Assembly (NCBI RefSeq): GCF_029233945.1
Contig: NZ_JARGOQ010000038.1
Location: 1 to 35,212, forward strand
Length of the DNA: 35,212 nt
Reading direction: 5' to 3'
Source: Sneathiella sp.
GTDB lineage: Bacteria > Pseudomonadota > Alphaproteobacteria > Sneathiellales > Sneathiellaceae
Shown here: positions 1 to 35,212 of the stretch, piece by piece
Layout of the letters: each line of letters starts with the position of its first letter
Numbering within the stretch: position 1 is the stretch's first letter
The notes under the pieces: model-generated
What the model was told of the DNA's origin: nothing
Databases searched by the model: none
What the model saw: only the letters and a program-made list of their open reading frames with translations
Position numbers and translations under genes: made by a program

Positions 1-392
1 CCGCCGCCCTGCATCTGGCGCATGAAGAAAATCCACACCCCGATCAGAAGCAGCATCGGGAACCATGACAGCAGCGTCGCCATCAACATGCTACCCTCTT
101 CCTTCGGGGCGGCATTAATGATAACGCCATGCTCGCTCAGCTTGGAGACAAGCGTGCTGTCTTCTGGCGCATAGGTCGTGAAGGACCGACCGTCATCAGT
201 AACGCCCTTGATATTCGGGCCCTGAATGGTGACATTTTTCACCCGGCCGTTTTCAACTTCATCGAGGAATGTCGAATACGGCATCGACAACCCGGCATTA
301 CGCGGAGAAGGATCATTGAAAATATTGAAAAGCGCCACAACGAGCAATGCGATGATCACCCAGAGCACTATGTTCTTGCCAAAAAGATTCAC
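1..392 (-). CDS. ftsH: ATP-dependent zinc metalloprotease FtsH, N-terminal part (cut by window edge)
   Basis: This is the first ~130 residues of the membrane-anchored AAA+ protease that degrades misfolded membrane proteins and regulators such as RpoH. The translation starts MNLFGKNIVLWVIIALLVVA, giving an N-terminal membrane helix. A periplasmic domain follows (with YSTFLDEVENGRV and VTIQGPNIKG), then a second helix near WFPMLLLIGVWIFFMRQMQ. The AAA and zinc-protease domains lie beyond the window edge. The start is a GTG at 392-390 with a purine-rich GGAAGG box about nine bases upstream. It follows tilS on the same strand, the usual alphaproteobacterial order. The family call is firm; the missing C-terminus cannot be judged. 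Confidence 0.9.
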   Translation of the reverse strand, partial: MNLFGKNIVLWVIIALLVVALFNIFNDPSPRNAGLSMPYSTFLDEVENGRVKNVTIQGPNIKGVTDDGRSFTTYAPEDSTLVSKLSEHGVIINAAPKEEGSMLMATLLSWFPMLLLIGVWIFFMRQMQGG

Positions 393-470
393 GAAACTAT
401 TTCCTTCCCATTTCGGACTTGGTCCGATCCGTTCGTCGTAAGATGCACCCGAGAATTTGGATTAGTTCTA

Positions 471-498
471 GATATAATCTGTTAACATCAAGTTCCAA
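471..498 (-). promoter_or_regulatory. Putative ftsH promoter
   Basis: In the 135-bp gap between tilS and ftsH, the minus strand carries TTGGAA (498-493), a 16-base spacer and TATATC (476-471), a moderate sigma-70-like match. A CTTGAT overlaps the spacer, which may hint at heat-shock control as in E. coli ftsH, but no clear sigma-32 -10 follows. Seen by eye only. Confidence 0.35.
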
Positions 499-527
499 TA
501 GGGCATTTAGCCAATCGACGATATTTA

Positions 528-1868
528 TCACGAATTCGGGTCGGTCATCCAGTAAAATGCCCGAAACTGCGTGTTAAATCGCTGACTAAGCCCGAATTCC
601 GCGTTTTTTTCCTTGGGCAACAGGGGCAGCGCGACAATTTCATCACCGGACCAGAGCGATGGCAGGCTATGGCGGACCCGGGTGGGAACCGTTGAGAAAA
701 ATTTGGAATCAGCGCGATCCTTCAGTTGCCGCCATCCCTCCACCCCGAGTGGACCAAGGGTTAATCCGTCAGGACGGGGAGCATCCGGCGCGGTATCGGT
801 CACGATAAATCGGTTATCCCAGATCCATTCTCTCTCATCTGATGCAAGGTCAATAAGGGGAAGGCCCTCCCGCCCCGGCTCCCGGCAAAACAGCCAACTT
901 TTCCCTGATTTATGGGTTTGCGCGCCCGAAATTGTGCCGCTTTTCCCCGATCGCTCCTTAAAAAGCCGCCGATAGAGATCTTCAAGCGCGGAGAGCTTGA
1001 TCCGTTGTCCACCGCCGACGCATCTGAGAGAAGCGGAAAGAATGCGCAGCGCCAGTTCATCCGGACAATCATCGAGTGCAGTTTCCTGCATCCGGATAAA
1101 ACCGAGCGGACTGATCTCACAAAGCGCGTCAATCTTTTGTCGCGCCAGTACGTCGAGGCTGTTGGACGCGCGCTGCAACCGCGAGAGAGAGAGCGCAATC
1201 GCCTCAATATTACTCCCCGGGAGCTGCTGCATCTCGGTCAGGACTGCGCCGACACGGGTGCGGGTGTAGACGGGGTTTTCATTGCTGGGGTCGTCGATCC
1301 AGCCCTGGCATCGCGAATTAAGATAGTCCCGCAACAGGTTCCGGCGTACGGACAAGAGCGGCCGCAATAGCGTAAGCCTTCCGCGTTCACTCATGCTTTC
1401 CATGGCGGAAAGGCCGTCCAGCCCGCTCCCCTTCGAGAGACGCATCAGCAGGGTTTCAAGCTGATCCTCCAACTGATGGCCGAGCAGTAATTTGCTGATT
1501 CCCGCCTTTAAGCAGGCCTCCTCCATCAATTGATAGCGGGCATTGCGCGCGGCTTCCTGAATACCGGTTTTTGGGGAAGGTCCCGCCCAGCGGAGAATAA
1601 GAGTCTCGATCCCTCGCGCGTCAAGCCAATGTTTGACTTGATTTGCCTCATCGGCGGAGGTGGCGCGCAGACCGTGATCAACGGTCAGGGCGGTGAGATG
1701 AACCCCACTCGCATCCGCCCAATCCTTGGCGAGAAGTGCGAGCGCCATACTGTCCGATCCGCCGGACACAGCGACTGCGATGCCCTCCGCTGCTCCCGTC
1801 GGCAAAAGCGCATGCAGGGTCTCACTGAAAAAATCGGAAAGATCGGAAACACCGGGAGAGTCAGCCAC
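528..1868 (-). CDS. tilS: tRNA(Ile)-lysidine synthase TilS
   Basis: TilS uses ATP and lysine to convert C34 of the CAU-anticodon tRNA-Ile into lysidine, switching decoding from AUG to AUA; it is normally essential. The N-terminal PP-loop SGGSDS lies at residues 35-40, followed by VDHGLR and LLGHQLEDQLETLLMRL, all typical of the N-type ATP pyrophosphatase domain. The 446-residue length includes the C-terminal tRNA-binding part. The start is a GTG without a strong ribosome site, nine bases after the cpoB stop and in the same frame, so translation probably depends on termination at cpoB. It lies between cpoB and ftsH, as in other alphaproteobacteria. Confidence 0.93.
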   Translation of the reverse strand: MADSPGVSDLSDFFSETLHALLPTGAAEGIAVAVSGGSDSMALALLAKDWADASGVHLTALTVDHGLRATSADEANQVKHWLDARGIETLILRWAGPSPKTGIQEAARNARYQLMEEACLKAGISKLLLGHQLEDQLETLLMRLSKGSGLDGLSAMESMSERGRLTLLRPLLSVRRNLLRDYLNSRCQGWIDDPSNENPVYTRTRVGAVLTEMQQLPGSNIEAIALSLSRLQRASNSLDVLARQKIDALCEISPLGFIRMQETALDDCPDELALRILSASLRCVGGGQRIKLSALEDLYRRLFKERSGKSGTISGAQTHKSGKSWLFCREPGREGLPLIDLASDEREWIWDNRFIVTDTAPDAPRPDGLTLGPLGVEGWRQLKDRADSKFFSTVPTRVRHSLPSLWSGDEIVALPLLPKEKNAEFGLSQRFNTQFRAFYWMTDPNS

Positions 1869-1877
1869 AGCCGCGCA

Positions 1878-2996
1878 TCAACTGCAGCCGAATTTCTGCT
1901 TTTCCCGGTCCGCGGCCTGCCGCAATCTGGCGGGAACCTGATTGAACTGCTTGTCCATCTGCGCGAAGGTGGCGCAAGCCTCCTCCTTCTGGTCCATCCG
2001 GCCAAGGGTCATGGCAAGCTTCAGAAGGTTATCCGCCGCCTTGGTGCTGTCCGGATAGTTCTGGTATCCTTCAAAAAAGGCCGATGCCGCGTTCGGAAAA
2101 TCGCCGCGTACATAGAAGGTTTCCCCGAGCCAATATTGTGCATTCCCGGCGAGATCGCTGTCTTTATGAAGCTGGAGAAATTCAGTGAAGGCAGCCTCCG
2201 CATCGTCATAGCGGTCGTCCCGCACCAGGGAAATGGCATAGTTATATTGATCAGACGCTGATCCGGCTGGCAATCCGCCACCAGATGATGTCGCAGACGC
2301 CACCGCTGTGCCTGTTCCGGGCTGGCTCGGCGCGGTGGTGGTACTGCCACTACCGTTCGCGGGAAGAGTCCCGAGAACCTTGCTTCCTTCGGCCAGGCTC
2401 TCACCGCCAACCACAACGGGCCCCGTCGAAGTAGTGCTTCCAGTGGTTCCCGTTGGAGATGTGCCGGACCCCGCCAGAGGTGTTGGGGAACCGATCGCGC
2501 CCGTTGTTGCGGGAGCACCCGTCGCCCCGCCCGGCGTACCAAGGCGACGCTCAATATCCGTCAGGCGGAAATCAACATCTTTCACCAGCTTATCAAGCCG
2601 GGTCGTCATCTGATTGATCTTGAAGCTGGCCTCTTCCTGCGCGCCCGTCAGGCGGCGTTGTTCATCTTCAAGGGCGCTGATGCGCTGCAAAAGGAGTGCT
2701 AAGCCGTCCTGGCTGACAGAGCCCCCGGATGTTGCGGGCAATGTGGAGGAACTGCTCGGCGCGGGCCGGGGTGCGGGCGTTGCGCCGCTATAGACCGTCC
2801 GCTGCATATCCGTGATATCCTGCTCCAGCCGGTTGATCCGGTCGACCAGTGCCCGAACCTCACTGTTGCTCTGAGCCTGCGCCAAGGTCGGTGTAATAAG
2901 AGCAACCATAGCCAATACCAGACAGGAAATCAGCAATTTCCCATTTCCAGAAAGCTCTGACTTTCCAGTCCCGGTCTTTGATACATTCCAAATCAT
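1878..2996 (-). CDS. cpoB: Cell division coordinator CpoB (YbgF)
   Basis: CpoB is a periplasmic TolA/PBP1B-associated protein that couples outer-membrane constriction to septal peptidoglycan synthesis. The 372-residue product has a long n-region, then a signal peptide ending near TLAQA (about residue 41). A short coiled coil follows (VRALVDRINRLEQDI, the trimerisation helix). A second helical segment and a ~90-residue Gly/Ser/Thr/Pro linker lead to C-terminal TPR repeats (DQYNYAISLVRDDRYDDAEA, YWLGETFYVRGDFPNAA, KAADNLLKLAMTLGRM). I chose the ATG at 2996 because GAGGAAAGGG lies just upstream and the signal peptide follows; an in-frame extension to 3119 has no such support. It is separated from pal by an intrinsic terminator and has its own candidate promoter. 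Confidence 0.92.
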   Translation of the reverse strand: MIWNVSKTGTGKSELSGNGKLLISCLVLAMVALITPTLAQAQSNSEVRALVDRINRLEQDITDMQRTVYSGATPAPRPAPSSSSTLPATSGGSVSQDGLALLLQRISALEDEQRRLTGAQEEASFKINQMTTRLDKLVKDVDFRLTDIERRLGTPGGATGAPATTGAIGSPTPLAGSGTSPTGTTGSTTSTGPVVVGGESLAEGSKVLGTLPANGSGSTTTAPSQPGTGTAVASATSSGGGLPAGSASDQYNYAISLVRDDRYDDAEAAFTEFLQLHKDSDLAGNAQYWLGETFYVRGDFPNAASAFFEGYQNYPDSTKAADNLLKLAMTLGRMDQKEEACATFAQMDKQFNQVPARLRQAADREKQKFGCS

Positions 2997-3039
2997 CGCG
3001 GCGCACCCTTTCCTCGATCCGCAGGGTCTTTCCTCAAAG

Positions 3040-3067
3040 ATATTAAACTTGTTCGAAATATTGGCAA
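3040..3067 (-). promoter_or_regulatory. Putative cpoB promoter
   Basis: On the minus strand TTGCCA (3067-3062), a 16-base spacer and TAATAT (3045-3040) form a good sigma-70-like promoter. It lies downstream of the pal terminator and about 45 bases before the cpoB start. Its position makes sense if cpoB-tilS is transcribed independently of tol-pal. Confidence 0.5.
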
Positions 3068-3117
3068 TTTTATGGTCAATGTCGGACTGCTCCGTTCCGG
3101 AGCAAGCCGCTTGATTC

Positions 3118-3168
3118 AAAAAAAGCGCCCGCTTCCGTCACTAAACATGTTAGTGCGGCAACGGGCGC
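3118..3168 (-). terminator. Intrinsic terminator after pal
   Basis: The minus strand contains GCGCCCG (3168-3162) and CACTAA paired with TTTAGTG and CGGGCGC (3131-3125). The hairpin is long with a small internal mismatch region and a CATG loop, and is followed at once by seven T residues (3124-3118). This is a textbook rho-independent terminator for transcription running out of tolQRAB-pal. Confidence 0.88.
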
Positions 3169-3185
3169 CGGAATTCTAGCCTCGA

Positions 3186-3725
3186 TTAATTTACAACCGA
3201 AACCGAACGTCTGTTCTGGGCCCAGGCAGCCTCGTTATGACCGAGAGCAACCGGACGTTCCTTGCCGTAGGAAATCGTGGACAAACGGTTTGCCGAAACA
3301 CCCAGGGTCACCAGGTAGTTTTTCGCGGCCGTTGCCCGACGCTCACCAAGAGCAAGGTTGTATTCGCGCGTACCGCGTTCATCACAGTTGCCTTCGATCA
3401 CGAGCGTAACCGTTGGGTTCGCCTTCAACCAGGCAGCCTGCCGCTGCAACGTACCTTGTGCTTCGTCAGACAGGTCGTATTTATCAAATCCGAAGAAGAC
3501 GCGATCGCCTACGTTCAGAACCAAATCTTCCTGGCTGCCGGGCTGCACTGTCGTCGTTGTGGTTTCCGTCACAACAGTCGTTGAGGAACCCGACGTTCCG
3601 CTCGTCTGGGTCGTCGCGCCCCCACCTGAGCTGTCACCGGTTTCTGTTGGCGCTGTTTCACATGCTGTAACCAGCAGCAACGCTGTGAAGATACTTAAGG
3701 TTTTAAGACCTAGATTGAGCCGCAT
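3186..3725 (-). CDS. pal: Peptidoglycan-associated lipoprotein Pal
   Basis: Pal is the outer-membrane lipoprotein of the Tol-Pal system; it binds peptidoglycan and TolB and is concentrated at the septum by TolQRA. The 179-residue protein has a lipoprotein signal with lipobox VTAC and lipidated Cys22. A ~45-residue Ser/Thr/Gly-rich tether follows, then a C-terminal OmpA-like domain. Peptidoglycan-binding residues are recognisable: Asp115 in GNCDERGT and Arg130 in LALGERRA. The C-terminus NRRSVSVVN is typical. It sits 138 bases after tolB. A TATAAT on the minus strand at 3837-3832 could be the -10 of a secondary promoter, but no good -35 precedes it. Confidence 0.96.
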   Translation of the reverse strand: MRLNLGLKTLSIFTALLLVTACETAPTETGDSSGGGATTQTSGTSGSSTTVVTETTTTTVQPGSQEDLVLNVGDRVFFGFDKYDLSDEAQGTLQRQAAWLKANPTVTLVIEGNCDERGTREYNLALGERRATAAKNYLVTLGVSANRLSTISYGKERPVALGHNEAAWAQNRRSVSVVN

Positions 3726-3863
3726 TTACTTAACTCCCATCCTCTGGAAATCTCTGAACTTTGGGTATCTCACGTCAAACAAGGATACGGTAATGTATCT
3801 ATGAGAAACTAGTGAAGATGGTCCCCCGAATATTATAATCACGCAAACTATAGTGGTTTGATC

Positions 3864-5213
3864 TCACCTGTTCAAGTTATACGGTGGCGACCACGCCGGA
3901 TCTGACCCGTCACCGGGCGTGATGACCTCCCGTTCGTTATATCCTGTAAGGTCGATGGACCACAAGCGAACTTTATCACTTGTCCCATCATTTTTTCCCG
4001 GAATCTGGCGGAAAAACATCAAAACACGTCCATTTGGCGCCCAAGTGGGCCCTTCATTATGAAAGCCTTCGGTCAAAATCCGCTCCTGCGAACCATCATT
4101 GCGCATCACGCCGATGGAAAATTGCCCGCCGGTCAGCTTGGTAAAAGCGATCAGGTCGCCGCGTGGCGACCAGACCGGTGTGCCATAATTGCCACTGCCG
4201 AAGCTGATCCGCTTCACATTTGAGCCATCCGCATCCATGACATATACCTGCTGACGACCGCCCCGATCCGATTCAAAGGTAATCTGGGTGCCGTCGGGCG
4301 AGAAGGAGGGCGCTGTATCAATGCCCGGATGATTGGTCAGCCGCTTCATCTCCCGGGTGCGCAGATCCATCAAATATATTTCAGAGTTGCCGTCCTGCGC
4401 CATGCTCATCACAACTTGATTACCCGATGGTGAGAAGCGCGGCGCAAAGGTCATACCCGGAAACTCCCCGAGGATTTCCTGCTGTCCGGTATCAAGATTA
4501 TAGAGATATACCCGCGGCCTGTTATTGAAATAAGACAGGTAGGTCAGCACCTGCTGGGTCGGGGAATAGCGCGGGGTGAGCACCAACTCATTCCCACTGG
4601 TCAGGAATTGATGGTTTTCCCCGTCCTGATCCATGATCGCAAGGCGTTTGATCCGTCGGTCCGCCGGTCCGCTTTCCGACACATAAACCACGCGGGTGGA
4701 GAAATATCCATCCTCCCCGGTCAGTCGTTTGTATATCTCATCCGCGATCAGATGCGCGGTCAGGCGCCAGTTCGACGGCGGGGTTGTGTACTGGATGCCG
4801 GTCAGATACTGCTCGGCGAAGACATCCCAAAGCCGGAACTGCACGTTGATCTGGCCATCGCCAAGCGCCTGAACAAGCCCGGTAGAGAGGGCCTGCGCGG
4901 CAATTTTACGCCAATTGGCGAAAACCGGCACGGCCTGCAGATCTTTTGGCTGCTGCAGATAGGCGCGCGGATCGATCGGCGTGAACAGGCCGGAGCGTTC
5001 CAGATCGGCGCGGATGACATCGGACATCTGCTTGCCGATTTTCGCCGTCGCCTCGTTATCGGCGTAGAAATCCGTAATCGCGATGGGCATCGGTTCAATA
5101 TTGCCCTGCGTGATATCGATAACCAGCTCTGCCCGGGCCGCGCTCATGACCGACAGGGCCACCAACAAACCAGTCAGGAATGCAAAGATTTTCTGTACTC
5201 TACCAATCATCAT
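3864..5213 (-). CDS. tolB: Tol-Pal system beta-propeller protein TolB
   Basis: TolB is the periplasmic partner that switches between Pal and TolA during outer-membrane constriction. The 449-residue precursor has a signal peptide cleaved after about residue 28 (SAARA before ELVIDI). An N-terminal domain (residues ~29-165) carries the TolA-box region and [21 protein letters not shown] six-bladed propeller follows, with repeated WD40-like elements such as [45 protein letters not shown] and DPAWSPP. Length is normal. It starts 12 bases after the tolA stop, so it is co-transcribed with tolQRA. Confidence 0.97.
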
Positions 5214-5225
5214 TCTTCCTATCGC

Positions 5226-6116
5226 CTAGAACATATCTCGCGGATCAAAATTCATCGTGACGTCGCGCCAGCTCTCATATTTTTCGGCCGGCAGATTATA
5301 TGGCTGACAGAGAAGCACTGCCCGTCGCGCACTATCCGCCGCCGCTTGCTTGAAACTATCCAGCGCCCTTCCCCCATTAACAATTTCCGGGGAACCATTC
5401 AATGATCCGTCCGAGTTTAACTGTATCCGGATCGTCACCACAAGGTCCTCCGCATTTGCTGCGCCTGTTGGCGGGTTCCAACATTTTTGAACCTGCTGAC
5501 GCAATGCATCTTTCTCGCTCAGTGTCAGCGGCAGGGATCGATCCATTGCCTTGCTTGAGGAGTTCGGCACTTTTTCAGCAGAATCGGGCTTTTTTATGTC
5601 TGCCGTATCCTGAGATTTTGCCGCCTGCTCGCGCTTCTTCTTATCAAGCAATGCCTTCATCTGGTTCATATCGAACGCAGGCTTTTTCGGCTCGGGCTTC
5701 TTTGGCTCCGGCTTGGGTTCTGGTTTCGTTTTGGGCTTTGGTTTAACCGGCGGCTTGGGGACGGGCTTCGGTTTCGCCTTTGGCACAGGTTCGGGTTCTG
5801 GCTCAGGCTCTGGAGCCGGTTCAGGCTCTGGCGCTGGTTCAGGTTCCGGGGTTGGTTCGGGTTTAGGTTCCGGCTTCGGCGCAGGTTTTGGCTCCGGTTT
5901 CGGGGCCGGCTTGGGCTCGGGCTCGGGCTTCTTCTCTTTCTCAGGTTCCGGCGCGGGTTTTGGCAGATTGGTGATATCCGCCACATCGACAATTTCCACA
6001 TCGATGACAACCGGGGGCTCGAACAGCTTCGGGTCCGTAAACAACGGCAGGCCGGTATACATGATCACAAGGATCAACATATGCAGAACGGCCGAAGCTA
6101 GGGCAGGCACTCTCAT
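5226..6116 (-). CDS. tolA: TolA envelope-spanning protein with proline-rich linker
   Basis: TolA links the inner-membrane TolQR motor to TolB-Pal. The 296-residue protein has one N-terminal membrane helix that keeps the SxxxH motif (Ser8, His12) needed to contact TolQR. Residues ~52-146 are almost pure Pro alternating with Glu or Lys. A short helical segment ([15 protein letters not shown]) and a C-terminal domain III ([46 protein letters not shown]) follow. The linker is TonB-like rather than the Ala/Lys-rich helix of E. coli TolA. The gene lies 15 bases after tolR and 12 before tolB. Position and domain III make TolA far more likely than TonB. Confidence 0.93.
5679..5963 (-). repeat. Pro-Glu/Pro-Lys coding repeat within tolA
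   Basis: About 95 codons of tolA encode short PxP units (PEP, PKP, PAP). On the plus strand they read as a drifting GGTTCNGG/GGCTCNGG hexamer-like repeat. Charge is uneven: mixed at first, mostly Glu around residues 88-110, then mostly Lys from 111 to 146. It is an internal low-complexity tract that could change length by slippage in multiples of three, not a mobile repeat. Confidence 0.8.
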
Positions 6117-6131
6117 CAGTCGGAGGACCCC

Positions 6132-6602
6132 TTACTGGTTGCTGTCTTGTTGCGCGCCGGAAGCCGCCTTGCCGGGGCCGGCGGATATCATCGCGACACG
6201 CTTGAAGCCTGCGTTATGAATTTCCCCCATGACCGACAGGACACGGCCATAGGCGACATTGGTGTCACCGCGCACAAAAATACGCTGGTCCTGTTTTGCG
6301 CCGGTCACCGCCCGGAGTTTGGGCACCAGGTTGGCAAGCTCGATCTCGACATCTTCAAGATAGAGCCGCCCTTCCCCATCGACACTGATCACCAGCGGTT
6401 CGTCATTGCCCTGCACGGTTGCGGCCTTGCTGCTGGGAAGTTCCAGCGGCACGCCAACGGTCAAGAGCGGCGCGGTCACCATGAAGACAATCAGCAGCAC
6501 GAGCATCACGTCAACAAAGGGCGTGACATTAATCTCCGACATCTGGGTATGACGGCGGCGGCGGCCCTTGCCGGTAAAGGCCTTATAGTTATTGGCATCC
6601 AT
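6132..6602 (-). CDS. tolR: Tol-Pal system protein TolR
   Basis: TolR is the ExbD/MotB-like part of the Tol proton channel. The 156-residue protein has a basic cytoplasmic N-terminus (GKGRRRRHTQ), then MSEINVTPFVDVMLVLLIVF, in which Asp31 corresponds to the conserved proton-carrying membrane aspartate. A periplasmic ExbD domain follows (LPSSKAATVQGNDEPLVISVDGEG begins it, RIFVRGDTNVAYGRVL is central). I start at the ATG at 6602, one base after the tolQ stop, which fits translational coupling. The longer open frame up to 6785 runs antiparallel in phase inside tolQ and is not coding there. Confidence 0.95.
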   Translation of the reverse strand: MDANNYKAFTGKGRRRRHTQMSEINVTPFVDVMLVLLIVFMVTAPLLTVGVPLELPSSKAATVQGNDEPLVISVDGEGRLYLEDVEIELANLVPKLRAVTGAKQDQRIFVRGDTNVAYGRVLSVMGEIHNAGFKRVAMISAGPGKAASGAQQDSNQ

Positions 6603-6603
6603 A

Positions 6604-7323
6604 TCAGTCGTCCTGATCGAGCTGGCGCGAGAGAATGGCCGAGAATTCCCCGGCAAACCCTTCAAGGCGGGTGATAATCCGCTGCAGGTCATTGGAGAAT
6701 TTGTTATAGGCGACCACCGCCGGAATGGCCGCAACAAGGCCGAGCGCTGTGGCGAACAAGGCCTCCGCGATACCCGGGGCAACAACGGCGAGACTGGTGT
6801 CCTTGGTGGCGGCGATGGACTGGAAGCTGTTCATAATGCCCCAGACCGTGCCGAACAGACCGAGGAACGTCGCCGTTGATCCGACGGTCGCGAGAAATCC
6901 GAGATACTTCTCAAGCCGTTCCATCTCGCGATCGATGGTCACGCGCATCACCTGATGGATACGCGCCTGCAGGCCCGTATGCGAATGCTTGCCGAGGCCC
7001 TTCTCGGTCGAGCGGGACCATTCCTTCATGGCGGCGGCGAACAGCATGGCGAGCGGGTTATCGGGACTGGAACCGACGCGACGCTGCAGATCCTCCAGAT
7101 TTCCGCCGGACCAGAATTCATTCTCGAAATCGTCCGCATCGGCGGTAATCCGGCGAAAACGAATAATTTTGTCGACAATAATCGCCCAACTCCAAAAAGA
7201 AGCCAATACCAGAACAATCATCACTATCTGAACAACAATATCGGCCTGAACAAACAGGCCGATCATCGATAAATCGTGAGCACCGCCGCCCATCTGGGTG
7301 ACGACAATTGCTTCATTTTCCAT
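6604..7323 (-). CDS. tolQ: Tol-Pal system protein TolQ
   Basis: TolQ is the pentameric MotA/ExbB-type stator of the Tol system. The 239-residue protein has three membrane segments: about residues 27-50, 142-168 (with GLFGTVWGIM) and 178-206 (APGIAEALFATALGLVAAIP). These are the hallmark motifs of the ExbB/TolQ family. The ATG directly abuts the ybgC stop (TAA then ATG), with GGAAGAG just upstream. ybgC-tolQ-tolR-tolA-tolB run without gaps larger than 15 bases, so they form one operon. Confidence 0.96.
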   Translation of the reverse strand: MENEAIVVTQMGGGAHDLSMIGLFVQADIVVQIVMIVLVLASFWSWAIIVDKIIRFRRITADADDFENEFWSGGNLEDLQRRVGSSPDNPLAMLFAAAMKEWSRSTEKGLGKHSHTGLQARIHQVMRVTIDREMERLEKYLGFLATVGSTATFLGLFGTVWGIMNSFQSIAATKDTSLAVVAPGIAEALFATALGLVAAIPAVVAYNKFSNDLQRIITRLEGFAGEFSAILSRQLDQDD

Positions 7324-7812
7324 TTACTCTTCCCTGGCTAAAGTCTTCGCATGTAAAGCCGAATCGCCCAAAATCGCATTAAACTTGGCATTTATGGCAG
7401 AAGAAAGACGCTGCGGTTTTCCCTCTCTGTCAAGACAGGCGACACGCACTTTTGTCTCCACAAGGAGGTCCGTATCGCGATAAATATTCTGCGCCATCCG
7501 GAGGGATGCCCCGCGCAGATCGGTCACCGAGGTCACGATTTCAAGCTCATCTTCCATCTTCGCGGGCTTAAGATATTCGATTTCGCAGGCGCGGACGACA
7601 AAATTCGCGCCGTCCTCCTCCATCATCGCCTGTTGATTGATGCCAAGTCCCCTCAGCATGTCGGTTCGTGCCCGTTCCGTGAATTTAAGATAGTTGGCGT
7701 AATAGACGATACCACCGGCGTCCGTATCCTCCCAATAGACGGAAAGCGGAAAGATATGTTGCGTTCCCGCCGCGCCCGCCTCAAACCGGCCGAGCATTTT
7801 GACCTCACTCAT
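7324..7812 (-). CDS. ybgC: Tol-Pal-associated acyl-CoA thioesterase YbgC
   Basis: YbgC is a hotdog-fold acyl-CoA thioesterase, nearly always the first gene of tol-pal operons, with a proposed link to phospholipid metabolism. The signature [19 protein letters not shown] holds the catalytic Asp of the 4-hydroxybenzoyl-CoA thioesterase-like family. [14 protein letters not shown] and [12 protein letters not shown] follow. I prefer the ATG at 7812 (162 residues): it overlaps the ruvB stop (ATGAGTGA) and has GAAGAGAG upstream. An in-frame ATG at 7827 would add five residues but has no ribosome site. The overlap ties tol to the ruv genes. Confidence 0.92.
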
Positions 7813-8851
7813 TCTTGCTCTCTTCATCGATCAGGGAAAGCTGCTCACTGACAGTTTTCGGAAAGGCGAGGCCGAGATGGTCGAACGCCGCTTTCGTCAG
7901 CATGCGTCCGCGTGGGGTGCGCTGCAGAAATCCCTGCTGGATCAGATAGGGCTCGATAATATCCTCAATCGCATCGCGTGGCTCGGAAAGGGCCGCCGAC
8001 AAGGTTTCCACGCCGACCGGGCCGCCGCCGAAATCCTCGGCAATGCGTCCAAGATAGCGCCGGTCCATACTATCCAGCCCGCGTTTATCCACTTCCAGCC
8101 GATTAAGCGCCGCATCGGCTTTCACCGCATCGACAAGATCAGCCCCGGCAACAGCGGCAAAATCGCGCACCCGGCGCAGAAGCCGTCCGGCCACGCGGGG
8201 CGTGCCGCGGCTGCGCCTCGCAATCTCGATCGCCCCGTCTTCACTAAGATTGAGGCCCAGAACCCGCGCGCCGCGAGCGACAATGAGCCTCAGTTCATCA
8301 GGCTCGTAAAAATTCATCCGGAGCGGTATGCCGAAGCGCTCCCGGAGCGGCGTCGTGATCAGGCCGGATCGCGTTGTCGCGCCCACCAGCGTGAAAGGTG
8401 GCAGATCGATGCGCACGGACCGCGCCGCCGGTCCCTCCCCGATGATCAGGTCGAGATGAAAATCCTCCATCGCCGGATAGAGAATTTCCTCCACCGCCGG
8501 GCTCAACCGGTGGATTTCATCGATAAAGAGGACATCGTTCTTTTCAAGGTTGGTCAGGAGCGCCGCAAGATCGCCCGCCTTGGTGATCACCGGTCCGGCG
8601 GTGGCGCGGAAATTCACGCCCAGTTCCCGCGCGACAATCTGCGAGAGGGTCGTCTTGCCAAGACCAGGGGGTCCAAAAAACATCACATGATCAAGGGCTT
8701 CGCCGCGCGACTTTGCCGCCTGAATGAAAACGCTTAAATTTTCGCGGACCTGTTTCTGACCTATAAAATCATCAAGGACTTGTGGGCGAAACTGGGTCTC
8801 GATATCGTCCTGATTGCTGGACGCGGCGCTGACAAGCCTCTCATCACTCAT
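7805..8851 (-). CDS. ruvB: Holliday junction branch-migration helicase RuvB
   Basis: RuvB is the hexameric AAA+ motor that drives branch migration at Holliday junctions with RuvA. The 348-residue protein shows Walker [10 protein letters not shown] (60-68), Walker B LFIDEIH (108-114), sensor and arginine-finger region [17 protein letters not shown] (159-174), and a C-terminal winged helix ending in [13 protein letters not shown]. Length is typical. The ATG overlaps the ruvA stop by four bases, and its own stop overlaps the ybgC start. Confidence 0.98.
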
Positions 8852-9465
8852 GCGGCCAGCTCCTTCAACCCGGCGGTGATCAGGATCTCAACCGAGGCTT
8901 CGGGCCCGAGACTACGCGCGGCGGCGGCAACCGCGCCAAAGGCCTCTGCACGGCCATAGCCGAGATTGACCAGCGCTGAAACAGCATCTCCGGCGGCGGC
9001 TTGCGCCGGTTTCGGTGCCGTTTGACTCACTTCGGCATTAAAGGCGACAGGCCCCAAATCCATTTTCGCGACCTTGTCTTTGAGTTCCGCCGCAATCCGA
9101 CCGGCAACTTTCGGACCGACACCGGAAACACGGGTCAATGCCGTTTTGTCCCCAGCAGCGACAATCTGCGTCAACTCTTCCCCGCTGTAGAGAGAGAGGA
9201 CACCCAGCGCCACCTTCGCGCCCACGCCCTGCACGGTCTGTAGCAGGGTAAACCAGGATCGCGCTGCCACGCTTTCAAAGCCATAGAGATGGATATGATC
9301 TTCGCGCACATGGGTTTCGATATAAAGCGAGACAATTCCGCCTGTCTCCGGCAGGCTGCGGAGGGTGCGACCGGAACAGAAAACCAGATAACCGACGCCC
9401 CCCACATCAATCACGATCCAGTCCTCGCCAATCTCGTCAAGTTTTCCGGTCAGCTTCGCGATCAT
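8848..9465 (-). CDS. ruvA: Holliday junction DNA helicase subunit RuvA
   Basis: RuvA recognises the four-way junction and loads RuvB. The 205-residue protein has the N-terminal OB fold ([28 protein letters not shown]), tandem helix-hairpin-helix motifs ([14 protein letters not shown] and [20 protein letters not shown]), a flexible Ala/Pro linker, and domain III ([20 protein letters not shown]), which contacts RuvB. It overlaps ruvC and ruvB by four bases each. Confidence 0.97.
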
Positions 9466-9977
9466 TGCGCCCGTCCCGCCATCATGGTGGCTTTTTTAAG
9501 ATTACGGTTGCTGCTCGCGTAATGAGCATGACAGATGGCAACCGCGAGCGCGTCAGCCGCATGTTCGTTCGCGATATTACAGCCGGGCAGCAGCATACCG
9601 ACCATGGCGTGGATCTGATCTTTACCGGCATGGCCCGCGCCAACGACGGATTTCTTGATTTTGTTGGGGGCGTATTCTTCAACCGGAAGGCCATGGAGCG
9701 AGGGAACCAGCAGGGAAATACCGCGCGCCTGACCGAGTTTCAGGGTTGAGACCGGGTTCTTGTTGACGAAGGTTTCCTCGACTGCCGCTTCCGCGGGCTG
9801 CCAGTCCGCGATAACTTTCGCAATCCCGTCATAAAGCTGTACCAGCCGCTGCGACAAATCCAGTGTGCCGTCAGAGGAAATCGCGCCATTGGCCAGATGC
9901 CGGAGGGTGTTGCCCTCTGCTTCTATGATCCCCCAGCCGGTATGGCGAAGTCCCGGATCCAGCCCCAATAAACGCAT
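9462..9977 (-). CDS. ruvC: Crossover junction endodeoxyribonuclease RuvC
   Basis: RuvC resolves Holliday junctions by paired nicks. The 171-residue RNase H-like protein begins [14 protein letters not shown] with catalytic Asp7. A second acidic residue is Glu67 or Glu68 in AAVEETF. The C-terminal site reads [11 protein letters not shown], giving His139 and Asp142 where E. coli has two Asp. A His at this place is also known in Thermus RuvC, so activity is expected. It is first of ruvCAB, 26 bases after yebC, and overlaps ruvA by four bases. Confidence 0.97.
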
Positions 9978-10003
9978 GATAAAATTACTGTCCTTCTAAA
10001 AAG

Positions 10004-10756
10004 TTAGTCGCCCAATTTCTCCATGATTTCTTCGGGAATATCGAAATTGGCCGAAACCTTCTGCACATCGTCGTTATCTTCGAGTACATCCACCAGCTTG
10101 AAGAGGGAGTTGGCCAGATCCTCCGTCTCTACCGGAATGGAGTTCTGCGGCTTCCAGACAATGCCCGCCTCTTGCGGGGTGCCGAATTTCTCCTCCAGCG
10201 CATCGCGCACGTCGTTGAAATCCTCCATCGCGCAGGTGATATCGTGAATTTGCGCATCACTCTCGACATTCTCCGCACCCGCCTCAAGCGCCGCTTCGAA
10301 CATGTCATCGGCATCGATTGCGTCCGCCGCATAGATAACCTGCCCGATCCGGTCAAACATGAAAGCAACGGATCCCGTCTCCCCCATTGCGCCGCCTGAC
10401 TTGGCAAAGGCCGCGCGCACATCGGCGGCGGTGCGATTACGATTATCGGTCAAGGTTTCGACGATGATGGCAACACCGCCGGGGCCATAGCCCTCATAAC
10501 GCATTTCCTCATAGTTATCCGCGCCCGCCTCGCCGGAGGCCCGCTTGATCGCGCGATCGATATTGTCGTTCGGCATATTGTCGCCGCGAGCGGCAGAAAT
10601 GGCACTTCTAAGGCGCGGGTTCATGGCCGGATCCGGCAAACCGGTTTTCGCCGCCACCGTCAGTTCCCGGATATGCTTGGCGAAGATCTTCGCCCGCTTT
10701 TTATCCTGCGCGCCCTTGCGGTGCATGATGTTCTTAAATTGTGAATGTCCCGCCAT
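10004..10756 (-). CDS. yebC: YebC/PmpR family translation/transcription factor
   Basis: The 250-residue protein starts [20 protein letters not shown], the invariant N-terminus of YebC (TACO1 in mitochondria). It continues with [27 protein letters not shown] and [14 protein letters not shown], then an acidic C-terminal domain. Family members have been described as transcription regulators (PmpR) and, more recently, as ribosome factors helping with proline stretches; the sequence does not decide between them. The proline-rich TolA encoded a few kilobases downstream would be an obvious possible client, which is inference. It lies directly upstream of ruvC, a widely conserved neighbour pair. Confidence 0.95.
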
Positions 10757-10854
10757 AGTCCGTCTCTTGGTCTCACTACTATTTGGTTACTGTTTTGCCG
10801 TTTGTACCCGATCCGCCTTAAAGAGGCACGTCCTTTTTGCACCCAAGCTGGGCG

Positions 10855-11673
10855 TCAGGAAAGCTCGGGCCATACCTCCCGCAGGCGGCCACCGACACGA
10901 AGCGGAGAAATATAACTCGCAAGGCCGGTTTTATCATCCGTCTCGACGAAAATGCCACAGGCCGTCCCCTCGCCCAGTGCCGGAGAAAACCGCCCGCCCG
11001 GGATTTTCCGGGTGAAACGACGGAGCGGCTCTTCCTTCTCCATGCCGATCACGGAATTATAGTCGCCGCACATGCCCGCATCGGTCTGATAGGCAGTGCC
11101 ACCCGGGAATATCTGGGCATCCGCCGTTGGCACGTGAGTGTGGCTGCCGACGACCATGGAAACCCGGCCATCACAGAAATGCCCCATGGACATTTTCTCG
11201 GATGTGATCTCCCCATGAATATCGACAAGGATGGCATCGTATTTCTTGCCCAGCGGATTTCCGGCAAGCAGCTTTTCGACTGCCGCAAATGGATCATCAA
11301 GAGGATCCATGAAGAGACGCGCCATTACCTGCACCACCATGATACTCTTGCCCCGCCGGGTCTTGAATACGCTCGCCCCGCGCCCGGGTGTATCTTTCGG
11401 ATAGTTGATAGGGCGCAACATCCGCGCGTCCTTCTGCAGAAAGGGAATGATTTCCTTCTGGTCAAAGCTGTGATTGCCAAGAACGATGCAGTCCGCCCCG
11501 GCGTCATAAAACTCACCGGCAATTTTTTCGGTAATGCCAAAGCCGCCGGCCGCATTCTCCCCATTGATGACAATAAAATCCGTTGATAGCCGCTGCCGGA
11601 TCTCCGGCAATCGCGCGATGAGAACGTCCCGGCCTGACCGGCCTACCACATCCCCGAAATACAGGATTTTCAA
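10855..11673 (-). CDS. YmdB-type metallophosphoesterase (TIGR00282 family)
   Basis: This 272-residue protein belongs to the calcineurin-like phosphoesterases related to Bacillus YmdB, which hydrolyses 2',3'- and 3',5'-cyclic nucleotides. The expected metal ligands are visible: Asp8 in FGDVVGR, Glu39-Asn40 in INGENAAGG, Asn67-His68 in GNHSFD, His153 in VDIHGE, and His178/His180 in GSHTHVPTAD. Length matches the family. It overlaps the fthC stop by four bases, so the two are co-translated; the pair is common in alphaproteobacteria. The in vivo substrate is unknown. Confidence 0.9.
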   Translation of the reverse strand: MKILYFGDVVGRSGRDVLIARLPEIRQRLSTDFIVINGENAAGGFGITEKIAGEFYDAGADCIVLGNHSFDQKEIIPFLQKDARMLRPINYPKDTPGRGASVFKTRRGKSIMVVQVMARLFMDPLDDPFAAVEKLLAGNPLGKKYDAILVDIHGEITSEKMSMGHFCDGRVSMVVGSHTHVPTADAQIFPGGTAYQTDAGMCGDYNSVIGMEKEEPLRRFTRKIPGGRFSPALGEGTACGIFVETDDKTGLASYISPLRVGGRLREVWPELS

Positions 11674-12242
11674 ACTATCTTCCTAACATACTGGTCCGTA
11701 ACAACCCAATCGAGCCGATGGTCATACCGGTCGGTGACGACCTCAGCAACCTCCTGCATTGCATAGGCGAAGCCGACTGCCGTACAATTCCCGCCCCGTT
11801 TCAATTTTTCAAGGGTGCGGTCATAAAAACCGCCGCCATATCCCAGTCTATAGCCCGCTGCGTCAAAGGCAAGCATCGGTGTAATGACAAGATCGGGAAT
11901 GAGGTAGTCGGCGGTTTTAACCGGGACCAGAACCTTGAATGCGCCGGGCTCAAGTACCGTTTCCGGCGTCCAGCGGCGAAAGGATAGCGGATGGTTCTTT
12001 TTTTCCACAACCGGCAGCGCGCAGGTAATGCCAAGATCATGCAGCGCCCGCAGAAGTGGCCCCGTGTCCAGCTCACTGCCAAGCGGCCAATAGAGAGAGA
12101 TTGTCGAAACGCCTAATTTTGGGAGGATGTCCAGAAACCGGTTTGAGGCCTGCTTCCCCGCATCGCCCGCAACTATTGCGGCCCGACGCGCAAAGGCGGC
12201 ATCGCGCTGTCGCTGTTTTTGGTCTCTGCGGGATAATGTCAC
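11670..12242 (-). CDS. fthC: 5-formyltetrahydrofolate cyclo-ligase (FthC/YgfA)
   Basis: The enzyme converts 5-formyl-THF to 5,10-methenyl-THF with ATP, recycling a storage folate. The 190-residue protein carries the hallmark GYRLGYGGGFYDR (residues 130-142), YWPLGSELDT near residue 51, and the C-terminal HRLDWVVTD. The start is a GTG at 12242 with no recognisable ribosome site; an inverted repeat ends just upstream of it. It lies directly downstream of the 6S RNA gene, the same linkage as ssrS-ygfA in E. coli, so it is probably made by read-through from 6S transcription. Confidence 0.93.
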   Translation of the reverse strand: MTLSRRDQKQRQRDAAFARRAAIVAGDAGKQASNRFLDILPKLGVSTISLYWPLGSELDTGPLLRALHDLGITCALPVVEKKNHPLSFRRWTPETVLEPGAFKVLVPVKTADYLIPDLVITPMLAFDAAGYRLGYGGGFYDRTLEKLKRGGNCTAVGFAYAMQEVAEVVTDRYDHRLDWVVTDQYVRKIV

Positions 12243-12244
12243 AG

Positions 12245-12283
12245 GCAGCTTTTCGGCAGAATCCAGAAATAGATAAAAGCTGC
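12245..12283 (-). repeat. Inverted repeat between 6S RNA and fthC
   Basis: On the minus strand GCAGCTTTT (12283-12275) is matched by its perfect complement AAAAGCTGC (12253-12245). The arms are 9 bp and the loop about 21 bases. The downstream arm ends two bases before the fthC GTG. It may be a processing or attenuation structure at the end of 6S RNA, or one that masks the fthC start. Confidence 0.55.
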
Positions 12284-12435
12284 ACCAACATAGCCGTCGA
12301 CGCGTGGAAATCGCTGTGGCCTGACAAGTCAGGTGGGCGCCGATATATTAGGACCACGGTCCAGTCAGGGATCAGCTCCCGGGATTTCGTTATTGGCCCC
12401 AGGAAATCATTCGTCTAACGCACAAGTCAGTGCAA
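12280..12435 (-). ncRNA. ssrS: 6S RNA
   Basis: The ~200 bp between zapA and fthC hold no reading frame but match alphaproteobacterial 6S RNA, which binds sigma-70 RNA polymerase as an open-promoter mimic. On the minus strand the conserved GTCCTAATAT...CGGCGCCCACCT core is present around 12358-12330. Hairpins GGACCGTGGTCC (12362-12351) and CCTGACTTGTCAGG (12333-12320) flank it. TGGGGCC (12401-12395) pairs with GGCCACA to close the inner stem, and TGCAC (12434-12430) with GTGCA (12285-12281) can close the outer stem. Implied length is ~155 nt, normal for 6S. The ends are estimates. The zapA-ssrS-fthC order supports the call. Confidence 0.8.
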
Positions 12436-12445
12436 CAACGTCCAT

Positions 12446-12757
12446 TTAAGCACTTTCGAGCTTTTGTGCAATAGCCTCGATTTTTTCGGCCCATTTATCC
12501 TGTGCAGATGTGTCTCCGCCTGTTTCCTCATCCTCGCGGAGTTTCTCGATCGTTTCATAGGCCTGCGACAGGTCATCGGCGATCAGCAGACAGGCCATCA
12601 GCAGAAGCTGCCCCTCGCTCGCGTTTCCGATCGAACCTGTCAGGTCCTGCACTTTTTTATCGACAAACTCCGCCAGATACTCAAGATGCGGCTCCTCGCC
12701 GTCACCGCAGATGATCGGGTATGACCGTCCGTTCACATTGACTGTCAGTGATCCCAT
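12446..12757 (-). CDS. zapA: Cell division protein ZapA
   Basis: ZapA is a small FtsZ-bundling protein that tightens the Z-ring. The 103-residue product has the N-terminal globular domain beginning GSLTVNVNGRSYPIICGDGEE, followed by EYLAEFVDKKVQDL and a long C-terminal helix (LLLMACLLIADDLSQAYETIEKL) that forms the tetrameric coiled coil. It follows the zauP-like gene with one base between, and precedes 6S RNA. Confidence 0.93.
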   Translation of the reverse strand: MGSLTVNVNGRSYPIICGDGEEPHLEYLAEFVDKKVQDLTGSIGNASEGQLLLMACLLIADDLSQAYETIEKLREDEETGGDTSAQDKWAEKIEAIAQKLESA

Positions 12758-12758
12758 G

Positions 12759-13031
12759 CTACTGCTCCAATATCATGCTGAGTTGATCGATTGATTGATC
12801 GAGACGGCCAGACACGGTTTGCGTCTTCTTTTTCAGCGACTCATACTTGCCGCGCAGTGTCTCAAGCTCGCTTTTCAGCGCCTCATTCTCGGCGGAAAGG
12901 TCGGACCCGACAGCATCGCCGCCCAAACCAAATTCCCCCTGCTGCTTCTCCCGCGCCAAGGTCGCGGCGGCTTTCTCAAGCCTGGCAATAGCCGCCCCCA
13001 TCCTTGATTCGCTGTCCTGCTCGTTCCCCAT
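12759..13031 (-). CDS. ZauP-like coiled-coil protein (ZapA partner, DUF4164-like)
   Basis: A ~90-residue, almost entirely helical protein. Segments such as AAIARLEKAAATLAREKQ and SAENEALKSELETLRGKYES show heptad spacing, and the C-terminus is DQSIDQLSMILEQ. In Caulobacter the small coiled-coil protein ZauP, encoded immediately upstream of zapA, works with ZapA to focus the Z-ring. Same position, size and coiled-coil nature make this a likely counterpart; sequence identity was not tested. I start at the ATG at 13031 (MGNEQDSES); a GTG at 13046 would add five residues. Ribosome sites are weak for both. Confidence 0.75.
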   Translation of the reverse strand: MGNEQDSESRMGAAIARLEKAAATLAREKQQGEFGLGGDAVGSDLSAENEALKSELETLRGKYESLKKKTQTVSGRLDQSIDQLSMILEQ

Positions 13032-13082
13032 CAGACTATTCCACACTGTTTATGGTCAGTTACCGGAAATCTCTCATCTTTG

Positions 13083-13112
13083 ACAATACGATCATGCCGT
13101 AAGGCTCGTCAA
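13083..13112 (-). promoter_or_regulatory. Putative zauP-zapA promoter with overlapping inverted repeat
   Basis: On the minus strand TTGACG (13112-13107), an 18-base spacer and TATTGT (13088-13083) form a good sigma-70-like promoter about 50 bases before the zauP start. The -35 box is inside an inverted repeat, TCAACC-5 bases-GGTTGA (13109-13125), which could be a repressor site. Confidence 0.5.
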
Positions 13113-13127
13113 CCTTATTGGTTGAGG

Positions 13128-13309
13128 CACATTTTGACCGGTTTCGCGCCTTTTCCATGAACTAAGCGGTTGACGTGCCGGTCATTGGGCGGCATCTTCC
13201 CCTCGATTCCGAAAGGAACCCCTTTTGGCTTTGCATTCCGGACGCCGACGCGTCATTGCGCGAAGCTCGGCAAATGACCGGAATGATCTGACGAACGGAC
13301 ACATTTTGA
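13128..13309. promoter_or_regulatory. Repeated boxes in the zauP/tkt divergent control region
   Basis: The ~400 bp between the zauP and tkt starts (13032-13437) contain no convincing gene. They hold a direct repeat CACATTTTGA (13128-13137 and 13300-13309). A 9-bp inverted pair is also present: CCGGTCATT (13178-13186) and AATGACCGG (13273-13281), with another TGACCGG at 13135-13141. A second inverted pair is CATTCCGG (13234-13241) and CCGGAATG (13278-13285). They look like binding sites for one or more regulators of the glycolytic operon; no known consensus is assigned. Confidence 0.4.
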
Positions 13310-13386
13310 AACCAACCCGAAGACGGGCACCCGCAATCCGAAAGCGCACCCAGTGCACTTGTTCCTTTCTCGTCGCGTAAGAAGCG

Positions 13387-13392
13387 TATAAT
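13387..13392 (+). promoter_or_regulatory. Putative -10 box for the tkt operon
   Basis: A perfect TATAAT lies 45 bases upstream of the chosen tkt start. The region 15-17 bases before it has only a poor -35 (TTTCTC or CTTTCT), which suggests an activator-assisted promoter. The predicted transcript start near 13399 leaves a leader of about 40 bases. Confidence 0.45.
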
Positions 13393-13437
13393 GGAGGGAT
13401 TTACCCGGAGCAGCTGGTGGATGGAGATGAGCCAAGT

Positions 13438-15441
13438 ATGAACAAGATCGGGCTTAAGTCGTCACCGAACTCAAGCAAACATGATGATATGGCAAACGCC
13501 ATCCGGGCGCTGTCCATGGATGCCGTGCAGGCCGCAAATTCCGGTCATCCGGGCATGCCGATGGGGATGGCCGATGTTGCGACCGTCCTGTTTTCCAAAT
13601 TCCTGAAATTTGATCCGGCGAAACCGGACTGGCCCGACCGCGACCGGTTTGTGCTGTCCGCCGGCCATGGATCGATGCTGCTGTATTCGCTGCTGTATCT
13701 GACCGGATACAAGGACATGACGCTGGAGGAAATCAAGAATTTCCGCCAGTTGGGGTCGAAAACCGCCGGTCATCCGGAGTTTGGTCATGCGGAAGGTGTG
13801 GAAACGACAACCGGGCCGCTTGGTCAGGGTCTCGCCATGTCGGTCGGCATGGCCCTTGCCGAGAAGATGCAGGCCGCCCGCTATAAGGACATTGTTGATC
13901 ATTACACTTATGTGATTGCCGGTGATGGTTGCCTGATGGAGGGGATCAGCCATGAAGCGATCTCTTTCGCCGGTCACCTCAAGCTGAACAAGCTGATCGT
14001 GCTTTGGGACGATAATTCCATCAGCATCGACGGTTCCACCGACCTCGCGGTCTCCGACGATCAGGCAAAACGCTTTGAGGCCCATGGATGGGACGTTCAG
14101 GCGGTCAACGGGCATGATGCGGCGGAAATCGAGAAGGCCATCGCCGCCGCAAAGGAAACGGACAAGCCATCCATGATTGCCTGCCGCACGACCATCGGTT
14201 TCGGCGCTCCCAATAAGCAGGGCACCTCCGGCGTTCATGGCGCTCCGCTCGGTGACGAGGAAATCGCCCTCGCCCGCAAGGAGTTGAACTGGCCACATGC
14301 GCCGTTTGAAATTCCCAATGACATCCTTGATAAGTGGCGCTGTGTCGGCACTGTGGGGGCACGGCACTCTGCCGCTTGGGACGAGAGCCTGAAGGCCCTT
14401 CCCTCCGAGCTACGGACGGAATTCAAGAAGAGCCTCACCGGCGACCTGCCGTCAGACCTTGATGATGCCTTGCTGGAATACAAACGAAAGCTCAGCGAGG
14501 ATGCCCCGGGCTGGGCAACGCGCAAATCAAGTCAGGAAGCGCTGAAAGTCATTAATGACAAGGTCGATATCACCATTGGTGGCTCTGCCGACCTGACGGG
14601 ATCGAATCTTACCCTGACACCGCAATTGCAGCCCGTAACGGCAGAAGACTTCTCCGGTCGCTATATCTATTACGGTGTACGCGAATTCGGGATGGCAGCC
14701 TTCATGAACGGCATGGCGCTTCATAAGGGTTTTATCCCCTACGGCGGCACCTTCATGGTCTTCACCGACTATGCGCGGCCAGCAATCCGCCTCTCCGCCC
14801 TGATGGAACAGCGGGTTGTCTATGTGATGACCCATGATTCCATCGGCCTTGGCGAGGATGGCCCAACGCATCAGCCGGTCGAGCATCTGGCCGCCCTCAG
14901 GGCGATACCCAATCTCAATGTTTTCCGCCCGGCGGATGCGGTCGAGACAGCGGAATGCTGGCAATTGGCCCTGCAATCCAAATCAACACCCTCCATCCTG
15001 TCGCTCAGCCGCCAGGGGCTGGAGCTGGTCCGGAAAACTCATACGGCGAAGAATCTCTCGGGCCTTGGCGGTTATGAATTGGCTCCGGCCAATCTGGAGG
15101 CGAAAGTCACCCTGATTGCAACCGGATCCGAAGTATCCATTTCCCTGAAAGCGCAGAAGATGCTGGAAAGCGAAGGCATCGGCACGCGGGTCGTCTCCAT
15201 GCCATGTTGGGAATTGTTCGAAAAACAGGACGATGCTTACAAAAAAGAAACACTTAATGTGGATACTGTAAGGATTGCTGTTGAAGCGGGCTGCTCCATG
15301 GGCTGGGAAAGATATACCGGCACGGAAGGCGGCTTTATTGGCATTGACAGTTTCGGCGCCTCCGCTCCGGCAGGCGATCTTTATAAACATTTTGGCATCA
15401 CCGCCGAGGCAATCGTCGCATCGGCAAAAGACAGGCTTTAA
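13438..15441 (+). CDS. tkt: Transketolase
   Basis: Transketolase is a thiamine-diphosphate enzyme moving two-carbon ketol units between pentose and hexose phosphates. With the start used here it has 667 residues. [12 protein letters not shown] (35-46) and [19 protein letters not shown] hold active-site histidines. The thiamine-diphosphate motif runs from GDG (162-164) to DDN (191-193). [10 protein letters not shown] begins the pyrimidine domain, and [19 protein letters not shown] is the transketolase signature. An in-frame ATG at 13417 would add seven residues; the choice is not settled. It heads the tkt-gap-pgk-fba cluster, joining the pentose phosphate pathway and lower glycolysis. Confidence 0.97.
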
Positions 15442-15454
15442 CATAAGAGCAAAG

Positions 15455-15477
15455 GCCGGCAGAGATCAGAGACCGGC
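15455..15477 (+). repeat. Hairpin between tkt and gap
   Basis: GCCGG (15455-15459) and CCGGC (15473-15477) form a short stem in the 54-base tkt-gap spacer, with no T-run after it. It is more likely an mRNA stability or processing element than a terminator. Confidence 0.35.
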
Positions 15478-15495
15478 ATTCAGGAGTAGAAGAAA

Positions 15496-16503
15496 ATGAC
15501 TGTTCGCGTAGCAATTAACGGGTTTGGACGGATTGGACGGAATATCCTTCGGGCAATCTATGAATCTGGCCGGACTGATATTGAAGTTGTCGGCATCAAT
15601 GACCTGGGTTCGGTTGAAGCCAACGCCCATCTTCTGAAATATGACAGCGTGCATGGCCGCTATCCCGGCACGGTGACGGTTGACGGCGATACGATTGATC
15701 TTGGCCGTGGCCCGATCAAGGTAACCGCAGAACGCAACCCCGCCGATTTGCCCTGGGGCGCCCTCAATGTCGATATCGCCTTTGAATGCACGGGTATCTT
15801 CACCAAGCGCGATGCCGCCGCCAAGCATCTTGAAGCAGGCGCGAAGAAAGTCCTTATCTCCGCCCCCGGTACCGATGTTGACCTGACCGTCGTTTACGGC
15901 GTCAACCATGACAAGCTGACGAAAGACCACACGGTCGTTTCCAACGCGTCCTGCACGACGAACTGCCTGGCACCGGTCGCGCAAGTATTGAACGACTCTG
16001 TCGGTCTGGTTCATGGCTTCATGACGACTATTCATGCCTTTACAGGTGATCAGCCGGTTCTGGATACGCTGCATTCTGATCTGCGTCGCGCCCGCGCCGC
16101 CGGTATGTCGATGATCCCGACCTCCACTGGCGCTGCCAAGGCTGTTGGTCTGGTTTTACCTGAACTGGTTGGCAAGCTTGATGGAACCTCGGTTCGCGTT
16201 CCGACACCGAATGTTTCCATGATCGACCTGACGTTCGTCGCCGGTCGCTCGACCACCAAGGAAGAAGTCAACGACGCCATCTCTGAGGCCGCAAACGGTC
16301 GCCTGAAAGGTGTTCTCGATGCGAACAGCGATCCGGTTGTCTCCATTGACTTCAACCATAACCCGGCCTCCTCCACCTTCGATCTGACCCAGACACAGGT
16401 CATCGACGGCACCTTCGTTCGTGTCCTGAGCTGGTACGACAACGAATGGGGCTTCTCCAACCGGATGAGCGATACGGCCCTCGCCATGGCGAACGCCAAG
16501 TAA
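15496..16503 (+). CDS. gap: Glyceraldehyde-3-phosphate dehydrogenase
   Basis: The enzyme oxidises glyceraldehyde-3-phosphate to 1,3-bisphosphoglycerate. The 335-residue protein has the Rossmann motif INGFGRIGR (7-15). INDLG at 34-38, with Asp36 where NAD-specific enzymes carry an acidic residue, suggests NAD use. The catalytic [12 protein letters not shown] places the nucleophile at Cys153 and the base at His180 ([10 protein letters not shown]). [12 protein letters not shown] is near the C-terminus. A GGAG lies ten bases before the ATG. It sits between tkt and pgk. Confidence 0.98.
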
Positions 16504-16529
16504 CGCACGAACGCGGACGGAGTTACAAT

Positions 16530-17723
16530 ATGGTTGATTTCAGGACTCTCGATGATCTGGATGCCCGCGGGAAAACGGTTCTGGTCCGGGTGGATCTCAA
16601 TGTGCCGGTGGAGGATGGCAAGATTGCCGATTTCACCCGCATTGACCGGATCCTGCCCACCCTGAACGAACTCGCGGATAAAGGCGCGAAAGTCCTTCTG
16701 CTCAGCCATTTCGGGCGGCCCAAAGGCAAGGTCGTCCCGGAAATGTCCCTCCGTCCCATTGCCGACGGCTTGGCCGCACATATTAAGCGGCCGGTCACCT
16801 TTATTGACGATTGCGTTGGCGCGCCGGTCGCGGCGGCCATCACCTCAGCCAAGTCAGGCGATATCCTGCTTGCCGAGAATGTCCGCTATCACGCGGGCGA
16901 AGAAAAGAATGATGCGGATTTCGCAAAGGAACTTGCCGCCGCTGGCGACGCTTATGTGAATGATGCCTTCTCCTGCTCCCATCGCGCCCATGCCTCGACC
17001 GAGGCACTGGCCCATCTGCTGCCCGCCTATGCTGGCCGGAATATGGAAGCTGAACTGACTGCCCTTTCAAAAGCGCTTGAGAAGCCCGCCCGCCCGGTTA
17101 TGGCGGTTGTCGGCGGCGCAAAAATCTCCAGCAAGCTAGACCTTCTCTTCAACCTGATCGAGAAGGTGGATGTGCTGGTCATTGGTGGCGGTATGGCGAA
17201 CACCTTTCTCAACGCCAAAGGCGTCGATGTCGGAGCCTCCCTTTGTGAGCATGACCTTGCCGAGACAGCTTCCGGGATTCTGGCGAAGGCTGAGAAAGTC
17301 GGCTGCGAGGTTCTGCTTCCCTCCCATGTTGTGCTGGCCAAGGAATTCAAGGCGGGCGCGGTCAGCCGGACGGCACATGTCGATGATGTCAAGGCGGACG
17401 AAATGATTCTCGATGTCGCGCCAGAATCTGTTACCCTGCTCAAAGAGCGTCTTGCGACAGTAAAAACACTGATCTGGAACGGCCCCTTTGGTGCCTTCGA
17501 GATTGACCCTTTCGGTGATGGCACGATCGCTGTCGCCAAGGAAGCTGAAAAACTGACGAAGTCTGGCGCACTTATTTCTGTCGCAGGCGGCGGAGATACG
17601 GTTTCGGCGCTCGCGAAAGCGGGTGTTACTGAGGGTTTGACCTATATCTCGACCGCAGGCGGTGCTTTCCTTGAATGGATGGAAGGCAAGACGCTTCCAG
17701 GCGTCGCCGCGCTCAGCCGCTGA
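16530..17723 (+). CDS. pgk: Phosphoglycerate kinase
   Basis: Pgk transfers phosphate between 1,3-bisphosphoglycerate and ADP, the step after Gap. The 397-residue protein shows [58 protein letters not shown], and the C-terminal nucleotide loop [15 protein letters not shown]. The start is the ATG at 16530 with GGAG eight bases upstream; a longer frame from 16446 overlaps gap and has no family similarity. Spacing to gap is 26 bases. Confidence 0.98.
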
Positions 17724-17750
17724 TCGGGCAGAAAATACGGGAGTGAAGAA

Positions 17751-18761
17751 ATGGAAGATATGGACTTAGAAGATATCGCGAAAGCACTTGTCGCCCCCAG
17801 CAAAGGCATCCTGGCCGCGGATGAAAGCACCGGGACCATCAAGAAACGCCTCGATACCATCAACACACCCAGCACGGAAGAAACCCGCCGCGATTACCGC
17901 GAGCTGCTGCTCTCCTCCAAGGGCGCGGGCGATTATATCAGTGGCGTGATCCTCTATGATGAAACCCTCCGTCAGCAGGCAAAGAAGGGTGGCCCGCTGA
18001 CCGATTTGATCATGAAGCAGGGCATTATTCCCGGCATCAAGGTCGATACCGGCGCGAAACCGCTTGCCTTCTCAGAAGGCGAGCTGGTGACAGAAGGGCT
18101 CGATGGTCTCCGTGACCGATTGGCGGAATATCACAAGCTCGGCGCACGTTTCGCCAAATGGCGGGCGGTCATCTCTATCGGCGATGCCGCCCCCAGCCAG
18201 TATTGCATCGATACCAACGCCCATGCCCTCGCCCGTTATGCGGCGCTCTGTCAGGAAGCGGGGATCGTCCCGATTGTTGAGCCGGAGGTGATGATGGATG
18301 GCGATCACAATATCGACGAATGCTATGCGGTGACGGAAACGACGCTGAAAACAGTTTTTGACGAGCTTTACAAACAGCGCGTCGTGCTGGAACAGATGTT
18401 GCTGAAACCGAATATGGTTATTTCCGGCAAGGACTGCCCCGCGCAGGCCGGTATCGAGGAAGTCGCAACAAAAACCCTCTATTGTTTCGAGCAGACGGTT
18501 CCGGCGGCGGTTCCGGGTATTGTCTTCCTGTCCGGTGGACAGAGCGAGCAACAGGCGACCGAGCATCTCAACGCCATGAACAAAATGGGTAAATTCCCCT
18601 GGGAAATCAGCTATTCCTTCGGTCGGGCGCTACAGGCCTCCGCCCTTGCCACCTGGCAGGGCAAGGCTGAGAATGTGGAGGCTGCACAGAACGCCTTCCT
18701 GCACCGCGCGAAACTGACCAGCGCCGCCCGCGACGGTGAATATAGTTCGGATATGGAATAA
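17751..18761 (+). CDS. fba: Class I fructose-bisphosphate aldolase
   Basis: This aldolase cleaves fructose-1,6-bisphosphate by a Schiff base rather than a metal. The 336-residue protein is of the animal/plant-like type: KGILAADESTGTIKKRL (18-34), GIIPGIKVDTGAKPL with Lys97, AKWRAV with Lys136, EPEVMMDGDH, and MLLKPNMVISG with the Schiff-base Lys219. No class II zinc-binding pattern is present. GGAG lies upstream of the ATG, 27 bases after pgk. Class I aldolase in this slot is found in some alphaproteobacteria, while many others use class II. Confidence 0.96.
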   Translation: MEDMDLEDIAKALVAPSKGILAADESTGTIKKRLDTINTPSTEETRRDYRELLLSSKGAGDYISGVILYDETLRQQAKKGGPLTDLIMKQGIIPGIKVDTGAKPLAFSEGELVTEGLDGLRDRLAEYHKLGARFAKWRAVISIGDAAPSQYCIDTNAHALARYAALCQEAGIVPIVEPEVMMDGDHNIDECYAVTETTLKTVFDELYKQRVVLEQMLLKPNMVISGKDCPAQAGIEEVATKTLYCFEQTVPAAVPGIVFLSGGQSEQQATEHLNAMNKMGKFPWEISYSFGRALQASALATWQGKAENVEAAQNAFLHRAKLTSAARDGEYSSDME

Positions 18762-18767
18762 GGTTTT

Positions 18768-19427
18768 ATGGGGACAGCGCCTGAAAATGAACGGGAACGT
18801 CCCCGTCTCTACCTGATATCACCACCGGTTATTGACCTTGATGCTTTCGAGGCGGATTTTCGTGAGGCGCTCAAAGGCGGCGATGTTGGCTGTTTTCAGC
18901 TTCGCCTGAAAGATAGCCCCGCCGAAGAAGTTATTGCGGCGACGAAGCGTCTCTTTCCCATTGCGGAAGAGGCTGGCGTCGCCTTTCTTCTCAATGACGA
19001 TGTTGACCTCGCCAAAGAACTGGGCGTTGACGGTGTTCATGTCGGGCAGGACGACATGCCTTACAAAAGGGCGCGCGAACTTCTGGGCCCCGAGGCGATT
19101 ATCGGGGTGACCTGCAAAAATTCAAAGCATCTGGCGATGGTTGCCGGGGACGACGGGGCCGATTATGTGGCCTTCGGCGCCTTCTTCCCTTCCTCCACCA
19201 AGGCGAACACCGTCAAGGCGGAACCGGAGCTTCTGGCCTGGTGGTCGGAGACAACGCTGATCCCCTCCGTCGCGATTGGCGGCATCACGGTGGAAAATGC
19301 AGGCGTCCTGCTGGAGAGCGGTGCGGATTTTCTGGCTGTCGCCGGGGGGATCTGGGATTACAAGGATGGCCCGAAGGAGGCGGTTGCCGCCTTTAATCGG
19401 GTGATTGATAAGGTCGTGGCAAACTGA
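18768..19427 (+). CDS. thiE: Thiamine-phosphate synthase (ThiE) family protein
   Basis: ThiE joins hydroxymethylpyrimidine diphosphate and thiazole phosphate into thiamine phosphate. The 219-residue TIM-barrel protein keeps FQLRLKD, FLLNDDVDLAKELGVDGVHV, GQDD, and SVAIGGITVEN. Other motifs drift: the usual GVSxH reads GVTCKNSKH, and the phosphate loop reads AFFPSSTKANT instead of GPxxPTxTK. It follows fba after six bases, so it is translated with the glycolytic genes. Transketolase needs thiamine diphosphate, which gives a metabolic reason for the linkage. It may be the true ThiE or a diverged paralogue. Confidence 0.8.
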   Translation: MGTAPENERERPRLYLISPPVIDLDAFEADFREALKGGDVGCFQLRLKDSPAEEVIAATKRLFPIAEEAGVAFLLNDDVDLAKELGVDGVHVGQDDMPYKRARELLGPEAIIGVTCKNSKHLAMVAGDDGADYVAFGAFFPSSTKANTVKAEPELLAWWSETTLIPSVAIGGITVENAGVLLESGADFLAVAGGIWDYKDGPKEAVAAFNRVIDKVVAN

Positions 19428-19468
19428 TAGGTTCCGCGCAGAATTTTTGACAAGAGCGATGAAAAATC

Positions 19469-20032
19469 ATGAAAATTAACGGAAATGCTGTCCGTCCGGG
19501 CAATGTGATCGAACATAAGGCTGGCCTGTGGGTCGCTGTGAAAATTCAGCATACGCAGCCCGGCAAGGGCGGCGCTTATCTGCAGGTGGAACTCAAGAAT
19601 CTCCGCGATGGCACCAAGCTGAATGAGCGCTTTCGCGCCTCCGAATCCGTGGAGCGGGTTCGTCTGGAGCAGAAACCGCATCAGTTCCTGTTTGAGGATG
19701 GCGAATTGCTGACCTTTATGGATACAAGTAACTACGAGCAGGTATCGATTTCAAAGGATATGGTTGGCGAGCGCGCCGCCTTCCTGCAGGACGGTATGGA
19801 TGTCGAAATCGAGTTTCATGAAGAAAGCCCATTGACCGTGATCCTGCCCGAGCAGGTCACCCTTGAAATCACCGAAACCGAGCCAACGGTGAAGGGACAG
19901 ACGGCAGCTTCTTCTTATAAGCCGGCAATTCTGGAGAACGGAATCCGGGTGATGGTGCCGCCATTTTGCGGCACCGGCGAGAAAATCGTTGTCAACACGG
20001 AAACATCCGAGTATCTCAAGCGGGCGGACTGA
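19469..20032 (+). CDS. efp: Elongation factor P
   Basis: EF-P binds the ribosomal E/P site and relieves stalling at polyproline. The 187-residue protein has three beta domains: [20 protein letters not shown] at the N-terminus, the tip loop [10 protein letters not shown] with the modifiable Lys33, [24 protein letters not shown], and the C-terminal OB domain ending [17 protein letters not shown] Lys at the tip fits EpmA-type lysylation; the modifying enzyme is not in this window. The nearby TolA, with its very long Pro repeat, is an obvious client. It lies 41 bases after the thiE-like gene and 47 before suhB. Confidence 0.97.
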
Positions 20033-20079
20033 ACCCCGCATAATTCCCCGCTTCCTGATCAAGAGTAAAGCAGCAAACT

Positions 20080-20883
20080 ATGGCGAGAAAATCTGCCGAC
20101 ATCAATGCAATGGAACTTTCGGCCCGCAAGGCGGCCCGCAAGCTTCTCCGTGACTTCAACGAGGTTGAGCATTTGCAGGTCTCTCGCAAGGGCCCGGCGG
20201 ACTTTGTTTCCCAGGCGGACCTGACCTGCGAGGCAACTTTGCGTGAGGAACTCAGTCGGCTGCGTCCCGAATATGGCTTCATCACCGAAGAGGGCGAGAA
20301 TACCCCGGCGAAGGATGGCGAACATTACTGGGTTATTGATCCCCTTGATGGGACTACGAACTTTCTCCATGGCCTGCCGCATTTCGCGATCTCCATCGCC
20401 ATCAAGACGGGTAAGGAAATCACGGCGGGCGTCGTGCTCGACCCGGTCAAGGATGAGATGTTCTGGGCGGAAAAAGGCAGTGGCGCCTTTGTCAATACCC
20501 GCCGTCTACGTGTCTCCAGCCGGACCCGCATGGCCGACAGTATTTTCGCCACTGGCATCCCGTTTCTGGGCAAGAAAGACCACGGCAAGTTCCTGAAAGA
20601 GCTGGAACGGTTCATGGCGATATCTGCCGGGGTGCGGCGCTACGGCGCAGCGTCACTCGACCTTTGCTACGTTGCCGCCGCACGATATGACGGATATTGG
20701 GAACGTGACTTGCAGGAATGGGATATCGCCGCAGGCATCATAATCGCCCGCGAAGCAGGTGCCCTTGTCACGCAGATTGATGGCGGCGAGAAAATGCTTG
20801 AAAAGGGGGATATTCTTGCCAGTAACCCCGGCGTCAACAGCGGCATGATGGAGATTTTCCGCGAACTCCGCCTGGGAAGATAA
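20080..20883 (+). CDS. suhB: Inositol monophosphatase family protein (SuhB-like)
   Basis: The 267-residue protein is a Mg-dependent, Li-sensitive type phosphatase. Metal ligands are visible in FITEEGE (Glu70-Glu71) and VIDPLDGTTNFLHGLP (85-100), with the third site at EWDIAAGIIIAREAGA. E. coli SuhB also acts in rRNA transcription antitermination, so its role may be more than phosphatase. The pair efp-suhB is conserved in alphaproteobacteria. A promoter for the next gene starts only 20 bases after its stop. Confidence 0.93.
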   Translation: MARKSADINAMELSARKAARKLLRDFNEVEHLQVSRKGPADFVSQADLTCEATLREELSRLRPEYGFITEEGENTPAKDGEHYWVIDPLDGTTNFLHGLPHFAISIAIKTGKEITAGVVLDPVKDEMFWAEKGSGAFVNTRRLRVSSRTRMADSIFATGIPFLGKKDHGKFLKELERFMAISAGVRRYGAASLDLCYVAAARYDGYWERDLQEWDIAAGIIIAREAGALVTQIDGGEKMLEKGDILASNPGVNSGMMEIFRELRLGR

Positions 20884-20902
20884 AAAAACACCTAATCGCG
20901 AC

Positions 20903-20930
20903 TTGTTCCCGCGAAAGGCTCGGCTATAGT
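20903..20930 (+). promoter_or_regulatory. Putative promoter of the quinone oxidoreductase gene
   Basis: TTGTTC (20903-20908), a 16-base spacer and TATAGT (20925-20930) lie 44 bases upstream of the start codon at 20974. The match to sigma-70 is good for an alphaproteobacterium. Confidence 0.5.
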
Positions 20931-20973
20931 AAAGGCCTGTTTTCAAACAATAATAAGTCAGGATCAACGTGAC

Positions 20974-21990
20974 ATGCGTGCTATCGTCGTCCATGAATTC
21001 GGCAACTATAATGATGTTGCCAAGCTCGAGACCCTTCCCATTCCGGAACCAGGACCCGGTGAAATCATTGTCCGCAACAAATCGGCGGGAGTAAGTTTCG
21101 CGGCGTCTCTTAACATTGCCGGTAAATACCAGCGTAAAGCGCCCCTCCCCTACATTCCCGCAACGGAATCGGCCGGCATTATCCATGCCGTGGGGGAGAA
21201 TGTCAGCCGGGTGGCGGTCGGCGATCATGTCATGTGCAGCGTTAGCCATGGCGGTGCCGCCGGCTTCTGTAAAATCGAGGATATCGCCTGCCATAAAATC
21301 CCGAAGGATATGGATTTCGGTGTTGGAGCGTCCCTGATTACCTCCTACACCACCTCTTACGGCGCGCTGACCCGCCGGGCCAACCTGCAACGCGGGGAGA
21401 CATTGCTGGTCCATGGCGCAGCCGGGGCTGTTGGCATGGCCGCTGTTGAGATCGGCAAGGCCCTTGGCGCGACCGTCATTGCTGTGGCCGGCGGGAAGGC
21501 ACATTGCGAAACGGCCCGTCGTCACGGGGCTGATCATGCGATCGATCATCGGCAATCGGACTTTCGGGATGTCGTGATGGATATTACGAACGGTCGAGGC
21601 GTTGATCTTGTCTATGACAGCATCGGCGGCGACGTGACAATCCAGTCTATCCGTTCCCTCGCCTGGGAAGGGCGGCTGCTGACCATCGGCTACGCCTGCG
21701 GGGAGATCCCGAAGATCGCGGCGAATACTCTCTTGCTGAAGAATGCATCGGCGATGGGCTTCAACCTCGGGCATTTCTTCGGCTGGTCTCCGGGTGGCAG
21801 CCGGGCACAGCATATTGAGACGCTGGATGAAATGGTAGCGGGTGTTCTTGATCTCTACGCAAAAGGCCTAATCAAGCCAGAGATCGGTGCCCGCTTCACA
21901 CTTTCACAATTTAACGAGGCCCTCGATGCCGTGATTGACCGCAAGGTGGACGGTAAATGCGTCATCGACATAAGCGAGGAAGATTACTAA
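20974..21990 (+). CDS. NADPH:quinone oxidoreductase family (zinc-free MDR)
   Basis: A 338-residue medium-chain dehydrogenase/reductase without the zinc-ligand cysteines of alcohol dehydrogenases. The N-terminal GroES-like part includes IPEPGPGEIIVRNKSAGVSF, PYIPATESAGII and VGENVSRVAVGDHV. The Rossmann loop AAGAVG at 149-154 in VHGAAGAVGMAAVEIGKALG marks NADPH binding. Such proteins reduce quinones or enoyl-type substrates; the exact substrate cannot be told. It has its own promoter and converges with the ybjQ-like gene 24 bases later; no terminator is evident between them. Confidence 0.88.
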   Translation: MRAIVVHEFGNYNDVAKLETLPIPEPGPGEIIVRNKSAGVSFAASLNIAGKYQRKAPLPYIPATESAGIIHAVGENVSRVAVGDHVMCSVSHGGAAGFCKIEDIACHKIPKDMDFGVGASLITSYTTSYGALTRRANLQRGETLLVHGAAGAVGMAAVEIGKALGATVIAVAGGKAHCETARRHGADHAIDHRQSDFRDVVMDITNGRGVDLVYDSIGGDVTIQSIRSLAWEGRLLTIGYACGEIPKIAANTLLLKNASAMGFNLGHFFGWSPGGSRAQHIETLDEMVAGVLDLYAKGLIKPEIGARFTLSQFNEALDAVIDRKVDGKCVIDISEEDY

Positions 21991-22014
21991 CCGGCCCTAA
22001 TCCATGGTGGGGGT

Positions 22015-22350
22015 CTATTGTTTCGGAATCAGCCGAACCGCCGTGCCATAGGCGAGAATTTCGGCGGACCCCGCCATCACCATAGAGGTGGTAAAGCGCA
22101 TCCCGACAATGGCATCCGCGCCCTTTTGCCTGGCTTCACTAATCATGCGGTCCGTTGCCTGCTCGCGCGCTTCCCCCATCAGCTTGGTGTATTCTCGAAC
22201 TTCGCCGCCGACAAGGTTACGCAATGCCGCGATAATATCCGTGCCGATATGCTTGGCGCGGATCACATTGCCCCGCACCAGACCCAGCACTTCAGCAATT
22301 TCCCGGCCCTCAATTTCATCCGTGGTCGCTACGATCATTGCTACTCTCAT
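22015..22350 (-). CDS. YbjQ/UPF0145 (DUF74) family protein
   Basis: A 111-residue protein of the widespread YbjQ family, whose biochemical role is unknown; related plant and bacterial forms make pentameric rings. Family features are VATTDEIEGREIAEVLGLVRGNVIRAKHIGTDI, GGEVREYTKLMGEAREQATDRM and GADAIVGMRFTTS. The ATG at 22350 overlaps the stop of the small membrane protein upstream (ATGA), so the two are translationally coupled. A second ATG four codons later is also possible. Confidence 0.88.
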   Translation of the reverse strand: MRVAMIVATTDEIEGREIAEVLGLVRGNVIRAKHIGTDIIAALRNLVGGEVREYTKLMGEAREQATDRMISEARQKGADAIVGMRFTTSMVMAGSAEILAYGTAVRLIPKQ

Positions 22351-22559
22351 TTCTCGATATTTTGTTCATAATAGTCATCTTCGGCACTGTTTTTCCGCTG
22401 CCACAGGACACGGGCCAGCAAATAGATGAAACAGACCAGTACGATGAAGAGGATTGCTCCAAAGGGAAAGGAGGCGGTCGCGCCTGCAAATATCAGGAAA
22501 AACAGATAAACTGCACCGCCGAAGACCGCCAGTATCAACGCTATGGTATCGAGTTTCAT
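22347..22559 (-). CDS. Small two-helix membrane protein, unknown function
   Basis: I do not recognise this 70-residue protein. It has two hydrophobic segments, about residues 5-28 (TIALILAVFGGAVYLFFLIF) and 31-52 (FPFGAILFIVLVCFIYLLA), then a charged tail with RKNSAEDDYYEQNIEK facing the cytoplasm. Coupling to ybjQ suggests they work together, for example the membrane protein anchoring the YbjQ ring. A ribosome site (GAAGGA) precedes the ATG, and a TACAAT -10 lies at 22599-22594. Confidence 0.75.
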   Translation of the reverse strand: MKLDTIALILAVFGGAVYLFFLIFAGATASFPFGAILFIVLVCFIYLLARVLWQRKNSAEDDYYEQNIEK

Positions 22560-22861
22560 GAAATCAGATCCTTCTTTCAGAAATCTCTGTTAAATTGTAT
22601 CTTTCCGCCACCGAGTAAATCATTAATAGCAAAAAAACCTTTCATAAAGCTAAATAACAAAAAACAGCCGCAAATTGTGTCAGATGGCAGCTTTGGAGGC
22701 AACATAAGGGATTGTGGGCACGCGCCCGCTAAGTTATGGTGCAAAGCGGTTCAGCGGCCTGCCGTAAAGTTGACAATTTCAATTGGCAGATATGGACGCT
22801 GGACGTGAATTTCGCGTGAATTTGATGACAGCTGACGGCTAAAAGGAGAGGAAGGCGGCCA
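22560..22861. promoter_or_regulatory. Divergent promoter region between the small membrane gene and the OmpA/Mot-like operon
   Basis: This AT-richer 300-bp gap has no convincing gene. On the minus strand TACAAT (22599-22594) is a -10 candidate for the membrane-protein/ybjQ pair. On the plus strand a perfect TTGACA (22770-22775) is followed after 15 bases by TATGGA (22791-22796), a plausible but short-spaced promoter for the OmpA-like gene. A strong ribosome site (AAGGAGAGGAAGG) precedes its ATG. Confidence 0.45.
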
Positions 22862-23845
22862 ATGACTAAATTGCCAGCGGCAACATACTCTCTCTCCCTG
22901 CTTGCCTCCCTCGCGGTTTCAATTCCCTTTGCCGGGATGATAGCAACGACTGCGCACGCGGAAACGAGCGGTTCAGCACGCCCGGCGGTTGAGGTCAATC
23001 TGAAGGCGCTTAAATATTCAGGCCCGCAACTCACATTGCCGACACGGATTATTGATGGCAGCTCTGTGATTGTGCTGACCCCGCCGTCCCTGCAGAAGAA
23101 AGCATCCTCAGAGCCGTCCCAGAAAATTGTTAAGCCACTCGTAAAACCGGCACTAACGCTTCCCGAAACGACTGTCGCGGCGGCAAAACCCGTCCCGGTT
23201 CCGCCTGTCAATCCAGAGAAACTGCCCGAACCGGCGGAAGAGACAAAGTTTGAGGATGTGGTAACCCCCGTCGTCAAAATGGATACCGCCCCGATCCCGA
23301 CAGCTGAAGTCGTTGAGGAGACCAAAGAAAACGTCGCGGATATGGCGGCAGAAAAGGTTGCCGAAACGGCTGACGCGGAGACTGCCGAGACGACACCAAC
23401 ATCAGTTGAGGCTGCGGCCGTGTCCAATTCCGACGCGACAGAAAAGCAGCCCGAGGCCGAGGCCGCGGAAGAAATCAGGCTCGCCGCCATTTCACCGGAT
23501 GCCGGGCCGACCGCTGCGACCGCCGCATCGAACGCAAATGACAACCTCACCCGTATCCTGTTCGCCGAAGGGATAGCCGATCTGCCGACAGAGGCGCAAA
23601 CCACCCTTCAGGCCATCGCCGATCAGGTGAAGGACGGCGACAGGCGAAATGTCCAGCTTCTTGCCTATGGCAGCGGAAACAGCGTCAGTGCTGCGCGCCG
23701 TCTCTCCCTCGGGCGGGCGCTTGCTGTCCGCTCGAAACTGATGGATATGGGGGTCGATAACAAACAGATTGAAGTACGGGCACTCGGGCAGCCGGAAGGC
23801 GACGAACCGTCAGACCGCGTTGATCTCCTCATGATTTCAAGGTAA
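22862..23845 (+). CDS. Periplasmic protein with degenerate OmpA-like C-terminal domain
   Basis: A 327-residue secreted protein. The signal peptide ends near TTAHA (about residue 37). A ~190-residue Pro/Glu/Ala-rich low-complexity region follows, with many PxP and EAAE-type segments, then an OmpA-like domain (about residues 230-327): RILFAEGIADLPTEAQTTLQAI, RRLSLGRALAVRSKLMDMGV, DRVDLLMIS. Where peptidoglycan-binding OmpA domains carry a TD Asp, this one reads LLAYGSGNS, while the LS..RA arginine is kept, so binding may be altered. It precedes the MotA-like gene by two bases. Function unknown. Confidence 0.8.
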   Translation: MTKLPAATYSLSLLASLAVSIPFAGMIATTAHAETSGSARPAVEVNLKALKYSGPQLTLPTRIIDGSSVIVLTPPSLQKKASSEPSQKIVKPLVKPALTLPETTVAAAKPVPVPPVNPEKLPEPAEETKFEDVVTPVVKMDTAPIPTAEVVEETKENVADMAAEKVAETADAETAETTPTSVEAAAVSNSDATEKQPEAEAAEEIRLAAISPDAGPTAATAASNANDNLTRILFAEGIADLPTEAQTTLQAIADQVKDGDRRNVQLLAYGSGNSVSAARRLSLGRALAVRSKLMDMGVDNKQIEVRALGQPEGDEPSDRVDLLMISR

Positions 23846-23847
23846 CC

Positions 23848-25047
23848 ATGTCAACAATTTCCAATGTCGAAACCCACAGCCTGGCCGGCACACCAAATAT
23901 CAAGAAGCCGCGGCGCTACCTGATCCGAATGACAATCTTTATCGGTGTTGCGATTGCAATCTCCGCCTTTCTCTACCCGCAACTCCAGATCGCTTTTTTC
24001 GCCAACCCGCTTTTAAATGGCCTTATCCTGCTGGTTTTGCTGTTCGGCGTTCTGTTTATCTTCCGCCAGGTGTACATGCTGACAGGGGAAATTAACTGGA
24101 CCCAGAGCTTGCGCCGCCTGGAATCATCGCAGCCCACGGTTCGGCCGCCACGGATGCTGGCTCCGCTCTATACGATCTTCAGCGATAGCAACGGGCCGGT
24201 CCGGTTAAGCGCCGTCACGATGAATACCTTGCTCGATAGTGTCAGCGCCCGGCTGGATGAAGGCCGGGATATTTCGCGCTATCTGATCAATGTGCTGGTA
24301 TTCCTCGGCCTGCTTGGCACTTTCTGGGGGTTGCTGGAGACGGTGGCCTCTGTTGGTGATGCCATTTCGACGCTTAATGTTGGCGGTGGCGGAGATTTCG
24401 TCGCGATTTTCGATGAGTTAAAGCTCGGCCTCGAAAAACCGCTTTCAGGGATGTCGATTGCCTTTTCCTCCTCCCTCTTCGGGCTGTCCGGATCACTGGT
24501 TCTGGGATTCCTCGATATGCAGGCGGGACAGGCCCAGAACCGCTTTTACGGCGATCTGGAAGAATGGCTGACCTCCATCACCCGCTTTACCAGCTCCGGT
24601 TCCACCGTCGTCTCCGACGGCGACCAGAGCGTTCCCATTTATGTGCAGGCCCTGCTCGAACAAACGGCGGAAAGCCTCAACAACCTTCAACGCACCCTCG
24701 CCCGGAATGAGGACAAGCGCGGATCGGCGGAGAATTCCCTGATCAATTTGAGCGAACGCCTTGCTGCCCTCACCGATCAGATGCGCACGGAACAAGACCT
24801 GCTCGTCAAGCTGGCTGAAGGACAAACAGAGCTTAAACCGCTCCTGGAACGCCTTGCCAAATCCGCCGAGAGTGCCGGGCTCGATCAGGCCAGCCGCAAT
24901 CACCTTCGCAATCTGGATGTGCATATGGTCCGCCTGATGGAAGAAAGCGCCGACGGCCGGGATCAGGTCGTTCAGGAAATTCGTAGCGATATCAAACTTC
25001 TGACCCGGACAATTGCCGCCATCGCGGAAGAAAGTCGCCGTGGTTGA
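23848..25047 (+). CDS. MotA/TolQ/ExbB-type proton channel subunit
   Basis: A 399-residue inner-membrane protein with four likely helices: residues ~25-47, ~52-75, ~145-170 and ~200-223. The third holds FLGLLGTFWGLLETV, and the fourth follows LEKPLSGMSIAFSSSLFGLSGSLVLG, matching the GTVWG and (A/S)(T/S)-rich channel helices of TolQ, ExbB and MotA. After residue ~235 comes a ~160-residue cytoplasmic helical tail (AESLNNLQRTLARNEDKR, RTEQDLLVKLAEGQTELK), which TolQ lacks but ZorA-type proteins have. It is clearly distinct from the tolQ in this window. It is placed between two OmpA-type genes and is probably one half of a 5:2 motor with the next gene product. Confidence 0.85.
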   Translation: MSTISNVETHSLAGTPNIKKPRRYLIRMTIFIGVAIAISAFLYPQLQIAFFANPLLNGLILLVLLFGVLFIFRQVYMLTGEINWTQSLRRLESSQPTVRPPRMLAPLYTIFSDSNGPVRLSAVTMNTLLDSVSARLDEGRDISRYLINVLVFLGLLGTFWGLLETVASVGDAISTLNVGGGGDFVAIFDELKLGLEKPLSGMSIAFSSSLFGLSGSLVLGFLDMQAGQAQNRFYGDLEEWLTSITRFTSSGSTVVSDGDQSVPIYVQALLEQTAESLNNLQRTLARNEDKRGSAENSLINLSERLAALTDQMRTEQDLLVKLAEGQTELKPLLERLAKSAESAGLDQASRNHLRNLDVHMVRLMEESADGRDQVVQEIRSDIKLLTRTIAAIAEESRRG

Positions 25048-25079
25048 GATCATGCCCGCCGTGAAAGACGGAGTAAGTT

Positions 25080-26441
25080 ATGGCTCGTAGACGCCGCGGA
25101 CAACGCGCCCCGTACGAGATTTGGCCGGGCTTCGTCGATGCGCTGACCACTCTCCTGCTGGTGATTATCTTCCTGCTGGTTGTCTTCGTGCTGGCGCAAT
25201 TTTTCTTGTCCCAAGCCCTGTCAGGCCGGGATGCCGCGCTCGAGAAGCTCAATCAGCAGGTTAATGAGCTTGCCGATCTTCTGGCGATTGAGCGTCGGAC
25301 AAGCGCAAATCTGGAAGGCCAGATCGCCCAGCTTAATATCGACATGACAAAGCTCGCGGAAGAACGCGACAGCGTTATCATCCAGCTCGACACCCTGACC
25401 AGCCGCGCGCTCTCCGCTGAGGAAGACCGGGATCGCCTGACGGTGCTCCTCCGTGAGGAGAAGGATAAAACCGCCGAGGTGGAGGATAAGCTGAACGTGA
25501 GTGAGGCCAGCCTGAAAGCTAATCTCGCCGAGCTTGAAAGCCTGAAACGCGACATTACCGCGCTCGAAGAAATCCGCAAAAACCTTGAGGAAGAGGTCGG
25601 TAAGCTCGCCGCCACGATTGAGGATAAAGATACCGAGATCGGCAATCTACGTGATCGCAGCAAGGAGCTGGAAGCCCGCATCGCCGATGAAGAGGAGCGG
25701 ACCAATCTCGCGCAGAAGGATATCGAGGAGCGCGAAATCCGCCTTGCCGAATTGCAAACGCTTTACTTGCAGACGCAGGACAAGCTGACTGAAGAAGAAG
25801 AGCTCTCCGCCGCGGCGCGGGCGCAGGTCGCGACCCTCAACGCCCAGATCAACGCACTCCGAAATGAGCTCGCCAAACTCAATCAGGCGCTGGAGGCAAG
25901 CGAGCTAAAGGATGTGGAGCAGCAGGCCCAGATCGCCGACCTCGGCAAACGGCTTAATCAGGCGCTCGCGGCCAAGGTGCAGGAATTGCAGCAATATCGC
26001 TCCGAGTTCTTTGGTAAGCTTCGGGAGGTGCTTAAAAACCGTCCCGGCATCAGCATTGTCGGCGACCGTTTCGTCTTCCAGTCAGAGGTTCTCTTCGATG
26101 CCGGACAGGCAGAGCTTGGGCCGGAAGGCAAACAAGATATGGCGAAATTTGCCGCAACCCTGCTGGAAATTGCGAAGGACATCCCAACGGACATAGACTG
26201 GATACTCCGTGTTGACGGCCATACGGATAGTCAGCCCATTAGCACGGCGCGCTTCCCCTCCAACTGGGAACTCTCCGTCGCCCGCGCTCTTTCCGTGACG
26301 AAATTCCTGATTAGTCAGGGCGTCCCTGCCAGGCGTCTCGCGCCGACCGGCTTTGGTGAGTTCCAGCCGATTGACAACCGCGATGACGAGATCGGCTATC
26401 TTCGCAACCGGCGGATCGAGCTGAAACTGACGGAGCGCTAA
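25080..26441 (+). CDS. MotB-like coiled-coil protein with OmpA peptidoglycan-binding domain
   Basis: A 453-residue protein with a basic N-terminus (ARRRRGQRAPYEIW) and one membrane helix, GFVDALTTLLLVIIFLLVV. Its Asp20 sits where MotB, TolR and ExbD keep the proton-carrying aspartate. Residues ~50-300 form a long, charged coiled coil, and the C-terminal ~130 residues an OmpA domain with LFDAGQAELGPEG, VDGHTDSQPI (Asp383), NWELSVARALSV (Arg402) and RLAPTGFGEFQPI, so peptidoglycan binding is intact. It lies 32 bases after its MotA-like partner. It differs from flagellar MotB in the very long coiled coil; no flagellar gene is nearby. Confidence 0.87.
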   Translation: MARRRRGQRAPYEIWPGFVDALTTLLLVIIFLLVVFVLAQFFLSQALSGRDAALEKLNQQVNELADLLAIERRTSANLEGQIAQLNIDMTKLAEERDSVIIQLDTLTSRALSAEEDRDRLTVLLREEKDKTAEVEDKLNVSEASLKANLAELESLKRDITALEEIRKNLEEEVGKLAATIEDKDTEIGNLRDRSKELEARIADEEERTNLAQKDIEEREIRLAELQTLYLQTQDKLTEEEELSAAARAQVATLNAQINALRNELAKLNQALEASELKDVEQQAQIADLGKRLNQALAAKVQELQQYRSEFFGKLREVLKNRPGISIVGDRFVFQSEVLFDAGQAELGPEGKQDMAKFAATLLEIAKDIPTDIDWILRVDGHTDSQPISTARFPSNWELSVARALSVTKFLISQGVPARRLAPTGFGEFQPIDNRDDEIGYLRNRRIELKLTER

Positions 26442-27377
26442 GTGGCAGGCAAGGGCCGGAATATCCTTGTCATCAAGCATGGGGCGCTTGGCGATGTGAT
26501 CCTCGCGCAGGGACCGTTTCAGGCCATCCGCGCCCATCATGGCGATGCACGTATTGTGTTGCTGACAACCCGCCCTTTCGCCGCCTTCCTTGAAAAATCT
26601 GGGCTTTTCGATGAAGTCTGGATCGATGAACGACCGAAAATTTGGCAGCTTTCCAAGCTTATTCCCCTGATCCGGAAGCTGCGCAAAGAACGGTTCGACC
26701 GTGTCTATGACTTGCAAACCTCAACCCGCACGAATAGCTATTTCAGTTTCTTCCCGAAACGTCGGAAACCGGAATGGTGCGGCATTGCGAAAGGCTGCTC
26801 CCACCCGCATGACAGCCCGCTTCGCACCAAAATCCACACGATCGAACGGCATATCGATCAGTTGAAAGTAGCCGGGATAGAGACTGTTCCGACGCCGGAT
26901 TTTTCCTGGGCAATGGCGGATCTTTCGCGCTTCAGCCTGCCCGCAAATTACGCATTGCTGGTCCCCGGGGGATCGGCACATCGGCCGGAAAAGCGCTGGC
27001 CTGCCATCCGCTTCGCCGAGCTTGCTGAGTATCTGGATGAAAAAGGCATCACGCCCGTGCTGATTGGCGGGAAGGCGGAAACCGAGGCAATCGCGAAAAT
27101 CAAGGAAACTTGCCCGGGCGCAGTCGATCTATCGTCAAAAACGGATTTCGGTGATATCGCCTCTCTCGGGGCGGGGGCAGCTCTGGCGGTCGGTAATGAT
27201 ACGGGCCCGCTGCATCTTATTTCTGCCGTCGGCTGCAAGACGGTCGTGCTGTTTTCCCGTGCCTCCGATCCGAATATGTCCCGCCCGCGTGGCCCCGATG
27301 TGCGTGTCTTGCGCGAGGATAATCTTGCCGACCTTTCACTTGGCCATGTGATCGGTGAACTGGATCTGCAGCCATGA
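26442..27377 (+). CDS. GT9-family glycosyltransferase (ADP-heptose:LPS heptosyltransferase type)
   Basis: A 311-residue protein with the GT9 pattern: ILVIKHGALGDVILAQGPFQAIR at the N-terminus, the acceptor-side region EVWIDERPKIW, the mid-domain LVPGGSAHRPEKRWP, and the nucleotide-sugar site VGNDTGPLHLISAVGCKTVVLFS. Such enzymes add heptose or related sugars to the lipopolysaccharide core on the inner leaflet. The GTG start directly follows the stop of the MotB-like gene, and its end overlaps the next gene by four bases, so it belongs to the same transcript. Donor sugar not determinable. Confidence 0.88.
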   Translation: MAGKGRNILVIKHGALGDVILAQGPFQAIRAHHGDARIVLLTTRPFAAFLEKSGLFDEVWIDERPKIWQLSKLIPLIRKLRKERFDRVYDLQTSTRTNSYFSFFPKRRKPEWCGIAKGCSHPHDSPLRTKIHTIERHIDQLKVAGIETVPTPDFSWAMADLSRFSLPANYALLVPGGSAHRPEKRWPAIRFAELAEYLDEKGITPVLIGGKAETEAIAKIKETCPGAVDLSSKTDFGDIASLGAGAALAVGNDTGPLHLISAVGCKTVVLFSRASDPNMSRPRGPDVRVLREDNLADLSLGHVIGELDLQP

Positions 27378-28438
27378 GTGGCCTGACAGGCAAAACCGTC
27401 CTCTGGTGGGGCCGCTTCGATCCCGACTATTCCCGCAACCGCATCCTTCGTCAGGCTTTTACCGCACTCGGCTGGCAGGTTACCGATTTTCGCCCCCGTA
27501 TTAGTCCGCTTGGCGATCTGGAAGCAGCCCTCAGAGGCGACAAAAAGGCGGATCTTCTCTGGCTGCCCGCCTTTCGGCAGCGCGATATGGCTGCCGCCGC
27601 CAGATGGGCGCGGCGGCGTAATGTGCCGATCATCTTCGATCCCATGATCTCCGCCTATGACAAGCAGGTGTTTGAACGACGAAAATTTCCCGAAACCAGC
27701 CCGAAGGCTGTAAGGCTCCTTCAAAAGGAACGGGCAATCTTCTCCGCCGCCGATCAGGTTATCGCCGATACAGTGGGCCACGCGGATTTTTTCACACAAA
27801 CATTCGGCCTTGATGAGAAGTCAGTCCATGTTATCGCGGTCGGCGCGGAAGAGAGCCTCTTCTACCCTGCCCCGCTTACCAGTAAATCGCCTGAGGAGCC
27901 TCTGGAGGTGCTCTTCTATGGCAGTTTTATCGGCCTGCAGGCACCGGAGGTAATCGTCGAAGCCGCAAAGCTCTGCGATGCTCCCGTCCACTGGACCCTG
28001 CTCGGCGACGGTCCGCTGAAATCCGCCTGCAAAGCTGCGGCAGAGGGGCATGCGAATATCTCTTTTGAAGACTACCTCCCCTATGGCGACCTGCCCGGAC
28101 GCATCCATAGGGCAGAAATCCTGCTGGGTGTTTTCGGGACAACGGACAAAGCCGCACGGGTGATCCCCAACAAAGTCTATCAGGCGCTTGCCTGTGGCCG
28201 GACCGTGATCACCCGCGAATCAATGGCTTATCCTGCACCGAAGAATGACGGCATCATTGAAATCCCGTCAGGAAACGCGAAAGCACTCGCCGATCAGGTC
28301 ACAGGGCTTGCCCTTGCACGAGACGACGGACTAGAGGCGCGTGGCAGCGCCGCCCGCGCCTATTTTGATCAGCATTTCAGCCTTGAAACCATCCATGGCC
28401 AGCTTGCGAAGGTGCTTGAGGAATTATCAGGCCGATAG
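27374..28438 (+). CDS. GT4-like glycosyltransferase
   Basis: A 354-residue GT-B fold protein. The N-terminal half contains VLWWGRFDPDYSRNRILRQAF and RRNVPIIFDPMISAYDK. The C-terminal half contains VLFYGSFIGLQAPEVIVEAAK, VHWTLLGDGPL, FEDYLPYGDLPGRIHRAEI and IPNKVYQALACGRTVITRES, where the usual Glu of the GT4 E-x7-E motif is not clear. Likely adds a sugar to lipopolysaccharide core or another envelope glycan together with the preceding GT9. Its last 12 bases overlap the convergent ABC exporter gene. Confidence 0.8.
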   Translation: MSGLTGKTVLWWGRFDPDYSRNRILRQAFTALGWQVTDFRPRISPLGDLEAALRGDKKADLLWLPAFRQRDMAAAARWARRRNVPIIFDPMISAYDKQVFERRKFPETSPKAVRLLQKERAIFSAADQVIADTVGHADFFTQTFGLDEKSVHVIAVGAEESLFYPAPLTSKSPEEPLEVLFYGSFIGLQAPEVIVEAAKLCDAPVHWTLLGDGPLKSACKAAAEGHANISFEDYLPYGDLPGRIHRAEILLGVFGTTDKAARVIPNKVYQALACGRTVITRESMAYPAPKNDGIIEIPSGNAKALADQVTGLALARDDGLEARGSAARAYFDQHFSLETIHGQLAKVLEELSGR

Positions 28439-30235
28439 CGCGTTCCGACCTACATCGAACTGCAATTTGGCGAGCTTGGCATAAAGTCCATCCTCGGCCA
28501 TCAGTTCCTCATGGGTGCCCTGATTAACGATGCGGCCATTGTCCAGCACGATAATCCGGTCGGCGTTCAGCACGGTCGCCAGCCGATGCGCAATGACCAG
28601 CGTCGTCCGGTTCTGCATGAGATGCTCAAGGGCGATCTGCACTTGCCGCTCGCTCTCCGCATCGAGCGCCGATGTTGCTTCATCCAGCAGCAGAATTTCC
28701 GGATCGCGCAATATCGCACGAGCAATGGCGATCCGTTGTTTCTGGCCACCGGAGAGCTTGATCCCCCGCTCGCCAAACTCGGTGTGAAATCCTTCGGGCA
28801 TGGCATCGATAAATTCCGTGGCGACGGCGGCTTCGGCGGCGGCGCGCACGTCGGCATCGCTCGCCTCGGGCCGACCGTACCGGATGTTCTCCATGGCGGT
28901 ATCGGCAAAGATGACCGCATCCTGCGGCACCAAGCCCATCAACGCCCGAAGATGAACCGGGTCAACCTCGGCAATATCCGTGCCGTCGATAGTAATGCGG
29001 CCAGACTGCGGATCATAAAACCGTAGCAGAAGCTGGAAAATTGTTGTCTTGCCCGCTCCGCTCGGGCCTACCAGTGCGACGGTCTCGCCTTTTTGAATTT
29101 CAAGCGAGAAATCATTCAGCGCCGCCTGATCCGGCCGGGAGGGATAGTGAAAAGTGACGTCATCAAAATTGATATTCTTTTCAATTGCAGACCCGATGGG
29201 GAGCGGATTTGACGGGATGGCGACCGTCGGTACCTCCGCCAGCAGCTCCAGCAACCGCTCGGACGCGCCGGCAGCGCGCTGCAACTCTCCCCAGACTTCG
29301 CTGAGCGACCCCATGGAACCCGCAACAATAACCGCGTAGAACACAAAAGCACCGAGCGTGCCCGCTGACATACTGCCGTCAACAACCGCCGTCGCCCCGC
29401 TCCAGAGGACAAAATCAATCGCACCGAAGATCAGCAGAATGACCAGCGCCGTCAGCCAGGCTCGCGCGGTGATCCGTTTGATGGCAATGCGAAAGCTGGT
29501 CTCGACATCTTCGCTGAATTGCGCGCGGTCATGATCCTCATGGGTATAGGCCTGCGATGTCTGGATGGCCCGGAGCGTTTCATCGGCGCGCGAACTGACG
29601 GCGGCGATGCTGTCCTGGTTAGACCGGCTGAGCTTGCGCACCATGCGGCCAAAGACGATGATCGGCACCAGGACGAAGGGAACCACCAGCAGGACCATGC
29701 CAGAGAGCGCCGGGCTGGTGAAGATCAAAAAGGCGAGGCCACCGATAAACAGCAGGAAGTTCCGAAGCGCCACGGAAATCGAGGAACCGATAACTGTCTG
29801 GATCAGGGTCGTATCGGTTGTCAGGCGAGAGAGTACTTCACCGGTTCGGGTAATCTCAAAAAAGGCCGGGCTCAAGGTCAGGACATGATTAAACACCGCT
29901 TTTCGAATATCGGAGATAACCCGCTCCCCGATCCAGGAAACAAGGAAATAGCGACTGAAAGTGGCAACCGCGAGCAAGGCAACCACGCCCATCAGCCCAA
30001 TGAAAACACGATCGAGGCTTTCCGGGCCAGCGGTAAATCCCTTGTCCAGAAGATCGCGGATCGCCTGCCCGATCCAAAGGGTGGTGCCGGCCGCAACGAT
30101 AAGCGCGATCAGGGCGCCAAACGCCTGCGCCTTATAAGGCCTGACGAATCGCCAAAGCTGCCAAAGGCGTGTCACCACCCGTTTTGATTTTTCCTTCTCA
30201 TCCGCATCAGGGGTGATTCCGTTTACATCCGTCAC
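28427..30235 (-). CDS. MsbA-like ABC exporter (fused membrane and ATPase domains)
   Basis: A 602-residue half-transporter that would work as a homodimer. The six-helix membrane domain covers residues ~30-320 and includes TGEVLSRLTTDTTLIQ, a typical coupling-helix region. The ATPase domain follows with Walker A GPSGAGKTT (390-398), Q-loop LVPQDAVIF, signature LSGGQ (494-498), Walker B ILLLDE (514-519) and the switch histidine in VIAHRLATV. Such proteins flip lipid A-core or export lipids and drugs. Its convergent arrangement with two envelope glycosyltransferases favours an envelope role, but a multidrug function is equally possible. Confidence 0.93.
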   Translation of the reverse strand: MTDVNGITPDADEKEKSKRVVTRLWQLWRFVRPYKAQAFGALIALIVAAGTTLWIGQAIRDLLDKGFTAGPESLDRVFIGLMGVVALLAVATFSRYFLVSWIGERVISDIRKAVFNHVLTLSPAFFEITRTGEVLSRLTTDTTLIQTVIGSSISVALRNFLLFIGGLAFLIFTSPALSGMVLLVVPFVLVPIIVFGRMVRKLSRSNQDSIAAVSSRADETLRAIQTSQAYTHEDHDRAQFSEDVETSFRIAIKRITARAWLTALVILLIFGAIDFVLWSGATAVVDGSMSAGTLGAFVFYAVIVAGSMGSLSEVWGELQRAAGASERLLELLAEVPTVAIPSNPLPIGSAIEKNINFDDVTFHYPSRPDQAALNDFSLEIQKGETVALVGPSGAGKTTIFQLLLRFYDPQSGRITIDGTDIAEVDPVHLRALMGLVPQDAVIFADTAMENIRYGRPEASDADVRAAAEAAVATEFIDAMPEGFHTEFGERGIKLSGGQKQRIAIARAILRDPEILLLDEATSALDAESERQVQIALEHLMQNRTTLVIAHRLATVLNADRIIVLDNGRIVNQGTHEELMAEDGLYAKLAKLQFDVGRNALSA

Positions 30236-30330
30236 GCAGCAGGTCCTGCCTCTAATCTGTCATAAAATCCAGTTCTTGGGTGTAACGGTCATAGCCAGGA
30301 ATGCAAGAAAAAATGCCAAAAAACATATCT

Positions 30331-30360
30331 TTGCTTGCCATAATGTCTCAGCTTTAATAT
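30331..30360 (+). promoter_or_regulatory. Putative rpmE promoter
   Basis: TTGCTT (30331-30336), an 18-base spacer and TAATAT (30355-30360) lie 47 bases before the rpmE ATG. The leader contains GCTGAATGATTTTTAGC and a C-run then GGG just before the start, a modest hairpin potential. Confidence 0.5.
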
Positions 30361-30406
30361 AAGGCCCGCTGAATGATTTTTAGCGTCCCCCAAAGGGTGA
30401 ACCGAC

Positions 30407-30634
30407 ATGAAAAAAGAAATACATCCAGATTACCACATGATCACAGTCGAAATGACCGATGGATCAACCTTTGAAACCCGTTCGACCTATGGCAAGGAAG
30501 GCGATGTTTTGAAGCTCGACATCGACGTGAAAACGCATCCGGCATGGACCGGCGGCCAGCAGCATCTCCGTGATGATGGTCAGGTTGCGAAATTCAACAA
30601 GCGTTTTGCGAATTTCGGCATCAAATCAAGCTAA
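30407..30634 (+). CDS. rpmE: 50S ribosomal protein L31
   Basis: The 75-residue protein begins [20 protein letters not shown] and contains [20 protein letters not shown] and [12 protein letters not shown], the L31 pattern. The four cysteines of zinc-binding L31 are absent; this cysteine-free form is normal for many alphaproteobacteria and is not the YkgM-type paralogue. It is a single-gene unit with its own promoter and a strong terminator. Confidence 0.97.
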
Positions 30635-30667
30635 CCAAGCACTGAGCCTGTTAAGGTTCCCGGATTA

Positions 30668-30691
30668 GGCGCTCAATCGAGCGCCTTTTTT
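30668..30691 (+). terminator. Intrinsic terminator of rpmE
   Basis: A perfect 7-bp stem GGCGCTC-AATC-GAGCGCC (30668-30685) is followed by six T residues (30686-30691), 33 bases after the rpmE stop. Confidence 0.92.
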
Positions 30692-30723
30692 GTCGCCCTG
30701 CTCAGAAATCCCCGATGATAAGG

Positions 30724-31170
30724 TTAAAGCTGGGCGCGCTTAAAGGCATGCTTTCCCTGCTCGTCCAGCCGAAGCAGCCTCTGGTACAGACGCTCGCTCC
30801 GCTCCAACAGGGATTGCAACTCCTCCGGCAGCAGGCTGGGGTCGCAAGCAGGGTCATCCGCGAGGCATACATCCATATGCTGAAGATGGCACTCATCCGC
30901 TTGCGATTCTTCCAGCGTAATCTCCCCCTCCTGCAGCGCACGCTGGAAGAGCAGCCAGGACATGCTTTCCGTCAGCCGCGTGGTGAGCCGCAATGATTCC
31001 GACGCATAGCCGAAACTTGCCTCCGCCGGCATGGCGCGCGCGGCTGCCTGCCCCGGGCCAGCAAGATAGGTGCGGGCCTCTTTCACCAGATCCAATGCTT
31101 CATCGTAGGTCCGGGTGAAAAAGATGGTCTGCGCCTTGATCTGCGTTCCATCATCATCGCTAACGCCCAT
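30724..31170 (-). CDS. rcdA: RcdA-like protease adaptor (DUF1465 family)
   Basis: A 148-residue, mainly helical protein of the DUF1465 family, which includes Caulobacter RcdA, an adaptor that helps ClpXP degrade CtrA and other cell-cycle proteins. Recognisable segments are FFTRTYDEALDLVKEARTYL, FGYASESLRLTTRLTESMSW, LLFQRALQEGEIT and the tail LPEELQSLLERSERLYQRLLR. A good ribosome site (AAAGGA) precedes the ATG. It lies alone between rpmE and hsp20 and is divergent from hsp20. The family call is fairly sure; the adaptor role here is by analogy. Confidence 0.82.
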   Translation of the reverse strand: MGVSDDDGTQIKAQTIFFTRTYDEALDLVKEARTYLAGPGQAAARAMPAEASFGYASESLRLTTRLTESMSWLLFQRALQEGEITLEESQADECHLQHMDVCLADDPACDPSLLPEELQSLLERSERLYQRLLRLDEQGKHAFKRAQL

Positions 31171-31263
31171 CGGCTGTCCTTTGCTGCGCTCGTGAACGGG
31201 AATTAAATTCGGATATGCCGGAAAAATCTAGCCCTCAAAAGTTAATTTTCCATATTTCCGGGC

Positions 31264-31291
31264 CTTGAACTTACAAAAAAATGCCACATAT
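31264..31291 (+). promoter_or_regulatory. Sigma-32 (RpoH) type heat-shock promoter of hsp20
   Basis: CTTGAA (31264-31269), a 14-base spacer and CCACATAT (31284-31291) closely match the RpoH consensus CTTGAA/CCCCATnT. A transcript start near 31297 would put the whole ROSE-like leader into the mRNA. Confidence 0.72.
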
Positions 31292-31295
31292 ACAA

Positions 31296-31382
31296 GGCAT
31301 CGGATGCCAATTTTGGGTCTGATAACAAGGGCTTGTCCCGATTTGGGAAGCCCGCATATATATTGCTTCATAGGAGAATATA
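31296..31382 (+). promoter_or_regulatory. ROSE-type RNA thermometer in the hsp20 leader
   Basis: Three consecutive hairpins can be drawn: GGCAT-CGG-ATGCC (31296-31308); GGGCTT with AAGCCC enclosing CCC with GGG (31329-31353); and a ribosome-site hairpin in which TATATT, a bulged G (31365) and CTTC pair with GGAG and AATATA (31359-31382, loop ATA). The UUGCU with a bulged G opposite the Shine-Dalgarno is the hallmark of ROSE elements, which melt on heat shock to free the ribosome site. The start codon follows at 31386. Confidence 0.8.
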
Positions 31383-31385
31383 CCA

Positions 31386-31832
31386 ATGCGTAGTTATGAC
31401 TTTTCACCCCTGATGCGTTCAACAGTTGGTTTCGACCGGATAGAACAGCTTTTCCGCGGCATGGAACGGGCGTCAACCGACAACGGGTTTCCGCCCTACA
31501 ACATCGTGAAAACCGATGCGGATCATTTCCGGATCACGATGGCGGTGGCTGGCTTTACGGAAGATCAGCTGGATGTGGTTGCCAACCAGAACACCTTGAA
31601 GATCAGCGGAAAATCCGCAGAGGACAAGGAAGAAGCGGAATATCTGCATCGAGGCCTCGCGGCCCGCTCCTTCGTACAGAATTTCGAACTCGCCGAAACG
31701 ATCAAGGTGGTCGGTGCCGCCATGGAAAATGGCCTGCTCCATATTGATCTCGTCCGGGAGATTCCAGAGGAACTCAAACCCCGTACCATCGAGATCAACA
31801 AAGGCAAACTGCTTGAGAGCAAAGCCGCCTAA
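31386..31832 (+). CDS. Small heat-shock protein Hsp20/IbpA type
   Basis: A 148-residue holding chaperone that binds unfolding proteins for later rescue by DnaK/ClpB. The N-terminus SYDFSPLMRSTVGFDRIEQLF is typical of bacterial class A IbpA proteins. The alpha-crystallin domain spans about residues 38-130: YNIVKTDADHFRITMAVAGF, LKISGKSAE, EYLHRGLAARSFVQNFEL, and MENGLLHIDLVREIPE. The C-terminal I-x-I-type tail is present as RTIEINKG. Control appears dual: a sigma-32-like promoter and a ROSE-like leader. A terminator follows. Confidence 0.95.
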   Translation: MRSYDFSPLMRSTVGFDRIEQLFRGMERASTDNGFPPYNIVKTDADHFRITMAVAGFTEDQLDVVANQNTLKISGKSAEDKEEAEYLHRGLAARSFVQNFELAETIKVVGAAMENGLLHIDLVREIPEELKPRTIEINKGKLLESKAA

Positions 31833-31853
31833 CCAATCAATTCGTTGATCAGG

Positions 31854-31886
31854 AATAGCCCGCCCCTCCGGCGGGCTATTTTTATT
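31854..31886 (+). terminator. Intrinsic terminator of hsp20
   Basis: AATAGCCCGCC (31854-31864), loop CCTCC, and GGCGGGCTATT (31870-31880) form an 11-bp GC-rich stem running into a T-rich tail (to 31886). It ends three bases before the stop codon of the convergent acyl-CoA synthetase gene. Confidence 0.9.
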
Positions 31887-31888
31887 GC

Positions 31889-33448
31889 CTAGGCATCAAT
31901 TCCGTGCGCTTCTTCTGCTAATCGTTTCAGCGTAACCCGGTCGACCTTGCCGGTCGCGTTGAAAGGCATTTCGTCGAGAAAGACAATCTCCTCCGGCGTC
32001 TTGTAGCCGATCTTTGTCTTTGCAAAAGCTATCACCTCCGAGGCGGCTGGAACCGCTTCTCCGGCCTGCACGGTCACATAGGCCACAACATTCTCGCCAT
32101 GAACCAGGTCGTGAACCCCAACGACACCGGCATGCTCAATCGATGTGTGACCCTGCAACGCCTCTTCCACTTCCTGTGGGCAGATATTTGATCCGTCATG
32201 CACGATGATCTGCTTTTTACGACCGCAGAACCAATAAAAACCCTGCTCATCAATCTGCATGATATCTCCGGTATCAAACCAACCGTCCGCGTCATAGGAT
32301 TCATCCGTTGCCGACTGATTTCCCCAGTAACCAGATGTTGTGCATTTCGCCCGCACCCACAATCGGCCCGCTGTGTTCAAGGGGACCTCATTATGATCGT
32401 CATCAAGCAACACCGCCTCAAAAGCTGGAGCGACCGTACCGACAGATCCCAGATGGTCAACAGATTTGTCCGCATTGAAATGTGAGAAACCGATTTCCGT
32501 CATTCCATATACTTCCGAGATGATTATGCCAGCTTTCCGCATGAACTCATGCTCAAGAACGCTTGAAATCTTATCTCCGCCCGACACACAAAGCCGAAGC
32601 GAGGCAAAATCATCATGGACCCCGTGACGATCGCGCACGAGCTCAAATAGTGCCGCTGGAATCATGCTGAGCACCGTCGGCTTAAATTCACGTAATATTG
32701 GCAGCATTTCATTGCCATCAAAGCTTCGTGCAACGATTAGTCTGGCTCCGAGCGCCAGAATGGAAAGACCCCAGAGAAATCCGCCCATATGAGACAGGGA
32801 AGACCCCGGCAACATCACATCATCTTCATTGATGTCCATCGCCACCAGAGCATAGCCGCACATCCAGCCCATTGTTCTTAAGGAATGAGTGACACCTTTA
32901 GGTTTACCCGTACTACCCGAGGTAAAGAAGATGACGAAAGGCGCATCCAGATCTGGCACCGGAAGATCAATTCCTGGAGGTTCATTATTTATCATATCCT
33001 CAACATGGGGGCCATCACCGCTAGCGCCACCGAAGGTAATGACGCCAAGCGGCAGATCTCTCACCAGCTCCGTCTCTGCCAGATCGCTTGCGCGCTCTGC
33101 ATGGGCGAGCAGAACAACCGCCCCGCTCAGACCCAATGCGTGATCAATTTCAGGGGCCATGTACCGATAGTTGAGCGGCGTTGCCACCAACCCTGCTTTT
33201 ATGCAAGCCAAATAATTCACAACCAGTTCCCAGCGGTTGGGCATCAATGACGCGACCCGGTCGCCTGGTTTTAATCCAAAGGCAAGATAGCTTTTCGCAA
33301 GCCGGGAGCTCATGTCTTCCAGTTCTCTCCAGGTCCATTTTGCCCGCCGGGATATCAAAGCAATATCGTCAGGTCTTTTTTGCAAGCCGATTGACAAAAT
33401 ATTTGCAAGATCGGCTGGTTGATGAAGTGTGTCGGTGGCATCTGTCAT
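31889..33448 (-). CDS. Acyl-CoA synthetase / AMP-dependent ligase (ANL superfamily)
   Basis: A 519-residue enzyme that would activate a carboxylic acid as acyl-AMP and pass it to CoA. Motifs in order: the AMP P-loop FFTSGSTGKPKG (174-185), LSHMGGFLWGLSIL, YGMTEIGFSHF (A5), SGYWGNQSATDESYDADGWFDTGD (A6-A7 region), the hinge CGRKKQIIVHDGSNICPQEVEEAL, and the catalytic Lys501 in NATGKVDR. It resembles long/medium-chain acyl-CoA or 4-coumarate-CoA-like ligases; the substrate is not evident. A ribosome site (CAGGGGA) precedes the ATG. It is divergent from the metalloenzyme gene. Confidence 0.9.
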   Translation of the reverse strand: MTDATDTLHQPADLANILSIGLQKRPDDIALISRRAKWTWRELEDMSSRLAKSYLAFGLKPGDRVASLMPNRWELVVNYLACIKAGLVATPLNYRYMAPEIDHALGLSGAVVLLAHAERASDLAETELVRDLPLGVITFGGASGDGPHVEDMINNEPPGIDLPVPDLDAPFVIFFTSGSTGKPKGVTHSLRTMGWMCGYALVAMDINEDDVMLPGSSLSHMGGFLWGLSILALGARLIVARSFDGNEMLPILREFKPTVLSMIPAALFELVRDRHGVHDDFASLRLCVSGGDKISSVLEHEFMRKAGIIISEVYGMTEIGFSHFNADKSVDHLGSVGTVAPAFEAVLLDDDHNEVPLNTAGRLWVRAKCTTSGYWGNQSATDESYDADGWFDTGDIMQIDEQGFYWFCGRKKQIIVHDGSNICPQEVEEALQGHTSIEHAGVVGVHDLVHGENVVAYVTVQAGEAVPAASEVIAFAKTKIGYKTPEEIVFLDEMPFNATGKVDRVTLKRLAEEAHGIDA

Positions 33449-33517
33449 TCTATCCGGTTCCCCTGTATAGTTCCTGTACGGTACGCAAATTAGATCACAA
33501 CTTTATTGCGAACTGAT

Positions 33518-33529
33518 ATCATGTATGAT
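33518..33529. promoter_or_regulatory. Inverted repeat between acyl-CoA synthetase and metalloenzyme genes
   Basis: ATCAT-GT-ATGAT is centred in the 135-bp divergent gap. A TATAGT (33542-33547) lies just downstream on the plus strand and could be the -10 of the 33584 gene. The repeat may be an operator for both genes; no regulator gene is adjacent. Confidence 0.25.
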
Positions 33530-33583
33530 CAAACACGGGTATAGTAAACCACAAGAACAAATTAATGAACAGGTATCGCATCA

Positions 33584-34576
33584 ATGTCTTCGCTTATCTC
33601 CACCAAAATTGATTTTGACAAAGACGGTATCCATCACGGATATCTACAGCTGTTGCATTCCGTTCATCGGTCCGCTTACGGATACATCCCGATCCCTATT
33701 GCCAGCATGAAGAACGGAACTGGCCCGACAGTCCTTCTGATGGCGGGAAATCATGGCGATGAGTATGAAGGACAGGTGATCCTCTCCAACCTGATCCGGA
33801 CTCTGCCGCTTGAGCATATCCGCGGCCAGTTGATCATCCTGCCGATGGCGAATTTCCCGGCGGCTGAGGCGGGCCTTCGCACCTCCCCACTTGATCAGGG
33901 CAATCTCAACCGCTCTTTTCCCGGCAGCGACACCGGCACCCCGACCCAGCAGATCGCCCATTACATCGAACATACCCTGCTGAAACGCTCGGATTTTCTG
34001 TTTGATCTTCACTCGGGTGGCAGTTCGCTTTTTTACACCCCGACATTGCTCTTTTCCATCACCTCCGATGATCCGAATCTCGCCTTGAAGCGGGAGATTG
34101 CGGAAGCTTTCAGCCTGCCGCACACTCTATATTTCGAACGTAGCGATGCGGGCAGTTTTTCCTCTGCGGCGGCCTTTCGCAACGGGGTCTGCAGCATCCT
34201 GACCGAGCTTGCCGGCGGCGGTACGGTTTCCAAGGGACTGCCCAAGCTTGCCGGTGACGGCCTGCTCCGCTCTTTACACAAAATTGGCGTGATCACCACC
34301 GCCCCGGAGCCAGCCCCTAAAAAGAGCCGGATATTCAATGAGGAAGGCAGCATTTTCGCAACCGAACCGGGCGTCTATGAACCGCTCGCCGATCCGGGGG
34401 AGGATGTCCACGCGGGTCAGCCCGCCGCGCTGATCCACCGCACCGAAACCCCCGGCCGCGAGCCGATCGAACTGTTTTTTGAGACGGATGGGGTTATTCT
34501 CGCAAAACGGCAAGGCGCAAGGGTGGTGCGCGGGGATTGCCTGTTTCATATCGGGCAGGGCGAAGAGAAAAGCTGA
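33584..34576 (+). CDS. Succinylglutamate desuccinylase/aspartoacylase family metallohydrolase (DoeB-like)
   Basis: A 330-residue zinc-dependent deacylase of the M14-related AspA/AstE family. Zinc ligands are His57 and Glu60 in MAGNHGDEYEG and His143 in FDLHSGG. The substrate-binding NLNRSFPG (107-114) and the catalytic Glu in TELAGGG are also present. A C-terminal beta domain (GVYEPLADPGEDVHAGQPAALI) is typical of this branch. The closest described type by pattern is DoeB, which deacetylates N-alpha-acetyl-diaminobutyrate in ectoine breakdown, but none of the other doe genes is nearby, so the substrate stays open. The start is 35 bases after the candidate -10. Confidence 0.87.
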   Translation: MSSLISTKIDFDKDGIHHGYLQLLHSVHRSAYGYIPIPIASMKNGTGPTVLLMAGNHGDEYEGQVILSNLIRTLPLEHIRGQLIILPMANFPAAEAGLRTSPLDQGNLNRSFPGSDTGTPTQQIAHYIEHTLLKRSDFLFDLHSGGSSLFYTPTLLFSITSDDPNLALKREIAEAFSLPHTLYFERSDAGSFSSAAAFRNGVCSILTELAGGGTVSKGLPKLAGDGLLRSLHKIGVITTAPEPAPKKSRIFNEEGSIFATEPGVYEPLADPGEDVHAGQPAALIHRTETPGREPIELFFETDGVILAKRQGARVVRGDCLFHIGQGEEKS

Positions 34577-34611
34577 GCAACCGGATTTAGGGCTATCCCG
34601 GAAAGTTGATA

Positions 34612-35211
34612 ATGGATGATATTCTTCTCGCCATCGCCATCAGCTTTATGGCCTTTATCTCGACCAGCATTGACAATCTCTTCCTGCTTGTCACCTTATC
34701 ACTCCATCCGAAGTACGGGGTAGCCAAGGTCCGACAGGGGTATCTTCTGGCTGTCCTGGTGATGATTGGCATCTGCCTGCTCTTCGCCCAGGGCATCCAA
34801 ACACTCCCCGTCAATTTAGTCCCTTATATCGGGTTGATCCCACTCGGAATTGGTCTTTATGAGCTATGGCAGCTTTTCCGCCGAAGCAAATCCACGGAAG
34901 TAACTAATCCCGACATAAAGCTGAAAGACGGCGGCAGCTTTCTTACCATTGCGCTCATCATGATCACTCATAGCTGGGATTCCGTCGCGGTGCTGGCCCC
35001 GCTCCTCTCCGATACCCGACCCGGCCTGATTGGCTGGATGGTTGTGAGTATCATCGCTGCGGCTACTATTCTCACCTTCGGCGCGCAGAAGGCCGTTGGC
35101 CATCCGAAAACGAAGTCATTTCTGGAACGATACGCGCCAAAGGCCCTACCCTTCCTACTGATCGGTGTCGGCCTCTATATCCTGACCAACACTCCGACGG
35201 ATATCACTTAA
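34612..35211 (+). CDS. CadD-like cadmium-resistance transporter family protein
   Basis: A 199-residue membrane protein with about five or six hydrophobic helices, starting ILLAIAISFMAFISTSIDNLFLLV, where SIDN is a conserved family motif. A second half-repeat contains LTIALIMITHSWDSVAVLAPLL, in which the charged Asp and His within helices suggest ion handling. CadD-like proteins belong to the LysE-related exporters. I start at the ATG at 34612; a TTG at 34606 is in frame but less likely. It follows the metalloenzyme by 35 bases and may be co-transcribed. Its substrate is uncertain; export of a small solute is as likely as cadmium. The gene is complete, ending one base before the window edge. 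Confidence 0.75.
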   Translation: MDDILLAIAISFMAFISTSIDNLFLLVTLSLHPKYGVAKVRQGYLLAVLVMIGICLLFAQGIQTLPVNLVPYIGLIPLGIGLYELWQLFRRSKSTEVTNPDIKLKDGGSFLTIALIMITHSWDSVAVLAPLLSDTRPGLIGWMVVSIIAAATILTFGAQKAVGHPKTKSFLERYAPKALPFLLIGVGLYILTNTPTDIT

Positions 35212-35212
35212 A

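Follow-up and report, generated by a model that had tools for sequence, protein, structure and literature searches.

A likely peptidoglycan-anchored, non-flagellar motor of the 5:2 type encoded in Sneathiella and widespread among Alphaproteobacteria

The flagellar stators MotAB and PomAB pair an A subunit of four transmembrane (TM) helices with a B subunit of the OmpA type, and flagellar MotA is defined by a torque-generating domain that lies in the cytoplasm between TM2 and TM3 (PMC12505986). The same 2025 survey treats OmpA-type anchoring as a flagellar trait, and the non-flagellar B subunits analysed there are reported to be without it (PMC12505986). The A subunits of TolQR and ExbBD have three TM helices, and TolR and ExbD possess neither an OmpA domain nor a coiled coil. 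ZorAB of the Zorya system (PDB 8vvn, 8qyd) consists of a helical-tailed A subunit and a B subunit with a TM Asp and a peptidoglycan-binding OmpA domain, and in other Proteobacteria the DUF802 protein (PF05650), a long-tailed A subunit of about 700 aa, is accompanied by a short, PRK09040-like OmpA protein of about 220 aa that is without a long coil. The family PRK09039 (NCBIfam NF006543 and sister models, “peptidoglycan-binding protein”) describes a B protein alone and does not link it to a motor, an A partner, or a function. A pair from Komagataeibacter hansenii (MotA, 348 aa; MotB, 321 aa) was published as MotAB-like and not as a distinct non-flagellar class (PMC6570709; PMC6315621). Of the system described here, the B subunit is thus a catalogued family already (PRK09039), and what are almost certainly K. 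hansenii orthologues have published phenotypes under the motA/motB names. Literature searches under the family name PRK09039 and among alphaproteobacterial screens yielded nothing useful. Annotations mostly call the motor MotA/MotB or “peptidoglycan-binding protein”, and as a class it has so far not been studied.

The window analysed, a stretch of 35,212 nucleotides from the marine bacterium Sneathiella sp., contains three neighbouring ORFs on the forward strand, whose features are as follows.

22862..23845, + strand: orf1, a secreted periplasmic protein of 327 aa, upstream of A (Pfam OmpA; 32-sequence alignment)
23848..25047, + strand: A subunit, a MotA/TolQ/ExbB/ZorA-type channel protein of 399 aa (Pfam MotA_ExbB; AF2; Foldseek/VIA; tree)
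24304..24336, + strand: TM3 pore motif of A, L153-L163 (LGLLGTFWGLL), including T158 (alignment, 61/61)
24463..24483, + strand: TM4 pore motif of A, F206-G212 (FSSSLFG), including S209 (alignment, 61/61)
25080..26441, + strand: B subunit of 453 aa, NCBIfam PRK09039 (NF006543 score; AF2 model; Foldseek)
25137..25139, + strand: Asp20 of B, the putative proton carrier where the TM helix begins (invariant, 46/46)

The gaps are 2 bp between orf1 and A and 32 bp between A and B, and profile searches identified the neighbours as efp, suhB, a dehydrogenase, glycosyltransferases, and an ABC transporter. An earlier sequence-only reading had proposed three adjacent genes with the domains given above, and the ORF coordinates, the Pfam and NCBIfam matches, and the predicted models agree in supporting it; the three genes are confirmed to be real, closely spaced, and conserved. 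Homologues of the A-B pair are found across Alphaproteobacteria at identities from 96% down to 34%, which, together with the invariance of D20 of B and of T158 and S209 of A, places the locus far beyond chance.

The A subunit is composed of four TM helices followed by a cytoplasmic helical tail (residues 264-398, about 24637-25041), and its AF2 monomer model (mean pLDDT 83.7) has helices at residues 22-41, 54-90, 122-175, and 184-250, with the tail divided into 264-342 and 347-398. T158 and S209 are invariant in 61 of 61 A sequences and lie in conserved Thr/Ser pore helices. Both the GTFWGLL motif and the helical tail noticed previously in the channel subunit are seen. Like TolQR and ExbBD, A shows the channel fold (VIA Z 11-12) and a GLxGTxxG pore motif, although it has four TM helices. 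Comparison of the model with solved structures by Foldseek and VIA gave ZorAB, ExbB, TolQ, and MotA as the best matches, and ZorAB was the top match in Foldseek, consistent with the ZorA-like layout suggested from the sequence; the Foldseek E-values are weak, however, with the best being 1.3e-3, and Z values near 12 fall within what helical bundles can give. When the sequence of A was searched against solved structures, no relative turned up.

The B subunit has one TM helix, a coiled coil (residues about 43-318), and a C-terminal OmpA domain (residues 338-437, about 26091-26390; Pfam E 6.7e-15). Its AF2 monomer model (mean pLDDT 84) contains helices at 16-137, 142-275, and 286-318, followed by the OmpA fold, and the periplasmic domain matches those of MotS, PomB, and MotB with a best Foldseek E-value of 8.6e-12. 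All 46 B sequences aligned share W15, V19, and D20, and every one of them also keeps the full peptidoglycan-binding set of residues, D383, R402, and NRR 443-445. The combination of Asp20, a long coiled coil, and a peptidoglycan-binding OmpA domain read earlier from the sequence holds. In profile searches, B scored 456.7 bits against the curated PRK09039 cut-off of 305 bits (NF006543) and also exceeded the cut-offs of NF006545 and NF006544, and the PADLOC models for Zorya matched both A (ZorA1, 8e-11) and B (ZorB3, 2e-27); A stayed just under the 22.9-bit cut-off of Pfam MotA_ExbB with 21.3 bits, or reached 23.9 bits with its neighbours in frame. No ExbD domain was matched in B by the Pfam and NCBIfam profiles. 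The motor core formed by A and B is well supported.

In the phylogenetic tree, the A family forms one group (support 93) apart from MotA, TolQ/ExbB, DUF802, and ZorA, whereas the MotA clade (97, starred) includes none of its members, as had been expected from the earlier proposal of a separate, non-flagellar motor. The family lies near DUF802 (85, unstarred), which has a clade of its own (99, starred). More than one sister group among the 5:2 motors is compatible with the deep order of the tree: in AU tests, forcing the A family together with MotA (p 0.45) or with TolQ/ExbB (p 0.68) was rejected in neither case. It might still be argued that the pair is a flagellar stator, or an accessory paralogue of the MotAB stator, since it shares with MotAB the four TM helices of A and the OmpA peptidoglycan-binding domain of B, and since such pairs are often annotated MotA/MotB (PMC6570709). 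The position outside the MotA clade contradicts that assignment, as does the stretch between TM2 and TM3, which in the model is only about 31 residues long and hence leaves no torque-generating domain. In addition, the Sneathiella genome encodes a true MotAB pair elsewhere, along with its own TolQ and ExbBD, and FliG is missing from 18 of 20 small genomes that retain A, counting only those at least 93% complete, and from three of four Komagataeibacter-like genomes. On the strength of the tree, the absent torque loop, and the retention without FliG, we reject a flagellar identity, which keeps at best a minimal probability. Because an OmpA peptidoglycan-binding domain is carried here by a non-flagellar B subunit, the motor family, together with ZorB, bears on the evolution of stators.

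Of 389 alphaproteobacterial genomes, 266 (about two thirds), from 169 of 254 genera, encode the pair, nearly all of them with one match and some of them smaller than 1 Mb; A and B are encoded on the same strand in 193 of 203 loci (median gap, 18 bp), and the usual gene order throughout the class is efp-suhB-orf1-A-B. In addition to Tol-Pal, Ton, and the flagellar stator, most members of the class appear to possess another ion-driven motor of the envelope. This distribution also bears on a role as a Zorya-type phage-defence motor, which is suggested by the PADLOC matches, by ZorAB being the best Foldseek match of A, and by the ZorA-like tail. No effector gene (ZorC/D, ZorE) lies beside the pair, in agreement with the sequence-only reading, and only housekeeping genes adjoin it; a class-wide, mostly single-copy family with fixed synteny is unlike patchy defence islands, the A family and ZorA are separate groups in the tree, and, compared with ZorAB, the Sneathiella A tail is shorter and the B coiled coil long. 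A defence identity, which we reject on neighbourhood and distribution, is very improbable. Since the PADLOC Zorya models match the pair, Zorya counts in defence surveys may be inflated.

The product of orf1 starts with a cleavable signal peptide (residues 1-33, ...TTAHA|E), followed by a short V-x-V-N/D motif, a Pro/Ala-rich linker, and a C-terminal OmpA-like domain (residues 233-312, about 23558-23797; Pfam OmpA E 5.5e-11), which confirms the OmpA-type periplasmic protein predicted as the first gene. In the 32-sequence alignment, R279, R285, R290, R319, and D321 are invariant, and the ligand Asp of the OmpA motif is mostly absent. The linker layout recalls TonB. Among the 106 loci with enough upstream sequence, orf1 is directly upstream of A in 82 and absent beside the pair in 24, and it is therefore dispensable for the core function; the A tail is likewise dispensable, being short or missing in some lineages.

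Downstream of B, the first of two glycosyltransferase genes abuts B with no gap, as read earlier, and the second overlaps the first by 4 bp. From these genes a link with LPS or outer-membrane biogenesis had been suspected, and the pair could accordingly be an energiser of outer-membrane transport or of that biogenesis, either ExbBD-like or tied to the glycosyltransferases; the closeness of the A fold to ExbB/TolQ, the TonB-reminiscent linker of orf1, and an MsbA-related ABC transporter gene convergent to the motor in 28 of 80 loci would fit such a role. The glycosyltransferase pair, however, lies next to the motor in no more than two of the 80 named loci, each of them from Sneathiella, whereas the class-wide neighbours are efp and suhB, and the tie to LPS had to be abandoned. 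B carries an OmpA domain instead of the ExbD/TolR domain, orf1 has no inner-membrane anchor because its signal peptide is cleavable, and no TolA or TonB gene adjoins the A-B pair. We regard an outer-membrane energiser as unlikely.

Clues to the cellular role come from Komagataeibacter. In Komagataeibacter-like Acetobacteraceae, where the gene order is efp-suhB-orf1-A-B, A is exactly 348 aa in four genomes and B is 320-324 aa in three, and B shares 41-49% identity over 98-100% with B of Rhizobiaceae and Magnetospirillum and only 24-30% with flagellar MotB, a pattern that fits the published BLAST table. Judged by size, synteny, and identity pattern, the K. hansenii “MotAB” proteins, whose sizes, topology, and gene order are those of the Acetobacteraceae family members, are almost certainly orthologues of the Sneathiella pair, in which the A tail and the B coil are longer. 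In the two accounts, whose consulted passages do not mention orf1, overexpression of motA/motB lengthened the cells and left them in chains with septa, and GFP fusions took a polar position in short cells and a bipolar one in long cells (PMC6570709; PMC6315621); these phenotypes are mostly from overexpression, which can upset division non-specifically, and the fusions were plasmid-expressed. Disruption in Komagataeibacter gave viable cells and denser cellulose (review, PMC7347698). Both accounts also describe greater colony spreading, about threefold upon overexpression in non-flagellated K. hansenii (PMC6570709), which might indicate a gliding-like surface-motility motor such as AglRQS in Myxococcus; AglRQS and GldLM are gliding motors for which the 5:2 type is known or has been proposed (PMC9389320). 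Long cells alone can cause spreading, though, and the conserved neighbourhood is without adhesin or gliding genes, and the family occurs in many lineages not known to glide, including those with genomes below 1 Mb, so that a gliding motor is improbable.

What the analysis shows directly is how the genes are built, which residues are conserved, the folds predicted for A and B, a clade of their own, and their retention across the class, also where flagellar FliG is missing. The favoured interpretation is that A and B form a peptidoglycan-anchored, proton-driven motor of the 5:2 type that likely remodels the envelope at poles and division sites, to which we assign a probability of roughly 0.55. 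We infer the 5:2 assembly, proton flow, and rotation, and the Komagataeibacter data point to the role in division or at the poles. In such a motor, a B dimer would carry protons via Asp20 through an inner-membrane A pentamer, span the periplasm by its long coiled coil, and grip peptidoglycan with the OmpA domain, and proton flow would turn or strain A against the cell wall. The cytoplasmic tail of A and the secreted orf1 protein would be accessories coupling the motor to the cytoplasm and to an envelope partner, respectively. Working next to Tol-Pal, the motor would probably reshape the envelope mechanically at the poles and where cells divide. A bolder and rather doubtful version is that the motor serves division and the poles throughout the class, with orf1 as a TonB-like force transducer to the outer membrane, acting in parallel to and independently of Tol-Pal. 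As for the coil of B, the breaks of two long helices in the model at 138-141 and 276-285 are compatible with either a straight stalk or a hairpin, both of which are possible shapes. A periplasm-spanning stalk of fixed length seems unlikely, since the size of full-length B varies between about 300 and 720 aa, chiefly through the length of the coil.

The best-supported reading of A and B is that they form a motor of the 5:2 superfamily (MotAB, TolQR, ExbBD and ZorAB) that is driven by protons and anchored to peptidoglycan, constituting a mainly alphaproteobacterial family of its own and working on the envelope at division sites or poles. Conservation and fold give good support to the motor core; the role in division or at the poles is reasoned from overexpression and localization data. 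The separate motor-type gene set proposed by the sequence-only reading is indeed present as three ORFs, which lie in the window with a convergent transporter gene as follows:

22862-23845, + strand: orf1, secreted protein of 327 aa
23848-25047, + strand: A, channel protein of 399 aa
25080-26441, + strand: B, peptidoglycan-binding subunit of 453 aa
28427-30235, − strand: MsbA-related ABC transporter (TIGR02204), convergent to the motor genes

Against the MotA_ExbB profile, A scored 21.3 bits, slightly below the cut-off of 22.9, and 23.9 bits when searched with its neighbors in frame. The AF2 model of A, built from a 61-sequence alignment (mean pLDDT 83.7), contains helices at 22-41, 54-90, 122-175 and 184-250, followed by a tail of two helices (264-342 and 347-398). 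The LGLLGTFWGL motif with T158, as well as S209 and G212, is invariant in all 61 aligned sequences. The nearest solved structures found by Foldseek were Zorya ZorA (E 1.3e-3, probability 1.0), then ExbB, TolQ and MotA, and every match listed came from the single 5:2 superfamily; the VIA Z scores were 11.9 for ExbB, 11.7 for TolQ, 11.1 for ZorA and 9.5-9.8 for MotA, and these scores are modest for a helical protein. The tail is accessory, because it is short or missing in certain lineages. At one locus outside Alphaproteobacteria (L183, 6540-7343), a tail-less A of only 268 codons adjoins a normal B.

B exceeded the cut-off of NCBIfam PRK09039 (456.7 versus 305 bits), and the profile search detected an OmpA domain in it. 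Its single TM helix bears W15, V19 and D20, invariant in 46/46 sequences, and the modeled helical stretch, interrupted at 138-141 and 276-285, extends as far as residue 318. The C-terminal OmpA domain (block-mean pLDDT at least 89 across 331-450) matches the periplasmic domains of MotS, PomB and MotB and retains D383, N395, R402 and NRR 443-445 in the same 46 sequences, which bears out the expected peptidoglycan-binding domain. Members of the family differ in total B length (~300 to 720 aa), chiefly through the coil.

A and B are not chance ORFs, because relatives of A range from 96% down to 34% identity and occur in 266 of 389 alphaproteobacterial genomes (169/254 genera), nearly all with one match. 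They lie on one strand as a pair in 193/203 loci, with a median spacing of 18 bp, and the A proteins of named Sneathiella loci are 91-93% identical to that of the window. On the 5' side are efp, suhB, a dehydrogenase gene and ybjQ, and the Tol-Pal operon of the genome is also in the window, ~16 kb away. Among 80 named loci, efp is nearby in 59, suhB in 63 and the MsbA-related gene, as a convergent neighbor, in 28; among 20 additional loci drawn from other alphaproteobacterial families, the order efp-suhB-orf1-A-B predominates. The two glycosyltransferase genes that follow B without a gap had been taken as a hint of outer-membrane biogenesis, a suggestion that lost its footing because such genes adjoin the motor in only 2/80 named loci, both from Sneathiella. 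A divergent version near efp (L186, 5093-7633) has a 573-codon A-like frame preceded by a B-like gene whose OmpA domain is degenerate.

In a tree of the channel core (78 rows, 194 columns), window-type A proteins formed one group (support 93) apart from MotA (97, starred), TolQ/ExbB, DUF802 (99, starred) and ZorA-like rows (83); forcing them together with MotA (AU p 0.45) or TolQ/ExbB (AU p 0.68) was not rejected. A phylum-wide search for A gave matches in 103/299 genomes, with only six strong matches outside the class, and those weak out-of-class matches with long ORFs that were checked proved to be DUF802 proteins, accompanied by an OmpA partner of their own. These DUF802 (PF05650) proteins of ~700 aa have a long cytoplasmic tail and, paired with a short OmpA protein (L172-L179, other Proteobacteria), represent another uncharacterized 5:2-like system.

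A flagellar stator was considered and rejected: the same genome encodes separate MotAB, TolQ and ExbBD, and FliG is absent from 18 of 20 small alphaproteobacterial genomes that retain A. Together with the tree, this agrees with the earlier view of a non-flagellar system outside MotAB. Contig 42 (L005) carries the MotAB pair, and a second MotA-type gene, with no adjacent MotB, lies in a flagellar operon on contig 29 (L003).

The A/B pair is already partly on record, B being catalogued as PRK09039 and the pair having been partly studied, both of which were absent from the sequence-only reading. Jacek et al. (PMC6570709, PMC6315621) describe, in non-flagellated Komagataeibacter hansenii, a 'motA' of 348 aa with 4 TM and a 'motB' of 321 aa with OmpA, whose overexpression made cells up to ~2-fold longer, chained and septate, increased colony spreading and loosened the cellulose; the GFP fusions showed polar localization in short cells, and in long cells it was bipolar. 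Disruptants are viable, with denser cellulose, according to a review (PMC7347698). The A/B family is present in 134/150 Acetobacteraceae genomes, a set recognized through kinship with Acidisoma in the tree. A is exactly 348 aa in four of them (two genera, 3.3-3.6 Mb), and B is 320-324 aa in three of these four, with the same synteny as elsewhere. Their B proteins share 41-49% identity over 98-100% with Rhizobiaceae/Magnetospirillum B and 24-30% with flagellar MotB, and the BLAST table in PMC6570709 gives 46% to both Rhizobiaceae and Magnetospirillum. From the matching sizes, the synteny and the identities, which fit that table, we conclude that the K. hansenii genes are very probably members of the A/B family.

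The orf1 product starts with an AxA signal peptide and further contains a short V-x-V-D/N motif and a linker of ~200-320 residues rich in Pro and Ala. Its C-terminal domain is OmpA-like; there the peptidoglycan-ligand Asp is mostly substituted, and R279, R285, R290, R319 and D321 are invariant (32/32 sequences). The layout seems reminiscent of TonB and TolA, but orf1 would differ from them in lacking an inner-membrane anchor, because its signal peptide is cleaved. It adjoins A in 82 of 106 loci with sufficient upstream sequence and is missing in some lineages (e.g. L188-L191), and is therefore a frequent, non-obligatory partner.

Zorya defense was also rejected. The PADLOC models ZorA1 (PDLC00597) and ZorB3 (PDLC00651) match A and B, but no Zorya effectors were found among the neighbors of the motor genes, as the sequence-only reading had held, and the pair is distributed in the manner of housekeeping genes. 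The ZorA1 model is positive in 115/241 genomes of the class, mostly at the A locus. Since both models cross-match this housekeeping family, the number of Zorya systems attributed to Alphaproteobacteria may be too high.
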